A stretch of DNA of 64,000 nt from Streptomyces umbrinus (GTDB taxonomy: Bacteria > Actinomycetota > Actinomycetes > Streptomycetales > Streptomycetaceae), in assembly GCF_030817415.1 (NCBI RefSeq), contig NZ_JAUSZI010000002.1, positions 3,100,001 to 3,164,000 of the forward strand. Reading direction: 5' to 3'. Every line of letters begins with the position of its first letter. Positions within the stretch are counted from its first letter, which is position 1. Both the position numbers and the translations under genes were made by a program. This document shows, in pieces, positions 1 to 64,000 of the stretch. The notes beneath the pieces are model-generated. The model was not told where the DNA came from. It saw only the letters and a list, made by a program, of their open reading frames with translations, and searched no databases.

Positions 1-1577
1 TCGACCAGCCTCCCCTCGACCCGGCCCCGGACACCGCGGCCCGCCTCGGCGCTGAACTCCCCCACGTCCGGCAACGGCCGCTCGGGCAGGGTCCGTTGCG
101 CGTACGAGACGATCGCGCGCCCCAGCGGATGTTCGGAGCCCTGTTCCACCGCACCGGCCAGCCGCAGCACCGCCTCCCGCCCGAGTCCGCCGGGCACTGC
201 GGTGACCCGGGCGACGCTCATGTGGCCGGAGGTGAGGGTGCCGGTCTTGTCGAGTACGACCGTGTCGATGTGCTGGAGCGACTCCAGGGCCTGCGGTCCG
301 CGGACCAGGACGCCCAGTTGGGCGCCACGCCCGGTGGCGGCCATGAGCGCGGTCGGTGTCGCCAGACCCAGCGCGCAGGGACAGGCCACGACCAGTACCG
401 CCACGCAAGCGGTGACCGCCGCCTGCGGATCGGCTCCCGCACCGAGCCAGAACCCGAGCACGGTCACGGCGAGCGCCAGCACCACGGGCACGAACACCCC
501 GGCCACCGCGTCGGCCAGCCGCTGGGCGCGCGCCTTTCCCGCCTGAGCATCCGTCACTAGCTTGGTGATACGGGCGAGTTGGGTGTCGGCGCCGACCGCC
601 GTGGCCCGTACGAGCAGCAGCCCGCCCGCGTTGACGGCCCCGCCCACCACCGCCGAGCCCGGGCCGACCTCGACCGGCTCGCTCTCACCCGTGACCAGGG
701 ACAGGTCCACGGCGGAACTGCCCTCCGTCACCTCCCCATCGGTGGCGACCCGCTCTCCGGGACGTACGACGAAGACGTGCCCAGTCCTCAACTGCTCGAC
801 GGGCAGCAGCCGTTCGGAGCCGCCCTGGCGTACCGAGACCTCCTTGGCGGCGAGTTGGGCGAGCGACCGCAGTGCCGCCCCTGTCCCGTGCCGGGCCCGC
901 GCCTCCAGGAAGCGCCCGGCCAGCACGAACAGCGGTACTCCCACGGCCGCTTCGAGATAGATGTGCGCGGCGCCCTCCGACGCCGAGGGCAGCAGACTGA
1001 ACGGCATCCGCATCCCGGGATCGCCCGCGCCCCCGAGGAAGAGCGCGTACGCCGACCAGGAGAAGGACGCCACCACGCCCAGGGAGACCAGCGTGTCCAT
1101 GGTCGCCGTCGAGTGCCGCAGCCCGCGCAACGCCCGTACGTGGAAGGGCCAAGAACTCCAGACCGCGACCGGGGCGGCCAGTACGAAGCACAGCCACTGC
1201 CAGTTGCGGAACTGCCAGGCGGGCACCATCGACAGGGCGAGCACCGGCACGGCGAGCAGCGCCGTGACCGTCAGCCGTTCGCGCTCCTGCCGGGCGTCTT
1301 CGGGCTCGTCCTCGCTCTCGCCCCCACCTTCCGGCTGCTCGGGAGGGGCCGGGAGGGCGGCCGTGTATCCCGCCTTCTCGACCATGGCGACGAGTTCCTC
1401 GGGAGGGACATGGGCCGGATGGCTCACCCGGGCCCGCCCGGTGGCCAGGTTGACGGTCGCGGTGACGCCGTCCAGCTTGGCCAGCTTCTTCTCGACACGG
1501 TTCACGCAGGCCGCGCAGGTCATCCCGCCGACGGTCAGGTCGGTCGTCACGACGACGGCCACCGGTTCGGCACTCAT
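1..1577 (-). CDS. copA: Copper-translocating P1B-type ATPase, C-terminus cut off
   Basis: Membrane pump that uses ATP to export copper (Cu+) from the cytoplasm. The frame starts with ATG at 1577 and runs off the left edge, giving about 525 of an expected 750 residues. Seen in order: an N-terminal heavy-metal-associated domain with GMTCAAC near residue 19, membrane segments, the actuator TGES motif, the ion-binding CPC motif (VACPCALG) near residue 398, and the phosphorylation motif DKTGT near residue 442. The nucleotide-binding HP motif (SEHPLG) is also present; the last part of the P-domain and the final helices lie outside. The start codon overlaps the stop of the upstream membrane protein as ATGA, so the two are probably co-translated. 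CPC-type ATPases of this form are usually Cu+ exporters; silver is possible. Confidence 0.93.
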   Translation of the reverse strand, partial: MSAEPVAVVVTTDLTVGGMTCAACVNRVEKKLAKLDGVTATVNLATGRARVSHPAHVPPEELVAMVEKAGYTAALPAPPEQPEGGGESEDEPEDARQERERLTVTALLAVPVLALSMVPAWQFRNWQWLCFVLAAPVAVWSSWPFHVRALRGLRHSTATMDTLVSLGVVASFSWSAYALFLGGAGDPGMRMPFSLLPSASEGAAHIYLEAAVGVPLFVLAGRFLEARARHGTGAALRSLAQLAAKEVSVRQGGSERLLPVEQLRTGHVFVVRPGERVATDGEVTEGSSAVDLSLVTGESEPVEVGPGSAVVGGAVNAGGLLLVRATAVGADTQLARITKLVTDAQAGKARAQRLADAVAGVFVPVVLALAVTVLGFWLGAGADPQAAVTACVAVLVVACPCALGLATPTALMAATGRGAQLGVLVRGPQALESLQHIDTVVLDKTGTLTSGHMSVARVTAVPGGLGREAVLRLAGAVEQGSEHPLGRAIVSYAQRTLPERPLPDVGEFSAEAGRGVRGRVEGRLV

Positions 1578-1891
1578 CGGCCGCCGCTCCCGTGCGTGTC
1601 TCCCATGTCCATGTCCATGCCGCCCCCGCCGCTGTCGCCGCCTCCGTCACCGCCGCCGTCTCCGTCACGGCTCGTTCCGGTCTCGTGCATGCCGGGTGCC
1701 ACGGGACCGACGGCGGCACCGGCCACGTACGACGCCACGAACATGAGCGCGAGCAGGAGCAGGAAGCCGCACAGCGCGGGCGGCGGCACCGGCTTCCGCA
1801 GCGCCGCGACTGGGGCCGCGTTCATGCCGGCACCCGCACTCGTGCCCGCGTCCGCGTCCGCGTCCGGGGAGGATTGTCGGGACTCGCCCAT
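1574..1891 (-). CDS. Small single-pass membrane protein coupled to the copper ATPase
   Basis: A 105-residue protein of unknown function. A central hydrophobic segment (LCGFLLLLALMFVASYVAGA, about residues 41-60) should span the membrane. The C-terminal tail is glycine/aspartate-rich and ends with alternating Met-Asp plus a His (MDMDMGDTH), a composition that could bind copper or silver. Its TGA overlaps the ATG of the copper ATPase by four bases, so the pair is likely translated together. I infer a metal-chaperone or accessory role from context only; I do not recognise a named family. An internal Met at residue 23 is an alternative start. Confidence 0.7.
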   Translation of the reverse strand: MGESRQSSPDADADAGTSAGAGMNAAPVAALRKPVPPPALCGFLLLLALMFVASYVAGAAVGPVAPGMHETGTSRDGDGGGDGGGDSGGGGMDMDMGDTHGSGGR

Positions 1892-1992
1892 TCCGGTTCT
1901 CCAGATCGCACGGCGTCGGCCGGTCCGGGCCGTGACGGTCCAGAAGTCGGGCGCGCACCCCTATGAGTTCCGGCGAGGGCCTGTGGCGTACG

Positions 1993-2269
1993 TCACTCGG
2001 GCAGTGCCGTCACCGCTCCTGGCCGGTGCGGCATCCGTACGTCGACCCCGGTGAGCGCCAACGCCAGCGGTCCCGGCGCCAGGAACGCCAGCGGCAGCAG
2101 CATCCAGGCGCACAACGCGGCCGCCGCGACGGCGAGCAGGACGGGACCCCTGCCGCCCACGTCCCGTACGGAGTCCCGGGCGGCCCCGCCCACCGCCGCC
2201 CGCCAGTCTGTGAGCGACTCGGGGCGCCCGCAGGCGCGAAGGCCCACGACGGCCGCGTACACGCCGATG
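1993..2269 (-). pseudogene. C-terminal fragment of an integral membrane protein
   Basis: In one minus-strand frame this reads as the tail of a membrane protein with a helix around LLAVAAAALCAWMLLPLAFL, ending at a normal stop. It has no start of its own and joins abruptly, in a different frame, to the solute-binding-protein remnant just upstream at about 2270. The helix and the ending resemble YesL/DUF624-type proteins that often sit at the end of sugar ABC operons, but that match is a guess. It looks like one flank of an internal deletion. Confidence 0.5.
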
Positions 2270-2491
2270 GTCTACGGCCTCCTGGGTTCGGGCCGCCCTG
2301 TCCGGGTTGCCCCACCAGGTGTAGCGCGGCGAGACCGTGCCGCCTGCGCTGGTCGACTCGCCCGTGTCCGAGCAGGCGGCGAGTGCCGCTGCCGCTGCGC
2401 AGAGCGCGAGGGCCGCCGCCGTCGTGCGGGACGGCCGGGACTTGGCTGTCCTGCGGGGCGGCCAGGACTTCCTTGTCCTGTTTCCGGGCAT
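2270..2491 (-). pseudogene. N-terminal remnant of a sugar-binding lipoprotein
   Basis: The frame opens with ATG at 2491 behind a good ribosome site (AGAGGTGA, about 7 bases away). It encodes a lipoprotein signal peptide ending in the lipobox LAAC, then the typical start of an extracellular sugar-binding protein (RYTWWGNPDRAARTQEA). After about 74 residues the similarity stops and the frame runs on to 1961 with unrelated arginine/glycine-rich sequence. Complete family members are about 430 residues. Promoter region, operator and start are intact, but the body of the gene and presumably the permeases are gone. It may still produce a short useless lipoprotein. Confidence 0.72.
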
Positions 2492-2511
2492 GAGTGGGTC
2501 ACCTCTTTCGC

Positions 2512-2526
2512 TAGAAAGCGCTTCCA
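2512..2526. promoter_or_regulatory. LacI-family operator between divergent genes
   Basis: The sequence TAGAAAGCGCTTCCA is close to the classical LacI/CcpA-type palindrome GGAAGCGCTTTC. It lies 21 bases upstream of the start of the solute-binding-protein remnant and 32 bases upstream of the oxidoreductase start, so one repressor could control both directions. No LacI gene is adjacent, so the regulator would act from elsewhere. Confidence 0.7.
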
Positions 2527-2557
2527 CCCCGGTGATACGACCCTAGGGAAGGTCCTG

Positions 2558-4012
2558 ATGTCAGAACAAGATCCGTGCATCGCTTCTGTCACGCCCGGCG
2601 CTGCTGGCTCGTCCGTTGCTGCTGGCTCGCCCGTTGCTTCTGGTTCACCCGTTGCTTCTGGCTCGTCCGTTGCGGAGAGGCGTCGTTGTGCCGTGGTGGG
2701 GTTGGGTGCTCGTGCTCGGATGTTTACCGAGGCGATCACCGGGCCGTACTCGGACCGGATCGAGTTGGTGGGCTTCTGTGACGTCAACGCCCGTCGTATG
2801 GCCGTCCACAACGGGTGGATCGCGGACGGTCATCCTGGGCGGGGGACCGTGGCGGCCTACGCCGCCGAGGACTTCGACGTGATGCTTCGGCGGGAGCGGG
2901 TGGACCTTGTCGTGGTGTGCAGTGTCGACCGCACCCACGACGACTACATCGTGCGGGCGCTGGAGGCGGGGTGCGATGTCGTCACGGAGAAGCCGATGAC
3001 CACGGACGCCGACAAGGCCCGCCGCATTCTCGATGCCCGGCGGCGGACCGGGGGTGAGGTGCGGGTCGCCTTCAACTACCGCTACAACCCTGTGCATTCG
3101 GCCGTACGGGAAGTCATCGCGGGCGGGGAGATCGGTGAGGTCGGGTCTGTGCACTTCGAGTGGCTGCTCGATCTGCGGCACGGTGCGGACTACTTCCGGC
3201 GGTGGCACCGGGACAAGGCCAACTCCGGTGGGCTGATGGTGCACAAGGCCACGCATCACTTCGATCTCGTCAACTGGTGGTTGGGTACGGAGCCGGAGAC
3301 CGTGTTCGCGCAGGGTGGGCTGTTCTTCTACGGCGAGGAGGCCGGGCGGCGGCGGGGGCTCGCGCGGCCCTACGCCCGGGCCCATGGCGCCCCTTCGGCG
3401 CAGGACGACCCCTTCGCGGTGCGGCTTGCGGACTCCGAGGTGCTGAGTGCGCTCTATCTGGACGCGGAGGCGGAGGACGGGTATCACCGCGACCAGAACG
3501 TGTTCGGGCCCGGCGTGAGCATCGAGGACGACATGGCTGTGCTTGTGCGGTATGCGTCTGGGGCCTCGCTGACCTATCACCTGACTGCCTATTCGCCCTG
3601 GGAGGGGTATCGCGTCGCCTTCAACGGGAGCGAGGGGCGGTTGGAGTTGCTGGTGGAGGAGTCGACGTGGACTCGGTCCTCGGTGCGGGGCGATGGTGCG
3701 AGTCCTGTTATGCACGGGGCGACTGTGGGGGATGAGGTCGGGCGTACGGAGTTGTTGGTGCGGCGGTTCTGGGAGCCTGCGCGTGTGGTGAAGGTCGGGA
3801 GCGGGGAGGGTGAGGCTTCGGCTGAGGGTGGACATGGGGGTGGGGATGTGCGGATGCTGGCCGATCTGTTCGGGGATCGGTCCGGCGGGGATGCCCTGGG
3901 GCGGGCTGCCGACGCGGTTGACGGGGCGAGGTCGTTGGTTACCGGGCTGGCCGCCAATGAGTCGTTCGTGACCGGGCTGCCTGTTCGGGTGCGGGATCTG
4001 TTGGACGTTTGA
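2558..4012 (+). CDS. Gfo/Idh/MocA family oxidoreductase
   Basis: NAD(P)-dependent sugar or inositol-type dehydrogenase, 484 residues, probably cytoplasmic. The Rossmann nucleotide-binding motif follows AVVGLGARARMF near residue 45 and the family EKP motif (VVTEKPMTTD) is near residue 144. The C-terminal alpha/beta domain is complete. I chose ATG 2558 because AGGGAAGG precedes it and because upstream sequence in this frame lacks coding character. Residues 16-39 are four hexapeptide repeats encoded by 18-bp DNA repeats, an unusual low-complexity insert before the Rossmann fold. It is divergent from a degraded sugar-transport operon and shares its LacI-type operator, which suggests a role in use of that sugar. 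The substrate cannot be read from the sequence. Confidence 0.88.
   Translation: MSEQDPCIASVTPGAAGSSVAAGSPVASGSPVASGSSVAERRRCAVVGLGARARMFTEAITGPYSDRIELVGFCDVNARRMAVHNGWIADGHPGRGTVAAYAAEDFDVMLRRERVDLVVVCSVDRTHDDYIVRALEAGCDVVTEKPMTTDADKARRILDARRRTGGEVRVAFNYRYNPVHSAVREVIAGGEIGEVGSVHFEWLLDLRHGADYFRRWHRDKANSGGLMVHKATHHFDLVNWWLGTEPETVFAQGGLFFYGEEAGRRRGLARPYARAHGAPSAQDDPFAVRLADSEVLSALYLDAEAEDGYHRDQNVFGPGVSIEDDMAVLVRYASGASLTYHLTAYSPWEGYRVAFNGSEGRLELLVEESTWTRSSVRGDGASPVMHGATVGDEVGRTELLVRRFWEPARVVKVGSGEGEASAEGGHGGGDVRMLADLFGDRSGGDALGRAADAVDGARSLVTGLAANESFVTGLPVRVRDLLDV
2603..2674 (+). repeat. Four 18-bp tandem repeats inside the oxidoreductase gene
   Basis: Four consecutive 18-bp units encode (A/S)-G-S-(S/P)-V-A. 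The repeat keeps the reading frame and forms a flexible linker before the nucleotide-binding domain. Slippage at this site could change linker length in multiples of six residues. Confidence 0.9.
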
Positions 4013-4016
4013 GGGC

Positions 4017-4060
4017 GTCGGTTCGGCCTGCCTCACCAGTCGGTTCGGCCTACCTCACCA
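4017..4060 (+). repeat. 22-bp tandem duplication between convergent genes
   Basis: Two copies (4017-4038 and 4039-4060) of a 22-bp unit beginning GTCGGTTCGGCCT, differing by one base. The second copy contains the stop codon of the cytochrome P450 gene on the minus strand. No strong terminator hairpin is obvious here. Confidence 0.85.
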
Positions 4061-5281
4061 AGTGACGTGCAGGGTCTGGGGTGAGCGGTGGATCAGGGTC
4101 GGGCGCATGGTGACCGGGTGGTCGTCTGCCAGGCGGAGGGTGGGGAAGCGGGTCGTCAACTGCTCCAGGGTCAGGCGGAGTTGCTCTCTCGCCAATTGGG
4201 ATCCTGGGCACGTGTGCACCCCTAGGCCGAATGCCACGTGGCGGCCCGGGGTGCGGGTGATGTCGAACTCGTCCGGGCGGGGGTGGCGGGATCCGTCGCG
4301 GTTCGCCGCACCGAATGCCACGAACACCGTTGAGCCGGTGGGGAGTTCTGTGCCTGCGAGGGTGATCGCGCGGGTGGTGGTTCGGCGGAAGCCCTGTAGT
4401 GCCGTGTCGTAGCGGGCCGCCTCTTCTATGGCCGCGGGGATTCGGTTCGGCTCTGCGCAGAGGAGGTTCCACTGGGGCGGGTGGCGGAGGAGGTGCAGAA
4501 CCGTCGTGCCGATCAGGGCTGTGGTGGTGAGGTGGCCTGCCAGGAGGAAGTTCTGCAGATGGGCCACCAGTTCGTGGCGTTGGTCGAGTGTCAGGTCGGT
4601 TGCGGGTGGGGGTTGGGGTGTGAGGGAGGTGATCAGTTCTGTGCAGAGGTCGTTCTGGGGGTTCTTGCTGCGGACGCGGGCGAAAGCGTCGAGTGCCTGC
4701 TGCATTGCCACGACGTCCTGGGCTGCTTCTACTTGTTCGGCCTCCGACATGGGGCGGAAGAGCAGTTCCTCTGCTCGGTAGCCGCCGTGTACGGCCTGGG
4801 GGACGTCCTTGGGGTCCAGGCCTACGATCCTGCCGATCACTTCGCCCGGGAGGCGTTGGGCGTACGCCGCCATCAGGTCTGCGTGGCCCTTCTCGGCGAA
4901 GGCGTCGATCAGGGCCGATGCTCGTTCCGCGGCGTACGGGAGTACGGCGGCGACCTTGGCGGGTGACAGGCCTCGTACGATCGGGGCGCGTAGGCGTTGG
5001 TGGTGGGAGCCGTCGGCTGTGACGACCACGGGGCGGCCGCCGAAGCCGCCGCCCAGGACCGCGAGGGCGGCGGGGGCCGGCATCACGTCCGGGCGCAGCG
5101 CGTTAGCCGAGGAGAAGTCGTCCGGGCGGCGGAGGATCTCCCTGACGTCCTCGTCCCTGGCTGCCAGCCAGGCGTCCAGTTCCGGGATGAACGTCAGGCC
5201 TTTGGCCCGCCTTGCGCGCTCGTAGTGGGGGTACGGGTTGCGTTGCAACTCGTCGAGTCTGCCGTGCAGTTCACGGTCCAC
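4055..5281 (-). CDS. Cytochrome P450
   Basis: Bacterial soluble P450 monooxygenase of about 408 residues when started at GTG 5281. Key motifs: I-helix FLLAGHLTTTALIG near residue 250, ExxR as EAAR near 289, and the haem-binding loop FGLGVHTCPG with the cysteine ligand near 356. In the I-helix the usual acid of AGx(D/E)T is leucine, which may alter oxygen activation. An in-frame ATG at 5383 exists but lies inside a dispersed inverted-repeat element, and its first residues recur out of context at the second copy of that element, so I reject it as the start. Neither start has a strong ribosome site. The gene diverges from an SRPBCC protein. No ferredoxin partner is adjacent and the substrate is unknown. 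Confidence 0.9.
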   Translation of the reverse strand: MDRELHGRLDELQRNPYPHYERARRAKGLTFIPELDAWLAARDEDVREILRRPDDFSSANALRPDVMPAPAALAVLGGGFGGRPVVVTADGSHHQRLRAPIVRGLSPAKVAAVLPYAAERASALIDAFAEKGHADLMAAYAQRLPGEVIGRIVGLDPKDVPQAVHGGYRAEELLFRPMSEAEQVEAAQDVVAMQQALDAFARVRSKNPQNDLCTELITSLTPQPPPATDLTLDQRHELVAHLQNFLLAGHLTTTALIGTTVLHLLRHPPQWNLLCAEPNRIPAAIEEAARYDTALQGFRRTTTRAITLAGTELPTGSTVFVAFGAANRDGSRHPRPDEFDITRTPGRHVAFGLGVHTCPGSQLAREQLRLTLEQLTTRFPTLRLADDHPVTMRPTLIHRSPQTLHVTW

Positions 5282-5330
5282 GGGGTCATGGTGCCGGATG
5301 GGGTGGGGTGTGGGTAGGGCGCTTCTGGTC

Positions 5331-5482
5331 CGGTGGGTGGGGCGGGGCCGTGCCGGTATGTCACGTTCGCGACTGCTGGGCATACTGCCCTGAGATTCAT
5401 TGGTGGACGTTGCCAGCGGGAGCTGTACGTCGCGAACGTTGACACACCGGCACGGCCCCGCCCCGCGCGCGTCGGCGTCTGC
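5331..5482. repeat. Large inverted-repeat element, copy A
   Basis: A 35-base left arm (5339-5373) pairs with a 36-base right arm (5429-5464), with one mismatch and one bulged base, around a 55-base spacer. The arms carry GTCACGTTCGCGAC and GTCGCGAACGTTGAC. Flanking bases (CGGTGGGT on the left, GTCGGCGTCTGC on the right) are also shared with the second copy at 41425-41577. The spacer holds a small hairpin, GGGC-ATACT-GCCC. It lies between the divergent P450 and SRPBCC genes. It has no transposase and no clear target duplication. It could be a structured RNA, a palindromic mobile remnant (MITE-like) or a protein-binding site. Confidence 0.9.
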
Positions 5483-5510
5483 TGCGCCATTGAGTGCCTA
5501 CGATCCTGGC

Positions 5511-5951
5511 GTGGTTCAGTTTTGTGTGCGGCGGGACAGTGGCCTCGATGCTGGTGAGGCGTGGCGGCGGCTCACGCTGTGGGAGCGGCATGGGGATGTG
5601 GTGCCGTTGACCCGGATCACTGTTGCCGCGGGGGCGGGGGGTGGGGTGGGATCCGTGTTCGTGGCTCGGACCGGGGTCGGGGCCCTTGCGTTTGATGACC
5701 CCATGGAGGTGGTCCTCTGGCAGCCGCCTCAGGATGGGGGCTCGGGGATGTGTCGGCTCGTCAAGCGGGGTACGTTCGTCACGGGGTGGGCCGAGATCGA
5801 GGTGCATCCGTCTGCGGCTACGGGCACGCGGGTGGTGTGGCGGGAGGAGTTGGTGGTGCGGTTGGCCCCGCGGGCTCTCGATCCCGCTTTGAAGCGGATG
5901 GCTCGGTGGATGTTCGGGCGGGCCGTGGACCAATTGTTGCTGCGTCCCTGA
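5511..5951 (+). CDS. SRPBCC (START-like) family protein
   Basis: A 146-residue protein that looks like the polyketide cyclase/START fold: a helix-grip domain with alternating strands (GVGSVFVARTGVG, RLVKRGTFVTGWAEIEVHP, RVVWREELVVRL) and a long C-terminal helix (ALKRMARWMFGRAVDQLL). Proteins of this fold bind lipids or other hydrophobic ligands; the specific ligand is not visible. GTG 5511 was chosen because the earlier in-frame sequence belongs to the inverted-repeat element. No good ribosome site is evident. It is divergent from the P450, an arrangement that hints at, but does not prove, shared metabolism. Confidence 0.75.
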   Translation: MVQFCVRRDSGLDAGEAWRRLTLWERHGDVVPLTRITVAAGAGGGVGSVFVARTGVGALAFDDPMEVVLWQPPQDGGSGMCRLVKRGTFVTGWAEIEVHPSAATGTRVVWREELVVRLAPRALDPALKRMARWMFGRAVDQLLLRP

Positions 5952-6080
5952 AGGCTCGTGGAGGGGGGTCACGCCAGTCACCCGGGGCCCAACAGCCAAT
6001 TCGCCTCCCCCCGCCACCACGCCGGCATTACCTCCGGGTCCACCACACGGGCGCGGAGTGGGCCCCCTCGTACGGAGCAT

Positions 6081-6192
6081 AAGGAGGACGTCGTCGCCGG
6101 ACGAGGCGCGCGGCGCCCTCGTGAATGCCTTGGAGGAACTGCTCGACACGACTCGCGAGTTCTCGTTCTTCCTGTCGCCGGCGACTTCGTAA
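6081..6192 (+). pseudogene. Possible gene fragment in the 5952-6234 gap
   Basis: The 283-bp gap after the SRPBCC gene contains one stretch with coding-like GC3, reading DEARGALVNALEELLDTTRE followed by FSFFLSPATS and a TAA at 6190-6192. A strong AAGGAGG lies at 6081-6087 but no ATG, GTG or TTG follows at normal spacing; the first GTG is at 6121. It may be the tail of a lost gene or a very small gene with a non-standard start. The rest of the gap shows nothing I can assign. Confidence 0.25.
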
Positions 6193-6234
6193 GCCCTCAG
6201 GTCACCGATCCAACCGGCCCGGCAGGCGGAGCCG

Positions 6235-6771
6235 TTACGGAAGTCCCGGTGGGAGGGTGCCGGGCAGCGCGTCGTATTTCATGAACGCCTCCCGGCTGTC
6301 CGAGACGAAGGGCCACTGCCACAGTCTCTGTCGCAGCTCGACCTCGGGCAGCCAGTCGTGCCACGCGATCTCCGACGGGTCCGGCGTGACGTCCCCGTCG
6401 ACGACGGCCTCATCGATGACGGCCTCGTGCACTGCCATCCAGTACGGGCTGATCTCTCCCCGGCAGAGGTACTTGAAGGCGAAGCGGACCGTGGCCCTGA
6501 TTCCGAGTTCCTCCTTGAGCTCCCGGGTCGCCGCCGCCTCGTAGGACTCCCCCACTTCGACGCCTCCGCCCAGCAGCCAGTTGTACCGGCCGGGGAAGCG
6601 TGTGACGTGCTCCGGCCTGCGGTGCACGAGTATGCGTCCCTCGTTGTCGCGGCATACGACCGTGGCCACTCGGTGCAGCCAGCCGCGACGGACGGCTTCG
6701 CCCCGGTCGACGATGCCGAGTACCCGGTCGCGCTCGTCCACGCGTTCCACCGGCTCGTCCGTGAGAGTCAT
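6235..6771 (-). CDS. Nudix hydrolase
   Basis: Hydrolase of nucleoside-diphosphate-linked compounds, 178 residues. The Nudix box is intact: GGGVEVGESYEAAATRELKE then ELG, at about residues 66-90, supplying the metal-binding glutamates. The protein resembles the isopentenyl-diphosphate-isomerase-like/YfcD branch (VHRRPEHVTRFPGRYNWLLG precedes the box). ATG 6771 was preferred over upstream in-frame codons because the conserved domain starts just after it and the upstream part overlaps the divergent promoter region. Its substrate is unknown. Confidence 0.88.
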   Translation of the reverse strand: MTLTDEPVERVDERDRVLGIVDRGEAVRRGWLHRVATVVCRDNEGRILVHRRPEHVTRFPGRYNWLLGGGVEVGESYEAAATRELKEELGIRATVRFAFKYLCRGEISPYWMAVHEAVIDEAVVDGDVTPDPSEIAWHDWLPEVELRQRLWQWPFVSDSREAFMKYDALPGTLPPGLP

Positions 6772-6832
6772 GGGGCCCACCCTGCCAAAAGTCTGTGGAG
6801 TGCGGCCGAGCGGACTTGCGAGACTGGGACCC

Positions 6833-7492
6833 ATGAGCGACATGGAGAGATTCCGTCGGGCCGTGGTCGAGTGGGCGGCCGGTGGGGCGGGGGCGTCGGC
6901 GGCCGGTGAGACCGCGCGGGAGCTGGCGGTCGGGGTCGGGCTGCGTACGGTCGTGCTCGTCGAAGGGGGCAGTGATCAGGTCGCGATCGAGGCGTTGGCC
7001 TCGCGGCGTGGTCGGGATCTGGACAGTGAAGGTGTGTCGGTCGTGCCGCTCGGGGGTGCGACGAGTGTCGGCAGGTTCGTGGATCTGTGTGGGCCGGCGG
7101 GTCTTGGTGTGCGGCTCGCCGGGTTGTGCGATGTCGGGGAGGAGCGCTTCTTCCGGAGGGCGCTGGAGCGGGCCGGGCTCGGTTCCGACATCCCGCCCGA
7201 GGGGCTGGAAGCCCTTGGTTTCTACGTGTGCGACGCGGATCTGGAGGACGAGTTGATCCGGTCCCTGGGCGTCGAAGTCGTGCAGCAGGTCGTGGTGGAT
7301 CAGGGGGAGTCACGGCCGTTCCGTACGTTCCGGAACCAGCCCGCCCAGCGGCAGCGGACCATGGAGCAGCAACTGCGGAGGTTCCTGGGGACGCACAGTG
7401 GTCGCAAGGCCCAGTACGCGCGCGGGATGGTCGAGAGTCTGGATCTGGAGCGGACGCCCCGGCCGTTGGAGCGGCTTCTCGCCCACGTCTGA
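6833..7492 (+). CDS. TOPRIM-domain protein
   Basis: A 219-residue protein with a TOPRIM-like catalytic fold: the glutamate strand-turn VLVEGGSDQVAIEALA at about residues 40-55 and a DxD-type motif in YVCDADLEDELI. Similar actinobacterial proteins are described as TOPRIM nucleotidyl-transferase/hydrolase-domain proteins related to the OLD nuclease C-terminal domain, but here there is no ATPase domain, so the action on DNA is uncertain. ATG 6833 is likely; a second ATG follows three codons later. It is divergent from the Nudix gene, 61 bases apart. Confidence 0.72.
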   Translation: MSDMERFRRAVVEWAAGGAGASAAGETARELAVGVGLRTVVLVEGGSDQVAIEALASRRGRDLDSEGVSVVPLGGATSVGRFVDLCGPAGLGVRLAGLCDVGEERFFRRALERAGLGSDIPPEGLEALGFYVCDADLEDELIRSLGVEVVQQVVVDQGESRPFRTFRNQPAQRQRTMEQQLRRFLGTHSGRKAQYARGMVESLDLERTPRPLERLLAHV

Positions 7493-7541
7493 TCGAACAT
7501 CGGACACGTTTTGCGCCTCGACCGCGGCGCGTGCGCGTGTG

Positions 7542-8699
7542 TCAGGCCACCGAACCTATTCGTGCGGTGGGCTTCGGTGTTGATGACCTGTCGTGGTGAA
7601 TGGGCGTGTGGGCGCCGGTCAGTGGGACTCCGGTGCCGCCTCGCCTGTTCGCGACGATCTCCGAGGCGATGGAGAGGGCCGTCTCCTCGGGTGTACGGGC
7701 ACCCAGGTCCAGCCCGATGGGAGACCTGAGCCGGGCCAACTCCAGTTCCGTGATGCCGACTTCGCGGAGGCGTTCGTTGCGGTCCAGGTGGGTGCGGCGG
7801 GAGCCCATCGCGCCGACGTACGCCACGGGGAGGCGGAGCGCGAGTTGGAGGAGGGGTACGTCGAACTTGGCGTCGTGGGTCAGGACGCACAGGACCGTGC
7901 GGGCGTCGACCTGGGTGCGCTCCAGGTAGCGGTGCGGCCAGTCGACCACGATCTCGTCCGCCTCCGGGAAGCGGGCCGCTGTCGCGAAGACCGGGCGGGC
8001 ATCGCACACCGTGACGCGGTAGTTCAGGAACTTGCCGATGCGGACCAGGGCGGAGGCGAAGTCGATCGCGCCGAAGACGATCATCCTGGGTGGCGGAACC
8101 GACGATTCGATGAGGAGTGTGAGCGGTGCTCCGCAGCGAGAGCCCTGCTCTCCGATCTCCAGGGTGCCCGTGCGGCCCGCGTCCAGGAAGGAGCGCGCCT
8201 CGTCCACGGCCGTCCGGTCCAGTTCCGGGTGGGCGCCGAATCCGCCCTCGTACGAGCCGTCCGGGCGGATCAGCAGGGCGCGGCCCAGGAGTTCCGGAGG
8301 TCCGGCTGCGATACGCGCCACTGCCGCCGCCTCCCCGCGCGTGGCGGTGGCCAGGGCCGAGGCGAAGATCTCCCGGTCGGAGTCCCCGGCGCGTACCGGC
8401 GTCACCAGGATGTCGATGATCCCGCCGCACGTCAGGCCCACCGCGAAAGCGTCCTCGTCGCTGTAGCCGAAGCGTTCGAGGACCGGTTGCCCGTCAGCCA
8501 ACGCCTGTTGGCACAGCTCGTACACCGCGCCCTCCACACAGCCGCCGGAGACCGAGCCGATCGCCGTGCCGTCGGAATCGACGGCCAGTGCGGCGCCCGG
8601 CTGGCGAGGTGCGCTTCCGCCGACGGCCACCACGGTGGCCACGGCGAAGTCGCGCCCCTGCTCGACCCACCGGTGCAACTCGTCGGCGATGTCCAGCAT
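7542..8699 (-). CDS. xdhC: XdhC/CoxI family maturation factor
   Basis: Protein of 385 residues that in this family binds the molybdenum cofactor and helps insert the sulfurated form into xanthine dehydrogenase. The N-terminal XdhC domain has AVGGSAPRQPGAAL and VSGGCVEGAVYEL; the C-terminal Rossmann-like domain has FGAIDFASALVRIGKFLNYR and the conserved GSRRTHLDR. A clear AGGAG ribosome site precedes ATG 8699. It lies downstream of a purine permease and the three xanthine dehydrogenase genes on the same strand, which fits the maturation role. Confidence 0.92.
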   Translation of the reverse strand: MLDIADELHRWVEQGRDFAVATVVAVGGSAPRQPGAALAVDSDGTAIGSVSGGCVEGAVYELCQQALADGQPVLERFGYSDEDAFAVGLTCGGIIDILVTPVRAGDSDREIFASALATATRGEAAAVARIAAGPPELLGRALLIRPDGSYEGGFGAHPELDRTAVDEARSFLDAGRTGTLEIGEQGSRCGAPLTLLIESSVPPPRMIVFGAIDFASALVRIGKFLNYRVTVCDARPVFATAARFPEADEIVVDWPHRYLERTQVDARTVLCVLTHDAKFDVPLLQLALRLPVAYVGAMGSRRTHLDRNERLREVGITELELARLRSPIGLDLGARTPEETALSIASEIVANRRGGTGVPLTGAHTPIHHDRSSTPKPTARIGSVA

Positions 8700-8746
8700 C
8701 TCTCGTTCTCCTAACGGTGGTTGGGGTGGCTCGTCGGTCGGGTCGG

Positions 8747-8803
8747 CCCCGCGCCCCGAAGGGGGCGCGGGGAACTGCGCGACCAGCCACGACGGACCCG
8801 CGG
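8747..8803 (+). terminator. Terminator-like hairpin with conserved dispersed tail, copy 1
   Basis: A GC-rich hairpin (CCCCGCGCCCC, GAA, GGGGGCGCGGGG) is followed by AACTGCGCGACCAGCCAC, a tail that recurs in the window near 41.6 kb (twice), 47.1 kb and, in reverse, 59.4 kb. It sits between xdhC and the NCS2 permease. It probably works as a transcription terminator; why the tail is conserved is unclear. Confidence 0.75.
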
Positions 8804-8831
8804 ACGAGGCATCGCGGATCCAGCGGAGCGC

Positions 8832-10289
8832 CTAGTGGACGCCCATCCAGCTCTCGATCGGGTTCAGGGCGAAGTAGACGACGAAGACAGCCGTCAGGCC
8901 CCACATGAAGGCCCCGATCTCCCGGGCCCTGCTCTGGGCGACCTTGATGGCGACGTAGCTGATGACTCCGGCCGCGACGCCCGCGGTGATGGAGTACGTG
9001 AACGGCATGATGACGACCGTCAGGAAGACGGGGATCGCGGTGGCGCGGTCGGCCCAGTCGACGTGCCGGGCGTTCATCATCATCATGGCGCCGATGACAA
9101 CCAGGGCCGCGGCCGCGACCTCGCCGGGGACGATCGCCGTCAGCGGGGTGAAGAAGAGGCAGGCCGCGAAGAACAGGCCCGTGATGACCGAGGAGAAGCC
9201 CGTGCGGGCGCCTTCGCCTACGCCTGTGGCGGACTCGACGAACACCGTCTGGCCCGAGGCGCCCGAGACTCCGCCGATCGCGCCGCCCGCGCCGTCGATG
9301 AACAGCGCCTTGGACAGGCCGGGCATCCGGCCCTTGTCGTCGGCCAGCTTGGCCTCGGTGCCGACGCCGATGATGGTGGCCATCGCGTCGAAGAACCCTG
9401 CGAGGACCAGGGTGAACACGATCATGCCGACCGTCATCGCGCCGACCTGGCCCCAGCCGCCGAACTCCACGTCTCCGAAGATCGAGAAGTCGGGCATGGA
9501 CACCGCGCTGCCGTGCAGCTCGGGCGCGCCGCCGGCCCACTGCTTGGCGTCGATGACGTCAAGTGCGTTGAGGACGACGGCCAGTACGGTGCCGCCGACG
9601 ATGCCGATCAGGATCGCGCCGGGGATGCCGCGTGCCTGGAGCATGAAGATGGCGAGCAGGGTGACGGCGAAGAGCAGGACCGGCCAGCCGGCGAGTTCAC
9701 CGGTCGCACCGAGGGAGAGCGGGGTCGCCTTGCCCTGGTGGACGAAGCCCGCCTTCACCAGGCCGATCAGGGCGACGAACAGGCCGATGCCCATGGTGAT
9801 CGCGTGCTTCAGCGCCAGCGGGATCGCGTTCATGATCATCTCGCGCAGCCCGGTGACCACCAGGAGCATGATCACGACGCCGTACATCACACACATGCCC
9901 ATGGCCTGCGGCCAGGTCATCTGGGGCGCGACCTGCGAGGAGAGGACGCCGGAGACGGAGAGTCCGGCGGCCAGGGCGAGCGGCACCTTGCCGAAGAAGC
10001 CCATCAGGAGCGTGGTGAAGGCCGCCGCGAACGCGGTCGCGGTGATCAGGGCCTTCTGGCCGAGCGTGTCCCCCGCCGCGTCCTTGCCGGACAGGATCAG
10101 GGGGTTGAGCAGCAGGATGTACGCCATCGCCATGAAGGTGGTGACGCCGCCGCGCACCTCACGCGCGACCGAGCTTCCTCGCTTGGATATGTGAAAGTAC
10201 CGGTCGAGCCAGGACCTGCCGGCCGGGATACGGGTTCCTTCACCCGCATCGTCGGCGGTGGTCCTCGGCTCCAGCGACTGCTGGGTCAT
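8832..10289 (-). CDS. NCS2 family purine permease
   Basis: Polytopic membrane transporter of 485 residues, closest in style to AzgA-type adenine/guanine/hypoxanthine permeases (GVTTFMAMAYILLLNPLIL at the first membrane segment; ATIIGVGTEAKL and GAGGAIGGVSGASGQTVFVE in the re-entrant region). About 12-14 hydrophobic segments cover the whole length. It takes up nucleobases by proton symport in this family. Its place between the xanthine dehydrogenase genes and xdhC, all on the minus strand, points to import of purines for catabolism, probably under PucR control. Confidence 0.92.
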   Translation of the reverse strand: MTQQSLEPRTTADDAGEGTRIPAGRSWLDRYFHISKRGSSVAREVRGGVTTFMAMAYILLLNPLILSGKDAAGDTLGQKALITATAFAAAFTTLLMGFFGKVPLALAAGLSVSGVLSSQVAPQMTWPQAMGMCVMYGVVIMLLVVTGLREMIMNAIPLALKHAITMGIGLFVALIGLVKAGFVHQGKATPLSLGATGELAGWPVLLFAVTLLAIFMLQARGIPGAILIGIVGGTVLAVVLNALDVIDAKQWAGGAPELHGSAVSMPDFSIFGDVEFGGWGQVGAMTVGMIVFTLVLAGFFDAMATIIGVGTEAKLADDKGRMPGLSKALFIDGAGGAIGGVSGASGQTVFVESATGVGEGARTGFSSVITGLFFAACLFFTPLTAIVPGEVAAAALVVIGAMMMMNARHVDWADRATAIPVFLTVVIMPFTYSITAGVAAGVISYVAIKVAQSRAREIGAFMWGLTAVFVVYFALNPIESWMGVH

Positions 10290-10420
10290 GTGGGCCTACT
10301 CCCAAGGTTCACAGGGGCACCCGCTGTCGCCTTCGGCGTGTGCGGGATTTGGGAAGGTGCTTCGGCCGCACGACCCGGGGGACGGCCCGAGACGAACGAA
10401 TCGTGGTGCTGCACGTGGAC

Positions 10421-10475
10421 CGGTACCGGGGGTGCCGTTGGACGTACGGTTCGCCCGGTGCCGGGGGTGCCGTTG
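10421..10475 (+). repeat. Short direct repeat, 20 bp, two copies
   Basis: CGGT(A/G)CCGGGGGTGCCGTTG occurs at 10421-10440 and 10456-10475 in the 241-bp space between the xanthine dehydrogenase operon and the permease. One base differs. It lies 131 bp or more upstream of the permease start, so a regulatory role is possible but unproven. Confidence 0.7.
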
Positions 10476-10483
10476 CTGTGCCC

Positions 10484-10508
10484 AGCCGTTCCGGCCTGCG
10501 GAACGGCT
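10484..10508 (-). terminator. Hairpin terminator after the xanthine dehydrogenase genes
   Basis: Perfect 10-bp stem AGCCGTTCCG / CGGAACGGCT with a 5-base loop, 23 bases beyond the stop codon of the molybdenum subunit on the minus strand. GC-rich hairpins without a U-tract are common Streptomyces terminators. Confidence 0.7.
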
Positions 10509-10530
10509 GCCCACAACGACGGCGGGGCGC

Positions 10531-12931
10531 CTATGCCGTGCCGGTGAGGTGTTCCGGTCGGACCGGCGTCCTGTTGAGCTCCAAGCCCGTCGCGTTCCGG
10601 ATTGCCGCTAGCACGGCCGGAGTCGACGACAGAGTCGGTGCCTCGCCGATGCCACGGAGCCCGTACGGCGCGTGGTCGTCGGCGAGTTCGAGCACGTCGA
10701 CGGGGATGGTCGGCGTGTCGAGGATCGTGGGGATGAGGTAGTCGGTGAAGGAGGGGTTCCTGACCTTCGCCGTCTTGGGGTCGACGATGATCTCCTCCAT
10801 GACCGCGATGCCCAGGCCCTGGGTCGTACCGCCCTGGATCTGGCCGATGACGGACAGCGGGTTGAGCGCCTTGCCGACGTCCTGGGCGCAGGCCAGTTCG
10901 ATGACCTTCACCAGGCCCAGTTCGGTGTCCACCTCGACGACCGCGCGGTGGGCGGCGAAGGAGTACTGGACGTGGCCGAAGCCCTGGCCCGTCGCGGAGG
11001 TCGAAGGGCTCGGTCGGCCGGTGCCGCCACTCCTCCTCGACCTCGACGGCCTCGCCTTCGAGTACGTCCACCAGGTCGGCCAGCACCTCGCCGCCGTCGG
11101 TGACGACCTTGCCGCCCTCCAGGAGCAGTTCGGCGGTGGCCCAGGCGGGGTGGTACGTACCGAACTTGCGGCGGCCGATCTCCAGGACCTTCTCGCGGAC
11201 GAGTTCGCAGGAGTTCTTGACGGCGCCGCCGGTGACGTACGTCTGGCGGGACGCGGAGGTCGAACCGGCCGAGCCCACCTGGGTGTCCGCCGGGTGGATC
11301 GTCACCTGGGCGACGCCCAGTTCGGTGCGGGCGATCTGCGCGTGGACGGTGACGCCGCCCTGGCCGACCTCCGCCATCGCGGTGTGGACGGTGGCCACCG
11401 GTTCGCCGCCGACGACTTCCATGCGGACCTTGGCCGTTGAATAGTCGTCGAAGCCCTCGGAGAAGCCGACGTTCTTGATGCCGACCGCGTAGCCGACGCC
11501 TCGTACGACGCCTTCGCCGTGGGTGGTGTTGGAGAGGCCGCCGGGCAGTTGGCGGACGTCCGCCGCCTCGCCGGCCGCGAGCCACTGCTGCTCGGGCGGC
11601 ATGGGCATCGCCTTGACGCGGCGCAGGAGTTCGGCGACCGGGGCGGGCGAGTCGACGCTCTGGCCGGTCGGCATGATCGTGCCCTGCGACATCGCGTTGA
11701 GCTGCCGGAACTCGACCCGGTCCATGCCCACCTTGTCGGCGAGCTTGTCCATCTGTGCCTCGTAGGCGAAGCATGCCTGGACCGCGCCGAAGCCGCGCAT
11801 GGCGCCGCAGGGCGGGTTGTTGGAGTAGAGGGCGATCGATTCGATGTCGACGTCTTCGAGTACGTACGGGCCGACCGCGAGGGACGCCGCGTTGCCGACG
11901 ACCGCCGGGGACGCGGAGGCGTAGGCGCCGCCGTCCAGGACGATGCGGCACTTCATGTGCGTGAGCTTGCCGTCCTTGGTCGCCCCGTGCTCGTAGTGGA
12001 GCTTCGCGGGGTGGCGGTGGACGTGGCCGAAGAAGGACTCGAAGCGGTTGTAGACGATCTTGACCGGCTTGCCCGTACGCAGCGCGAGCAGGCAGGCGTG
12101 GATCTGCATCGACAGGTCCTCGCGGCCGCCGAACGCGCCGCCGACGCCGGAGAGCGTCATGCGGACCTTGTCCTCGGGGAGGCCCAGGACGGGTGCGATC
12201 TGCTTGAGGTCCGAGTGCAGCCACTGGGTGGCGATGTAGAGGTCGACGCCGCCGTCCTCGGAGGGCACGGCGAGACCCGACTCCGGGCCGAGGAAGGCCT
12301 GGTCCTGCATGCCGAAGGTGTACTCGCCCTCGACGATGAAGTCGGCGCGTTCCCGGGCGGATGCCACGTCGCCGCGAATGATCGGCTGACGGTGCACGAT
12401 GTTCGGGTGCGGGACGTGGCCGATGTGGTGGTCGTCGCGGTTCTCGTGGACGAGGATCGCGTCCGGCGCGGTCGCGGACGACTCGTCGGTGATGACCGGG
12501 AGTTCGCGGTACTCGACCTTGATCTTGGCGGCGGCGCGGCGCGCGGTCTCCGGGTGGTCGGCGGCGACGATCGCGACCGGCTCGCCGTGGTGACGGACCT
12601 TGCCGTGCGCGAGCACCGGGGTGTCCTGGATCTCCAGGCCGTAGTTCTTCACGTCGGTCGGCAGGTCGTCGTACGTCATGACGGCGTAGACGCCGGGGGT
12701 CTTCAGCGCCTCGACCGTGTCGATGGAGACGATCTCGGCGTGCGCGACCGTGGAGCGCAGGATCTGGCCCCAGAGCATGTCCTCGTGCCACATGTCCGAG
12801 GAGTACGCGAACTCTCCGGTGACCTTGAGGATGCCGTCCGGGCGGAGCGTGGACTCACCGATGCCGCCCTTGGTCCGGGAACCCTGGGTGACCTTGGTGG
12901 GAGTGCCGAGGGGAGCGCTTTTGCCGGCCAT
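10531..12931 (-). pseudogene. Xanthine dehydrogenase molybdenum subunit, frameshifted
   Basis: Molybdopterin-binding large subunit of a three-gene xanthine dehydrogenase (hypoxanthine/xanthine to urate). From ATG 12931 the frame is normal for about 645 codons, with family motifs such as GGAFGGRED and PPCGAMRGFGAVQ. Then HRPTEPFDLR runs into unrelated sequence. The expected continuation (TGQGFGHVQYSFAAHRAVVE, then DTELGLVKV) is present in the +1 frame to the stop at 10531. The locus is 2401 nt, one more than a multiple of three, so one base is inserted near 10993 (CCTCCGCGACGG on the coding strand). If real, the enzyme loses its last ~155 residues; a sequencing error is the main alternative. 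The start follows the iron-sulfur gene by two bases. Confidence 0.9.
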
Positions 12932-12933
12932 CG

Positions 12934-13527
12934 TCAGACCACCTCTCCCTGTCGGGCGGCCGCCAGGCGGACCGCGTCCATGATCTTCTCGTAGCCGGTG
13001 CAGCGGCAGAGGTTGCCCGACAGCGCCTCGCGGATGTCCGCGTCGCTCGGGGTCGGGTTGCGCTCCAGCATCTCGTCGGCGGCGACCAGCAGGCCGGGCG
13101 TGCAGAAGCCGCACTGGACGGCGCCGGCGTCGATGAACGCCTGCTGGATCGGGGAGAGTTCGGTGCCCTCGCCGGCCTGCGAGTCGGAGGGCCTGGCCTC
13201 CCACCGCTTGGCCGCGTCCAGGGGCGTACCGCAGGCTCCGGAAGCTCCGGAGGCACAACCCCCGTGCTCCGCGCGCTGTTTGGCGAAGTCGGCGAGGCCC
13301 TCGACCGTGACGACCTCGCGGCCCTCGACCTGGCCGGCCGCGACCAGACACGAACACACCGGTACGCCGTCCAGGCGGACCGTGCAGGAGCCGCACTCGC
13401 CCTGCTCGCAGGCGTTCTTGGAGCCGGGAAGACCCATGCGCTCGCGCAGGACGTAGAGCAGGCTCTCGCCCTCCCAGACGTCGTCGGCTTCCTGCGGACG
13501 GCCGTTGACCGTGAAATTGACGCGCAT
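12934..13527 (-). CDS. Xanthine dehydrogenase iron-sulfur subunit
   Basis: Electron-transfer subunit of 197 residues carrying two [2Fe-2S] clusters. The N-terminal plant-ferredoxin-like domain has CEQGECGSCTVRLDGVPVCS, the C-terminal helical domain has CGFCTPG and CRCTGYEKI. About 40 residues between the domains (HGGCASGASGACGTPLDAAK and on) make it longer than usual and add two extra cysteines. ATG 13527 overlaps the TAA of the FAD subunit by one base (TAATG), a sign of translational coupling, and the molybdenum subunit starts two bases after its stop. Confidence 0.94.
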   Translation of the reverse strand: MRVNFTVNGRPQEADDVWEGESLLYVLRERMGLPGSKNACEQGECGSCTVRLDGVPVCSCLVAAGQVEGREVVTVEGLADFAKQRAEHGGCASGASGACGTPLDAAKRWEARPSDSQAGEGTELSPIQQAFIDAGAVQCGFCTPGLLVAADEMLERNPTPSDADIREALSGNLCRCTGYEKIMDAVRLAAARQGEVV

Positions 13528-14417
13528 TACGCGACTCCCTCCGAACGGGCGGCGGTGCCGCGGTACGACTCCCAGGTCCAGGTCAGCGTGCGGCGGGCCA
13601 TGATGCCGACCGCGTGGCGGCGGTAGCTCGCCGTGCCCCGGACGTCGTCGATCGGGTTGCAGGCGGCCGAGCACAGCTCGGCGAACTGCTTGGCGACCGA
13701 CGGGGTGATGATCCTGCCGTTGTCCCAGAAGCCGCCCTCTTCGAGCGCCGCGTTCAGGAACTCCTCGGCGGCCTTGGCCCGTACGGGCGTGGGCGCGGCC
13801 GAGCCGATGCCGGTGCGGACCGTGCGGGTGTCGGGGTGCAGGGCCAGACCGAAGGCGCAGACCGCGATCACCATGGCGTTGCGGGTGCCGACCTTCGAGT
13901 ACTGCTGCGGGCCGTCGGCCTTCTTGATGTGGACGGCCCGGATGAGCTCGTCGGCGGCGAGCGCGTTGCGCTTCACACCGGTGTAGAACTCGTCGATCGG
14001 GATCAGCCGCGTGCCTCGTACGGACTGGGCCTCGACCTCCGCGCCCGCCGCGAGGAGGGCGGGGTGGGCGTCGCCGGCCGGGGAGGCGGTGCCGAGGTTG
14101 CCGCCGACGCCGCCGCGGTTGCGGATCTGCGGGGAGGCCACCGTGTGGGAGGCGAGGGCCAGGCCGGGCAGCTCGCCGCGCAGCTGCTCCATGATCGCCG
14201 TGTACGGGACCGAGGCGCCGAGGCGGACGGACTCCTCGCCGACCTCCCACTCACCCAGTTCGCCGATGCGGTTCAGGTCCAGCAGGTACTCGGGCCGGCG
14301 GTGGTCGAAGTTGATCTCGACCATCACATCGGTGCCACCCGCAATCGGCACAGCGGTGGGGTGCTCGGCCTTCGCGGCGAGCGCCTCCTCCCAGCTGGCG
14401 GGGCGAAGGAAGTCCAT
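13527..14417 (-). CDS. Xanthine dehydrogenase FAD-binding subunit
   Basis: FAD-carrying subunit of 296 residues that passes electrons to NAD+ in this family. The PCMH-type FAD motif is visible as PIAGGTDVMVEIN near residue 24, and the second FAD loop as QIRNRGGVGGNLGTASPAGD near residue 97. It is the first gene of the minus-strand operon FAD, iron-sulfur, molybdenum subunit. A purine-rich AAGAAGAGAG lies upstream of ATG 14417. It is divergent from pucR, and the 429-bp space between them should hold the operon promoter. Confidence 0.93.
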   Translation of the reverse strand: MDFLRPASWEEALAAKAEHPTAVPIAGGTDVMVEINFDHRRPEYLLDLNRIGELGEWEVGEESVRLGASVPYTAIMEQLRGELPGLALASHTVASPQIRNRGGVGGNLGTASPAGDAHPALLAAGAEVEAQSVRGTRLIPIDEFYTGVKRNALAADELIRAVHIKKADGPQQYSKVGTRNAMVIAVCAFGLALHPDTRTVRTGIGSAAPTPVRAKAAEEFLNAALEEGGFWDNGRIITPSVAKQFAELCSAACNPIDDVRGTASYRRHAVGIMARRTLTWTWESYRGTAARSEGVA

Positions 14418-14846
14418 GACCGGCTCTCTTCTTCGTCTCGTGGATGGTTCTGATCAAGCCAGTTCGTGTGCGGCGGGTCCGGCTCGTTCATACGTTGTTC
14501 ACGTTGATTGAAATCAGTACACAGCGCCGTCCCGCACCTGGGTCAGTCACCGAAACCATGAAGGAGTTCGCTGGCCAGGGCGCGCATCTTGTAGATTCGT
14601 ATGAACGGAGGGCATCAGCAACCTCCTCGTTTTCCTCCGGAAACACCACGCACAGGTTCGGGAATCAGCGACCACATGTCGCGAAAGCCCAGGACACGGG
14701 CCATGAGGGCCGGAAACATCGTCCACCGGACCCCTCGGGCCCACTCTGCGGAGCCCGGGAACCCGTGCACGGGGCACCCATACTCGGGCCCCTCCGGAAC
14801 CATCCAGATCCATCGTAGTTTTCGAGACAGAACGGCGGCGACGAGA
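14418..14846. promoter_or_regulatory. Divergent regulatory region between xdh operon and pucR
   Basis: A 429-bp non-coding gap relatively richer in A+T near the xdh side (TTGATTGAAATCAGTACACA around 14500-14520). Promoters for both directions must lie here, and PucR would be expected to bind here by analogy with other purine loci. I cannot single out an operator with confidence. The pucR frame can be extended upstream to 14601 but that part has no family similarity. Confidence 0.5.
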
Positions 14847-16544
14847 ATGCGGCTGCGCGCACTGCTGGACACGGACGCGCTGGGCCTGCGGCTGCTCGGC
14901 GGCGAGGACGAGCTGGACCGCACGGTCCGTGGCGTGATGACCACGGACCTGCGGGACCCCAGCCGCTATCTCTCGGGCGGCGAGCTGGTGCTCACGGGGC
15001 TCGCCTGGCGCCGCGACGCCACCGATTCGGAGCCCTTCGTACGGATCCTCGCGAGCGCCGGGGTCACCGCCCTGGCCGCCGGTGAGGCCGAGCTCGGCCC
15101 CATCCCGGAGGACCTGGTGGCGGCCTGTGCGCGGCACCGGCTGCCGCTGTTCGCCGTCAACGAGTCGGTGGCCTTCGCGACGATCACCGAGCACGTCGTA
15201 CGGCAGGTGTCGGGCGAGCGCGCCGGGGATCTGGCGGCCGTCGTGGACCGGCACCGCCGGATGATGACCTCGGGTCCCGCGGGCGGCGGCCCGGACGTGG
15301 TCCTGGACCTGCTCGGCTCCGACCTGGACCTGCGGGCCTGGGTGCTCTCCCCCGCCGGACGCCTCATCGCGGGCTCCCCCGGCGCCGAACCGGGGCTGCC
15401 CTCCGCGGTGTGCGCGGCACTGGCAGGCGAGCACCTGGCGGCGGTCCGCACCGGGCGGCGCGGGCCGTACCGGGTGGCGGTGGGCGGCACGACGTACTCG
15501 CTCTTCCCGATCCGCAGCAGCGCGCGTGGCACGGGCACGGCGGGTGCGTCGGGCGCACCGGGCTCGCGGGACGTCCGCGAGACGGTCCTGTCCGACTGGC
15601 TGCTCGCGGTCGAGGCCGATGCCGGGGACTGGCCGGCGGAGCGGCTCGACCTGCTGGAGGGCGTGACCCAGCTGATCTCCGTGGAGCGGGACCGGCGGGA
15701 CGCGGCACGCACGGTACGGCGGCGGCTCGCGCAGGAGGTCCTCGAACTGGTGCAGACCGGTGCCGCGCCCGGCGAGATCGCGGCGCGGCTGCGGGTCGCG
15801 GCGCCCGTGCTGCTGCCGGGGCTCGGCGCGGCCCCGCACTGGCAGGTCGTGGTCGCCCGGGTCGAGTGGGACGGCGGGGAGATCGAGGGCGGTGCGGTGG
15901 CGCAGGCGCTCCTGGAGGAGATCCTCGTCGACCCGCTGTCGGCCGGTCCCGAACCGTCCGACCGGATCGCGGTCGCCCATACGGGTGAGGAGGCCATCGC
16001 GCTCGTACCGCTTCCGGCGGTTTCCTCGGAGCACGACGGCTCGGAGGCCGGGCTGCACGCGGACACCCTCCTGGCGGCCGTACGGGACCCGCTGTCGGCG
16101 GGCCTCGACGACGACGGGCGGCTCACGCTCGGCGTCAGCGCCTCCGTGCACTCGGCGGAGGGGCTGCGCGGCGCCCTGGAGGAGGCCCGGCACGCGCGCC
16201 GGGTCGCCGCGGCGCGGGCCGGCCGGGTGTGCGCGGCCGGGCACCAGGAGCTGGCGTCGCACGTCCTGCTCCTGCCCTTCGTGCCGGACGACGTGCGTCG
16301 CGCCTTCACGGCGCGGCTCCTCGATCCCCTCCGCGACTACGACCGGCGCCACCGTGCCGAGCTGATCCCGACCCTTGAGGCGTTCCTCGACTGCGACGGC
16401 TCCTGGACCCGGTGCGCCGCCCGTCTGCACCTGCACGTCAACACGCTGCGCTACCGGGTGGGACGCATCGAGCAGTTGACGAGTCGCGATCTTTCCCGCC
16501 TGGAGGACAAGCTCGACTTCTTCCTGGCGTTGCGCATGAGCTGA
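14847..16544 (+). CDS. pucR: PucR family transcriptional regulator
   Basis: Regulator of 565 residues. The N-terminal PucR domain begins LRALLDTDALGLRLLGGEDE, the middle holds a GGDEF-like CdaR region, and the C-terminal helix-turn-helix is visible as DGSWTRCAARLHLHVNTLRY followed by RVGRIEQLT near residues 515-545. Family members control purine catabolism and sense pathway intermediates. ATG 14847 was chosen because the PucR domain starts right there. Its position, divergent from the xanthine dehydrogenase operon, makes that operon the likely target. Confidence 0.9.
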   Translation: MRLRALLDTDALGLRLLGGEDELDRTVRGVMTTDLRDPSRYLSGGELVLTGLAWRRDATDSEPFVRILASAGVTALAAGEAELGPIPEDLVAACARHRLPLFAVNESVAFATITEHVVRQVSGERAGDLAAVVDRHRRMMTSGPAGGGPDVVLDLLGSDLDLRAWVLSPAGRLIAGSPGAEPGLPSAVCAALAGEHLAAVRTGRRGPYRVAVGGTTYSLFPIRSSARGTGTAGASGAPGSRDVRETVLSDWLLAVEADAGDWPAERLDLLEGVTQLISVERDRRDAARTVRRRLAQEVLELVQTGAAPGEIAARLRVAAPVLLPGLGAAPHWQVVVARVEWDGGEIEGGAVAQALLEEILVDPLSAGPEPSDRIAVAHTGEEAIALVPLPAVSSEHDGSEAGLHADTLLAAVRDPLSAGLDDDGRLTLGVSASVHSAEGLRGALEEARHARRVAAARAGRVCAAGHQELASHVLLLPFVPDDVRRAFTARLLDPLRDYDRRHRAELIPTLEAFLDCDGSWTRCAARLHLHVNTLRYRVGRIEQLTSRDLSRLEDKLDFFLALRMS

Positions 16545-16708
16545 GGTCACAAGGGTGCGCGGCGAGTGGCACCAAGTGCCTTCGCCGCCGCACCCCTTGT
16601 CCCACGACTTTGTGAAATCCTTCACCCACCCCCTTGGCCGGGCGAGTGCATTCGTGCTGAGATGCCGCCACCACTCAACAGCTCAATGGCGTGCTCGGGG
16701 AGGGCAAC

Positions 16709-17482
16709 GTGGCGCATACCGCCATGTCTGGTTACGGGACGACTGCCGGGGACGATCCACTCCAGACCGCGGTGTGGCGGCTGCGCTCGCGCGCCTGCTG
16801 GGCCGACGCGGCGGCGCTCCTCGAACCACGCACGGCATCGGCCGCGCTCCAACGGGCCTCGCTCCTCGTCGAACGGTGCCTCTACACCGAGCAGGGCTGG
16901 GCGGAGGCGGAGGACGCGCTGCGTACGGCCGAGGCGCTGGCCCAGTCCGACGACGAACGGGGCGCCGCAGCGTGCGAGCGCGGGCAGCTCGCGTACGCGT
17001 CCACGCTGCTCGCCGTCCGCGACCGGGCCGACGAGGCACGGGCCGCACTCGGCCGGGCCGCCGCACTGATCGCGCCCGGCGCTCCGGGCCGGGCCCTGCT
17101 GGACTTCCGGCGCGGGCTGCTCGCCGAGAACCTCGCCCACTCCCCGCAGTCCGCGCGCGCCGCCTATCGCCGCGCCCATGCCGGCGCCACCGCCCAGGAC
17201 GACCCCCTGCTGCTCTCCTTCACCTGGCGCCACCTCGCCGGACTCGCCCTGCGCGAGGGCGAGTTGGCGGAGGCCCGGCACGGCTTCGGTGAATCCCTGC
17301 GCATCCGGGAGGAGTTGGGCTATCTGGTGGGCACGGCCCCGGCGTTGGCCTCCCTGGCCGACGCGGAGACCGAGCCCGAAGCCTCGCGGCTGCGCGCGGA
17401 GGCGGGGCGTCTGTTCCGCCTCCTGGGTGGCGTACCGACGTGGCTGGCGGACCAGTTGACTCCGCCGGCGGCGACGGCCTGA
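16709..17482 (+). CDS. Tetratricopeptide-repeat-like protein
   Basis: A 257-residue, alanine-rich helical protein with TPR-like helix pairs (AALQRASLLVERCLYTEQGW, GQLAYASTLLAVRDRADEAR, HLAGLALREGELAEARHGFG). Such repeats usually hold protein partners together. No signal peptide or membrane segment is seen. GTG 16709 is supported by GGGGAGGG five bases upstream. The function is unknown, and the neighbours (pucR upstream, a GntR gene convergent) do not clarify it. Confidence 0.7.
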   Translation: MAHTAMSGYGTTAGDDPLQTAVWRLRSRACWADAAALLEPRTASAALQRASLLVERCLYTEQGWAEAEDALRTAEALAQSDDERGAAACERGQLAYASTLLAVRDRADEARAALGRAAALIAPGAPGRALLDFRRGLLAENLAHSPQSARAAYRRAHAGATAQDDPLLLSFTWRHLAGLALREGELAEARHGFGESLRIREELGYLVGTAPALASLADAETEPEASRLRAEAGRLFRLLGGVPTWLADQLTPPAATA

Positions 17483-17519
17483 GCCGTGTGGCTGCCGCCG
17501 GCCGGTGTGGCATGTGCGG

Positions 17520-17592
17520 GTGCGTGGGGGCTGGTCGCGCCCCGCGGCGGAGCCGCAAATGTCACAGCCCCGCGCCCCTTGAGGGGCGCGAC
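17520..17592. terminator. Terminator region with a degenerate copy of the dispersed repeat
   Basis: Between convergent genes. The sequence GCGTGGGGGCTGGTCGCG is the reverse of the conserved tail variant seen near 41.7 kb, and GCGCCCCTTGAGGGGCGC is a perfect hairpin. Together they resemble an internally rearranged copy of the terminator-like element at 8747. Confidence 0.6.
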
Positions 17593-17602
17593 CGACGGCG
17601 TC

Positions 17603-18892
17603 TCACATGCTCACGAAGTGCTCCCGCAGCAGCGCCTCGACCGCCGACAGGTCCTGCGCGGACAGGGCGTCCAGAAGGGCAAGGTGCTGCGCCGCGTCCG
17701 CCATCAGCTCGAGGCGGGCGCGAGCGGTGGGGCTGCCGCCGAGGGGCCACTGCGCCCGCCGGTGAAGTTCGTCCGCGATACGTACGAGCTGCTCGTTGCC
17801 CGCGAGGTCGAGGATCGCCCGGTGGAAGGCGCGGTCGGCCTCGGCGTACGTCGCCCGGCAGCCGACGGCCGCCGCCCGGGCCGTCTCCTCCGCGAGCGGG
17901 CGCAGGTCCTCCCAGTCGTCGGCCGGCAGGGTGCGGGCCAGGCGCAGCATCACGGGCGCCTCTATCAGCCCGCGGATCTCGGCGAGTTCGGCCAGCTCGC
18001 GGGCGCCGCGCTCGACGACGCGGAAGCCCCGGTTCGGTACGACCTCCACGGCGCCCTCGGTGGCGAGCTGCTGCATGGCCTCGCGCACGGGCGTCGCCGA
18101 GACACCGAAGCTTTCGCCGAGCGCGGGGGCCGAGTAGACCTCTCCGGGGGCGAGTTCGCCGGCCACGAGGGCGGCCCGCAGAGCGTCGAGGATCTGGCCG
18201 CGGACGGAGGCTCGCTGAATCGCGGGACGGGGGGACGCGGACGGGGAGGGGGAACGGGAAGCGGAAGACGTACGGGCGGCGGGGACGCCTCGCGAGCCGG
18301 ATCCACTGCGTGCGCCGGATCCATCGCGTACGGCGGATCCATCACGTGCGCCGGATCCATCGCGTAGGCCGGATCCAGCACGTGCGCCGGGGCCGCCGGG
18401 CGCCGCCGGTGCGCTCGGGGCTCCGAGTCCTCCGGGTGTGCCGTGGCTTCCAGGTCCCCCGAAGCCACCAGGCGCGGCGGGGGGTCCGGAGGTCCCGTGG
18501 TGCCACGGGTCTCCGAGAGTCTCCGGTGTGGCCGGGCGGCCGGAAGCGGCCGTCGAAGGCCGGCGTGCACCGGTTCCGGGCGCGTCCGCCGAGGCCGGGA
18601 GCCCCTCGCGCGTCACCCTGGGCTGCGGAATCGGCGTCTCGCTGTGCGTGTGCTCCCCGCGAGCCGTGTCCTCGGGGGGAGCGGGAGCGCCGGCGGGAGC
18701 TGAGGCCGGGGTGCCGGGTGCGGCGGCGTCCCGGGGGGCGTCCTCGCGGAACGACCGGCCGGCCGCGCGCTCCCGGCCTTCGCCCGCCGCCCGGGACTGC
18801 TGCTGGGGAACCCGTGGCGTTCCCGCGCCGGGGGCGGTCTCCGACGGGTCTCCTGCGGAGCCGTACGCCTCGCGCGAACCGGCCTTCTCCAC
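17603..18892 (-). CDS. GntR/FadR-type regulator with long disordered N-terminus
   Basis: Transcription factor of 429 residues. The winged-helix domain (RGQILDALRAALVAGELAPG and GVSATPVREAMQQLATEGAV) starts only near residue 235; the FCD-type ligand domain follows with the metal/ligand-binding His and Asp positions (ADRAFHRAILDLAGNEQL). The first ~225 residues are proline-, glycine-, serine- and alanine-rich and include five 18-bp repeats. Ordinary family members are 210-250 residues. GTG 18892 has a strong GGAGGAGG ribosome site, so the extension is probably real. The effector is unknown. It is divergent from the ferric reductase gene. Confidence 0.85.
   Translation of the reverse strand: MEKAGSREAYGSAGDPSETAPGAGTPRVPQQQSRAAGEGRERAAGRSFREDAPRDAAAPGTPASAPAGAPAPPEDTARGEHTHSETPIPQPRVTREGLPASADAPGTGARRPSTAASGRPATPETLGDPWHHGTSGPPAAPGGFGGPGSHGTPGGLGAPSAPAAPGGPGARAGSGLRDGSGARDGSAVRDGSGARSGSGSRGVPAARTSSASRSPSPSASPRPAIQRASVRGQILDALRAALVAGELAPGEVYSAPALGESFGVSATPVREAMQQLATEGAVEVVPNRGFRVVERGARELAELAEIRGLIEAPVMLRLARTLPADDWEDLRPLAEETARAAAVGCRATYAEADRAFHRAILDLAGNEQLVRIADELHRRAQWPLGGSPTARARLELMADAAQHLALLDALSAQDLSAVEALLREHFVSM
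18297..18386 (+). repeat. Five 18-bp tandem repeats in the GntR gene
   Basis: Five units of the form CCGGATCCATCGCGTACG with small changes. On the coding strand they give hexapeptides such as GSGARD and GSAVRD. They sit in the disordered region and preserve the frame, so copy number could vary without disrupting the gene. Confidence 0.9.
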
Positions 18893-18986
18893 GGGAGCCT
18901 CCTCCAGGACGGGCAGTGGTGGTGAGTATTTCGGTCGGGGTTCGGAGCGACCCCGACAGAACAGGGTAAACCTCGATCGTATCGGG

Positions 18987-19005
18987 TAAGGTAAGCCTTA
19001 CCTGC
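18987..19005. promoter_or_regulatory. Iron box (DmdR/IdeR-type operator)
   Basis: Contains the perfect palindrome AGGTAAG-C-CTTACCT (18989-19003) and matches the DtxR-family consensus TTAGGTTAGGCTAACCTAA at 13 of 19 positions by eye. It lies 27 bases upstream of the ferric reductase start, where binding of the Fe2+-loaded repressor would block transcription. Confidence 0.8.
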
Positions 19006-19031
19006 AACCGATCACGGAACGGGGCCCCCGC

Positions 19032-19913
19032 ATGTCCGCTCCCGCCCCGGCCGAGACCTCGCCCGGCGCAGAAGTACGCCTGGTCGGCTCGGCCCTCACA
19101 GCGGCGTACACGCGGATGACCGAGGTGCTCCCGGCCCTGGGCGTCACGGAACTCGCACCGCACGAACCGGCCCCGACGGGCGACCGGTGGATCTCCGTCG
19201 CCGGACTCGCGGAGGGCGGGGCCGACCTGGACGCGTTCCTCGCGTGGGACGACGACCAGGTACTCACGGACCACGGACGGCGAGGCCGTCCGGACGTGAT
19301 CGCCGGCTTCGGCCTGCACCGTTACGCCTGGCCGGCCTGTCTGCTGATCACGGTGCCGTGGTTCCTGCTGCGCCGGGTGCCCCGCTTTCCCGTGCAGCAC
19401 GTCACGTTCCAGCGCATGCCCGGCAGCATCGCCGTACGCGTCGGTGAGTTCGCCTGTCTGCCGGACGACCCGGCGGCCGCACTGCCCGGCGCCCGCGTCG
19501 TCCCCGACGAGGAGGCCCTGCGCGCGGCGGTCCGGGCCGCCGTGGCCGAGCACCTGGAACCGGTCCTCGACGGATTCGGCCCCCGGACGCGACGCCGGGG
19601 CCGTGCCCTGTGGGGCATGGCGACGGACGAGGTCGTCGAGAGCCTCTGGTACGTCGCCGGGCTCCTGGGCGAGCAGGGGCGCGCGAGGGAGGAGCTGGAG
19701 CGGCTGTTCCCCGGCACGACCCGGCCGTACGTCGGCACGGCCGGCTTCCGCGAGGTGACCGGCTCGAACGGCGAGTGCCTGTCCACCCGTGACCGGGCGA
19801 GCTGCTGCTTCCACTACACCCTCGACGCCGAGGACACCTGCGCCAACTGCCCGCGCAACTCCGACGCGGTCCGTGTCGCGAAGCTGACGGCGGAGGCCGC
19901 CGCGGCGGGCTGA
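19032..19913 (+). CDS. FhuF-type [2Fe-2S] ferric-siderophore reductase
   Basis: A 293-residue cytoplasmic protein. Its C-terminus has the FhuF cluster motif CC-x10-C-x2-C (SCCFHYTLDAEDTCANCPR), which binds a [2Fe-2S] centre. The family reduces iron bound to imported siderophores so that it can be released. The iron box just upstream independently supports an iron-starvation role. The N-terminal three quarters match the variable siderophore-binding part of the family. No transporter or siderophore synthesis gene is adjacent. Confidence 0.88.
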   Translation: MSAPAPAETSPGAEVRLVGSALTAAYTRMTEVLPALGVTELAPHEPAPTGDRWISVAGLAEGGADLDAFLAWDDDQVLTDHGRRGRPDVIAGFGLHRYAWPACLLITVPWFLLRRVPRFPVQHVTFQRMPGSIAVRVGEFACLPDDPAAALPGARVVPDEEALRAAVRAAVAEHLEPVLDGFGPRTRRRGRALWGMATDEVVESLWYVAGLLGEQGRAREELERLFPGTTRPYVGTAGFREVTGSNGECLSTRDRASCCFHYTLDAEDTCANCPRNSDAVRVAKLTAEAAAAG

Positions 19914-20239
19914 TCCCGTGGCAACAGGCTGACTCCACGTCACGTAAGATCAACTCGCCATGGATCCGGGCACCTTGACGGCGGCCCGGCCGAACCCTTT
20001 GGTTACAGTCGATTCACAAAGTCCTCACTTGCCGCAAGAACTTTCCGTGGAACCACCCGTAAGGGTAATCTAACTCGAACTCAACTCCCGCTCCTCAAGC
20101 GGCAGTTCGAGGAGAATGCCGTCCTCGCGCATACCCTTGCACTCCCTTGGCGGCCTCTTGCCCCGAAACCCTCTGAGGACGCACGGGATTGGGCCACTAT
20201 GGCGGGCGTTACGCCCTATCCCAATGCAAGGGACCCCAG
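19914..20239. other. Non-coding region before the DUF2637 gene, with nested hairpin
   Basis: No gene recognised in 326 bp. Next to the DUF2637 start lies a nested inverted repeat: outer ATTGGG (20188-20193) with CCCAAT (20220-20225), inner GGGCG-TTA-CGCCC (20204-20216). The outer stem ends 14 bases before the ATG and could influence ribosome access. The rest shows nothing I can name. Confidence 0.45.
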
Positions 20240-21277
20240 ATGAGACTGACCGACATATCGCTGAACTGGCTGCTTCCCGGCGCCGTGCTGCTCCTGGGCC
20301 TGCTGGCGGCGGTTGCGGTGCTCGCGCGTGGCAAGCGCGCCGGGGAGAAGACCCACGCCGACGATTCGTGGGAGCGCACGGAAGAGCGCCGCAGGCGCAA
20401 GGAGGCCGTCTACGGCACCGCCTCCTATGTACTGCTCTTCTGCTGTGCAGCGGTCGCCGCCGCACTCTCCTTCCATGGCCTGGTCGGCTTCGGCGAGCAG
20501 AATCTGAACCTGTCCGGCGGCTGGCAGTACCTGGTGCCGTTCGGCCTGGACGGTGCGGCCATGTTCTGCTCCGTACTCGCGGTGCGCGAGGCCAGCCACG
20601 GTGACGCGGCGCTCGGCTCCCGGATACTCGTGTGGACGTTCGCGGCCGCCGCTGCCTGGTTCAACTGGGTGCACGCCCCCCGGGGTCTCGGCCACGCGGG
20701 CGCCCCGCACTTCTTCGCCGGCATGTCCCTGTCGGCCGCGGTCCTGTTCGACCGCGCGCTGAAGCAGACCCGCCGCGCCGCCCTGCGCGAGCAGGGCCTG
20801 GTGCCCCGGCCGCTGCCGCAGATCCGGATCGTACGGTGGCTGCGTGCCCCTCGTGAGACCTACGGCGCCTGGTCGCTGATGCTGCTGGAGAACGTGCGCA
20901 GCCTGGACGAGGCGGTCGAGGAAGTCCGTGAGGACAAGCGGGAGAAGGAGCAGAACCGCCTGCGTCGTCGCGACCAGGAGAAGCTGGACCGTGCCCGCAT
21001 CAAGGCGATCACCCGTGGCCACCGCGGAATGATCGGACGAGGCGGCGGCCGTCAGGCGGAACTCCAGCCGGCCCCGGCGGCCACCCAGGTCGCTGCGGAG
21101 CCTGCCATAGCAACGCCGGAACTACCCGCACGCGCCGCCCGGCCCTCGTTGCAGCCCGTCCGCCGAGGAACTGAGTCCTCGACGGTCGATCTCACCGCGG
21201 AGGACGACACAATGGCGCTCCCTCGTCTCGACTCCCTTGAGCGCAAGCTGAAGGACCTGGAGCAGCAGTTCGGCTGA
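20240..21277 (+). CDS. DUF2637 membrane protein
   Basis: A 345-residue protein with four or five N-terminal membrane segments (WLLPGAVLLLGLLAAVAVLA; ASYVLLFCCAAVAAALSFHG; ILVWTFAAAAAWFNWVHAPR; FFAGMSLSAAVLFDRAL), then a charged region likely to form a coiled coil (VEEVREDKREKEQNRLRRRD) and a short C-terminal helix ELKKLEQQ-like ending. The DUF2637/Spd-like family occurs widely in Streptomyces and on their plasmids; its role is not established. ATG 20240 is preceded by AAGGGA. Not obviously in an operon. Confidence 0.8.
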   Translation: MRLTDISLNWLLPGAVLLLGLLAAVAVLARGKRAGEKTHADDSWERTEERRRRKEAVYGTASYVLLFCCAAVAAALSFHGLVGFGEQNLNLSGGWQYLVPFGLDGAAMFCSVLAVREASHGDAALGSRILVWTFAAAAAWFNWVHAPRGLGHAGAPHFFAGMSLSAAVLFDRALKQTRRAALREQGLVPRPLPQIRIVRWLRAPRETYGAWSLMLLENVRSLDEAVEEVREDKREKEQNRLRRRDQEKLDRARIKAITRGHRGMIGRGGGRQAELQPAPAATQVAAEPAIATPELPARAARPSLQPVRRGTESSTVDLTAEDDTMALPRLDSLERKLKDLEQQFG

Positions 21278-21310
21278 TCCGGACCGGGGCCTCCCGAGGC
21301 CTCAACTCTG

Positions 21311-21345
21311 GACGGGGGCACGGCAGTTCATGCCGCGCCCCCGTC
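21311..21345. terminator. Bidirectional hairpin terminator
   Basis: Stem GACGGGGGCACGGCA / TGCCGCGCCCCCGTC (15 positions, one mismatch) with loop GTTCA, between the convergent DUF2637 and ATP-binding-protein genes. A near repeat GTCC(A/G)GTTTCATGTCC follows at 21343-21358 and 21366-21381. Confidence 0.82.
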
Positions 21346-21419
21346 CAGTTTCATGTCCGCGCCCGGTCCGGTTTCATGTCCCTGCCCCGTACGGTGTCAG
21401 GTCGTCGGCCCATCCGGTT

Positions 21420-21920
21420 TCACGCCACTCCCCCGTCCAGCTCGAACCACACCACCTTCCCCACGCCATGGATCCGGACGCCCCACGCGTCCGCGAGGGA
21501 CTGCACCAGGATCAGGCCTCTGCCGTGCGTACCGTCGTCGGCGTTCGGTACCCGCAGTCTCGGCCTGCGTCCCACGAAGTCCCTCACCTCCACCCGGAGT
21601 CCGCGCGGGCCGACGGTGGCTGTCAGCAGCGCGTCATGGGTGGTGTGGACGAGGGCGTTGGTGACGAGTTCGCTGGTCAGTAACTCCGCTATCTCGGATC
21701 GGCCGGGCCGCCCCCAGTGGGCGAGCAGGTCCCGCAGCGCCCTGCGGACCTGAGGCACCGCCCGGAGGTCGCAGCGCCCGAGCCTGAGCCTGAGTTGCGG
21801 AACGCCGTGCTGGTCGGTCGTTCCGTCCGCTGTGTCCCCCGCCGTCGTGGTCGTCTGTACCGTCTTCGCCGAGAAGGCCCCGGATACAACGGGACCGCCT
21901 CCTCGTGCCTGCCTCTTCAT
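21420..21920 (-). CDS. Anti-sigma-factor-like ATP-binding protein
   Basis: A 166-residue protein with a histidine-kinase-type (GHKL) ATPase domain: N-box ELLTSELVTNALVHTTHD, G1 box VEVRDFVGRRPRLR and G2 box DDGTHGRGLILVQSLADAWG. Streptomyces carries many RsbW/SpoIIAB-like proteins of this type that bind sigma factors or act as signalling switches; there is no sensor or phospho-acceptor domain. ATG 21920 was chosen; a GTG at 21935 would add five residues. No sigma factor or antagonist lies next to it. Confidence 0.85.
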   Translation of the reverse strand: MKRQARGGGPVVSGAFSAKTVQTTTTAGDTADGTTDQHGVPQLRLRLGRCDLRAVPQVRRALRDLLAHWGRPGRSEIAELLTSELVTNALVHTTHDALLTATVGPRGLRVEVRDFVGRRPRLRVPNADDGTHGRGLILVQSLADAWGVRIHGVGKVVWFELDGGVA

Positions 21921-22468
21921 GACCCCCGCCCGCACGCCGCTGTCGATTCCCCTCCTGCTCGAACACGTTCACGGAATGCATGCCCCGGCCCGGATCACGA
22001 CACTCATGTCGAATCGTCAACCACCCCTGATACGTCCGGAGATGCCCTGCTGCCGTCCGGAAAAGTCGCGCGACGGACCACCTGCCCGAGCCGCCTCCAT
22101 CCGACGGACGATGACGGGTGGAGGCCTGGACGCCCCGGGAGTGGAGGGCCGCAAGGTGAAGGGGCTGCCATACGCCGTTTCGGGTGCCCCTTCACGGGCT
22201 GACCCGCGCGATCACGCCTGATCCCGCGTCCTCACTCACGATGAGACAGGCCAGTACATCTGCCCGTCGGGCCGACGGCCGGCCCGGCCGTACCGAACCC
22301 TGTCGCGCCTACGGCCCCGGGTGCCGCGCGACCACCCACGCTCGGACCAACTACCGATACCGCGCTGCCGATCCGGTCGCAGTCAACCTGACATTCGTCA
22401 GGACCGGTCGCCCGCTTCTCTTCCTAGGGTTCGAGAGTTCACCGACTCCACGGAGGAGTAAGAAGACC
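21921..22468. other. 548-bp region without a recognised gene
   Basis: Lies between the divergent ATP-binding protein and the I36 inhibitor. I find no open frame with convincing codon use, no tRNA-like fold and no strong repeat. The last 80 bases (ending CGGAGGAGTAAGAAGACC) are the likely promoter and leader of the inhibitor gene. Confidence 0.5.
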
Positions 22469-22837
22469 ATGCGCAGACTTCTTCGCGGCGCCGCCGCGCT
22501 CGCGCTCGCGACCGCGGCCCTGACGGCGGTCGGCACGACGGAGGCCCAGGCGGCCGACGAGTGGGCCGGCTGCCCGTACGGCGCTGTGTGCGTCTACCCG
22601 CAGAACCAGAACCCCGCCGTCAGCCCGAGCCACATCTACTGGACGTACGGCACGCACAACCTCCAGAACCAGTTCGGCAATCACTGGGTCCTCAACAACC
22701 AGTACGACGGTGCGCTCGCGATGCTGTGCTACAGCAGCGGGACGGACTGCACGGCCGACATGCTCGCCGAGGGAACGGGCGTGTACGCCGACCTCACGCC
22801 GATCAACTCGATCGTCCTCAGGCCGCACCTGGACTGA
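22469..22837 (+). CDS. Secreted peptidase inhibitor family I36 protein
   Basis: A 122-residue exported protein. A Sec signal peptide (ALALATAALTAVGTTEAQAA) ends after AQAA near residue 28. The mature part begins ADEWAGCPYGAVCVYPQNQ, typical of the I36/SMPI-like beta-gamma-crystallin fold, and has four cysteines that could form two disulfides. SMPI inhibits metalloproteases; whether this member does is unknown. GGAGG stands ahead of ATG 22469. It is followed on the same strand after 92 bases by a secreted serine hydrolase. Confidence 0.78.
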   Translation: MRRLLRGAAALALATAALTAVGTTEAQAADEWAGCPYGAVCVYPQNQNPAVSPSHIYWTYGTHNLQNQFGNHWVLNNQYDGALAMLCYSSGTDCTADMLAEGTGVYADLTPINSIVLRPHLD

Positions 22838-22929
22838 CCCGGCCTTCACCGTCCGCCGCTCGAAACCCGGCCGGTGCGGTCCCCGCAGTCGTCGGGGCCG
22901 CGCCGTTCCTCCAGGGGGAGACAACCACC

Positions 22930-24126
22930 ATGCACCGCACCGCGCGCCTACGCGGAACGGCCGGACACGTGTGGAGAACACTTCTCGCGTCCGCCGCCGC
23001 ACTTCTGATCCTGGCCTCCGGCGCGGCCACACCGGCCACCGCCGCCGTCCAGGCACCCGCCGCCGCCCAGATCCCCGACGGCGTCACCGCCGGGGTCGCC
23101 GTCTTCGACCGGCAGACGGGAACCTTCACCGAACAGGTCAACGCCGGTACGCCCTTCCGGTCCGCCTCCGTCGTCAAACTGCTGCTGACCCTGGACTTCC
23201 TGTGGAACCGCGGGCCGTCCTACGTCATCCCGGCCGCCGACCGGGCCCGGCTGGAGCCCATGCTGCGCAGCAGCGACGACAACGCGGCCAACTACTACTG
23301 GTCCAACTACGGCGGTTCGGCGATCATCAACCGGATGGTCCGCGAGCTCGGCCTGACCGACACCGCCCCGCCGCCCGCCGGCTACGAGGGCTACTGGGGC
23401 TACACCGCCCTGTCGGCCCGCGACACCGTGAAGATCTACCGCTACATCCTGGACACGGCACCGGCCCCCGTGCGCGACTTCGTCATGGGCAACCTGCGCC
23501 AGTCCACGCGCTGTGCCTCGGACGACTTCGACCAGCACTTCGGCATCGCCGGGGCGTTCGACCGCCCCTGGGCCGTGAAGCAGGGCTGGGCGGGCTCCTC
23601 GTTCCCGGAAGGTACGTGCTCCTCTTCCGGCGCGGCGACGGCGAAGACAGCCACCGCCCCGAAGGCCACCGCCGCGGAGGGTCGCGCCGCGGAGGACGTG
23701 AACCTCACCCGCCCGGCGCTGCACACCACCGGCACCGTGGGCGCGGGCGACCGCACGATCGTGGCGGTCCTGACGCTCCATCCGGACGGCACGTCGTACG
23801 GCAAGGCCTACACCGACATCGGCCGGCTGACCCGCTCCCTGAACGTGCCCGGCGGGGTGCGGCCGACGGGGAAGTGGTACGGAACCTGGAGCGAGCACGT
23901 GAACGTCCGCCGGGACCCGTCCACCGCCAACCCTCCGATGACCCAACTGCCCTCCGGGGTCGAGGTGTTGGTGGGCTGCCAGAAGCAGGGCCAGACGGTC
24001 AGCGTGCCGCCCTACACCAACGACTGGTGGGCGTATCTGCCCCAGTACGGCGGCTACATCTCCAACATCTACATCAGCTCACCCGGCAACCGGCTGCCGG
24101 ACGTGCCGGACTGCGCGGGGTCGTAG
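22930..24126 (+). CDS. Secreted serine hydrolase (beta-lactamase-like) with SH3 domain
   Basis: A 398-residue exported protein. The signal peptide ends near residue 39 (ATPATAAVQA). The catalytic domain resembles class A beta-lactamase/penicillin-binding folds: S-x-x-K as SASVVK near residue 78, an SDN-like SSDDNAANYYW, and KQGWAG where KTG is normal. About 90 C-terminal residues (WYGTWSEHVNVRRDPSTANP to WWAYLPQYGGYI) look like a bacterial SH3 domain that could bind cell wall. The altered KTG motif makes true beta-lactamase activity doubtful; a role in cell-wall turnover is more likely. The gene follows the I36 inhibitor. Confidence 0.82.
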   Translation: MHRTARLRGTAGHVWRTLLASAAALLILASGAATPATAAVQAPAAAQIPDGVTAGVAVFDRQTGTFTEQVNAGTPFRSASVVKLLLTLDFLWNRGPSYVIPAADRARLEPMLRSSDDNAANYYWSNYGGSAIINRMVRELGLTDTAPPPAGYEGYWGYTALSARDTVKIYRYILDTAPAPVRDFVMGNLRQSTRCASDDFDQHFGIAGAFDRPWAVKQGWAGSSFPEGTCSSSGAATAKTATAPKATAAEGRAAEDVNLTRPALHTTGTVGAGDRTIVAVLTLHPDGTSYGKAYTDIGRLTRSLNVPGGVRPTGKWYGTWSEHVNVRRDPSTANPPMTQLPSGVEVLVGCQKQGQTVSVPPYTNDWWAYLPQYGGYISNIYISSPGNRLPDVPDCAGS

Positions 24127-24149
24127 CCGAGGCGTGAGTCAGGGATTCA

Positions 24150-24188
24150 GTGAGCCGGGACCCGGTCGCCTGCCGGGTCCCGGCTCAC
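24150..24188. terminator. Strong bidirectional hairpin terminator
   Basis: Perfect 16-bp stem GTGAGCCGGGACCCGG / CCGGGTCCCGGCTCAC around a 7-base loop, between the serine hydrolase and the convergent kinase gene. Confidence 0.9.
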
Positions 24189-24234
24189 CGTTCACAGCCG
24201 GCGGGAGAGTCACCCTCAGCAGGCGGCGAGAAGG

Positions 24235-25821
24235 TCACCGCTCGTAGTCGGCGAGATAGCGCATCACCTTGTCCACGTGCGGCCGTACGCGCTCCGGGAC
24301 ACCACGCTCCTCGATGATCGTGCGGTCGCTCGTGCGGTAGCCGGCCACGACGAGCTTGACGAGGTCCTTCTCCGGCAGCCCGGCCTCCTTGAAACGCTGG
24401 TCGAGCCAGCACACGTACAGGCTCATCGTCGAGATCGCGTCGGGCGGCGACATGTGGTCCTTGTCGCCGTCGCCGTCCCCGTCCACGGCCCAGGCCCGGA
24501 ACACCGAGGGCGTCCACATCGCGATGCCGAACTCCTCGGAGGCCGGGCGGGCCGCCTTGGCGTCGAACCCGCTCTCCGCCTTGAGCATGGCGGCGAGCAC
24601 GATGGGGGTGATCTCCTTGTCGGTACAGCGGTGTGCGGCCTTCACGATGACCGGGCGCAGTGCCTTGGGCACGTCCGAGTCCGGCGGGATCTCCCCCGCG
24701 GCCACCGCGACCGTACTGCCGGTGGCCGTGGCGGACGTGCCGGGGCCACCCTTGTCGTCGGCACCGCCGTCGTCCCGCAGCATGAGCGCACCGGTCACGG
24801 CGGCGGCGCCCGCCAGGACGGCCGCGACGACCGGCACCAGCCGCCGGCGACGGCGGGGCGCGCCGGAGAGTTCGTCGACACGGGCCTTGAGGACGTCGGC
24901 GGTGTACTGGAGACGCGTGGCGTGGTCCGGCGACAGACAGTCGGCGATCAGCCGACGTCTGCTCTCCTCGATGTCGGCGTCCAGGCGCAGTGGTGCGGTC
25001 CCGCGCGCGTAGGCCTGGGCGGCGAGGGAGCGGGCCCTGGCCGTGGCCCCCGGGAACGGGTGCAGCCCGCCCGTGAGCACCTGGTGGGCGAGGACGCCGA
25101 AGGCCCAGATGTCGGCGGTCGTCCGGACGACCGTGCCCCGCGAGTCGGTGCGCTGCGACCACCACTCGGGCGGCAGATGGTCGAGGGTGCCGAGCGGCGG
25201 CATGTGGGCGTGGGTGCCCTCCAGTTCCGCGGCGACCCCGAAGTCGGCGAGCCACACGTCGCCGTCCGCGCTCAACAGGATGTTGGCCGGTTTCAGATCG
25301 CCGTGCACCCATCCGGCGCCGTGCATGTGCGCGAGACCGGCGGCCACCGAACGCAGGACGCGATCCGCGTCGGGGACCGGCCGACCGGCCTCGGTGGCGT
25401 CGAGCACGTCCTGGAGGCTGCGCTCGGCCCGGTCCATGACCAGGGCGATCGCACCGTCCAGATCGGGATGATCGGGCGCCTCGACGGTGCACACGGCATG
25501 GGTCCGTACGAGGTTCGGGTGGTCCGCCTCCCGGCTGAACCGCACTTCGCGCTGGACGAGTTCACCGAGGGCGGCCCGCTGTCCAGGAGCCAGGGCGTCG
25601 GTGCGCAGCACCTTCACCGCGACCGGGGTGTCGTCGGCGACGGAACGGGCCTCGTGGACGGTGCCCCAGGCGCCGGATCCGATGGGCGCGCCGAGCTCCC
25701 AGCCGTCGATGCGGAAGCCGACAGGGAGGTGTGCTGAGGGGCCTGTGCGGGGGGTCAATGCGGGGCCTTCTTCGAGGGGCGGAGGCGGGTGGGAGCCTTC
25801 CGCACTGGACGACGGTGTCAC
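24235..25821 (-). CDS. Ser/Thr protein kinase with lytic-transglycosylase-like ectodomain
   Basis: A 528-residue membrane kinase. Cytoplasmic kinase motifs: glycine loop GSGAWGTVHEA near residue 50, VAVK lysine near 69, catalytic loop VHGDLKPANILL near 171 (HGD in place of HRD), LADFG near 192 and PPEWW. One membrane segment (LVPVVAAVLAGAAAVTGALM) spans about residues 324-345. The outside part resembles SLT lytic transglycosylases: the glutamate loop AAMLKAESGFDAKAA near 415, then FGIAMWTPSVFRAW and the calcium-loop-like VDGDGDGDKD. Known bacterial kinases sense peptidoglycan through PASTA domains; here a cleaving or binding domain takes that place. GTG 25821 overlaps the FHA gene's stop (GTGA); TTG 25758 is an alternative start. 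Confidence 0.85.
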   Translation of the reverse strand: MTPSSSAEGSHPPPPLEEGPALTPRTGPSAHLPVGFRIDGWELGAPIGSGAWGTVHEARSVADDTPVAVKVLRTDALAPGQRAALGELVQREVRFSREADHPNLVRTHAVCTVEAPDHPDLDGAIALVMDRAERSLQDVLDATEAGRPVPDADRVLRSVAAGLAHMHGAGWVHGDLKPANILLSADGDVWLADFGVAAELEGTHAHMPPLGTLDHLPPEWWSQRTDSRGTVVRTTADIWAFGVLAHQVLTGGLHPFPGATARARSLAAQAYARGTAPLRLDADIEESRRRLIADCLSPDHATRLQYTADVLKARVDELSGAPRRRRRLVPVVAAVLAGAAAVTGALMLRDDGGADDKGGPGTSATATGSTVAVAAGEIPPDSDVPKALRPVIVKAAHRCTDKEITPIVLAAMLKAESGFDAKAARPASEEFGIAMWTPSVFRAWAVDGDGDGDKDHMSPPDAISTMSLYVCWLDQRFKEAGLPEKDLVKLVVAGYRTSDRTIIEERGVPERVRPHVDKVMRYLADYER

Positions 25822-26630
25822 GCGGGAGCTTCCTGTACGGGGCGGCGGCTCGCCGTACGGCGCGGGAGCAGGGCGAGGTGCTCCTCGCGTACGAGGCCGA
25901 AGCGGAGCGCCGACGCCGCCAGTCGGGCGCGCTTGGCACCGGTGCGGCCGCCCTGCTCCCCGTCCATGTCTCCCTGGTCCAGGCGCAGTTTCGCGAAGGA
26001 CAGGTAGTCGATGTGGTAGTTGACCGCCGAGCGGGACAGATCGCGGCAGGAGTCCAGCGGACGCAGGCGTTCCGCGATCTCCCCCGCGCCGGGGAGCGTC
26101 GTGTCCGAGGGCTCGCGCAACCGCGGCTCGCACAGCGCCACCAGGACGAGGAAGTACTTCGACGTCTGGTCGAGGGCGAAGGGGTTGACGGTCTGGTCAC
26201 CGGCGCCGGGCACGGAACGCTCGTCGAGGTAGGCGTGCTGCGGAGCGAACACCTTGAAGTCGACGGTTCGGTTCAGTGCGGGCAGCACGACACGGGAGAA
26301 CTCGAAGGGGACCGGCGCGCCGAGGCGGCCGGGGGCCACCGTGATGTACTCGCCAGCGCCCTCCAGGTTCTCCACCACATAACCGGCGGTCCGGCTGAAG
26401 TTGGACAGCCGCCAGTAGTCCTCGGCGGCTTCCAGCCGTCCGGCGCGCCGTGAGACGCCCGGGTCGGCCAGGACGACCGACAGGTCAGCGGCCCCCGACC
26501 CGCCGCGCCCGAAGTCGGCCATGTCGCCGGGCCCCAGGTGCAGCAGTCCGGGTCCGGATCCGCCTTCGCGTCGGTCGTGCTCGCCGTCCGCCCACGACGG
26601 ACCCGGTAATTGGACAATGATCGTTTCCAC
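25818..26630 (-). CDS. FHA-domain protein with helix-turn-helix
   Basis: A 270-residue cytoplasmic protein. The N-terminal FHA domain is recognisable from FGRGGSGAADLSVVL, ADPGVSRRAGRLE and YWRLSNFS at about residues 37-80; FHA domains bind phosphothreonine. A C-terminal HTH-like segment (LPGAGEIAERLRPL to SRSAVNYHIDYLSFAKLRL, about residues 180-215) suggests DNA binding. The stop overlaps the GTG of the kinase gene by four bases, so both are made together and this protein is the obvious kinase substrate or reader. GTG 26630 has GGGGGAGAG upstream. Confidence 0.82.
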   Translation of the reverse strand: METIIVQLPGPSWADGEHDRREGGSGPGLLHLGPGDMADFGRGGSGAADLSVVLADPGVSRRAGRLEAAEDYWRLSNFSRTAGYVVENLEGAGEYITVAPGRLGAPVPFEFSRVVLPALNRTVDFKVFAPQHAYLDERSVPGAGDQTVNPFALDQTSKYFLVLVALCEPRLREPSDTTLPGAGEIAERLRPLDSCRDLSRSAVNYHIDYLSFAKLRLDQGDMDGEQGGRTGAKRARLAASALRFGLVREEHLALLPRRTASRRPVQEAPA

Positions 26631-26741
26631 GACGGCTCTCCCCCGATGAGGTCGCGAGGATTGTAGTGCGCAGATCAACCACGAGCACCGGCGGCGGCCG
26701 GTTCTCGCCGGGTCATGGTTCTCGTACGTGCTCTCGTGCGA

Positions 26742-26782
26742 GGAGCCGCCCTCTCACACCCCCGTGGTGGGAGGGCGGCTCC
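26742..26782. terminator. Hairpin terminator
   Basis: Perfect 12-bp stem GGAGCCGCCCTC / GAGGGCGGCTCC around a 17-base loop with further CACC/GGTG pairing, 22 bases beyond the stop of the minus-strand secreted protein gene and upstream of the FHA gene. Confidence 0.85.
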
Positions 26783-26803
26783 GGCACTTTCCCCCGGCTG
26801 CGG

Positions 26804-27475
26804 TCAGTAGAGCTTGCTGACCGCTGTGGTCGTCGTCTTCTTGAACGCCTTCACCGGCGCGTCGGAGAAGTCACCCATCTGTCCCCAGCGCACGAGGGTC
26901 ACGGCCCGCCCGTCCCGGCCGACCGAGTAGAGGTTGATGTCGGTGGCGCCCCAGGACGTCTCGGTGTGCAGGCCGTAGGCGTGGGCACCCTCCTCGACCG
27001 ACAGCTTGCCGTAGTCCTTCAGCGCGGCCTCGGTCTCCGGGTCGGACTGCTCGATGCGCGTCGCGCACGCCCGGAGGTCCTTGTTCAGCCGTGTGGCCAG
27101 GGCCTTGGCCTTGGCACTGCTGCCGACGACGATGGTGAGCTGCTGGGCGTTGGTCTCGAGGTCGGTCCAGAAGTCGCGGTACCGGGAGTCGTAGCCCGGC
27201 AGGGTCTCCTCGATGCAGAACCGGACCTCGTCCGGCACGCCGTCCGTGACCTTGCCCGCCGTCCAGGCGGACGTGGGGTGCGGCGGCAGCTGCGAGGCCG
27301 ACAGGAACTTCGGCCACGCACCCGCCTTCACCTTCGCCGCGGCGTTCGTGGAGGCGTGCTTCGAGGCGCTCGTGTCCTTCCCGGTCGCGTCTGCCGGGCC
27401 GGCGAGCACCGCACCGAAAGCGACGCTCGCGGCGACGAAGGTGGTGAGCGAGGCCGCTCGGGTGCGCTTGGACAT
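26804..27475 (-). CDS. Secreted protein of unknown function
   Basis: A 223-residue exported protein. The signal peptide (LTTFVAASVAFGAVLAGPAD) is cleaved near residue 30. The mature part has two cysteines (FCIEETLPGY and LRACATRIEQ) and a mixed alpha/beta pattern resembling the PknH-like/sensor extracellular fold of actinobacteria, but this is only a resemblance. ATG 27475 follows AGGGGGA. It lies directly upstream, on the same strand, of the FHA-HTH and kinase genes but is separated from them by a strong hairpin, so it is probably transcribed alone. Confidence 0.72.
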   Translation of the reverse strand: MSKRTRAASLTTFVAASVAFGAVLAGPADATGKDTSASKHASTNAAAKVKAGAWPKFLSASQLPPHPTSAWTAGKVTDGVPDEVRFCIEETLPGYDSRYRDFWTDLETNAQQLTIVVGSSAKAKALATRLNKDLRACATRIEQSDPETEAALKDYGKLSVEEGAHAYGLHTETSWGATDINLYSVGRDGRAVTLVRWGQMGDFSDAPVKAFKKTTTTAVSKLY

Positions 27476-27795
27476 GGGTCCCCCTGTGGATGAGTGCACG
27501 ATTGATCTGCGCGGGTCGGTGAAGTGAGGTACAGGCGGGAAGGATCCGCATGCACGGGTGCCGACACCGGTCCCGGTCGTGGGCTGCCGGCGGATGGTCG
27601 GTCCGGCGGCGGTCGGTGCGACACCAAGAGCATCAGCCGTCGCTCGGGGCCTGCGCAACAGACAACTCCGGATCCGCGACGGTGGAACCATCCCAGGCCA
27701 TCTGACGTGCAGGTACATGGAGTGCCTGGGATGCCCTCCCGGGACGGGAACCGCCCCTTCGACCAGGGGGCCACGACGAGAAGCACGGGGGCACG
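27476..27795. other. Divergent intergenic region
   Basis: 320 bp between the secreted protein and the membrane HTH protein. I see no gene. Promoters for both must be here; no operator is clear. Confidence 0.5.
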
Positions 27796-29283
27796 GTGTC
27801 GACTCGGGACGACGACGTCGAGGAGTTCGCGGCACTGCTGAGGCGCTTGAAGGCGCGCACGGACCGCAGTTACGGCGCCCTCGCGCGCCGGGTGAACATG
27901 AACACCTCGACGCTGCACCGCTACTGCGCCGGTGACGCGGTGCCGCTCGACTTCGCACCCGTGGAGCGGTTCGCCGCACTGTGCGGGGCGACACCGGCCG
28001 AACGGCTCGAACTGCACCGCCTCTGGATCCAGGCGGTGGCGGCGCGACAGCGACCGCGGGGGTCGGGGGCGCCGGGGGCGCAGGAGAGTCCAGAGCCGGA
28101 GCCAACTCCGGATCTGGATCCAGCTCCAACTCCGGCTCCGGCTCCGGTCACCGACGCGGCGGGCACCGGGCCCGAGGGAAGCGACGGGCCAGAGCGAGTC
28201 GGCGGCCCCGAAGGAAGCCACGGGCCCGAAGGCAGCGACGAGTCGGAGTCAGGGTCTTCGGGAGCGGCGGAGCCCGACCCCGTATCGAGCGTGCCGACCG
28301 TTTCCAGTTCCTCCGGCGGCTCGGGTCCGCGCCCCCGCCGGGCCTGGTACCGGCGGCGGGTCGCGGTCACCGCCGCCGTGGTGACGGTGCTGCTGGTCAC
28401 GCTGGGCAGCCTGTCCGCGCTGTCGGACGACCGTCGGTCCGACGACGCCTCCCGGAACGTCGGCCCGAGCGAGGGCCCGACCTCGACGGCCACGGGCGAC
28501 GCACGTGACCGCCGGTCCACGAGCCCGTCGCCCAAGTCCTCCGGGCCGTCGTCGTCCTCGCCATCGGCCGGAGGCAAGGGAAAGGCGTCCACGCCACCCG
28601 GCAAGGACGGCGAGCCGTCGGCGAACGCCGGCCGGCCGAAGGGCTCCGGCACCACCGGCCTCCCGCTGACCTGGACCGCGAACTCGCACGGCTGGACGTT
28701 CGACTGCGGCCACGAGTACGTCGTCGACAGGAAGCCGGAACAGGTGCCACCGCCTCCGGTCACGCAGGACGCCGCACGGTGGGCGGCCAGCCAGAACGCG
28801 GTGCACGGGCGCGAGACGATCGTGAAGATCTCGGTGCAGGGAAAGTCGTCCACCGCCGTCGTCCTGGAGGCCCTCCGGGTACGGGTCGTCGGGCGCTCGA
28901 CCCAACTGCGGGGTGCCGGCTACTCCATGGACGAGGGCTGCGGAGGCGCGGTCACCCCGCGCTCCTTCGCCGTCGACCTGGACAAGGACCGGCCCATCGC
29001 ACGTGCGGTTCCGGGCGGTGACGTCGACGGGGCGATCCCCGCGATGCGTATGCCCTACCGGGTGTCCGCCGAGGACCCGGAGGTGCTGCTCGTCAACGCA
29101 CGGACGGATTCCTGCGACTGCCGCTGGTACCTGGAACTCGACTGGTCGTCCCAGGGACGCACCGGCACGATCCGTATCGACGATCACGGCAAGCCGTTCC
29201 GCACCAGCGGCGTCAAGGGTCTCCCGCGCTACTGGTACGGCTCGGTCGGTTCGGACCGCCAGTGGGTCCCCCGCACCGACTGA
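27796..29283 (+). CDS. Xre-type HTH protein with membrane anchor and extracellular domain
   Basis: A 495-residue protein. Residues ~8-75 form an Xre-like HTH_31 domain (YGALARRVNMNTSTLHRYCA and GDAVPLDFAPVERFAALCGA). A long Pro/Gly/Ser-rich linker with P-E-P-T and G-P-E-G-S repeats follows. One membrane helix (VAVTAAVVTVLLVTLGSLSA) lies near residues 195-215, after RRRR. The outside domain has four cysteines (FDCGHEY, DEGCGGAV, SCDCRW). This topology is common in Streptomyces and is thought to pass an outside signal to a DNA-binding or protein-binding head. Start GTG 27796; no strong ribosome site. Confidence 0.8.
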   Translation: MSTRDDDVEEFAALLRRLKARTDRSYGALARRVNMNTSTLHRYCAGDAVPLDFAPVERFAALCGATPAERLELHRLWIQAVAARQRPRGSGAPGAQESPEPEPTPDLDPAPTPAPAPVTDAAGTGPEGSDGPERVGGPEGSHGPEGSDESESGSSGAAEPDPVSSVPTVSSSSGGSGPRPRRAWYRRRVAVTAAVVTVLLVTLGSLSALSDDRRSDDASRNVGPSEGPTSTATGDARDRRSTSPSPKSSGPSSSSPSAGGKGKASTPPGKDGEPSANAGRPKGSGTTGLPLTWTANSHGWTFDCGHEYVVDRKPEQVPPPPVTQDAARWAASQNAVHGRETIVKISVQGKSSTAVVLEALRVRVVGRSTQLRGAGYSMDEGCGGAVTPRSFAVDLDKDRPIARAVPGGDVDGAIPAMRMPYRVSAEDPEVLLVNARTDSCDCRWYLELDWSSQGRTGTIRIDDHGKPFRTSGVKGLPRYWYGSVGSDRQWVPRTD

Positions 29284-29316
29284 GCCACGGCGTCCCGCGG
29301 CGGCGTCCTGAAGCGT

Positions 29317-29342
29317 CGGCCGTAGGCGGCTGCCTACGGCCG
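29317..29342. terminator. Bidirectional terminator overlapping a stop codon
   Basis: Perfect 11-bp stem CGGCCGTAGGC / GCCTACGGCCG with loop GGCT between convergent genes. The right arm includes the TAG stop of the minus-strand thiamine-diphosphate enzyme. Confidence 0.88.
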
Positions 29343-31076
29343 CGGCACGTTGCGCAAGTTGGAGCGGGCCATCTGCACCATCCGGCCGACTCCCCCGTCC
29401 AGCACCATCTTCGACGCCGACAGCGCGAACCCGGTCACCATCTCCGCGCTGATCTTCGGCGGGATCGACAGGGCGTTGGGGTCGGTGACGATGTCGACGA
29501 GCGCCGGGCCCTTGTGCCTGAAGGCGTCCTTCAGCGCGCCCGCAAGCTGCTTGGGCTTCTCGACGCGCACGCCATAGGCGCCGCAGGCGCGGGCGACGGC
29601 GGCGAAGTCGGGGTTCTTGTTGGAGGTCCCGTACGACGGAAGTCCGGCGACGAGCATCTCCAACTCGACCATGCCCAGGGAGGAGTTGTTGAAGAGGACG
29701 ACCTTCACCGGCAGGTCGTACTGGACGAGGGTGAGGAAGTCGCCCATCAGCATGGAGAATCCGCCGTCGCCGGACATCGAGACGACCTGGCGCTCCCGGT
29801 CGGTGAACTGCGCGCCGATGGCCTGCGGCAGCGCGTTCGCCATCGAGCCGTGCGAGAAGGACCCGATGATGCGGCGGCGGCCGTTGGGAGTGATGTAGCG
29901 GGCCGCCCATACGTTGCACATGCCGGTGTCGACCGTGAACACGGCGTCCTCGTCGGCGAGTTCGTCGAGCACGGAGGCCACGTACTCGGGGTGGACCGGA
30001 ACGTGCTTCTCGACCTTGCGCGTGTACGCCTTCACCACGCCTTCGAGCGCGTCGGCGTGCTTCTTCAGCATCTTGTCGAGGAAGCGGCGGTTGCTCTTGG
30101 GGCTCACCTTCGGGGTGAGACAGCGCAGGGTCTCCTTCACGTCGCCCCACACCGCGAGGTCCAACTTCGAGCGTCGGCCCAGGCGTTCGGGCCGTACGTC
30201 GATCTGGGCGATCTTGACGTCGTCGGGCAGGAAGGCGTTGTACGGGAAGTCGGTGCCCAGCAGGATCAGCAGGTCGCACTCGTGGGTGGCCTCGTAGGCG
30301 GCGCCGTACCCGAGGAGTCCGCTCATTCCGACGTCGTACGGGTTGTCGTACTGGATCCATTCCTTCCCGCGCAGGGCGTGCCCCACCGGGGACTTGATCT
30401 TCTCGGCGAACTGCATGACCTCGGCGTGCGCGCCCGCGGTACCGCTGCCGCAGAACAGGGTGACCTTGTCGGCCTCGTCGATCATCGCGGCGAGCTTGTC
30501 GATCTCGGTGTCGCCGGGGCGGACGCTGGGGCGTGAGGTGACGAGGGCGGTCTCCACGGGCTTGTCGGGGGCGGGCTGGTCCGCGATGTCGCCCGGCAGC
30601 GTCACGACACTCACGCCGCTCTGTCCGACCGCGTGCTGGATGGCGGTCTGGAGCAGCCGGGGCATCTGCTTCGGGTTGGAGATCATCTCGCTGTATTGGC
30701 TGCACTCGCGGAACAGCTGGTCGGGATGGGTCTCCTGGAAGTACCCGAGGCCGATCTCGCTGGAGGGGATGTGCGAGGCGAGGGCGAGGACCGGGGCCAT
30801 GGAGCGGTGGGCGTCGTAGAGGCCGTTGATGAGGTGGAGGTTGCCCGGGCCGCAGGAGCCGGCGCAGGCGGCGAGCCGGCCCGTGATCTGGGCCTCCGCG
30901 CCCGCCGCGAAGGCGGCCGTCTCCTCGTGGCGGACGTGGATCCAGTCGATGGCCGAGTTGCGCCGAATGGCGTCGACCACCGGGTTGAGGCTGTCACCCA
31001 CGACTCCGTACAGGCGTTTCACGCCAGCGCGGACGAGGATGTCGACGAACTGCTCGGCGACGTTCTGCTTGGCCAT
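29334..31076 (-). CDS. poxB: Thiamine-diphosphate enzyme, pyruvate oxidase/dehydrogenase (PoxB) type
   Basis: A 580-residue enzyme of the acetolactate synthase/pyruvate oxidase superfamily. The N-terminal domain has the conserved glutamate in HVRHEETAAFAAGAEAQ; the middle is the FAD-domain fold; the C-terminal domain has the TPP motif MSGDGGFSMLMGDFLTLVQY ending in FNNSS near residue 435-460. Sequence style (GVVGDSLNPVVDAIRR; GPGNLHLINGLYDAH) matches PoxB, which converts pyruvate to acetate plus CO2 with quinone as electron acceptor at the membrane. A C-terminal lipid-activation segment cannot be judged. ATG 31076 has AAGGGG about 11 bases upstream. Monocistronic by its flanks. Confidence 0.9.
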   Translation of the reverse strand: MAKQNVAEQFVDILVRAGVKRLYGVVGDSLNPVVDAIRRNSAIDWIHVRHEETAAFAAGAEAQITGRLAACAGSCGPGNLHLINGLYDAHRSMAPVLALASHIPSSEIGLGYFQETHPDQLFRECSQYSEMISNPKQMPRLLQTAIQHAVGQSGVSVVTLPGDIADQPAPDKPVETALVTSRPSVRPGDTEIDKLAAMIDEADKVTLFCGSGTAGAHAEVMQFAEKIKSPVGHALRGKEWIQYDNPYDVGMSGLLGYGAAYEATHECDLLILLGTDFPYNAFLPDDVKIAQIDVRPERLGRRSKLDLAVWGDVKETLRCLTPKVSPKSNRRFLDKMLKKHADALEGVVKAYTRKVEKHVPVHPEYVASVLDELADEDAVFTVDTGMCNVWAARYITPNGRRRIIGSFSHGSMANALPQAIGAQFTDRERQVVSMSGDGGFSMLMGDFLTLVQYDLPVKVVLFNNSSLGMVELEMLVAGLPSYGTSNKNPDFAAVARACGAYGVRVEKPKQLAGALKDAFRHKGPALVDIVTDPNALSIPPKISAEMVTGFALSASKMVLDGGVGRMVQMARSNLRNVPRP

Positions 31077-31092
31077 GAGTCACGCGCCCCTT

Positions 31093-31120
31093 AGCTGTCT
31101 TCAGCTAGCTGTCTTCAGCT
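31093..31120. promoter_or_regulatory. Two abutting 14-bp palindromes upstream of poxB
   Basis: AGCTGTCTTCAGCT occurs twice without a gap (31093-31106 and 31107-31120), followed by a partial third (GTCTTTCGCT). Each unit is itself an inverted repeat, AGCTG-N4-CAGCT. They lie 17-44 bases ahead of the ATG and would suit a dimeric repressor binding twice; the regulator is not known. Confidence 0.65.
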
Positions 31121-31175
31121 GTCTTTCGCTGTCACAGGTGCCCTTTCATGTCCCATGAATTCACAGCGGGCGCGG

Positions 31176-33227
31176 TTACGCCTCCCAAACGGCCGCGGCT
31201 GTCCGGTCGTCGGCGTATCCCTTGACCCGTACCAGGGTGTCCGCGAGGAACGCCGCGAGGCCGGGCGGATCACCGTCCGACCAGCGGGAGGTGAGGTGCT
31301 CGACCAGGGCGGGTTCGCCGCGCAGGGGTTCGGCGAGACCGCTGGTGCACAGCAGGAGCGTGTCGCCCGGGCGGGCGACGGAGGCACGGAAACGGAACGG
31401 GTCGCGGGGCGGCGGTTCGGGGGCGGGTTCGTACGGGCTCGGGGGCGTGGTGATGCCGAGGTCCATGGTGAGCCGGTCGCCGTCGGGAGTCTCGTGCGGG
31501 AGCGATCCGAAGCCGACGACGGCCTCGCCCCTTGTGTCGGCGACGTGCGGCTCGATGTCCTGCCACTCGCCGTCGCGCAGCCGGAAGAGGCCGCCCGCCC
31601 CGACGCCGAAGAAGACGCGCGTGCGGCACTCGGGGTCGGCGGGGAGGAGCAGGCAGCGCAGGCTCGCGGTGTACTCCTCCGGTTCGATGCCCTGCTCGGC
31701 GGCGCTGGCCCGCAGTTTGCCGAGGCTGCGGTCGGTGAGCCGGTGCAGTCCCGACTTGAGGTCGCCTCGGCGGGCGGCCCGGATGTCCTCGGCCAGGCGT
31801 GCGTGGCTGCGGCCGACGGCCCGCCCGATCCACTGGCACGCCTCGGCGGCGGCCCGGTGCGCGCCGGGGGTGGCGCGGGCCCCGGTCGCCATCGCGACCA
31901 GCACGAGGGCGCCGTCCCCGACGCCGAACCGGGCGGTGAGCAGGGAGTCCCGGCGCGGTTCGCCCCGGTAGCGCGCCGAGTCCCCGCGCACGGACACGGC
32001 CCGCAGCGTGGACGTCCCGTACGCCGCCCCGTCCAGCACGGTGTCCGCCACGAGATCGTCGAGGTCGTCCGCGTCGGCGGGAGGCAGAGCGGTCGGTTCG
32101 GCGTCGTAGGTGGGCGGTCCGGAGCCCACGTAGTCGACGGGGGTGGGGAGGTCGGGGGCTTGTACGGGCGTCTCCGCGGGTGCCTGGTCGGAGGGGGTGC
32201 CCGACGGAGCGTCGACGAGGGTGGCGGGCGGGGCGTACGGGGAGGCGCCGGTGGGCGGCGGTGATGCGTCGGAGGGCGGCGACGACGCGTCCGAGGGTGT
32301 CCGTGACGCGGGCGTCCCTGCCCCGGGCGCCTCCGTGGACGTACCCCTGCGGGGCGCTGCCGCGTCGGGCCCCGGCGGCTGGGGGGACTGCGGCTGGAAT
32401 ACAGGCGACTGGGGGCCCTCAGGCTCGGGAGGCGGTAGCTGAGGCAGCGGCTCGAATACAGGCGGCTGGGAGCCCAGTGGGAAGGAGCTCGGGCTCGGAG
32501 GTTCGGCGAGCGGGGCCTCCCAGGGCGCCCGCTGCCGCCGAAGCCCGCTGCGCCGCAGCGGGTCACTCTCCGGCCCACCGGGCCGGGGTGCCTCTCCGCC
32601 GGTCTCCGGTTCGCCACCGGGCGCGGGCCCGCGCGGAGCACCTGCCCACGGTCCGCGAGGCGCACCTCCGGCCATGGGCCCGGCGGTGGGCCCGGCGGCA
32701 GGCGGCCCATCGCCCGCAGGTCCAGCGGCTGAGGAGCCATTGGGCACGGGCCCGCCTGGTGCGGGCCTTCCCGGCACAGAGCCGCCGGGCGGAAGCCCGC
32801 CGACCCCGGGCCCGCCAGACGCAGGCCCCGCAGGAGCCGGACCGCCCGTAGCTTCCGGTTGGCGTTCGCTCGGGCCCCAGCCGGCCACCGGCCAGCCCGT
32901 GCCGAAGCCGGTGACCGCGTGGCCGTCGGGCGTGGGTCCCGGGTCAGCGGGGGCGTCGCTCACCGGCTCGGGCGGTTCCGAGCCGCTGCCTGGACGGCGG
33001 CGGCGTTCGGCCGGTGTTCGGGTGCGGGGTGGCGGGATTCCGGCGCCCGTGAACGGCGTGGGCGGGGGCGCGTCGTCCGGGGCGCCCACGGTGTCCGACG
33101 CCGAGGCGAAGCGGTCGTCGAGGGAGTCGGCCGCGGCCGCGGGCCCCGTGTCCCCCGTGGAGTCGTCGTACAGCTGCCCCCACCAGTCGTCCTCTTGACC
33201 GGTGGGCTTCTCCCCCTGCTGGCTCAT
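31176..33227 (-). CDS. PP2C-like phosphatase domain protein with long Pro/Gly-rich N-terminus
   Basis: A 683-residue protein. Roughly residues 1-400 are proline/glycine/alanine-rich and likely disordered. The C-terminal ~270 residues resemble a PP2C-type Ser/Thr phosphatase: SVRGDSARYRGEPRRDSLLT (near the first metal-binding Asp), DGALVLVAMATGA, TLLLCTSGLAEPL and YADDRTAAAVWEA (the final DD pair). In PP2C enzymes two metal ions bound by aspartates drive dephosphorylation. The RGD-for-RGxxR start and spacing are of the divergent actinobacterial type, so activity is likely but not certain. ATG 33227 was chosen because MSQQGEKPTGQEDDWWGQLY is the usual start in relatives as I recall. Confidence 0.78.
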   Translation of the reverse strand: MSQQGEKPTGQEDDWWGQLYDDSTGDTGPAAAADSLDDRFASASDTVGAPDDAPPPTPFTGAGIPPPRTRTPAERRRRPGSGSEPPEPVSDAPADPGPTPDGHAVTGFGTGWPVAGWGPSERQPEATGGPAPAGPASGGPGVGGLPPGGSVPGRPAPGGPVPNGSSAAGPAGDGPPAAGPTAGPMAGGAPRGPWAGAPRGPAPGGEPETGGEAPRPGGPESDPLRRSGLRRQRAPWEAPLAEPPSPSSFPLGSQPPVFEPLPQLPPPEPEGPQSPVFQPQSPQPPGPDAAAPRRGTSTEAPGAGTPASRTPSDASSPPSDASPPPTGASPYAPPATLVDAPSGTPSDQAPAETPVQAPDLPTPVDYVGSGPPTYDAEPTALPPADADDLDDLVADTVLDGAAYGTSTLRAVSVRGDSARYRGEPRRDSLLTARFGVGDGALVLVAMATGARATPGAHRAAAEACQWIGRAVGRSHARLAEDIRAARRGDLKSGLHRLTDRSLGKLRASAAEQGIEPEEYTASLRCLLLPADPECRTRVFFGVGAGGLFRLRDGEWQDIEPHVADTRGEAVVGFGSLPHETPDGDRLTMDLGITTPPSPYEPAPEPPPRDPFRFRASVARPGDTLLLCTSGLAEPLRGEPALVEHLTSRWSDGDPPGLAAFLADTLVRVKGYADDRTAAAVWEA

Positions 33228-33702
33228 GCCCCTAATTGTCCACCGCGGAGGCCTGATGAAAACGGTGCATCCGGAAAAACCGGCCACGGGGTTGGGCGTC
33301 GAACGGCGATACGAAACCGCCGGGCGATCCCACCCCCCACGGGAGAACCGCCCGGCGGCGCCGGTGTGACCGCGGGCCCCGGCACACGCCGTACGCCCGG
33401 GTCACCGTCTGAACGGCCGGGTTCCCAAGTTCTCCTGGGAGTCACCCGGTTCGGCCCTGAGTGTGACGCGCCTCCCTGAGGGACAGCTGTGCCCGGCGGT
33501 CACGGCCCGTTCGCCGCCCCGCCCACCCACCGCGTCCTCGGCCTCTCGGGTCCGTGGCGGGTCCTCGCCACGGCCCGCGCGTCATGCTGCGGTGGCGCCA
33601 CCTTGGCAGAGAGACGCAGGGTACGGCGATGATGTGCCGAGGCGGTTTTACGCCGTGGCCGTTTTCCGCCACGGCCGGGTCTTCGGGGAGGGGCGTCGCC
33701 GC
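33228..33702. promoter_or_regulatory. Divergent intergenic region with a large hairpin
   Basis: 475 bp between the PP2C-like gene and an HTH gene. At 33317-33326 and 33349-33358 stands a perfect 10-bp inverted repeat, CCGCCGGGCG / CGCCCGGCGG, separated by 22 bases; it is about 90 bases upstream of the PP2C start. It could be a leader hairpin or operator. The remaining sequence shows no gene. Confidence 0.5.
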
Positions 33703-34710
33703 ATGCTGGGAGCGACAGGTCTGGCAGCGATAGGGCTGGACGAGACACACGAGTCGGCCTACCGGGCACTGGTGTCCGTGGGCGCCGCCGACGTGCCCGA
33801 TCTGGCGAGGCGGCTCACGCTCGGCGAGCACGACACCGAGCGCGCGCTGCGCCGGCTGGAGCGGCACGGTCTCGCCGCCCAGTCCTCGGCCCGGCCGGGC
33901 CGTTGGGTCGCGGCGCCACCCGGTGTCGCGATCGGCGCGCTGCTCACCCAGCGGCGCCACGAGCTGGACCAGGCGGAACTGGCGGCCGCGCTGCTCGCCG
34001 AGGAGTACCGCGCACGGGCCGTCGAGCCCGCCGCGCACGACCTGGTCGAGGTGGTGACCGGCGCGGCCGCGGTCGCCCAGCGGTTCCTGCAGCTCCAGCT
34101 CGGCGCGAGCGAGGAGGTGTGCGCCCTGGTCACCGGGAACCCGGTCGTCGTCTCCGGCACCGACAACGACGCGGAGGAGCAGGCAGCCGACCGCGGTGTC
34201 CGCTACCGCGTGGTCGTCGAGCGGTCGGTGCTGCACCTGCCGAACGGCATCGCCGAGCTGTCCGCCGCACTCGGCCGCGACGAGCAGGTACGGGTCGTGG
34301 AAACGGTACCGACCAAGCTGGTGATCGCCGATCGGGCCCTCGCCATGGTGCCGCTGACCTCGCGGACCCTGGAGCCCGCGGCCCTCGTCGTCCACGCGAG
34401 CGGGCTGCTGGAATCGCTGTCGGGCCTGTTCGAGGCGGTGTGGCGGGACGCGCTGCCGCTGCGTCTGGGCGCGCCCGACGCGGTCACGGAGGAGGAGCGG
34501 GACGGGCCGGACGGCACCGACCTGGAGATCCTCTCCCTGCTCCTCGCCGGACTGACCGACGCGAGCGTCGCCAAGCAGCTCGACCTCGGCCTGCGTACCG
34601 TGCAGCGCCGGGTGAAGCGGCTGATGGAGCTGACGGGCGTGACGACCAGGCTCCAGCTGGGCTGGCACACGTACGAGAAGGGCTGGGTGGCCCGGGAGCG
34701 ACAGGACTGA
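33703..34710 (+). CDS. HTH transcriptional regulator (TrmB-like head, LuxR-type tail)
   Basis: A 335-residue protein. The N-terminal winged helix (YRALVSVGAADVPDLARRLT and DTERALRRLERHGLA) resembles TrmB-type domains; the C-terminal segment (LEILSLLLAGLTDASVAKQL then GLRTVQRRVKRLMELTGV) is a LuxR-like HTH. Streptomyces carry many proteins of this two-headed form; their ligands are generally unknown. ATG 33703 is preceded by GGGGAGGGG at about 33686. It is followed after 36 bases by a DUF456 membrane protein on the same strand. Confidence 0.82.
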   Translation: MLGATGLAAIGLDETHESAYRALVSVGAADVPDLARRLTLGEHDTERALRRLERHGLAAQSSARPGRWVAAPPGVAIGALLTQRRHELDQAELAAALLAEEYRARAVEPAAHDLVEVVTGAAAVAQRFLQLQLGASEEVCALVTGNPVVVSGTDNDAEEQAADRGVRYRVVVERSVLHLPNGIAELSAALGRDEQVRVVETVPTKLVIADRALAMVPLTSRTLEPAALVVHASGLLESLSGLFEAVWRDALPLRLGAPDAVTEEERDGPDGTDLEILSLLLAGLTDASVAKQLDLGLRTVQRRVKRLMELTGVTTRLQLGWHTYEKGWVARERQD

Positions 34711-34746
34711 CCTGCGGTTTCGCCCGCTCTCCCGCACTCTGGACAG

Positions 34747-35232
34747 ATGGGAGCGTGGGAACTCCTGCTGGTCGGGGTTGTGCTGCTGCTCGGCCTGAGC
34801 GGAGTGCTGGTACCCGGCGCGCCGGGGTCGTGGCTGGTGTGGGCCGCGGTCCTGTGGTGGGCGTTCGAGGATCCGCAGGCGCTCTCGTGGGCCGTGCTCG
34901 TGGGCGCCACGGCCGTCCTGTTCCTGGCCCAGGTGATCCGCTGGCAGCTGCCGCCGCGCCGGCTGCGCGCGAGCGGCGCCACCCCGCGCATGGCGGCGTA
35001 CGCGGGCGTCGGGGCCCTGCTCGGCTTCTTCCTGCTGCCCGTACTGGGCGCGATACCCGGCTATCTCGGCGGCGCCTATCTCGCCGAACGGCTGCGGCTC
35101 GGCGGCCACGGGGAGGCGAAGGCATCGGTCCGCTCGGTGATGCGGGCGGGCGGGACCAGCGTGCTGGTGGAGCTGTTCGCCTGCCTGCTGATCGCGGGGG
35201 CGTGGCTGGGAGCTGTGGTCTGGGGATCGTGA
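34747..35232 (+). CDS. DUF456 small membrane protein
   Basis: A 161-residue integral membrane protein with four hydrophobic segments (LLLVGVVLLLGLSGVLVPGA; WAVLVGATAVLFLAQVI; YAGVGALLGFFLLPVLGAIP; LVELFACLLIAGAWLGAVVW) and the glycine-rich GAIPGYLGGAYLAERLR motif typical of DUF456. Function is not established. Close spacing to the upstream HTH gene suggests co-transcription. Confidence 0.85.
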   Translation: MGAWELLLVGVVLLLGLSGVLVPGAPGSWLVWAAVLWWAFEDPQALSWAVLVGATAVLFLAQVIRWQLPPRRLRASGATPRMAAYAGVGALLGFFLLPVLGAIPGYLGGAYLAERLRLGGHGEAKASVRSVMRAGGTSVLVELFACLLIAGAWLGAVVWGS

Positions 35233-35346
35233 TCCCGTGCCGCACACTCCTCCACCCGCACGCTCCACACATCGGATCTCTCCTTTCATATTGACGGCAT
35301 CCTGCACCTTCTCTACGTTGCGCCTTGGGATAGCTCCGATGAATCC

Positions 35347-35364
35347 CCGGTGCGCACGCACCGG
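35347..35364. promoter_or_regulatory. 18-bp palindrome upstream of the GH95 gene
   Basis: CCGGTGCG-CA-CGCACCGG is a perfect inverted repeat ending 35 bases before the GH95 ATG. A dimeric repressor site is plausible. No cognate regulator is obvious nearby except the HTH gene at 33703. Confidence 0.5.
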
Positions 35365-35399
35365 AACGCATGCAGTGGAACGAGCCGCCAGGAGGCGCA

Positions 35400-37745
35400 A
35401 TGCCCAGCCCGTCCAGACGAACCGTGCTCGCCACCGGATCCGCCCTCGGCGGGACACTTCTCGCCACCGGCCTCCCGGCACAGGCGAGCGCGGCCGACCA
35501 TGGAAGCGCCCCCGACGCCTCGTACGCCCCCTCCACCTCCTCCGACCCATGGCGAACCGTCCTCGACGACGCCGACCTGGTCTGGGAACGGATGCCGAAG
35601 ACCTGGTACGAGGGCCCGTACCTGGGCAACGGCTTCCTGGGTTCCGGGATCTACGCCGAACCGGGCCGGGAGACCGAGGCCGTCCGCTTCAACATCCAGC
35701 ACTCCGAAGTGCAGGACCACCGCCCGCAGTTCGGCTCCCTCTTCGGGCTCGCGCGGTTGCCCATCGGTCACTTCACTCTGGAGCCGGTGGGCGCGATCAC
35801 CGGCCTCGACTGGCGACTCGGGCTGCGCGACGCCGAGTTGACCGGCACGCTCACCACGGACCGCGGCACCCTCACGATCCGCGCCCTGATCCACACCACC
35901 CGCTCCGTCCTCGCCGTCGAGGTGACACCGAGCAAGGGCGAGCGCGACTTCCGGTGGGTGTTCCACCCGGCGGACGCGATCAGCCCCCGTGCCGCCTTCA
36001 AACCGGTCCCGCCGGGATACACGGGCAACCCGCCCGCCGGGATCGAGCAGCACGACGGCGTGTCCGCGGCCGTCCAGCCGCTCCTCTCCGGCGGCCAGCA
36101 CGTCACCGCATGGCGGGAGCGGACGCTGGGCTCCCGGCGGACCCTGTACGTCAACGTCGCGCACTCCTACCCCAAGTCGACGGCACTGCGGCAGGCTCTG
36201 GCCACTGTCCGCGCTACCGCCCTCCTGCCGTACGAAGCACTGGCCTTGACACATCGCGCCTGGTGGCACGCCTTCTACCGCAAGAGCTTCCTCTCCCTCC
36301 CGGACGCGCGCATCCAGCGCTTCTACTGGATCCAGCTCTACAAGACGGCGTCCGCTGCCCGTCGTGACGCTCCCGCCATGGCCACGAGCGGCCCCTGGCT
36401 GGAGCCCACACCCTGGCCCGCGACCTGGTGGAACCTGAACGTGCAGTTGGAGTACTGGCTGATCCACGGCTCCAACCACCTCGAACTCGACGCCGTGACC
36501 CGGTCGTTGAGCGAGTTCCGCGACCACCTCAAGGCCGAGATGGCGCCCGCCTACCGGTCCGACTCGCTGGGCATTCCGCGCACCACCGACGCCTCGCTGG
36601 TCAACGGCGGCGCGACGGACCCCGTACTCGGCTACGGCGTAGGCATCCCCGGCCAGGACCCGCCGACTCCCGAGGTCGGCAACCTCACCTGGGCCCTGCA
36701 CAATGTCTGGCTCAGCTACCGCCACACCATGGACAAGTCGATCCTCCGGGACGTCCTGTTCCCGCTCCTGCGCAAGGCGGTCAACTACTACCTGCACTTC
36801 CTGGAGCCGGGCGCGGACGGCAGGTTGCACCTCCCGGCGACCTTCTCACCCGAGTACGGCGGCAACTCCCGGGACTGCAACTACGACCTGATGCTGCTCA
36901 CCTGGGGCTGCCGCACCCTCCTCGATTCCGCCGAACTCCTCGGCATCGACGACAAGTTGGCGCCCCGCTGGCGCGAGGTCCTGGCCAAGCGGGTCGCCTA
37001 TCCGACCGACGCGAACGGTTTCATGATCGGTGCGGACATCCCCTTCGCGAAGTCGCACCGCCACTACTCCCACCTCCTGGCCGTCTACCCGCTGTACGAG
37101 CTGACGGGCGACACCCCGGACGAAAAGACCCTGATCGAGAAGTCGTTGGCCCACTGGGTCGGCTTCGAGGGCGCCCTCCAGGGCTACACGTTCACGGGCG
37201 CGGCCTCGATGTCGGCTCTGCTCGGCAAGGGCGAGGACGCGCTGTCGTACCTGGGCCAGCTCATGACCCGCTTCATCCAGCCCAACACCATGTACAAGGA
37301 GTCGGGCCCGGTCATCGAGACCCCACTCTCCGCCGCCCAGTCGGTCCACGACATGATCTGCCAGTCCTGGGGCGACGTCATCCGCGTCTTCCCCGCCCTG
37401 CCCGCCGCCTGGGCCGACCTGACGGTGCACGACTTCCGCACCCAGGGGGCCTTCCTGCTCAGCGCGGTGCGGAGGGGCGGGAGGACCCGCTGGGTGCGGC
37501 TGGTCAGCGAGGCGGGCGCCCCCTGCGTCGTACGGCATGGGATCGCCGGCGCGATCGAGGTGCGGGACGGGCGTGGACGGTCCCTGCGGTTCACTGATGT
37601 GGGTGGCGGGGCGATCCAAGTCGCCCTGCGCAAGGGCGAGTCGGCGCTCATCACCGCCAAGGGCGACCGGCCGGATCTCCGCGTCGTCCCCGTCGAGCCG
37701 AACGAGGAAGCCCCGCGGTGGGGGCTGCCGGCCTCCGCTCCCTGA
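35400..37745 (+). CDS. Secreted glycoside hydrolase, GH95-like
   Basis: A 781-residue exported glycosidase. A Tat signal (PSRRTVLATGSALGG, cleavage near ASA about residue 33) begins it. The N-terminal beta-sandwich (YLGNGFLGSGIYAEPGRETE) and the (alpha/alpha)6 catalytic region (WWNLNVQLEYWLIHGSNHLE, FSPEYGGNSRDCNYDLMLLT, HRHYSHLLAVYPLYELTG) match GH95 architecture; most characterised members are alpha-1,2-L-fucosidases, some act on galactose. The exact substrate is open. GGAGG five bases ahead supports ATG 35400. It converges with an SGNH hydrolase, which could remove esters from the same polysaccharide. Confidence 0.85.
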   Translation: MPSPSRRTVLATGSALGGTLLATGLPAQASAADHGSAPDASYAPSTSSDPWRTVLDDADLVWERMPKTWYEGPYLGNGFLGSGIYAEPGRETEAVRFNIQHSEVQDHRPQFGSLFGLARLPIGHFTLEPVGAITGLDWRLGLRDAELTGTLTTDRGTLTIRALIHTTRSVLAVEVTPSKGERDFRWVFHPADAISPRAAFKPVPPGYTGNPPAGIEQHDGVSAAVQPLLSGGQHVTAWRERTLGSRRTLYVNVAHSYPKSTALRQALATVRATALLPYEALALTHRAWWHAFYRKSFLSLPDARIQRFYWIQLYKTASAARRDAPAMATSGPWLEPTPWPATWWNLNVQLEYWLIHGSNHLELDAVTRSLSEFRDHLKAEMAPAYRSDSLGIPRTTDASLVNGGATDPVLGYGVGIPGQDPPTPEVGNLTWALHNVWLSYRHTMDKSILRDVLFPLLRKAVNYYLHFLEPGADGRLHLPATFSPEYGGNSRDCNYDLMLLTWGCRTLLDSAELLGIDDKLAPRWREVLAKRVAYPTDANGFMIGADIPFAKSHRHYSHLLAVYPLYELTGDTPDEKTLIEKSLAHWVGFEGALQGYTFTGAASMSALLGKGEDALSYLGQLMTRFIQPNTMYKESGPVIETPLSAAQSVHDMICQSWGDVIRVFPALPAAWADLTVHDFRTQGAFLLSAVRRGGRTRWVRLVSEAGAPCVVRHGIAGAIEVRDGRGRSLRFTDVGGGAIQVALRKGESALITAKGDRPDLRVVPVEPNEEAPRWGLPASAP

Positions 37746-37746
37746 G

Positions 37747-38970
37747 CTATCCCGCCAATGCCTTCAGGTCGATGCTGTCGGCGAGCGCCCGCATGCCCGC
37801 GTCGTTGAAGTGGAGGTGGTCGCCGGGGTCGTAGGCGGCCAGCATGCGGGACGGCCTGGACGGGTCGCGGACCACGGCGTCGAAGTCCGCGACCGCGTCG
37901 AACAGTCCCCCGGTACGGATGAGCCGGTTGACCTCCTGCCGTACGCGCTCACGCTTGTCCGTGTATCCGCCGTAGCCGCCGAACGGGGTGAGCGTGGCCC
38001 CCACGACCCGGATGCCGCGGGCGTGGGCGCGCCGCACGATCTCTCGGTACGCGGCGCCGAGGGCGGCCGGGTCGGTCTGGTTCGGCGCGCTCTTGATGTC
38101 GTTGATGCCCTCCATCACGATCAGCGTGCGCACGCCGGTACGGGAGAGGACGTCGGCGTCGAACCGGGCCAGGGCGCTGGGGCCCCGGCCTTCGAGCAGC
38201 AGGCGGTTTCCGGCTACTCCCGCGTTCAGGACGCCCTGTTGCCGGCGCGCGGGCAGAGCGCGGATGCGCTCGGCGAGGCGGTCGGGCCAGCGTCTGTTGG
38301 CACTCGGTGTCGAGCCGGAGCCGTCGGTGAGGGAGTCGCCCAGCGCGACCACGCTCCCTGCGGGCTCCGGGCGCCGTACGTCGACTCCTGTCACGTAGTA
38401 CCAGGAGCGTGTCGTTGCCGTGAACGCCGTACCTCTCGTGTTGGCGACGCGATTGCCTTTCGGGGCGATGAAGTTCGTCTGCAGGGCGTCTCGGTGGTAG
38501 GTGGCCGGGCCCGGCTCTCCGGGCGTGTGGAGGGTGACTAGGAGGTTCGTGGCTGCCGGGACAGTGAGCGTCACGGCGTCGCTCACCGCGTCCCTGCCCA
38601 CCGGCACGGTGACCTTCTTCCGGCCGCCGAACGTGAGTGTGCGCATCGTGCCGGGGAGGGCGTCCGGGCTCTTGGGGGCGTTGCGCGCCTGCCGGGCGAG
38701 GGTGGCTCCGCCGAGTGTCAGCGGGAGAGTGCCGAGGCGGTTCGAGATCCGTACGCGGACTGCCGTGCCGCCGATGCTTGTGTGGACGATGTTGCGGATC
38801 GAGGCCCCGGGAAGGGCTGGTGCGGTACCGGAGGCCGAGCCTTCCCAAGTGCCCGTCCAGTGCGCGGGGGCCGTCCGCGCGAGGGGCTCCCGGCCTCCGT
38901 GGGCGACCCCCGTACCCATCAGCGTGAGCGTCAGCGCTCCGGCCACGGCAACCAGCGTCTGTCTGACCAT
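37747..38970 (-). CDS. Secreted SGNH/GDSL hydrolase
   Basis: A 407-residue exported esterase or lipase-like enzyme. A signal peptide (VAVAGALTLTLMGTGVAHGG) is followed by a beta-rich domain, then the SGNH fold: block I VVALGDSLTDGSG with the serine nucleophile near residue 212, block II glycine in AGVAGNRLL, block III IVMEGINDI, and block V DHLHFND with Asp-His near residue 388. The family deacylates carbohydrates or lipids. It is convergent with the GH95 gene, only one base between the stops, and diverges from a flavin enzyme. Confidence 0.88.
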   Translation of the reverse strand: MVRQTLVAVAGALTLTLMGTGVAHGGREPLARTAPAHWTGTWEGSASGTAPALPGASIRNIVHTSIGGTAVRVRISNRLGTLPLTLGGATLARQARNAPKSPDALPGTMRTLTFGGRKKVTVPVGRDAVSDAVTLTVPAATNLLVTLHTPGEPGPATYHRDALQTNFIAPKGNRVANTRGTAFTATTRSWYYVTGVDVRRPEPAGSVVALGDSLTDGSGSTPSANRRWPDRLAERIRALPARRQQGVLNAGVAGNRLLLEGRGPSALARFDADVLSRTGVRTLIVMEGINDIKSAPNQTDPAALGAAYREIVRRAHARGIRVVGATLTPFGGYGGYTDKRERVRQEVNRLIRTGGLFDAVADFDAVVRDPSRPSRMLAAYDPGDHLHFNDAGMRALADSIDLKALAG

Positions 38971-39074
38971 GCGTCACTGCCTTCCGCCGACGGAGCCCGG
39001 CCACAGGTGCGGGTCTCCGGACCTAGGGCCAGGATCCGATGCGCGGGGCGTGAAATCCGTGTTTGGCTGCAGCT

Positions 39075-39446
39075 ATGACCGCATTCAGTGAAGCCGAACG
39101 GGTGTACCTAAAGTCCCAGCGGCTGGGCCGGCTGGCCACCGTCGATCAGCATGGGCAGCCGCAGGCCAACCCTGTGGGCTTCTTTCCGCAGGACGACGGC
39201 ACGATCCTCGTCGGCGGATACGCCATGGGCACCACCAAGAAGTGGCGCAACCTCCAGAAGAACCCCAAGGTCGCCCTCGTCGTCGACGACATCGTCAGCC
39301 TCCGCCCCTGGAAGGTGCGCGGCGTGGACATCCGGGGCGAGGCCGAACTCCTCACGGGGCCGCATGAGTTGGGCCCGCACTTCAGTGAGGAGCTGATCCG
39401 GATTCACCCTCGGCGGATCCACAGTTGGGGGTTGGAGGAGGGCTGA
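39075..39446 (+). CDS. PPOX-class F420-dependent oxidoreductase
   Basis: A 123-residue split-barrel flavin/deazaflavin protein of the pyridoxamine 5'-phosphate oxidase-like superfamily. Typical features: YLKSQRLGRLATVDQHGQPQ at the start, KKWRNLQKNPKVALVVDD in the centre and VRGVDIRGEAELLTG. Members of this type use F420 in actinomycetes to reduce various cofactors or toxins. The substrate is not known. ATG 39075 begins the conserved domain. Confidence 0.85.
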   Translation: MTAFSEAERVYLKSQRLGRLATVDQHGQPQANPVGFFPQDDGTILVGGYAMGTTKKWRNLQKNPKVALVVDDIVSLRPWKVRGVDIRGEAELLTGPHELGPHFSEELIRIHPRRIHSWGLEEG

Positions 39447-39467
39447 GGCTGAGGGCTGGGCGGGCCT

Positions 39468-39950
39468 CTATTGTCCTTCCAGCCTCAGCAGCTGCAGCTT
39501 TCGTTCCAGGCCGCCCGCGTAGCCCGTGAGCGATCCGTCTGCGCCGATCACTCGATGGCACGGGCGGACGATCAGCAGCGGGTTGGCACCGATCGCTCCG
39601 CCTACGGCCCGCACTGCGGCGCGCGACGCGCCGATCCGTGCGGCGATCTCTCCGTACGTGGTGGTCGCCCCGTAGGGGACGGAGTCGAGGGCGTCCCAGA
39701 CCTGCTCGCGGAACGCGGTACCGCTCGCCTTCAACTCCAGCTCGAACTCCTTGAGTTCACCGGCGAAGTAGGCCGCGAGCTGTTCTCGGGCGTCCCGGAA
39801 GAGCTCGGGCGCGGGGTGCCAGTCCGGCTGGACTGTGCGTCCGCCCTTCTGTCCTGGGACCGAGAGGGACGTCAGGGACCCGGACTCGTCTGCTGTGAGC
39901 AGGAGTTGGCCTACGGGGCTGTCGAGCTGGGCGTATGGGATGTTCGTCAT
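39468..39950 (-). CDS. ogt: Methylated-DNA--protein-cysteine methyltransferase
   Basis: A 160-residue suicide DNA repair protein that moves methyl groups from O6-methylguanine or O4-methylthymine to its own cysteine. The acceptor motif PCHRVIG is near residue 130, and the DNA-binding helix-turn-helix (TTYGEIAARIGASRAAVRAV) with the arginine finger stands before it. ATG 39950 overlaps the stop of the Ada-AlkA gene (ATGA), so the two repair proteins are co-translated. Confidence 0.94.
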   Translation of the reverse strand: MTNIPYAQLDSPVGQLLLTADESGSLTSLSVPGQKGGRTVQPDWHPAPELFRDAREQLAAYFAGELKEFELELKASGTAFREQVWDALDSVPYGATTTYGEIAARIGASRAAVRAVGGAIGANPLLIVRPCHRVIGADGSLTGYAGGLERKLQLLRLEGQ

Positions 39951-41362
39951 GATCGGTGCTCTTCCAGCTCGCTCGCGGTGGGTGGGGTCTGGCCGGCCGC
40001 CCTCAGATGGTGCAGGGCGTAGGAGCGCCAGGGGCGCCAGGCGTCGGGGACGTCCTCGTCCGGTGGTGCCGCGTCGGGGTCGCCCAGGGCCCGGGTGCGG
40101 ATGACTGCCACGGTCCGTGGATCCATGCCGGGCAGGGCGAGCAGCGTGGCCTGCGCCTCCTCGCGGTCGGCACCCGGGTCGAGCCTCAGGCTGCCGTCGG
40201 CGAGCGCTGTGGCGAGGGCGCCGAGCGTGCCGCCCGTCTCCGCGAGTGCGGCCGGCTCGGGGAAGACATGTGTGAGCGTTCCGCAGGGCGCGTCGAGGCT
40301 CTTCCCGTACTCCCGCACGAGGCGCTCGGCCTCGTCCCGGCCGACCAGCGCGCGCACAGCCAGCTCCTCCGGGTCGGCGGCCCCTGGTGAACGCAGTCCG
40401 GGTCTGGCCGCCACCAGCGGCGCGAGTCGCTCGTCGGCTCCCAGGCGTTCGTCCACCGCGTACGGATCGGAATCCAGGTCGAGGAGCCGCCGCAGGCGCT
40501 GCACTGCGGTGGTCAGATCGCGCAGGTCGGTGAGGTGCAGCCTGGCGTCCAGCCAGCCGCCTGCGTGGGCGGAGGCTCCGGACGGGCGTTCGCCGACAGC
40601 CACGATGCCTGTGCCGTACGGCAGCCGCAGGGTCCGGCGGTAGGTACGGAATCCCGCGCCACCGGTCACTTCTTCAACACCGGCGACAGCCTCTGCGGCC
40701 AGCAGATCGAAGACCTCAGCGGCCTGGTACGGGCCGCGGTACGCCAGGCGCAACGGGATCCCCGCCGACGGAGTGGCCGCGCGACGCGAGGCGGCGCCGC
40801 GGCGGGGTGCGGCTGCGCGCAGCTCGGTCGGGGTCGAGGCGTACCCCGTCCGGATCGTGTCGTTGAACTGCCTCACGCTCGCGAACCCGGCCGCGAACGC
40901 GATCTCTGTGATCGGCAGCTCTGTTGTCTGGAGCAGCACCCTCGCGGTGTGGGCCCGCTGGGCCCGGGCCAGGGCCACCGGGCCTGCGCCCACCTCTGCG
41001 GTGAGCTGGCGCTGTACCTGGCGGGCGCTGTAGCCGAGCCGCGCGGCGAGCCCGGCGACTCCCTCGCGGTCCACGACGCCGTCGCCGATCATCCGCATCG
41101 CGCGTCCTACGACGTCCGCGCGTACGTTCCACTCGGCGGAACCCGGCACGGCGTCCGGGCGGCACCGCCGGCATGCTCGGAACCCGGAACTCTGCGCGGC
41201 GGCGGCCGTCGCGTAGAACCGGACGTTCTCGCGCTTCGGCGTCACCGCGGGGCAGCTCGGCCGGCAGTAGATCCCCGTCGTCTCCACCGCGAAGAAGAAC
41301 TCCCCGTCGAACCGGGCGTCCCGGCTCCGCACGGCTCCGTACCTGGTCTCTTCGTCAATCAC
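39947..41362 (-). CDS. Ada-type regulator fused to AlkA-like DNA glycosylase
   Basis: A 471-residue fusion for alkylation damage. The N-terminal Ada metal domain (TGIYCRPSCPAVTPKRENVR and FRACRRCRPD) has the four cysteines that bind zinc and accept methyl groups from phosphotriesters. An AraC-type HTH follows (LPITEIAFAAGFASVRQFND). The C-terminal half resembles AlkA 3-methyladenine glycosylase, but the hairpin motif reads LPGMDPRT instead of the usual LPGIGPWT, and the region of the catalytic Asp is about 18 residues shorter than in E. coli AlkA. Start: GTG 41362 begins the conserved domain but GGAGGG is nearly adjacent to it; GTG codons 8 and 10 codons upstream are alternatives. Followed by ogt. 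Confidence 0.87.
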   Translation of the reverse strand: MIDEETRYGAVRSRDARFDGEFFFAVETTGIYCRPSCPAVTPKRENVRFYATAAAAQSSGFRACRRCRPDAVPGSAEWNVRADVVGRAMRMIGDGVVDREGVAGLAARLGYSARQVQRQLTAEVGAGPVALARAQRAHTARVLLQTTELPITEIAFAAGFASVRQFNDTIRTGYASTPTELRAAAPRRGAASRRAATPSAGIPLRLAYRGPYQAAEVFDLLAAEAVAGVEEVTGGAGFRTYRRTLRLPYGTGIVAVGERPSGASAHAGGWLDARLHLTDLRDLTTAVQRLRRLLDLDSDPYAVDERLGADERLAPLVAARPGLRSPGAADPEELAVRALVGRDEAERLVREYGKSLDAPCGTLTHVFPEPAALAETGGTLGALATALADGSLRLDPGADREEAQATLLALPGMDPRTVAVIRTRALGDPDAAPPDEDVPDAWRPWRSYALHHLRAAGQTPPTASELEEHRS

Positions 41363-41424
41363 CCCTCCAGTCTGCGCCACCGCCACGCGGTCGACTGGCG
41401 GAAATCGGACGTGACGCTCGCCGT

Positions 41425-41577
41425 CGGTGGGTGGGGCGGGGGCGTACCGGTATGTCACGTTCGCGACTGCTGGGCATACGGCCCTGAGTTTCATTGGTGA
41501 CCGTTTCCAGCGGGAGCTGTATGTCGCGAACGTTGACATACCGGCACGCCCCCGCCCCGGGTTGCGTCGGCGTCTGC
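41425..41577. repeat. Large inverted-repeat element, copy B
   Basis: Second copy of the element at 5331, in the same orientation. Left arm 41433-41467, right arm 41523-41558, spacer 55 bases, as in copy A. About 10 substitutions in the 126 bases from arm to arm. One pair changed together: C5348-G5455 in copy A is G41442-C41549 here, which keeps the stem. It lies in the 355-bp space between the Ada-AlkA and rsgA genes, whose remaining part holds two copies of the terminator-like tail. Confidence 0.9.
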
Positions 41578-41598
41578 GGCCCGGTGGAAATTGGCCAA

Positions 41599-41640
41599 GG
41601 GCGCGAGGAACTGCGCGACCAGCCACGGACGGCCCGCAGA
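41599..41640 (+). repeat. Dispersed terminator-tail repeat, copy 2
   Basis: GGGCGCGAGGAACTGCGCGA followed by CCAGCCACGGACGGCCCGCA. Matches the tail of the element at 8747. Here the hairpin part is reduced. Confidence 0.8.
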
Positions 41641-41668
41641 ACCACGCCGGCCTCAGCCCCCACATTCA

Positions 41669-41711
41669 GGGGCGCGAGGAACTGCGCGACCAGCCCCCAC
41701 GCGCCCGCAGA
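41669..41711 (+). repeat. Dispersed terminator-tail repeat, copy 3
   Basis: GGGGCGCGAGGAACTGCGCG followed by ACCAGCCCCCACGCGCCCGC. Variant tail (CCCCCACGC), the same variant as the reversed copy near 17520. It lies just beyond the stop codon of rsgA on the minus strand. Confidence 0.8.
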
Positions 41712-41717
41712 CGAAAA

Positions 41718-42824
41718 TCAGCGCCCCCGAACCCCCCGCTTCACCTCCATCGCAGCCCGCCCCTCCGCGCCCCGCCGCTTCCACTCCTTCCGAAGCTCCG
41801 CTCGGACCCGCGCATCCGTCTTGGCCACGATCCGCTGGTTCTCGCGAAGCAGCTTCCGGTAGCTCTCCAGCCGCCGCTCGGGCAAGACCCCGGAGTCCGC
41901 GGCAGCGAGCACCGCGCAGCCGGGCTCGGCCTCGTGCGCGCAGTCCTGGAATCGGCAGGAGGCGGCGAGCTCCTCGATCTCGGAGAACACCTGGCCGACG
42001 CCGGTCTCGGCGTCGAAGAGTCCGACCCCGCGCAGCCCCGGTGTGTCGATCAGTACGCCCCCGCCGGGGAGGACGAGCAGGTTTCGGGTCGTGGTCGTGT
42101 GGCGGCCCTTGCCATCCACGTCACGTGCCGCCTGGACGGTCATCACGTCCTCGCCGAGGAGCGCGTTCGCGAGCGTCGACTTTCCGGCGCCCGACTGCCC
42201 GAGGAGCACGGACGTTCCGCCGGAAACGACGGCGCCCAGGACGTCTAGGCCGTCTCCGTCCGTGGAGCTGACGGCCAGTACCTGTACGCCCGGTGCCGTC
42301 GTCTCGACGTCCTGGACGAGGTAGGCCAGGCCCACCGCGTCCGGTACCAGGTCCGCCTTGGTGAGTACGACCAGGGGCTGTGCGCCGGATTCCCAGGCCA
42401 GCGCCAGGAAACGTTCGATCCGGCCGAGGTCCAGTTCCACTGCCAGGGAGACCGCGATGATCGCGAAGTCGACGTTGGCGGCGAGGATCTGGCCTTCCGA
42501 GCGCTTGGAGGAGGTCGACCGGACGAAGGCGGTGCGGCGTGGGAGGTACTGCTGTACGTAGCGGGGGTCCCCGCCTGCGTCGACGACGGCCCAGTCGCCG
42601 GTGCAGATGACGCGCAGTGGGTCGTGCGGTGTCACGAATTCGGTGTCGACCCGGACCAGCCCGTCGGGGGTGATCACGTCGCACCGGCCGCGATCGACCC
42701 GTACGACTCTGCCCGGGATTAGCCCCCGTTCAAGGTGGGGGGCGAATTCGGCAGCCCACTCGTCGTCCCAGCCGTAGGGGGCGAGCGGGTGAGCGGAAGA
42801 AGCCAGTGAAGAAGAGGAAGACAA
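41718..42824 (-). CDS. rsgA: Ribosome small-subunit-dependent GTPase RsgA
   Basis: A 368-residue circularly permuted GTPase that assists late 30S subunit maturation. Motif order is the permuted one: G4 TKADL near residue 155, G1 GQSGAGKS near 206, G3 DTPGLR near 258. The N-terminal OB fold and the C-terminal zinc domain (CRFQDCAHEAEPGCAV) are present. TTG 42824 is the likely start, with AAGGG seven bases upstream; a serine stretch follows. A 23-codon small ORF with a perfect ribosome site lies 61 bases upstream in the same direction. Confidence 0.92.
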   Translation of the reverse strand: MSSSSSLASSAHPLAPYGWDDEWAAEFAPHLERGLIPGRVVRVDRGRCDVITPDGLVRVDTEFVTPHDPLRVICTGDWAVVDAGGDPRYVQQYLPRRTAFVRSTSSKRSEGQILAANVDFAIIAVSLAVELDLGRIERFLALAWESGAQPLVVLTKADLVPDAVGLAYLVQDVETTAPGVQVLAVSSTDGDGLDVLGAVVSGGTSVLLGQSGAGKSTLANALLGEDVMTVQAARDVDGKGRHTTTTRNLLVLPGGGVLIDTPGLRGVGLFDAETGVGQVFSEIEELAASCRFQDCAHEAEPGCAVLAAADSGVLPERRLESYRKLLRENQRIVAKTDARVRAELRKEWKRRGAEGRAAMEVKRGVRGR

Positions 42825-42885
42825 GGGGTGACCCTTCGAAGGGTGGCCCCGGCCGCGCGCGCTCGGGCGCGGAGAAGTGAGGTTG

Positions 42886-42957
42886 TCAGCCGGTGACCAC
42901 AGAGGTGGATTCGATGAACTTCCGGATGCGGGCAGCGCCCAGCTCGACGACAGTCAT
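42886..42957 (-). CDS. Small ORF (23 codons) upstream of rsgA
   Basis: A very short frame with an ideal ribosome site (AAGGAGGTG, 6 bases before ATG 42957). The peptide begins MTVVELGAARIRKF, is amphipathic and ends STSVVTG. A perfect 9-bp hairpin lies just upstream in the presumed leader. It may be a leader peptide that controls rsgA, or an independent small protein. I do not recognise it. The good ribosome site and typical codon use are the only evidence. Confidence 0.45.
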   Translation of the reverse strand: MTVVELGAARIRKFIESTSVVTG

Positions 42958-42991
42958 CGGTCACACCTCCTTGATCACACCAGCATGATGT

Positions 42992-43013
42992 TCGTGGTGG
43001 AGACCCACCACGA
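42992..43013 (-). promoter_or_regulatory. Leader hairpin upstream of the small ORF
   Basis: TCGTGGTGG (42992-43000) and CCACCACGA (43005-43013) form a perfect 9-bp stem with a 4-base loop, 35 bases ahead of the small ORF start. It could be an operator, an RNA attenuator or an mRNA-stability element. No U-run follows. Confidence 0.55.
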
Positions 43014-43070
43014 GAACAGTCCGACCCTAGCCCGCTCCTCCGCCCGAGCCAATCGATTTATTGCCCGCGC

Positions 43071-44597
43071 TCAGCTGTGTGTGCAGCTGCGGCCGTTCAG
43101 CATGAACTCGTCCGGCTCCGCGTTGCCGTTGCCCGGCTTCCAGGAGCCGAGGAAGCCGACGGCGAACGATCCGCCCGCGGCTACCGACTTGTTGTAGTCG
43201 GCGGCGCTCGCGGTGACCCTGGAGCCGTCCTGGTCGAAGTTGCCGTCCCACATCTGGGTCACCTTCTGGCCGTCGGGGAAGGTCCAGCTGACGCGCCAGT
43301 TGTTGAGGGCGTAGTCGGACTTGACGGTGACGGTGGCCTGGAAGCCGTCGGGCCACTCGTTGACCAGTTCGTAGCGGGCGTGGCAGACGGCGGGTTCGCT
43401 GGGGTTCGGGTCGGCTCCGTCCTCCTCCGCCGAGGATGTGGAGTCGCCCTGGGGCTCCTTCTCCGACGCGGAGCCCGTACCGGCGTTCCCGTCGGTCTTC
43501 TCGGTGTTCGACTCGGACGCCTGCGGGGAGGTCGTGGAGGAAGAGGTCGAGCCGTTCCCCGTGCTCGATGGTGCGGGGTCGAGCGAGGGGACCTGCCGGC
43601 CCACCGGCTCCCGGCCCGCCGTCCCTTCCAGGGAGCCTGAACCCTCGTCCTCGCCGAACGGCGCCAGCGTGACCGCCAGTGCCAGGAGAGAGACGCCGAC
43701 GGCGGCGGCGATCAGTCCGACCCGGCCTATCCGGGCGCGGCGTCCTTCGGCCGCGTCGGCGTCCGGGGCATCCGGGTCGTCGTCGGCCGCGCCTCGGCTG
43801 AGCCCCGACTCGACGGCCCTGCGGCGTCGTTCGAGGTAGGCGAGTCCGCCCCAGCCGATGACCCCGCTCGCGAGCGCGGCGGGCAGTCCTCCGCCGGCGA
43901 GCCGCAGACAGGCGGCGGCCTCCGCACACTCGACGCAGCGCGCGAGGTGCCACGACAGGTCGTCCGGTACCTCGGCGGCGGGTGAGCGGGTGACCGCGTC
44001 GAGGAGCCGGGCGTAGCTGCGGCACTCCTCGGAGAGCGGTGTGTCGAGGTGGTTGCGGTGGCAGCGGTCGCGGAACACCCCGCGCACCTGGTGCAGTTCC
44101 TCGGCCGCGCCCTCCGGGTCGAGGCCCAGCCGGCGGGCCACGGAGGTGGCCGGCAGCGCCTCGACCTCCGCCAGCCACAGCAGCGCGGCATCCGGTTCCT
44201 GCATGTCCCGCAGCCCGCGCAGGGCGAGCGGCCGGTGCAGGGGCGGTCCCGAAAAGCGGGCGGCCTTCTCGGAGTTGAGCCACAGGCGAAGTTCGGGGTC
44301 GAGGCGGTCGCCCTGTCCCCTCGCTTCCCAGATGGCGGTCGTCTGGCGTACGGCGGTCAGGAGCAGCGGTATTCGGGGCAGCCGGGGTGTGCGGGCCCGG
44401 CGCCCGAAGCTCCTGCCGCCTGACTCGTTCTCCGCGGCACGCGCTTCGCGTATGCCGAGCGAGAACGCCTCGGAGGCCAGTTGGCGGGCATGGGTGGAAG
44501 CGCCAGTACAGAGATCGGCGTACGAAAGGACCGCGTCCCAGCACTCCGAGAACAGAGTGGCCTCGGCGGCGTCCTGAGGGGTCGGCAGGTCTGGCAT
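43071..44597 (-). CDS. Transmembrane zinc-finger anti-sigma-like protein with extracellular CBM2
   Basis: A 508-residue, single-pass membrane protein. The cytoplasmic N-terminus has a helical, sigma-factor-like region (ECWDAVLSYADLCTGASTHA) and a further region resembling sigma-4 (ATSVARRLGLDPEGAAEELH). Then comes a zinc-binding anti-sigma motif HxxxCxxC in LSWHLARCVECAEAAACLRL near residue 205. A membrane helix (VGLIAAAVGVSLLALAVTLA) lies near 302-321, a Ser/Thr/Glu-rich linker near 330-405, and a C-terminal carbohydrate-binding module family 2 (CHARYELVNEWPDGFQATVT, with W and N positions typical of cellulose-binding faces) ends in a cysteine pair. The layout suggests sensing of insoluble polysaccharide. 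ATG 44597 has AGGTGAAG upstream. Confidence 0.8.
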   Translation of the reverse strand: MPDLPTPQDAAEATLFSECWDAVLSYADLCTGASTHARQLASEAFSLGIREARAAENESGGRSFGRRARTPRLPRIPLLLTAVRQTTAIWEARGQGDRLDPELRLWLNSEKAARFSGPPLHRPLALRGLRDMQEPDAALLWLAEVEALPATSVARRLGLDPEGAAEELHQVRGVFRDRCHRNHLDTPLSEECRSYARLLDAVTRSPAAEVPDDLSWHLARCVECAEAAACLRLAGGGLPAALASGVIGWGGLAYLERRRRAVESGLSRGAADDDPDAPDADAAEGRRARIGRVGLIAAAVGVSLLALAVTLAPFGEDEGSGSLEGTAGREPVGRQVPSLDPAPSSTGNGSTSSSTTSPQASESNTEKTDGNAGTGSASEKEPQGDSTSSAEEDGADPNPSEPAVCHARYELVNEWPDGFQATVTVKSDYALNNWRVSWTFPDGQKVTQMWDGNFDQDGSRVTASAADYNKSVAAGGSFAVGFLGSWKPGNGNAEPDEFMLNGRSCTHS

Positions 44598-44872
44598 GGG
44601 TGGGGACTTCACCTGCATCCACAAGCGGGGTCAACTCACCTGGGTATTACGGGAGTTGAGGAGGACGTCTGCGACGGGACCAGAGTTTTTCACGGTTCCT
44701 GCACAACTGACAAGCGGCACTTGCACATTCGGTTACCGCGGGTCGCACGTCCCACCAGGCCCCGCAGCCTCAGCCGTGCTTCAGTCGTACACCAGTTGTA
44801 CGTCCCGGCAGCCCCAAATGACTCAACCGACTGTCACTGGAACTGCCGTACGTCCCCATCCGCCCCGTGCCC

Positions 44873-46204
44873 TCAGACTGCGGGCACCTCTTCCGTCACC
44901 TCGTTCGCCGGCAGGCTGTCCATGAACGAGCTCACCGAGAAGACCGCGTTGCCCGGCCCGGGCGGGCCGTATCCGGGCGGCGAGGAGAGCCCGAAGTCCT
45001 CCATCGTGGAGCGGTAGGCCTCAAGGAGCCGGATGTGGTACTCCAGCGGCGCGCCCTGCGGATTCGCCTTGCCCAGCGGGGTCGTCGGCTCCGGGCACCA
45101 GGTGGTGAAGCGGGGCGTGATGCCGTTCGACATGAAGAAGCGCAGGCCCTCGGTGGTGGAGGCGATGGCCTCGTCGACCGTGGTGAAGCCGAAGGGCTCC
45201 GCCATCTCCACGCCCGCCACGAAGTTGGGGATCACATTGCGCGCGCCGAAGATCTCCGCCGAGTCGAGGATCCGCTTGTGCCACTCGTCGCGGCCTACGT
45301 AGCGCTCCTTGCCCGGGCAGTACATCTTGAAGAGGTACTCGTCCCACACCTCATAGTTGGGGTGGTAGATCTGCACGCCGTAGTCCTTGAAGCGCTGCAC
45401 GTCGTCACGCGGGAGTGCCTGGGCGACGACCTTGCCGATCCACCTGCCCGGGAAGTGCTCCTCGATGGCCTTGGCGTACATGCCGTAGAAGTCGGCCTCG
45501 TCACGGCCCTGGAGCTTGGAGGTGATCGCGCCGCCGGTGAGGGTGTACGCGGTGGACGCCTTCGCCGTGTCGTAGCGGTCGATGATCTCCAGGGCTTCCA
45601 GGACCTCGTCCACGTCCTTGACGCCGGTGTAGGGCCGCCCCGCCGCCTTGTGCTGACGCCAGTTGTGGTTGATGTCGCAGTACTGGCACTCCTCCTTGGC
45701 GCCGAAGTACTGGCACACCCGGAACACGGTCAGGTAGATCAGGTAGCCCCACTGGATCGTCGGGGCCACCTCCATGACGGACTTCCCGTTGGAGAGCTTG
45801 TGCCGGTAGTACTCCGGCATCGGCGGGACCCCGACGTCCGAGATCCGCTTCCCGTCGAGGTAGAGGCCGAGCACGCCGTCCTCGCCGGCTGCCACCCGGT
45901 ACGGCGACGACGGGTTCACTCGCACGGACACCACGGTCCGGCGCAGGTCGTACGGGCCGCCGGTGAGGATGATCTCCTCCGGCGGGCGGCGCAGTGCGGC
46001 CGCGCCCAGCTCGGGCAGCGTGCCGTGGTCGAAGGAGAAGATGAAGTACGACTTCGGTTTGACGTCCCCGTCCTCGTTGTCGCTGAGTGCGGAGTCGTCG
46101 AAGGCCACGCCCCCACGGAGCAGGTCCTCCTTGAAGACGGCTTCCCGCGGTACGTGCGGGAACCTCTCCATCAGGTCCTCGACCAGCGCGGTACGGCTGC
46201 CCAT
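44873..46204 (-). CDS. Radical SAM protein with atypical cysteine spacing
   Basis: A 443-residue cytoplasmic enzyme. The likely [4Fe-4S] motif is CQYFGAKEECQYC near residue 162, i.e. C-x8-C-x2-C in place of the usual C-x3-C-x2-C, followed by a radical-SAM-like barrel (TAYTLTGGAITSKLQGRDEA holds the GGE-like turn). No N- or C-terminal cobalamin or SPASM domain is obvious. Radical SAM enzymes cleave S-adenosylmethionine to start radical reactions; the substrate here is unknown. ATG 46204 has a strong AGGAGG. It stands alone between a CBM2 sensor and a divergent alpha/beta hydrolase. Confidence 0.82.
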   Translation of the reverse strand: MGSRTALVEDLMERFPHVPREAVFKEDLLRGGVAFDDSALSDNEDGDVKPKSYFIFSFDHGTLPELGAAALRRPPEEIILTGGPYDLRRTVVSVRVNPSSPYRVAAGEDGVLGLYLDGKRISDVGVPPMPEYYRHKLSNGKSVMEVAPTIQWGYLIYLTVFRVCQYFGAKEECQYCDINHNWRQHKAAGRPYTGVKDVDEVLEALEIIDRYDTAKASTAYTLTGGAITSKLQGRDEADFYGMYAKAIEEHFPGRWIGKVVAQALPRDDVQRFKDYGVQIYHPNYEVWDEYLFKMYCPGKERYVGRDEWHKRILDSAEIFGARNVIPNFVAGVEMAEPFGFTTVDEAIASTTEGLRFFMSNGITPRFTTWCPEPTTPLGKANPQGAPLEYHIRLLEAYRSTMEDFGLSSPPGYGPPGPGNAVFSVSSFMDSLPANEVTEEVPAV

Positions 46205-46326
46205 CCCGTCCTCCTAGCTCCCGGTACTCCCGGCTGCTGTGCTCGACTCCTCACGGTATGCCCCTCCTCCCGGAACCGTGGTGCCGGGTCCCTCCCGGTG
46301 GCCGGGCCGCGTCTAGAGTCACCTCC

Positions 46327-47112
46327 GTGACCAGCACCTCCCCACCGGTAGCCCTCCACCACACGGACCACCCCGGCACTGGCCCGGCCCTCCTCCTGGT
46401 TCATGGATGGGGCGGCGACGGCGACGACTGGGCGCCCACCCTCCCGTACTGGCGACACCGCGTGATCGTCCCCGACCTGCGGGGCCACGGCCGATCCCCG
46501 AAGCCGCCGACCGGCTACAGCCCGCGCGACTTCGCCGCCGACCTGGCTGACCTGCTGGGCCGGCTGGACCCGGGCCCGGTGATCGCCGTCGGCCACTCGA
46601 TGGGCGCCCAGGCGGTCACGGCACTCGCGGTCGAACACCCGGATCTCGTACGCGCGTTGGTGGTCGTCGACCCGGCGTATGGAGCGGATGAGTCGGAGGC
46701 CTTGCGCATTCCCCGGGAGCAGGAGGAGCTGCGGAGGGCGGGAGCGGAGTGGGCCGCCCGCTTCGTGGACAGTGCCTTCCGGCCGGGGGTGCATGACCAA
46801 CTGCGCGACCGGCAGCGGAAGTTGATGGCTGCCATGGACCCGGAGGTGCTGGCTCAGTGCCGCGACGGCATGTACCTGGCCCCGGACGCCTTCGGCCTGC
46901 GGCCTGCAACCCGCGCGTACCTGGCGCGCCGCGACTGTCCCGTACTGGGCGTGTACGCCACACCGGCTGCCGCCAACTTCGAGCGCGGCACGCTCGCCCC
47001 ACCCGGCTCCCGGGTGGTGGTCTTCGAGGACTGCGGCCATTACCTGCACGAGGAACGCCCCCGGCAACTGACGTCCCTCGTACAGGAGTGGTCCACGCCC
47101 CTCGCCCCCTAA
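46327..47112 (+). CDS. Alpha/beta-fold hydrolase
   Basis: A 261-residue cytoplasmic hydrolase. The oxyanion strand LLLVHGWGGDGDDW, the nucleophile elbow VGHSMG near residue 98 and the catalytic His in EDCGHYLHEE near 241 are all seen; the acid is likely the Asp region before it. Esterase, lactonase or haloperoxidase-like activity is possible. GTG 46327 is taken because the conserved fold begins after it. Confidence 0.85.
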   Translation: MTSTSPPVALHHTDHPGTGPALLLVHGWGGDGDDWAPTLPYWRHRVIVPDLRGHGRSPKPPTGYSPRDFAADLADLLGRLDPGPVIAVGHSMGAQAVTALAVEHPDLVRALVVVDPAYGADESEALRIPREQEELRRAGAEWAARFVDSAFRPGVHDQLRDRQRKLMAAMDPEVLAQCRDGMYLAPDAFGLRPATRAYLARRDCPVLGVYATPAAANFERGTLAPPGSRVVVFEDCGHYLHEERPRQLTSLVQEWSTPLAP

Positions 47113-47156
47113 GGGGCGCGGGGAACTGCGCGACCAGCCACGGACGACCCGCAGGA
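47104..47156 (+). terminator. Terminator-like hairpin with conserved tail, copy 4
   Basis: GCCCCCTAAGGGGC hairpin followed by GCGGGGAACTGCGCGACCAG and CCACGGACGACCCGCAGG. It overlaps the end of the hydrolase gene (its stop TAA lies in the loop) and borders the stop of the convergent 1499-residue gene, so it can end transcription from both sides. Confidence 0.8.
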
Positions 47157-47157
47157 T

Positions 47158-50100
47158 TCACCCCTCATCAGGCAGCTGGTACCAGAACTCCACCTCCCCC
47201 ACATTGCAACGCCCGTTGTGCCCGTCGTACACACGGATCCGCTCGTACGACACCTGCTCGGCGAGCCGGAACTCGTACCACCGGGCCGTATCGACCCCAC
47301 TGACCGTGTGGAAGTCCGTCCAGTCGGCCCCGGCCTCGTCGGAGCCGCGGAACACCGTGCCGTTGGCGCGGGTCAACTGATCGCCGCGAGGGTACAGACG
47401 GATGCGATCGACGGTGATCGGGCCCGACGCGCCCGCGTCGATGTCGATCCAGCTCTCGGCGGCCGTGGTGTCGGTGTAGGTCGTGGGGTCGCCGTCGAAC
47501 GCCCGCCAGCCGGCGGCCTCCTTGGTTCCCGTGCCGGGCCACTGGGTGGTGGAGGCCACCACCATGGACGGGGTGACCTGGAACTTGCGCAGCAACGTGT
47601 CGACGGAGAGCAGGAGTTCATGGGCCGCGTAGACGGCGTCCACTCGGGCGGACTCCGGGTCGCCGGTCATCGTCTCTATGCGGTCGAGTTCGGCCGTGAA
47701 GGCCGCGTACGACTTCCTCGTCCACTCGGCGGCGTCCGTCTGCCGTGCCCGGGCGAGGACCTGGGCGAAGGTCTCGGCGACCGCCACGGCCACCGCGGAG
47801 TCGCGGGTGCCGCCGCCGACCAGGGCCGCCGTCACCTTGTAGGAGCGGGTGCCGTGGCGCAGGTTCTTGTCCTCGAACGTGTACTCGCGTGTGTCCTTCT
47901 TCAGAACCTCCCACTGCCCGTCGGTGGTTGAGCGGGAGAGTGTGAAGGTCAGGGCGTCGTCGGGCTTGTTCCAGCGGACGGTGGCGGTGTCGGCGTCGCG
48001 CTCGACGGAGAGCAGGAGCGCGTTCGCGCCGAGGGTGTTCACCGCCACCTTCGTGAACTCCGCATCACCCGTGGCCGCGAAGCCCGCGTGGACCGCGTAC
48101 GGGAAGGGTGTGAAGAGTGTCGCGACAGTCAGCCAGGTGGTGCCGTCGGCGGACACCTGGCCGTGCACACGGTGACTGCCCGCGTCCCTGACGATCCGCA
48201 GGTACGGCGTCGCGGCCAGGGTCTGCCCGTCCAGCCGACGGGTGATGGGCGAGCGCAGGTCGTCCTGCCAGTCGTGGCGGCTGTCGCGGGTGCGGTTGTG
48301 GAAGACGAGCTGTCCGTCCTTGTCCGCGCCGAAGAACAGGTGGCGGGTGTCGGCAGCGATCCGGTCGCGGAGCATCAGTCCGGTGAGTGGTCCGCGCGAC
48401 CCGGTGGCGTGGGCGGTGAGGGAGAAGCTGCCTGCCAACGGGCGGCTCACGTAGTGGAGTTGGTCCTCTATTTCGCGGGAGGGCACCTTGTAGTCGTCGC
48501 CCTCGCCGAGTCCGTCGCCGCGCGCGCCGAGCACTCGTATCGTCGAGCCGCGTACCGCCGTGCTGCCCGGTCTTGCCTTGCGCAGGGCGTCGTCGCGCCA
48601 GCCCGAGTTTCTGAGGCCGGGCGAGGCGGGCTTCGGGAGTTCGGTTCGGATGGTGTGCGAAGTCCAGCCTGGGCCCTGGCTGTTGACGGCGGTGACCGTG
48701 TAGAAGTACGTCTCGCCGGGGTGGGCGGAGGTGTCCGTGAAGTGGCGGCCTGTCTCCTTCGAGGAGAGGACCTTGTACGGGCCCTGCTGTCGGGTCGCCC
48801 GTCGCACCTCGTAGTGCGCGGCGCCCGCGGTCGTCTGCCAGGTCACCGTGACCGCTCCGTCGCCGGGGAGGGTGTGCACGAAGTCGACGTGTCCGGGCGG
48901 GAGTTCGGCGTCCACGGTTGTTGGCAGTTTGAGTACCAGTCCGGTCTTCGGCGGGACCTTCACCTTGCCGCCGCGCACCGGGAGTTCCTTTCCGCTCACC
49001 AGGTCCAGAACCGCCCTGTCGGTCGAACCGGTCGAGCCGGTACGGCCCGTGGCCGAGGGCAACTCCACCTCGTACGACCGCTCGTTCCCGTACATCTTGC
49101 GAGTCGTGTTGAAGACGAAGAAGTAGCGGCCGTAGCGGGCGGTCAGCAGGTCCGGGTAGCCCGAATAGGCGTGGTCCGCCTCAAAGTTCTCGCGGTGGAC
49201 CGTGCCGACGCCCGGCTGGTAGGTGATGGGGGCGATTTCGCCCGCCAGGGCCTGGAGGGCAGCGGAGTCGCCCGTCTGCTGGTCCTCCATGAAGTCGACG
49301 TCGATGTTGTCCATGCGGGCCCAGTAGTCCTCGTACTGGAAGCGTGCGTTGGTGCTGATCTGCACGATGTGGTCGCGGTTCGCCTGCCGGACGTGCAGTC
49401 GGCCGTTGCGGGCGAACCCCCGCTGGCGTTCGTTGAGTTGGGCCCACAGGTGGAGGTCGCCGTCCCTGAGCGATACGAACATGCAGTCCACGTCGACCCA
49501 GGCGAAGCGCTCGTAGTGGGCACGGTTCACGGCCAGTGCGGTCAGTTCCGCGGGCGTGTAGTGGGCGAAGTCCGTGTGCGGATGGACTATTCCCGTCGGC
49601 CCGTGGGCCTTCAGGTAGGCGTAGGTCTCGCCGAGCGTGAGGTCGTACTTGTTCTTGCCGGTGACGGAGGCGAACGAGCTGAAGTACTGGTGGTCGGCGA
49701 GCTGTTGCTGGGCGAAGCCGACCGCCTCGCGGGCGTACGCGCGCGTGGTGGCCCAGCGGCGTGCGGTGTACCGGTCGGCGTGTTCTGCCATGTGCCGGGC
49801 CAGGGAGACGTAGTTGAGGATCCGGCCCTCGGAGATGCGCAGTACATAGCCTGGGAAGCCCGGGTAGTTGGTGTTGCGCTCGTCGATCACCATCTCCATG
49901 CGCATCGTGCGCTTGAGGTTGTCGTCGAGGTCGGTCATCCGGGCCAGGGAGCGGGCGTGCAGGTTGCGCAGCGCGATCTCCAGGATGCGGTCGTTCAGGT
50001 CCTCGTCGCCCTTGTGGCCCCAGGTGCGGTGGAACCACTCGGGCAGGTAGTTGGTGGCCTCGCCGTAGTTGGCGACGTAGCCGTTCTCGCGGGTGTGGCC

Positions 50101-51657
50101 CGCCTCGGTGATCGTGGTGTAGTGCTTGCCGAGGGGCAGCCGGCGCACCACGTTGCCGCCCTTGTCCAGCTTGGACTTGGCCAGGCCCTTGATGACGTAC
50201 TTGATGTAGTCGTCCGTCCATCGGGCCGTGGTGTCGTGGTGGAAGAGCGAGTGGAAGAGGTCCAGGTCCTGGCCGTCCGGGCCGACGAGGACCTCCTCGC
50301 CGAGGAACGGCAGCCAGCCGAGCGCCTCGCCCGCGATGCGGTGGCTGCGCGCCTTGCCCTCGTAGAACTCCGAGCCGATGACCCGCAGCCCCTCGTGGGC
50401 CTCCCAGGCGCCCTCGTACGTGTACATCACCTGGTTGTAGATGTACGAGAGCCGCGAGCGTGCGTAGTCGAAGTTGGCCTTGAGGACGCGGCCCCAGGCG
50501 GCCCGGCGGGTCAGTGGTGAGCCGTCGAAGTCGACGTCCTTGAGAGAGGTAATGCTCTCGCTGGTGCCTGTGGTGAAGGGCTCGTCCAGGAACGTCTCGA
50601 AGGCATCGCGGCCGAGGACGTCCTTGTCCGCGATGAGGTTCTCGACGATGTAGAGGGCCTCGCCGAGTGCTCCGTAGTAGCCGCCCCAGTCGCCCTGGTG
50701 GCCGCCGCGGGCCAGGAGTCTCGTGTCGGCGTAGTAGTCCTTGGTGTGGTTGTCGACGCACTTGAAGACCCGCAGCAGGGCCGTCCGCCGGTCGGCGGCG
50801 GTCCTTGCCGGGCACCAGCCGGCCTGGGTCAACGCCGAGGCGTAGAAGCGGAGTTCGTCCTCGTAGCGGACGATGCTGAGCCTGGCCGTCGCCGATGCGT
50901 CGATCTTCGCCGAGTGGTCGTTGAACAGCTTCGCCTGGCCGGCCACATAGCCGTCGACGAGTGCCTGCTTCTGCGCCTCTGACAGGTCCGCGACCGTGTC
51001 CGTGGGCGGTGTGAAGTCGGCCTGCGGGTCGTCGCTCACGTCGAGGTACGCGCCCGTGTGGGTGTACGCGCGGTAGTAGCCGCGGGAGTCGGCGGTGACC
51101 TTGGCGGTGAACGCGGCGTCGTAGGTGCGCAGGGTGATCTCGGCCTGCTCCCTGCCCTTGGTGTGCTCCAGTGGCAGCATCACCGTGGCGTAGAAGAAGC
51201 GGCCGGGCAGCGGGCGGTTCGTGCCGGTGTTCAGCGCCTCGTAGTCGCCGGAGCGGCGGTAGCCGATCTGCTCGCCGTTGATGTACGCGATCGTCTTGTA
51301 CGGGGAGGTGTCCCCGCCCCAGAACTTGACGGTCAGGTAGTTCTGGTGGAGGGGATCGACCCGCATCGTGAAGCGGAGGTCGCCGGTCTTGATGTCGGGG
51401 GTGGCCAGCGGTTCGGCGACTCGGGCCCGGTCTCCCGCGTTGCCGTCGACGGCGGCGGAGTCGGGGGCGTGGAAGCCGTGCGCCGTCTCGGAGTCGGGGT
51501 CGCCGAAGTCGACGAGGTCGAGGCGTCTCGCGCCCTCGGCCTCCTCGGCCCCCGCGGCGGACGCCTGTTCGGCGGCGGTCCAGGACCAGCCGGTCAGCGC
51601 GAGAGCACCGGTGCCGGCGGCGGTACCGGCCAGGACGGATCTTCTGGTGACGGACAT
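47158..51657 (-). CDS. Very large secreted multidomain protein, probable polysaccharide-active enzyme
   Basis: A 1499-residue exported protein. A Tat signal (SVTRRSVLAGTAAGTGALAL) is followed by about 800 residues of an alpha-rich region I cannot assign (WGGYYGALGEALYIVENLIA; NGYVANYGEATNYLPEWFHR; HYTPAELTALAVNRAHYERF) and resembling polysaccharide lyase or GH toroid folds. Then: fibronectin type III (about 922-1005), a concanavalin-like beta-sandwich (about 1012-1209), a second fibronectin-like domain (about 1216-1292) and a discoidin F5/8-type domain (about 1362-1499), all common accessories for binding glycans. It is the last gene of a sugar ABC operon on the minus strand, so its products are probably the imported sugar. 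Its substrate is unknown. Confidence 0.82.
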   Translation of the reverse strand: MSVTRRSVLAGTAAGTGALALTGWSWTAAEQASAAGAEEAEGARRLDLVDFGDPDSETAHGFHAPDSAAVDGNAGDRARVAEPLATPDIKTGDLRFTMRVDPLHQNYLTVKFWGGDTSPYKTIAYINGEQIGYRRSGDYEALNTGTNRPLPGRFFYATVMLPLEHTKGREQAEITLRTYDAAFTAKVTADSRGYYRAYTHTGAYLDVSDDPQADFTPPTDTVADLSEAQKQALVDGYVAGQAKLFNDHSAKIDASATARLSIVRYEDELRFYASALTQAGWCPARTAADRRTALLRVFKCVDNHTKDYYADTRLLARGGHQGDWGGYYGALGEALYIVENLIADKDVLGRDAFETFLDEPFTTGTSESITSLKDVDFDGSPLTRRAAWGRVLKANFDYARSRLSYIYNQVMYTYEGAWEAHEGLRVIGSEFYEGKARSHRIAGEALGWLPFLGEEVLVGPDGQDLDLFHSLFHHDTTARWTDDYIKYVIKGLAKSKLDKGGNVVRRLPLGKHYTTITEAGHTRENGYVANYGEATNYLPEWFHRTWGHKGDEDLNDRILEIALRNLHARSLARMTDLDDNLKRTMRMEMVIDERNTNYPGFPGYVLRISEGRILNYVSLARHMAEHADRYTARRWATTRAYAREAVGFAQQQLADHQYFSSFASVTGKNKYDLTLGETYAYLKAHGPTGIVHPHTDFAHYTPAELTALAVNRAHYERFAWVDVDCMFVSLRDGDLHLWAQLNERQRGFARNGRLHVRQANRDHIVQISTNARFQYEDYWARMDNIDVDFMEDQQTGDSAALQALAGEIAPITYQPGVGTVHRENFEADHAYSGYPDLLTARYGRYFFVFNTTRKMYGNERSYEVELPSATGRTGSTGSTDRAVLDLVSGKELPVRGGKVKVPPKTGLVLKLPTTVDAELPPGHVDFVHTLPGDGAVTVTWQTTAGAAHYEVRRATRQQGPYKVLSSKETGRHFTDTSAHPGETYFYTVTAVNSQGPGWTSHTIRTELPKPASPGLRNSGWRDDALRKARPGSTAVRGSTIRVLGARGDGLGEGDDYKVPSREIEDQLHYVSRPLAGSFSLTAHATGSRGPLTGLMLRDRIAADTRHLFFGADKDGQLVFHNRTRDSRHDWQDDLRSPITRRLDGQTLAATPYLRIVRDAGSHRVHGQVSADGTTWLTVATLFTPFPYAVHAGFAATGDAEFTKVAVNTLGANALLLSVERDADTATVRWNKPDDALTFTLSRSTTDGQWEVLKKDTREYTFEDKNLRHGTRSYKVTAALVGGGTRDSAVAVAVAETFAQVLARARQTDAAEWTRKSYAAFTAELDRIETMTGDPESARVDAVYAAHELLLSVDTLLRKFQVTPSMVVASTTQWPGTGTKEAAGWRAFDGDPTTYTDTTAAESWIDIDAGASGPITVDRIRLYPRGDQLTRANGTVFRGSDEAGADWTDFHTVSGVDTARWYEFRLAEQVSYERIRVYDGHNGRCNVGEVEFWYQLPDEG

Positions 51658-51765
51658 GCGGGATCCTCACAGCGGCGAAAGGGGGACGAGGAAGGGGGAG
51701 GAAGGGAGAAATGGGGAGGGGAAGGGGCGGCCGCGTCGGCTACGACCGGCCACGCGGGGCTCGTG

Positions 51766-52692
51766 TTACTTGAGGGAGCCGAGCGTGACTCCCGAGCGCC
51801 AGAAGCGCTGCATCGAGATCATCAGGATCACCATGGGGATGAGGGACAGCAGCGAGCCCACGACCACCATGCCGGTCAGGTCGGCGGACGTGTCGACCTT
51901 GACCTTCAGCCAGGAGTAGAGGCCGACCATCACGGTCCACTTCTCCGGCGTACGCAGGAACACCAGGGGTCCGAAGAACGAGTTCCAGGAGCCGACGAAG
52001 CCGAGCAGGAAGATCGTCGCCGCGCCCGTGGACATGAGGCGGGCGCCGACCGTGAAGAAGATGCGGTACTCCCCCGCGCCGTCGATGCGGGCCGCCTCCA
52101 GGAGTTCGGGCGGGATGGCGCCCTCCGCGTACACCTTGGCGAGGTAGACGGAGAAGGCGTTGAACAGGCTCGGCACGATGATCGCCGACGGGGTGTCGAC
52201 CATCCGCAGGTCTGTGAAGAGCAGGAAGGAGGGGATGGTGAGCAGTGCGTGCGGGACGAGGAAGGACCCGATGATGCAGCCCATCAGTACGCCCCGGCCC
52301 CGGAATTGGTACATCGCCAGGCCGTATCCGCAGGCGACGCAGACCAGGGTCATGCCGGCGGTGCCGACGACTCCGTAGTAGAGCGTGTTCCACAGCCACT
52401 TGAGGAAGATGCCGTCCTGGTAGGTGAACAGCGCCTTCAGGTTGTCGGTGAAGTGCAGGTCGGAGAACCACAGGCCGTTGGTGGTGTAGAGGTCGGACTG
52501 GTTCTTGGTCGCCGAGACGATCAGCCACCACACGGGGGCCAGCGAGTAGAGGGTGAAGAGCACGACTCCGCCGAGGACCAGGGCCTTGGTCCGCCGGCTG
52601 TGCCGGACGGGGCCGGTTCCCTCGCGGGAGGCGGTGGCGCCGCGCTTCGGGCGCGGGGGTGTGGTCGTGGATCGGTCGATGGTTGCGGTCAT
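51766..52692 (-). CDS. Carbohydrate ABC transporter permease (MalG-type)
   Basis: A 308-residue inner-membrane permease with six predicted helices. The EAA loop that docks the ATPase is LLEAARIDGAGEYRIFFTVG near residue 198. It belongs to the CUT1 family and would pair with the permease encoded upstream. ATG 52692 overlaps the stop of a 44-codon ORF (ATGA). No ATPase gene is present; in Streptomyces a shared MsiK-type ATPase often serves such systems. Confidence 0.93.
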   Translation of the reverse strand: MTATIDRSTTTPPRPKRGATASREGTGPVRHSRRTKALVLGGVVLFTLYSLAPVWWLIVSATKNQSDLYTTNGLWFSDLHFTDNLKALFTYQDGIFLKWLWNTLYYGVVGTAGMTLVCVACGYGLAMYQFRGRGVLMGCIIGSFLVPHALLTIPSFLLFTDLRMVDTPSAIIVPSLFNAFSVYLAKVYAEGAIPPELLEAARIDGAGEYRIFFTVGARLMSTGAATIFLLGFVGSWNSFFGPLVFLRTPEKWTVMVGLYSWLKVKVDTSADLTGMVVVGSLLSLIPMVILMISMQRFWRSGVTLGSLK

Positions 52693-52823
52693 GAAGGGGA
52701 GACCTCGCTCGTGGGCCGAGGAACGGACACACCGCCCGCGCCCGCCGCGGCGGGCTCGCGCCGCGCGACGTGGAGGGGCGCGGCCGGGACAGCGGTCGTG
52801 GGCCTGCTGCTGGGGGCAGTCAT
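52689..52823 (-). CDS. 44-codon ORF bridging the two permease genes
   Basis: ATG 52823 overlaps the stop of the upstream permease (ATGA), and its own stop overlaps the ATG of the next permease in the same way. The peptide (MTAPSSRPTTAVPAAPLHVA and on) is Ala/Pro/Arg-rich without a fold. Its first residues resemble the N-terminus of the following permease (MTATIDRSTTTPP), so it may be a duplicated or frameshifted start. It may exist only to keep ribosomes moving between the genes. Confidence 0.45.
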   Translation of the reverse strand: MTAPSSRPTTAVPAAPLHVARREPAAAGAGGVSVPRPTSEVSPS

Positions 52824-53752
52824 GACGTGGGCGCCTTGTTCGTGAGTCGGTAGAACAGTGCGGACGCGGTGCCGACGACCAGGGCGAGGATGATCGAGAG
52901 GGCGGAGGCGTAGTTGAAGTTGCCCTGCTGGAAGGCCCAGTCGTAGATCGCCATGATCGGGGTGAAGTCGCGGGTGACCGTCTCCGGCGCCATGGACTTG
53001 AAGAGCATCGTGTCGCTGAAGATCTGCAGCGTGCCGATGATGCTGAGCACGGTGGTGAGGACCAGGGAGCGGCGGACCAGCGGCACCTTGATCGACCAGG
53101 CGATCCGCCACTCGGAGGCCCCGTCGATGCGGGCGGCGTCGTACACGTTCGCGTCGACCGAGCGCAGCGCCGAGTACACGATCAGCATGTTGAAGCCGAT
53201 CCCGCTCCACGCCATCAGGTTGCCGATGGACACCCAGATGAGCTCGCCGCCGTAGAAGTTGGCGTCGATGCCGAAGAGGTCGAAGAAGGGGGTGAGCGGG
53301 CCGACGACCGGGCTGTAGAGGTAGATCCAGATCAGGGTGGCGACGATGCCCGGGATCATGTACGGGATCAGCAGTGGGATACGGAACCGGTCGGCGACGC
53401 GTTGCGAGGCCGCGTCGAGGAGCAGCGCGAGCCCCACACTGGCGATCTGGATGACCGGGATGCTGATCACCGCGAAGAGGCCGACGCGGAGCATCGAGGC
53501 CCAGAAGCGGCCGTCGCCGAAGCCCTCGACGAAGTTGTCGAGGCCGACGAACTCGACGGTCTTCTCGCCGAATCCGAGCCCGGAGCCCTTCTCGCTGTAG
53601 AGGCTCTCCTTGAGCGCCATGACGAGCGGGGTCACGGTGAACAAAAGGAACCCGAGGAAGAAGGGGACCGTGAACGAGGCGCCCTTGAGGGCCATGATCC
53701 GCCGCCATCCCAGGCGCGCGGCCCGGGACGGCGGTTCGGTGACGGCTGCCAT
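52820..53752 (-). CDS. Sugar ABC transporter permease (MalF-type)
   Basis: A 310-residue membrane permease with six helices (FTVPFFLGFLLFTVTPLVMA at the first). The EAA loop is YDAARIDGASEWRIAWSIKV near residue 208. CUT1 family. It begins three bases after the stop of the binding protein, in an operon SBP, permease, 44-codon ORF, permease, large secreted protein. Confidence 0.93.
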   Translation of the reverse strand: MAAVTEPPSRAARLGWRRIMALKGASFTVPFFLGFLLFTVTPLVMALKESLYSEKGSGLGFGEKTVEFVGLDNFVEGFGDGRFWASMLRVGLFAVISIPVIQIASVGLALLLDAASQRVADRFRIPLLIPYMIPGIVATLIWIYLYSPVVGPLTPFFDLFGIDANFYGGELIWVSIGNLMAWSGIGFNMLIVYSALRSVDANVYDAARIDGASEWRIAWSIKVPLVRRSLVLTTVLSIIGTLQIFSDTMLFKSMAPETVTRDFTPIMAIYDWAFQQGNFNYASALSIILALVVGTASALFYRLTNKAPTS

Positions 53753-53755
53753 GGG

Positions 53756-55099
53756 TCAGCCCTCGACGTTGATGTTCTTGGACTTCAGGTCGTCGACCGT
53801 GAACTCCTGGAGGTGCTCAAGGGCCTGCTTCACCGTCATCTTCTTGGTGACGATCTTCGCCCACTGGTCCTGCAACTCGGCGAAGACACCGGTGTAGTTG
53901 GGGCCGACCGTCCAGTTGCTCCTGGCGTGCTCGACGGACTTGAGGATCACGCCGCGGGCCTCGGACTTGTGGGTACCGAAGAGCTTGTCGGTGACCACCG
54001 AGTCGACCCAGGGCGTGACGTCCTTGACTGCGCCCGGCCACTCGTACTGCTTGGTGTCCTTCTGGTAGGTGGAGTCGATGCCTGCCTTGTCGGTCTTCAT
54101 CCACACCGCCGCCTCGACGGCCTCCTTGACGTGCTCGCAGCCCTTGGGGACGAGTACGCCGTTGTTGGCGCTGTAGGAGGGGGTGGTGAATTCCGTGGCG
54201 TCGGAGAACTGGGGCAGGTCGATGGGCTGCCAGTCGCCGAGGGACTTCTTGTAGTTCAGTTCGTAGTTCTGCAGCTGCCAGGTCTGGGTGGGCAGCGAGA
54301 CCATCTTCCCGGAATCGAAGTAGCTGATCAGGGCGGGCCGGTCCTGGTAGGTCTGGTTGGCGACCAGGCCGCCGTCGACCAGTTGCTGGACTATGTCGGC
54401 CGCCTTGAGGGACTCGGGTGACAGGAAGTCGATCTTCCAGCTGTCGCCCTTCTGCTCGTACCAGGTGCCGCCCGCCTGCTGGACCAGGTTGACCAGGGTG
54501 GACGGGTCCTCGCCGGCCAGGTTCATGACGTACACACCGTGCTTCTTGAGCTTCTTGCCCGCGGCGATCACGTCGTCCCAGGTCTTGGGAACGTCGACGC
54601 CGTACTTGTCGTACACCGAGCGGTTGATCATCATGAAGGTCGGGTTGAAGCCGGTCGGGACGGCGTAGTAGGTGCCGCCGGCCTGGACGCTGGGCAGGGC
54701 GGCCGGGTTGAACCGGTCGAGGTACGGCTTGAGTTCCTTGTCGACGCTGCTCAGCAGGCCCTCGCCGACGAGGCTCGGCACCTCGCCGAAGTTCTGCACC
54801 AGGCAGGGGACGTCCTTCTTGGCGGCGACCGCGTTGCGCAGGTTCTGTGCCGTGCCCGGGTTGTCGGCCTGCTTGACGAACTTGAGCCTGATGCCGGGGT
54901 GTGTGCTGTTGAACTTGGCCACCACGGGGTCGACGTTCTTCGTCTCCGACCAGCTCCAGTACTCCAGCGTGACCGGCCCCTTCGACTGGTCCGAGGAGTC
55001 GTCGGAGCCACCGCCGCAGGCGGTCGCGGTGAGGGCGAGCACGGTGGCGAGCGCGGCGACGGACAGGGTCGCGCGGTGCGGGACACGGGGCTGGGGCAT
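53756..55099 (-). CDS. Extracellular sugar-binding lipoprotein of ABC transporter
   Basis: A 447-residue lipoprotein. The signal peptide ends in the lipobox LTATACGGG, then a Ser/Asp linker and the type-1 solute-binding fold (VTLEYWSWSETKNVDPVVAK). It captures an oligosaccharide outside the membrane and delivers it to the two permeases that follow. ATG 55099 has AGGAG upstream. A 22-bp palindrome 67 bases upstream, and a related half-site further up, are likely operators for the LacI protein encoded next door. Confidence 0.94.
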   Translation of the reverse strand: MPQPRVPHRATLSVAALATVLALTATACGGGSDDSSDQSKGPVTLEYWSWSETKNVDPVVAKFNSTHPGIRLKFVKQADNPGTAQNLRNAVAAKKDVPCLVQNFGEVPSLVGEGLLSSVDKELKPYLDRFNPAALPSVQAGGTYYAVPTGFNPTFMMINRSVYDKYGVDVPKTWDDVIAAGKKLKKHGVYVMNLAGEDPSTLVNLVQQAGGTWYEQKGDSWKIDFLSPESLKAADIVQQLVDGGLVANQTYQDRPALISYFDSGKMVSLPTQTWQLQNYELNYKKSLGDWQPIDLPQFSDATEFTTPSYSANNGVLVPKGCEHVKEAVEAAVWMKTDKAGIDSTYQKDTKQYEWPGAVKDVTPWVDSVVTDKLFGTHKSEARGVILKSVEHARSNWTVGPNYTGVFAELQDQWAKIVTKKMTVKQALEHLQEFTVDDLKSKNINVEG

Positions 55100-55165
55100 G
55101 GCGGCTCCTGAGGGGACTGGAACAGGGGGGACCGTCCGCCGCTCGGGTTCTGCCGTCCGAGGGCG

Positions 55166-55187
55166 CCATAGAAATCGGTCTCTATGG
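55166..55187. promoter_or_regulatory. Operator palindrome upstream of the sugar-binding protein gene
   Basis: CCATAGA, 8 bases, TCTATGG: a perfect 7-bp inverted repeat whose centre reads AATCGGTC. It shares 17 of 21 bases with the site at 59272 upstream of the dehydrogenase gene, and is followed at 55194 by a half-match GAACCGGTC. Likely bound by the LacI-family regulator at 55503. Confidence 0.75.
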
Positions 55188-55321
55188 AAGCTAGAACCGG
55201 TCCCGGACGTCGGCAAGACATCGGGCAGAGAAAACTGGGGAACCGGGCCAACTCACCCGGAATTGCACGGGATTTCGAACGAGTAACCGGAAAATGGGTG
55301 CCTACCGGACAGCCGATTCTC

Positions 55322-55334
55322 TAGAGACCGGTTG
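55322..55334. promoter_or_regulatory. Second copy of the operator core
   Basis: TAGAGACCGGTTG, the reverse complement of CAACCGGTCTCTA, which is identical over 13 bases to the core of the site at 59274-59290. It overlaps the small palindrome TCTCTAGAGA at 55318-55327. It lies about 225 bases upstream of the binding-protein start. Confidence 0.65.
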
Positions 55335-55394
55335 TCCAGAGAAGCGCGCAGGCTGCCGCGGGGAGGGGTGGAACCGGGAAGTCAGGGACGGGCG

Positions 55395-55527
55395 GGGGAA
55401 GTCGGTGCCCGGGCCGCCGTGCCGGCCGGGGAAATCGGTGCCCGGATCGCCGCGTCCGCCGGGGAAGATCGGTGCCCGGGGCCTCGTGCCGGCCGGGGAG
55501 AGTCAGTGCCCGGGTCGCCGTGTCGAG
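55395..55527 (+). repeat. 33-bp tandem repeats overlapping the end of the LacI gene
   Basis: About four units beginning at 55395, 55428, 55461 and 55495, each of the form GGGGAA(A/G)TCGGTGCCCGG plus about 15 more bases. The last unit contains the final codons and stop of the LacI gene, so the gene's 3' end has been amplified outward. Confidence 0.88.
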
Positions 55528-56567
55528 TCCCGCAGGACGATGTGGGTGCCGAGCACCAGGTGCTGGCTGCCGGGGAGTTCCTCGCGGTGCAGGGCCAGCC
55601 GGACGGCCGCGCGGCCCAGTTCCTCGTGCGGGACGTTGACGGTGGTGAGCGCCGGGAAGAGGTCCAGGGCCAGCGGCACGTCGTCGTAGCCGACGACGGA
55701 CACGTCGTCGGGGACGCTCACGCCCGCTTCGCGCAGCGCCTGCAGCGCGCCCGCCGCGACCATGTCGGTGCCCGCGAACACGGCCGTGAAGTCGGCGCCG
55801 GACGCGAGGAGTTGACGGGCCCCCTGATAGCCGTGCGAGCGGCTGAACGTGCCGTCCAGGATCAGCTTCGGGTCCGGGGTGAGTCCGAGCAGTTCGTGGG
55901 CGCGCCGGAAGCCGCTGAGGCGCTGCCCGCTGGTGGACAGGCCCGGCACCCGGCCGAGGTAGGCGATGCGCTGATGGCCCGAGGTCAGCAGATGGGTGGT
56001 CATCGCGAAGGCGCCGCCCTCGTTGTCGTACTCGACGACCGTGGCGGGCACCCCCGGGCCGAGCGGCGGCCTGCCGACGAGCACGAGCCGCGAACCCACC
56101 CGGTCCAGGGCGTGCGCGAAGTGCGTCATACGGTCCTGGTAGGCCTTGTCCTCCCAGGCTCCGCCGACGACGATCACGGCGTCGGCCCGCTGCTCGCGCA
56201 TGGTCTCGACGACGGCGAGGACGCGCTGCGGATCGCCGTGCGTGGTGCACAGCATGCAGAGCCTGCCCTCGGCGGACGCCTGCTCCTCCACACCGCGTGC
56301 GATGTGGGCGTAGAAGGGGCCGGTGACGTCGTCGACGACGAACGCCACCGTCTTGTTGGTGGAGCCGCCGAGCGCGCGGGCGTGCGCGTTGACCACGTAG
56401 TCGAGTTCGCGCATCGCCTTGAGCACCCGGGCGCGGGTGCTCGCGGCGACCGGGTAGGTGCCGCCCAGGACCCGGGAGACGGTCGACGCGGAGACGCCGG
56501 CCCGTGCGGCGACGTCCCGGACCGTGGAGGCGTCATTGCCCATCACGGGCTCCGTCTTCTTGGCCAC
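55503..56567 (-). CDS. LacI-family transcriptional regulator
   Basis: A 354-residue repressor. The N-terminal HTH is TVRDVAARAGVSASTVSRVL at about residues 15-34, followed by the hinge helix and the periplasmic-binding-protein-like sensor domain (GYDDVPLALDLFPALTTVNV). GTG 56567 has GGGGAGGGG nine bases upstream. It sits between the sugar ABC operon and the GH39 gene, all on the minus strand, and the palindromes at 55166, 55322 and 59272 are its likely targets. The inducer is presumably a xylo-oligosaccharide or related sugar. Confidence 0.92.
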   Translation of the reverse strand: MAKKTEPVMGNDASTVRDVAARAGVSASTVSRVLGGTYPVAASTRARVLKAMRELDYVVNAHARALGGSTNKTVAFVVDDVTGPFYAHIARGVEEQASAEGRLCMLCTTHGDPQRVLAVVETMREQRADAVIVVGGAWEDKAYQDRMTHFAHALDRVGSRLVLVGRPPLGPGVPATVVEYDNEGGAFAMTTHLLTSGHQRIAYLGRVPGLSTSGQRLSGFRRAHELLGLTPDPKLILDGTFSRSHGYQGARQLLASGADFTAVFAGTDMVAAGALQALREAGVSVPDDVSVVGYDDVPLALDLFPALTTVNVPHEELGRAAVRLALHREELPGSQHLVLGTHIVLRDSTRRPGH

Positions 56568-56603
56568 CGGTGGGATCCCCTCCCCTGCTCTGTACCGGCC
56601 ACC

Positions 56604-58235
56604 CTATGGGGTGGCCGGGTTCTCGTACGCGCTGGTCGGGCCCCCGTCGTCCTGCCGTACGAGCACCACCGACCAGGGCGCGAGCTGCCGTTCGTACGTC
56701 AGCTCGCCCGCCGCGTCGGCCCGTACGGTCTCCGTGCGCGGGGCCGCCCGTCGCAGGGCGGCGATGTCCTCGCGGGAGAGCGGTTCGGGTGCTCCGCGCT
56801 CGCGCCAGGCGGCGAGGGTGTCTCCGCCGGCCGCGCTGCCGGGCTCCAGGATCTCCACGGTGAAGGCGGCGCGGGCCGACAGTCCGGTGAGGCTCAGGGT
56901 GTACAGGACGGGGGTGCCCAGGGCCAGTGTCCGCTCGGCGACCGTGCGGTCCGGTGTCGAGAGGGGCACGGCGAGCGGCATCTCGGCCGGGTAGTGGTAG
57001 GTGAGGGCGGTGATCCGGCCGGAGGCCGCCTCCCTGGTGACGACCGTGCCCGGCTCGTGCACGAGGAGTTCGTCGCCGAGCGCGTGCAGGAACCGGTAGG
57101 CGTGGTACGTCGGCTTGGGTATGCCCTGCTGGTTGAGGAGTCCGAAGCCGCCGTGGAAGGCGGTGTCCCCGGCGCCCATCTCCTCGAAGACGTCCGTGAA
57201 CGTCCAGTACGCGAGTGAGTCGACGAGGCCGATCGACTCCAGGTTGGCCCGGACGACGAAGGTCGCAGCCTGCGGGTGGTCGTGGGTGTGGTCGCGGGAG
57301 GAGGGGGTCGAGCTCCACTCGGTGAGGTGGATCTCGGCGTCCGGGAACGGGCTCTTGCCGACGATGTCCCGGACCGTCGCGAGGTCCCTGCGGGTGGCGT
57401 CGGCGCCGCGTGTGTAGTGGGCGCCCTGGCCGTGGTCGTCGAGCGCCCAGTCCGTGGGGTACGGGTGGCAGGAGACGAAGTCGACGGGCAGCCGCTCGCG
57501 GGAGCAGTGGTCGAGGAAGTGCTCCAGCCAGACGGGCCGCCACTCCAGGGCGTCGAGGTTGTCGGCGGTGACCGTGACGTGGCCGCTCCTGTCCTCGGTG
57601 TCACCGTCGAAGCGGGCGTCCGGCACGAAGTTGCTGGTGGCCGGGCCGCCGACGCGCAGGTCGGGGTCAATTGCCTTGAGGGCGTGGGCCGTTGCCGCGT
57701 ACAGGTCGTAGTACTCGGCTCGGGTGCCGCGGAAGAACGGGGCGAGGTTCGGCTCGTTCCACACCTCGAAGTACCACTGGCGGACCTCGTCGATCCCGTA
57801 CCGGGCGACCCAGTGGCGGACGGTCGCGGAGACCAGGCTCGCCCAGGCCACCAGGTCGGTGGGCGGGGAGCCGTGGGCGCCCCACCAGAAGATTGTGGCC
57901 TTCTCGCGGGCCAAGTCCCCTGGGCTGAAGCCGAGTTCGACGAAGGGGCGGACGCCCGCGTCGAGGATCCGGTCGAACAGGTCGTCCACGTACTGGAAGT
58001 TGAGGACCGCCTGTCCGTCCTCGCCGAGCCGGTACACGAACATGTCGTCGTGGAAGAGGCCGTGGAAGCGTACGTATCGGAAGCCGCAGCCTTCCGCGAC
58101 CTGGCGCAACTGCTCCTGCCAGGAGGCGCGCAGGCCTTCGGCGGCGCGGCCCGCGCCGGTGCACACGGACCAGAAGTGGTGCAGGGGCTCGCCCGGGGCG
58201 GTGGCGTCGGCCCGCGGGGCCAGGATCGAGGTCAT
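56604..58235 (-). CDS. GH39 beta-xylosidase-like glycosidase
   Basis: A 543-residue enzyme without signal peptide, so cytoplasmic. The (beta/alpha)8 barrel has the general acid/base in YFEVWNEPNLAPFF near residue 158 and the nucleophile in IHLTEWSSTPSSRD near residue 304, as in GH39 beta-xylosidases. A C-terminal beta domain follows. It would cleave the imported oligosaccharide. ATG 58235 overlaps the stop of the hydroxyacid dehydrogenase (ATGA). GH39 also includes iduronidases, so the exact sugar is open. Confidence 0.88.
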   Translation of the reverse strand: MTSILAPRADATAPGEPLHHFWSVCTGAGRAAEGLRASWQEQLRQVAEGCGFRYVRFHGLFHDDMFVYRLGEDGQAVLNFQYVDDLFDRILDAGVRPFVELGFSPGDLAREKATIFWWGAHGSPPTDLVAWASLVSATVRHWVARYGIDEVRQWYFEVWNEPNLAPFFRGTRAEYYDLYAATAHALKAIDPDLRVGGPATSNFVPDARFDGDTEDRSGHVTVTADNLDALEWRPVWLEHFLDHCSRERLPVDFVSCHPYPTDWALDDHGQGAHYTRGADATRRDLATVRDIVGKSPFPDAEIHLTEWSSTPSSRDHTHDHPQAATFVVRANLESIGLVDSLAYWTFTDVFEEMGAGDTAFHGGFGLLNQQGIPKPTYHAYRFLHALGDELLVHEPGTVVTREAASGRITALTYHYPAEMPLAVPLSTPDRTVAERTLALGTPVLYTLSLTGLSARAAFTVEILEPGSAAGGDTLAAWRERGAPEPLSREDIAALRRAAPRTETVRADAAGELTYERQLAPWSVVLVRQDDGGPTSAYENPATP

Positions 58236-59239
58236 GCGGTGCGCTCCAGTACGGCGTGGTCGATCGCGTGGGCCAACTCCCGTCCGGACAGCAGGCGTTC
58301 GGCCTCCTCCGTGACGGCGAGACCGAGCCGGGCCACCTCGTTGCCCTGCGAGCCGGCGAGATGCGGGGTGATGAACGCGTTCGGCAGGTCGAAGAGCGGC
58401 GAGTCGACGGGCAGCGGTTCCGGATCGGTGACGTCGAGGATCGCACTGAGCCGGTTCGCGCGCAGCTCCTCGACGAGGGCGTCGTGGTCGAGGAGGGCGC
58501 CGCGGGCCGTGTTGACGAGCACGGATCCCTCTCGCATCAGGGCGAGTTCGCGGCGGCCGATGAGGTGGAGGGTCTCGGGGGTCTGCGGGGCGTGGACGGT
58601 GACGATGTCGCTGGTGGCCAGCAGGTCGTCGAGCGGCAGCAGGGGTACGCCGAGGGCGGCGGCCTCCGTCGCGTCGACGTAGGGGTCGGCGAGGGTGACC
58701 CGCAGGTCGAAGGGGCGCAGCAGTTCGATGAGGCGGCGGCCGATCCGGGAGGCGCCGACGACGCCCACGCGGCGGCCGAAGTTGCCGATGCCCGGCATGA
58801 TCTCCCCGTAGGGGAAGGCGCGTTGGGCGCGGAGGCGGTCGCGCTGGGCGAAGAGGTCCTTGCCCGCCAGGAGGATCATGGCGAGCGTGTACTCCGCCAC
58901 GGGGAGGGCGTTGGCGCCGGCCGCGGAGGAGACGGTGATGCCGCGTTCCCAGACGGCGGGCGAGGTGAGTCCCTTGACGGAGCCGGCCGCGTGGAGGATC
59001 GCCCGCAGCCTGGGGGCGGCGGTCAGGACCGCCTCGTCGATGTGGGGGCAGCCCCAGCCGGTGATCAGGATCTCCGTGTCGGCGAGTGCGTCCCGTACTC
59101 GGGGGTCGGTGAAGTTCTCGGCCGTGAGAGTGGGATCGATTTCTACCGCGTTGCCCAGGCGGGCCAGTACGTCCGGAGGGAAGATGTGGGGCACGTTCTC
59201 GGCTGTCATGGCGAAGAGCGCGGCGGGGCGTGGGCGCAA
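58232..59239 (-). CDS. D-isomer-specific 2-hydroxyacid dehydrogenase family protein
   Basis: A 335-residue NAD(P)-dependent dehydrogenase. The nucleotide motif GVVGASRIGRRLIELL is near residue 160, with NTARGALLDHDALVEEL, the conserved Asp in ILDVTDPEPLP and catalytic His in ITPHLAGSQGNEVARL near 298. In sugar loci such enzymes often act on sugar-acid or keto intermediates. TTG 59239 was chosen because GGAAGG lies about nine bases ahead; ATG 59209 has no ribosome site. First gene of the transcript leading into the GH39 gene; an operator-like palindrome lies 32 bases upstream. Confidence 0.88.
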   Translation of the reverse strand: MRPRPAALFAMTAENVPHIFPPDVLARLGNAVEIDPTLTAENFTDPRVRDALADTEILITGWGCPHIDEAVLTAAPRLRAILHAAGSVKGLTSPAVWERGITVSSAAGANALPVAEYTLAMILLAGKDLFAQRDRLRAQRAFPYGEIMPGIGNFGRRVGVVGASRIGRRLIELLRPFDLRVTLADPYVDATEAAALGVPLLPLDDLLATSDIVTVHAPQTPETLHLIGRRELALMREGSVLVNTARGALLDHDALVEELRANRLSAILDVTDPEPLPVDSPLFDLPNAFITPHLAGSQGNEVARLGLAVTEEAERLLSGRELAHAIDHAVLERTA

Positions 59240-59271
59240 GGTGGGGTGGCCTTCCGGATCGGTGACGCGTT

Positions 59272-59292
59272 TATAGCAACCGGTCTCTACGG
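59272..59292. promoter_or_regulatory. Operator-like site upstream of the dehydrogenase/GH39 genes
   Basis: TATAGCAACCGGTCTCTACG plus one G matches the palindrome at 55166 at 17 of 21 positions. It lies 33-53 bases upstream of the TTG start at 59239. It supports joint control of this operon and the ABC operon by the LacI protein between them. Confidence 0.72.
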
Positions 59293-59368
59293 TAGGTCTC
59301 GCGGAGCGAGAGGGTCAATGGACCGGGGCCCGACGGCGCTGGACAGGGTCCGACGGTGAGTGGGTGGG

Positions 59369-59413
59369 TGCGGGTTGGTTGTGGCTGGTCGCGCAGTTCC
59401 CCGCGCCCCTGAG
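59369..59413 (-). repeat. Dispersed terminator-tail repeat, copy 5 (reverse)
   Basis: Plus-strand GTGGCTGGTCGCGCAGTTCC then CCGCGCCCCTGAG is the reverse complement of the tail at 8747 and 47104. It lies in the space between the divergent dehydrogenase and alditol oxidase genes, not after a gene end, which argues against a pure terminator role for every copy. Confidence 0.8.
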
Positions 59414-59431
59414 TCGGAATGGGCGAGGTAA

Positions 59432-60730
<1,299 letters not shown>

Positions 60731-60800
60731 CGGAAGGGTGACGGACGGCTCGATCCCCACTCTGCCGACTGTGAGCGGCAGGGACTTTGTACAGCCCCTT

Positions 60801-60818
60801 TCCTAACCCCTTGTCGAA
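60801..60818. promoter_or_regulatory. Candidate ROK-regulator site upstream of its own gene
   Basis: TCCTAACCCCTTGTCGAA. The last 16 bases differ by two from CCAACCCCTTGCCGAA upstream of the SBP gene at 62229-62244. It lies 84 bases before the ROK gene start. A shared site suggests autoregulation plus control of the transporter. Confidence 0.55.
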
Positions 60819-60901
60819 AGTCCCCGGACGGTCATAGCCTTGCGCCGCGCCGGGGCCGTCGGGCCCCGCCATGGCCTGGAGGGACCGGGGGGCACATTCT
60901 G

Positions 60902-62167
60902 GTGAAGCGCACATCACGCGACATCCGCACCGCGAACCGCTATGGGGTGCTGCGCCAGATCATCGCCCATTCACCCACGTCCCGCCAGGAGCTGGCCGCC
61001 GCCACCGGGCTGAGCCTCGCCACGATCGCCACGCTGGTCGGTGAGCTGCTCGACCTGGGGATGCTGACGGAGGTCGGGTTCGAGGACTCCGCGGGTGGCC
61101 GCCCGCGGGGCCTCGTGGCCGTCAACGCGTCGGGGGGCGCGTTGATCGGCGTCGACATCGCGGAGACGTACGTCCGGGTCGAGCTGTTCGACCTGGCGCT
61201 GGGAGTGCTGGCCCGTGCCGACGAGGACATGCGCCCCGGTGAGATCCGTCCGGAGCAGGTCGTCGGGCATGTCGCCTCGGCCGTCGGCTCGGTGGTGGCA
61301 CAGGCCGGTATCGAGGGCGCCCGGGTGCTCGGGGTCGGGGTCAGCGTGCCGGGCCAGGTGGACCGCGAGGCCGGTGTCTCGGAGTACGCGCCGAACTGGG
61401 ACTGGCACGACGTGCCGCTGCTCGACCTGCTCGCCGAGCACATCGCGTATCCGCTGTATCTGGACAATCCGCTGCGCGCCTGCGCGGTCGCCGAGCTGTG
61501 GTTCGGGGCGGCACGCGGTCGCGGGGACGCCGTGGTGGTGAACCTCGGGACGGGCGTCGGTGCCGGGCTCGTGCTGGGCGGCGGGCTGCACCGGGGGGTG
61601 AGCAACAGCGCCGGCGAGTGGGGGCACACCACGCTCGTGCTGGACGGGCGGCCGTGCCACTGCGGCAACCACGGGTGCGTGGAGACGTACGTCGGGGCGC
61701 CCGGAATCATGCTGAATCTCCGCGAGTCGAGCCCGGACAGCGCTCTGCTGCATCCCGAGGACCAGACCGCGACGATCAACGCGCTCGCCCGCGGGGTCGC
61801 CGCGCAGGACCCGGTGGCGACCGAGGTGGTCCAGGACACGGCGCGCTATCTCGGCGCCGCCATCGCCGACCTGGTGAACCTCCTCAATCCCGAGGTGGTC
61901 GTGCTGAGCAGCTGGGTCGCGGCCACGCTCGCCGAGCCGCTGCTGTACGAGGTCCGCGAGGCCGTGGCCCGGCACGCGCTGAGACGGCCGCTGGCCAGCA
62001 CCGAGATCGTCCTCTCCCCCATTCCCACGGACCCGGTGTGCCTGGGCGCGGCGACGTTCGCGCTGGAGGGTGCCCTCAGCTCGGTGGGCCTGAGACCCGT
62101 CGGCGGCAAGGCCTCCGCCCCTCGTCGTGTCTCCCCCACGAAGAGCCGTACAGCGCCGTCTTCCTGA
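60902..62167 (+). CDS. ROK-family transcriptional regulator
   Basis: A 421-residue protein with an N-terminal winged helix (SRQELAAATGLSLATIATLV, about residues 23-42) and a ROK sugar-kinase-like domain: VNLGTGVGAGLVLGGGLHRG phosphate loop and the zinc motif GHTTLVLDGRPCHCGNHGCV near residue 243. ROK regulators such as XylR or NagC sense sugars; loss of kinase activity is usual when the HTH is present. GTG 60902 is close to the region's GGAGGGACC. The following transporter on the same strand is its likely target. Confidence 0.92.
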   Translation: MKRTSRDIRTANRYGVLRQIIAHSPTSRQELAAATGLSLATIATLVGELLDLGMLTEVGFEDSAGGRPRGLVAVNASGGALIGVDIAETYVRVELFDLALGVLARADEDMRPGEIRPEQVVGHVASAVGSVVAQAGIEGARVLGVGVSVPGQVDREAGVSEYAPNWDWHDVPLLDLLAEHIAYPLYLDNPLRACAVAELWFGAARGRGDAVVVNLGTGVGAGLVLGGGLHRGVSNSAGEWGHTTLVLDGRPCHCGNHGCVETYVGAPGIMLNLRESSPDSALLHPEDQTATINALARGVAAQDPVATEVVQDTARYLGAAIADLVNLLNPEVVVLSSWVAATLAEPLLYEVREAVARHALRRPLASTEIVLSPIPTDPVCLGAATFALEGALSSVGLRPVGGKASAPRRVSPTKSRTAPSS

Positions 62168-62227
62168 CGTCGGCGCTCTGCCACGTCCGGTATTCCGGAC
62201 GGGGCACAACGCTTCTAACAGACTTCG

Positions 62228-62244
62228 TCCAACCCCTTGCCGAA
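62228..62244. promoter_or_regulatory. Second candidate ROK-regulator site, upstream of the SBP gene
   Basis: TCCAACCCCTTGCCGAA, 77 bases ahead of the binding-protein start. Near-copy of the site at 60801. A GCCGAAGG similarity follows at about 62251. Confidence 0.55.
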
Positions 62245-62321
62245 GCATTAGCCGAAGGTTAACGTCCCGCCACCGCACAGCGATTTCGAGCCGCAGCCGT
62301 ACTCGAGACAAGGACGTCAGA

Positions 62322-63587
62322 ATGTCGGCACTGAGCAACAGCAACTGGGACCGTCGATCCGTACTGCGAGCCGCGGCGGGGCTCGCCGCGCTGGGTCCGC
62401 TGGCCGCCTGCGGCGGCAACACCGGCCGTGAGGGCGGCGGCAGTTCGGGCAAGGGCCTGGTGCAGTACTTCCACGCGTACGGGGAGGCCGGGACGCAGGA
62501 GGCCATCAAGAGGTACGCGAAGGCCTACGACGAGGCCCGCGTGACCACCCAGTGGATCACGGGCAACAACTTCGAGAGCAAGCTGTTCTCGGCGCTGCTC
62601 ACCGACAACGCGCCCGACGTCTTCGAGTTCCACCCGCAGCTTCAGATGATCAAGAGCGGCCAGGTGGCGCCGCTGGACGACATCATCGCTCCGGTCAAGG
62701 ACGACTTCAATCCGGCCGACATCAAGTCCCACACGGTCGACGGCAAGGTCTACGGCGTCCGGATGATCGACGACCCGCAGTTCTTCTACTACCGGAAGTC
62801 GGTGCTGGAGAAGGCGGGCGTGGGAGTGCCCCAGACCCTCGAAGAGCTCGCCGAGGCCGCCGAGAAGCTCACCACCGACAAGGTCAAGGGCCTGTTCCTC
62901 GGCAACAGCATGGTGTCGACCAACTACGCCCTGGTCTGGGCGGCCGGCGCCGACCAGCTCAACGCCAAGAACGAGATCGCCTACCACACCGACGACGTGG
63001 CCGCGGCGCTGAAGGTGTACCGCAAGATGTTCACCAGCGGCCACCTGCTCCTGGACGCCCCCGCCGACTACTGGGACCCGTCCGCGCTGGTCCAGGGGCT
63101 GACGGCCATCCAGTGGTGCGGCATGTGGGCCATGCCCGTGATGCAGAAGGCCCTCGGCGACGACCTCGGCATATTCCCCTTCCCCTCGGCCGCCTCCGGC
63201 GCCAAGCCCGCGGTCTACAACGGCGGTTGGTCCATGTTCGTCAACGCCAAGGGCAAGAACGTCGACCTGGCCAAGGAGTACGTGAAGTGGCTCTGGATCG
63301 ACCAGAAGGAGTACCAGGAGGACTGGGCGCTCAGCTACGGCTTCCACATCCCGCCGCGCACCTCGATCGCCGAGTCCGCCACCAAGCTCAAGTCGGGCCT
63401 GCCCGCTGAGGGAGTCAAGCTCTTCACCGACTACGGACGCTTCGACAACATCTCCTGGACCCAGGCGATGATCACCGCGCTCGAAGAAGTGATCGCCAAC
63501 TCCGTCCGCAAGGGCATGGACCCGGAGAAGGCCCTGGACGCCGCGGACAAGAAGGTCAACCTCGAACTCAAGAAGCTCTTCGGATAG
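62322..63587 (+). CDS. Extracellular sugar-binding lipoprotein of second ABC transporter
   Basis: A 421-residue lipoprotein. The signal has a twin-arginine (DRRSVLRAAAGLAALG) and the lipobox LAACGG, so it may use the Tat route. The rest is a sugar-binding fold (LVQYFHAYGEAGTQEAIKRY; YNGGWSMFVNAKGKNVDLAK). It is followed after 23 bases by a permease gene. CUT1-type importer; the sugar is not readable. ATG 62322 is the start of the signal peptide. Confidence 0.93.
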   Translation: MSALSNSNWDRRSVLRAAAGLAALGPLAACGGNTGREGGGSSGKGLVQYFHAYGEAGTQEAIKRYAKAYDEARVTTQWITGNNFESKLFSALLTDNAPDVFEFHPQLQMIKSGQVAPLDDIIAPVKDDFNPADIKSHTVDGKVYGVRMIDDPQFFYYRKSVLEKAGVGVPQTLEELAEAAEKLTTDKVKGLFLGNSMVSTNYALVWAAGADQLNAKNEIAYHTDDVAAALKVYRKMFTSGHLLLDAPADYWDPSALVQGLTAIQWCGMWAMPVMQKALGDDLGIFPFPSAASGAKPAVYNGGWSMFVNAKGKNVDLAKEYVKWLWIDQKEYQEDWALSYGFHIPPRTSIAESATKLKSGLPAEGVKLFTDYGRFDNISWTQAMITALEEVIANSVRKGMDPEKALDAADKKVNLELKKLFG

Positions 63588-63610
63588 GCCGACGGACAAC
63601 AGGTAGCGAC

Positions 63611-64000
63611 ATGTCGACCACCACGACGCGTGACGCCACGCGCCCCGCCCCGGCCAAGGTCTCCAAGACCAAGCCGCGGCGGGGCATGGGCGGCAGCACG
63701 TTCAACTTCTGGCTCTTCACCGGCCCGTTCCTCATCGGCCTGGTGATCTTCGTCTACATACCCATCGGATGGAGCGCCTGGCTCAGCTTCTTCGAGGCGC
63801 GCTACACGGTCACACCCGACAAGTTCATCGGCTTCGACAACTACAAGTTGATGCTGACGAACGGCGACTTCACCAAGTCGCTCGTCACCTTCACCGTGTT
63901 CGCCGCGATCATCGTGCCGGTCACCTGGGCGCTGTCGCTCGGGCTGGCACTGATGGTGCACCGGCTGCGCTTCATGAAGGCGTTCTTCCGGTCCGTCTTC
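63611..64000 (+). CDS. Sugar ABC transporter permease (MalF-type), C-terminus cut off
   Basis: First 130 codons of a permease. The N-terminal helix (NFWLFTGPFLIGLVIFVYIP) and the periplasmic FIGFDNYKLML segment are typical of CUT1 permeases. The EAA loop lies beyond the window. It begins 23 bases after the binding-protein stop, in the same operon. Confidence 0.92.
   Translation, partial: MSTTTTRDATRPAPAKVSKTKPRRGMGGSTFNFWLFTGPFLIGLVIFVYIPIGWSAWLSFFEARYTVTPDKFIGFDNYKLMLTNGDFTKSLVTFTVFAAIIVPVTWALSLGLALMVHRLRFMKAFFRSVF

What the first reader, a model, noticed from the sequence alone, without database searches (positions are those of the whole stretch)
5331..5482. Dispersed 152-bp inverted-repeat element with a conserved 55-base centre (two copies)
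Copies at 5331-5482 and 41425-41577, 36 kb apart and in the same orientation, share about 92% identity, equal arm lengths (35/36) and equal spacer length (55). One stem pair changed on both sides (C5348-G5455 versus G41442-C41549), which keeps pairing. That is what selection on a folded RNA or a DNA cruciform would produce. Both copies are intergenic and next to unrelated genes. There is no transposase. It could be a mobile palindrome, a structured RNA or a protein-binding module.
Basis: partly seen in the sequence, partly recalled or inferred. Interest (0 to 1): 0.78.

Follow-up and report, generated by a model that had tools for sequence, protein, structure and literature searches.

The report
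Streptomyces palindromic repeat at gene ends
The two hairpin copies belong to a family of roughly 155-base palindromic repeats seen so far only in Streptomyces, which sit mostly after the ends of genes in the middle of the chromosome and are often found at the same places in different species, where new copies still appear.

Summary
In detail: both copies exist, with arms of 35/36 nt, a 55-nt centre and 91% identity. They are two of 12 strong copies in this genome, which also holds five weaker relatives. A covariance model finds the family in 51 of 295 genus genomes (own included) and in none of 197 other genera sampled; one genome has about 42 strong copies. Stem covariation is real. In the 26 arm pairs it is almost purely Watson-Crick (2448 of 2496 cells; G-U 9, A-C 20), but seven outer or inner pairs hold 160 G-U cells, so RNA selection is neither shown nor excluded. 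The element is polar, about 158 bp, with conserved arms and borders and a variable centre. Neighbours: 41 convergent, 74 co-directional, 7 divergent of 122. None of 92 strong copies in six chromosomes lies within 1.5 Mb of an end. Many sites are shared between species in the same polarity. In some genomes (G040, G251, G223) copies are nearly uniform; in G000, G125 and G666 plain descent dominates. Best reading: a new REP/BOX/MITE-like interspersed palindrome with rare copying to new sites. The mover is unidentified; a recognisable Y1/RAYT transposase is not required. Cellular function is untested.

The parts
5330..5487 (+). Copy 1 of the element (full extent by covariance model, polar orientation +)
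5330..5338 (+). 5' border of copy 1 (family consensus at the left edge CCGGTGGGTGGG, which runs into the arm)
5339..5373 (+). Left arm of copy 1
   Evidence: (inverted match 5339-5373 / 5429-5464)
5374..5428 (+). 55-base centre of copy 1 (A-type centre, shared by 4 own-genome copies)
5429..5464 (+). Right arm of copy 1
5465..5487 (+). 3' border of copy 1 (family consensus ends GGCTGCGGGT)
41424..41582 (+). Copy 2 of the element (full extent)
41433..41467 (+). Left arm of copy 2
41468..41522 (+). 55-base centre of copy 2
41523..41558 (+). Right arm of copy 2
4055..5281 (-). Neighbour of copy 1: cytochrome P450 gene (5' end towards the element; start approximate)
   Evidence: (PF00067, 4.5e-18)
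5511..5951 (+). Neighbour of copy 1: probable SRPBCC/polyketide-cyclase-like gene
   Evidence: PF10604, 5.9e-5, below gathering cut-off; no NCBIfam match
39947..41362 (-). Neighbour of copy 2: Ada/AlkA-type gene (5' end towards the element; start approximate)
   Evidence: PF02805, PF12833, PF06029
41718..42677 (-). Neighbour of copy 2: rsgA GTPase gene (3' end towards the element; start approximate)
   Evidence: PF03193, TIGR00157

Best explanation
A family of small, non-coding, polar interspersed palindromic repeats (about 155-160 bp: border - arm - variable centre - arm - border), seen here only in the genus Streptomyces. Shown at sequence level: many copies per genome, empty sites in relatives, a recent copy gain, the same intergenic regions and polarity used across species, depletion in divergent regions, core location of the strong copies, and near-perfect Watson-Crick pairing of the arms. 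Within-genome uniformity is clear in some genomes (G040, G251, G223) and weak in others. Inferred: the unit is occasionally copied to new intergenic places by an unidentified trans-acting enzyme that recognises the folded single strand plus its polar borders. Insertions survive mainly behind genes and then descend with the chromosome. The palindrome is kept perfect by template switching, and some copies are overwritten by others of the same genome. When transcribed, the stable hairpin probably acts as a 3'-end barrier (terminator, exonuclease block or RNase III target), a side effect rather than a proven function.
For: Copies and range: strong copies 12 in the own genome, about 42 in G251, 8 in G125, 8 in G666; 51 of 295 genus genomes; 3 of 296 in a phylum sample, all same genus; the 80 listed of 98 named hits are all Streptomyces; no match in viral contigs, plasmids or phages. 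Covariation: 13 of 33 pairs changed on both sides, 96.1% of cells paired versus 38-44% in slid controls. Mobility: the model finds no copy at the copy-2 locus in 28 of 29 other genomes fetched; a G666 copy 94% identical to another G666 copy is missing from G125, G032 and G000, whose flanks are 91-97% identical. Shared sites: of 89 homologous-flank pairs 81 same polarity, 5 opposite, 3 unclear. Uniformity: mean centre identity 0.88 within genomes, 0.72 at orthologous sites, 0.64 at other sites between genomes. Position: 41 convergent, 74 co-directional, 7 divergent of 122; against the window's 28 gaps Fisher p 0.02 for convergent and 0.0004 for divergent; 0 of 92 in the outer 1.5 Mb, 27 expected.
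Against: No mobilising enzyme found: Y1 transposase (PF01797) has no match in 5 of 16 element-bearing genomes, including the one-contig G125. No target-site duplication or exact insertion border could be shown, because the intergenic sequence outside the element does not align. Sharing of sites in one polarity is more than a freely hopping element would give. Homogenisation is not general: within-genome means are 0.71-0.76 in G000, G125, G666, G282 and G095, and orthologous copies of G000, G125 and G666 (0.72-0.96) are about as alike as or more alike than copies of one genome; the overall within-genome mean is raised by G251, which gives 435 of the 786 pairs. One weak relative (10.83 Mb, own genome) does lie within 1.5 Mb of a chromosome end.
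Confidence: 0.67

Rival explanations
1. Structured RNA: a small RNA or 3'-UTR element whose folded RNA is selected (mRNA stability, termination, processing).
For: Very stable fold, strong compensatory changes, location behind genes, conserved centre motifs in the G000/G125/G666/G032 group; over all 33 model pairs G-U cells (169) exceed A-C cells (23).
Against: In the 26 uninterrupted arm pairs G-U does not exceed A-C (9 versus 20); most of the G-U excess comes from two border pairs (76 and 49 cells), and the alignment was fitted to a model that prefers G-U to A-C; in co-directional regions sense and antisense orientation are similar (41 versus 33); the centre is not conserved across the genus; no match in 244 of 295 genomes; only sub-threshold Rfam hits.
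Confidence: 0.2
2. DNA site for a chromosome-organising or recombination protein: the arms are the recognition sequence, fixed sites are functional, and the centre is free to vary.
For: Arms conserved across subfamilies with different centres; core location of strong copies and polarity following replication in 64 of 92; shared sites in one polarity.
Against: Patchy presence (51 of 295) and from one match in some genomes to about 42 in G251; empty sites and a recent gain; gene orientation and shared sites confound the replication bias.
Confidence: 0.12
3. True REP/RAYT system: hairpins mobilised by a Y1 (HUH) transposase encoded in the same genome.
For: Palindrome at gene ends; PF01797 matches in 11 of 16 element-bearing against 3 of 16 genomes without a model match (the G068 match is a weak partial one).
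Against: No PF01797 match in G125, G032, G254, G163, G277; in 30 Y1 loci only 7 loose arm matches at up to 3 mismatches, not followed further; no transposase among the 25 commonest of 167 neighbour families.
Confidence: 0.08

Closest known systems
REP/BIME elements of enterobacteria and Pseudomonas
   Same: Palindromic, dispersed, extragenic, often between convergent genes (PMC1525189: 21-65 bases, frequent location between convergent genes; passages read).
   Different: About 158 bp rather than 21-65; five element-bearing genomes have no Y1 match; different sequence, polar borders on both sides.
BOX / RUP / SPRITE repeats of pneumococcus
   Same: Modular with a variable middle (BOX layout partly recalled), stem-loops, over-represented between convergent genes, suggested to be parasitic and non-autonomous (PMC3049150, passages read).
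   Different: Found here only in Streptomyces; GC-rich; near-perfect arms of at least 35 bp.
MITEs
   Same: Short, non-coding, inverted terminal arms, multi-copy, empty sites (definition partly from PMC3049150 passages, partly recalled).
   Different: No parent IS with matching ends and no target duplication found here; the arms make up much of the element.
Bor, Ype and Efa repeats (stem-loop families)
   Same: Repeated stem-loops; Ype and Efa preferentially close to 3' ends of coding regions (PMC1590033, passages read).
   Different: Other genera; whether their sites are shared between species was not seen in the passages read.

Membership tests
REP/RAYT | Palindromic repeat in extragenic space at many places | tested here: met
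REP/RAYT | Unit length 21-65 bases | tested here: not met
   about 158 bp by border conservation; length range from PMC1525189
REP/RAYT | Cognate Y1 (RAYT) transposase in the genome, flanked by the repeats (recalled definition) | tested here: not met
   no PF01797 match in 5 of 16 positive genomes; only 7 loose arm matches in 30 Y1 loci
MITE | Short non-coding element with terminal inverted repeats | tested here: met
MITE | Target-site duplication at the insertion | tested here: inconclusive
   empty sites found but the flanking intergenic sequence does not align
MITE | Autonomous parent element with the same ends | tested here: inconclusive
   in the named loci 103 left arms have a partner within 200 bp and 7 do not; two of the 7 are at contig ends and two lie upstream of a complete copy; no parent seen, not exhaustively searched
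BOX/RUP-like small interspersed repeat | Enrichment between convergent genes | tested here: met
   41 of 122 convergent versus 3 of 28 gaps over 60 bp in the window, Fisher p 0.02; divergent 7 of 122 versus 9 of 28, p 0.0004; copies not independent and from other genomes than the background
Structured RNA family | Covariation with G-U tolerance on one strand | tested here: inconclusive
   9 G-U versus 20 A-C in 26 arm pairs, but 169 versus 23 over all 33 pairs
Structured RNA family | Defined transcript | not testable with these tools
   no expression data held

The most novel reading that the evidence does not exclude
The repeats are the substrate of an undescribed hairpin-homing system in Streptomyces: a trans-acting enzyme recognises the folded strand with its polar borders, overwrites existing copies at fixed chromosomal sites and occasionally seeds new ones, so that sites are inherited while, in some genomes, the sequence is rewritten throughout.
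Probability: 0.2. Interest if true: 0.8.

Novelty: new member of a known kind. Interest (0 to 1): 0.5.

Why it matters
Small palindromic repeats are known from several other bacteria; the listings of my searches showed no such family described in Streptomyces (open-licence library only, and some listings showed only the best 10-15 papers). This family combines shared chromosomal sites with near-uniform copies in some genomes and plain descent in others, which makes it a handle on how repeats spread and are homogenised in a linear chromosome. It is also a caution: covariation in a near-perfect palindrome is not by itself evidence for a functional RNA. The model and 125 placed copies make these questions directly testable.

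Tried and rejected
Rfam at gathering threshold: nothing; at E-value 1, 14 sub-threshold matches, 13 of them miRNA hairpins, taken as generic hairpin similarity. tRNA/tmRNA: none. Viral contigs (pattern), plasmids and phages (copy 1 only, 181 bases): none. RAYT; the difference 11 of 16 versus 3 of 16 is kept as a lead. Of the 7 loose arm matches in Y1 loci, five are one identical string; not followed further. Neighbour proteins of 58 copies in four genomes (116 proteins) were scanned with Pfam and PADLOC; only the top 25 of 167 and of 50 families were shown, none a transposase, so a single neighbouring transposase is not excluded. A defence association was not pursued: the commonest PADLOC model matched 6 of 116. 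Sense-terminator idea: weakened by similar sense and antisense numbers in co-directional gaps (41 versus 33). An ori-symmetric pattern of similarity was found in the own genome (r -0.75, permutation p 0.0014) but not in five others tested, so it is not used. The first gene-caller run (72 loci: 26 convergent, 39 co-directional, 1 divergent, 6 unclear) was replaced by a codon-trained one on 125 loci; neither calls the probable gene right of copy 1, so the divergent count is at least slightly low. A loose script check of the rsgA-ada loci flagged L214 and L232 with 8 mismatches each and missed L226; it was replaced by the covariance model, which finds only L226.

Caveats on counts: in the 295-genome scan 10 candidates per genome were scored, so copy numbers there are minima. 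The 92 copies are all strong copies of G000, G125 and G251 but only the best ten of G040, G223 and G282. In one search, 4 of 125 loci gave no core and were left out. The 26 arm pairs leave out 7 of the 33 model pairs; those 7 hold 160 of the 169 G-U cells. In one search the number of further pair types (20) is not above shuffles (mean 22.9), and pairs with two-sided change (13) only slightly (mean 10.5, 14 of 500 shuffles as high). In one search one site group is joined by a single one-sided 263-base match. Loci are top-scoring copies, many orthologous to each other, so tests are not on independent events. On checking I raised the RNA rival from 0.15 to 0.20 and lowered the best explanation from 0.70 to 0.67, because of the left-out G-U pairs and the uneven homogenisation.

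Full report
What was checked. The two stretches were read directly and compared. The inverted match gives arms of 35 and 36 bases at 5339-5373/5429-5464 and 41433-41467/41523-41558, each with a 55-base centre; the copies are 91% identical over 155 bases. Both fold with z-scores of -8.1 and -6.5 against dinucleotide shuffles.

It is a family. A blastn search of the window's own 12.4-Mb genome found three further close copies (91-92% to copy 1, copy 2 among them) and others that share the outer arm but not the centre; a second search with one of those found more. A model search gives 12 strong copies. It also gives five weaker relatives of about 140 bp near 5.42, 5.43, 7.54, 7.56 and 10.83 Mb, with diverged arms, a different centre and the same kind of borders, each next to the D1 repeat named below. 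Aligned in one polarity, the copies share borders as well as arms: CCGGTGGGTGGG before the hairpin and GGCTGCGGGT after it, with variation. The covariance model R1 was built from 18 copies of five genomes.

Distribution. R1 finds the family in 51 of 295 genomes of the genus sample (own genome included; 10 candidates scored per genome, so copy numbers are minima). In a phylum sample it is found in 3 of 296 genomes, all of the same genus, and in none of the other 197 genera. A pattern scan of named genomes gave 98 stretches, of which the 80 listed are all Streptomyces, for example S. dioscori, S. albicerus, S. albiflavescens, S. phaeochromogenes and S. aurantiacus. Nothing was found in viral contigs, plasmids or phages. 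G251 carries about 42 strong copies.

Covariation and what it means. On 18 sequences, 13 of 33 consensus pairs have changes on both sides; 96.1% of cells pair, against 38-44% when partners are slid, and 65 cells carry two-sided changes against 22.9 in shuffles. The number of further pair types is not above shuffles (20 versus 22.9). On 96 copies, the 26 uninterrupted arm pairs give 2448 Watson-Crick cells of 2496, 9 G-U, 20 A-C and 19 other; 14 of 26 pairs occur in two or more Watson-Crick types. RNA selection should tolerate G-U on the transcribed strand; here it is rare and not above A-C, the G-U of the other strand. Against this, the 7 remaining model pairs (five at the outer border, two beside an inner gap) hold 160 of the 169 G-U cells, so over all 33 pairs G-U exceeds A-C by 169 to 23. 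Two conserved border positions account for 125 of these, and the alignment was fitted to the model. Template switching in replication is a published way to make and maintain perfect stems (PMC8794818; abstract and opening read in the outline).

Where the copies lie. With a codon-trained gene caller on 125 loci, 122 have both neighbours: 41 convergent, 41 sense and 33 antisense co-directional, 7 divergent. In the window's own 28 gaps over 60 bp the numbers are 3 convergent, 16 co-directional and 9 divergent; Fisher p is 0.02 for convergent and 0.0004 for divergent. The element therefore prefers gene ends and avoids divergent regions, although copy 1 itself probably lies between divergent genes. 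In six chromosomes with located dnaA, none of 92 strong copies lies within 1.5 Mb of an end (27 expected), and 64 of 92 point with replication (p 0.0002 if independent, which they are not entirely). The weak relative at 10.83 Mb in the own genome is within 1.5 Mb of an end.

Shared sites. After masking the element, flanks were compared between genomes: 89 locus pairs have homologous flanks, 81 with the same polarity (64 of them on both sides), 5 opposite (four of them two-sided) and 3 unclear. The sites form 24 groups of two to seven loci. The five opposite pairs involve either the rsgA-ada site of copy 2 or another G254 locus. Within a shared region the exact distance to the genes and the sequence between differ.

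Uniformity within genomes. Mean centre identity is 0.88 within genomes (786 pairs), 0.72 at orthologous sites (71 pairs) and 0.64 otherwise (6403 pairs); 121 of 125 loci gave a core. This hides two regimes. Copies are nearly uniform in G040 (0.96), G251 (0.94) and G223 (0.90), and distant orthologous copies are no more alike than others, as expected of homogenisation or fresh spread. In G000, G125 and G666 the within-genome means are 0.74-0.75 and orthologous copies are 0.72-0.96 alike, as expected of plain descent. Even there, two G125 copies at different sites are identical in their core, while the G666 copies at the same two sites resemble each other, which suggests replacement of single copies.

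Empty sites. At the copy-2 site the model finds an element in only one of 29 other genomes fetched around ada (G254, opposite polarity); G251, not among these 29, also has one there. In L233 and L238 the rsgA side was not reliably aligned. A G666 copy that is 94% identical to another G666 copy is absent from G125, G032 and G000, whose flanks are 91-97% identical. This is a recent gain, or less simply several losses. The sequence around the element does not align, so no target duplication can be claimed.

Mover. Y1 transposases (PF01797) match in 11 of 16 element-bearing genomes and in 3 of 16 genomes without a model match, but five element-bearing genomes, including the single-contig G125, have none. 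Among 116 neighbour proteins the 25 commonest of 167 Pfam families include no transposase. No larger autonomous copy was seen.

Explanation. The most economical account is a REP/BOX/MITE-like interspersed palindrome that is occasionally copied to new places, survives behind genes, is inherited at its sites and in some genomes has become uniform. The enzyme, the single-strand recognition, the overwriting step and any effect on mRNA ends are inference. REP, BOX and other stem-loop repeats are described as concentrating at gene ends (PMC1525189, PMC3049150, PMC1590033; passages read). A transcript survey of S. coelicolor and E. coli notes short RNAs from palindromes, many in 3' UTRs, mostly considered decay intermediates (PMC4681348, passages read). 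The listings of my paper searches showed no description of this family; the library holds open-licence papers only.

Noticed in passing
window 8746-8801, 41582-41637, 41653-41708, 47097-47152: A second palindromic repeat, called D1 here (core GGGGCGCGGGGAACTGCGCGACCAGCC), occurs four times, two copies directly beside copy 2; it is frequent in the relatives and often sits in the same rsgA-ada gap.
   Followed up: partly
L333-L337 (own genome near 7.54, 5.43, 5.42, 10.83, 7.56 Mb): Five weaker relatives of about 140 bp with a different centre and diverged arms but similar borders, each next to a D1 repeat: probably a further subfamily.
   Followed up: partly
L251-L258, L292-L300 flanks: In G040 and G227 several copies are embedded in short degenerate arrays whose units resemble the element's own borders (GCCGGTGGGTGG... 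on the left, GCGTGCGTCCGCGACTGCGGGTGAGTGGGG on the right).
   Followed up: no
own genome, 12 copies: The four A-type copies lie 2.8-3.1 Mb either side of dnaA and the others within 2.0 Mb; similarity follows distance from the origin (r -0.75, p 0.0014) here but not in five other genomes.
   Followed up: partly
window 55374-55499: Three overlapping direct-repeat units spaced 33-34 bases, GC-rich.
   Followed up: no
G032 contigs C219, C265, C533, C335: Element arms lie at or near contig starts, so draft genomes may under-count the family.
   Followed up: no
16 element-bearing genomes and 16 without a model match: PF01797 (Y1 transposase) is more common in element-bearing genomes (11 of 16 versus 3 of 16), without being required.
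   Followed up: partly
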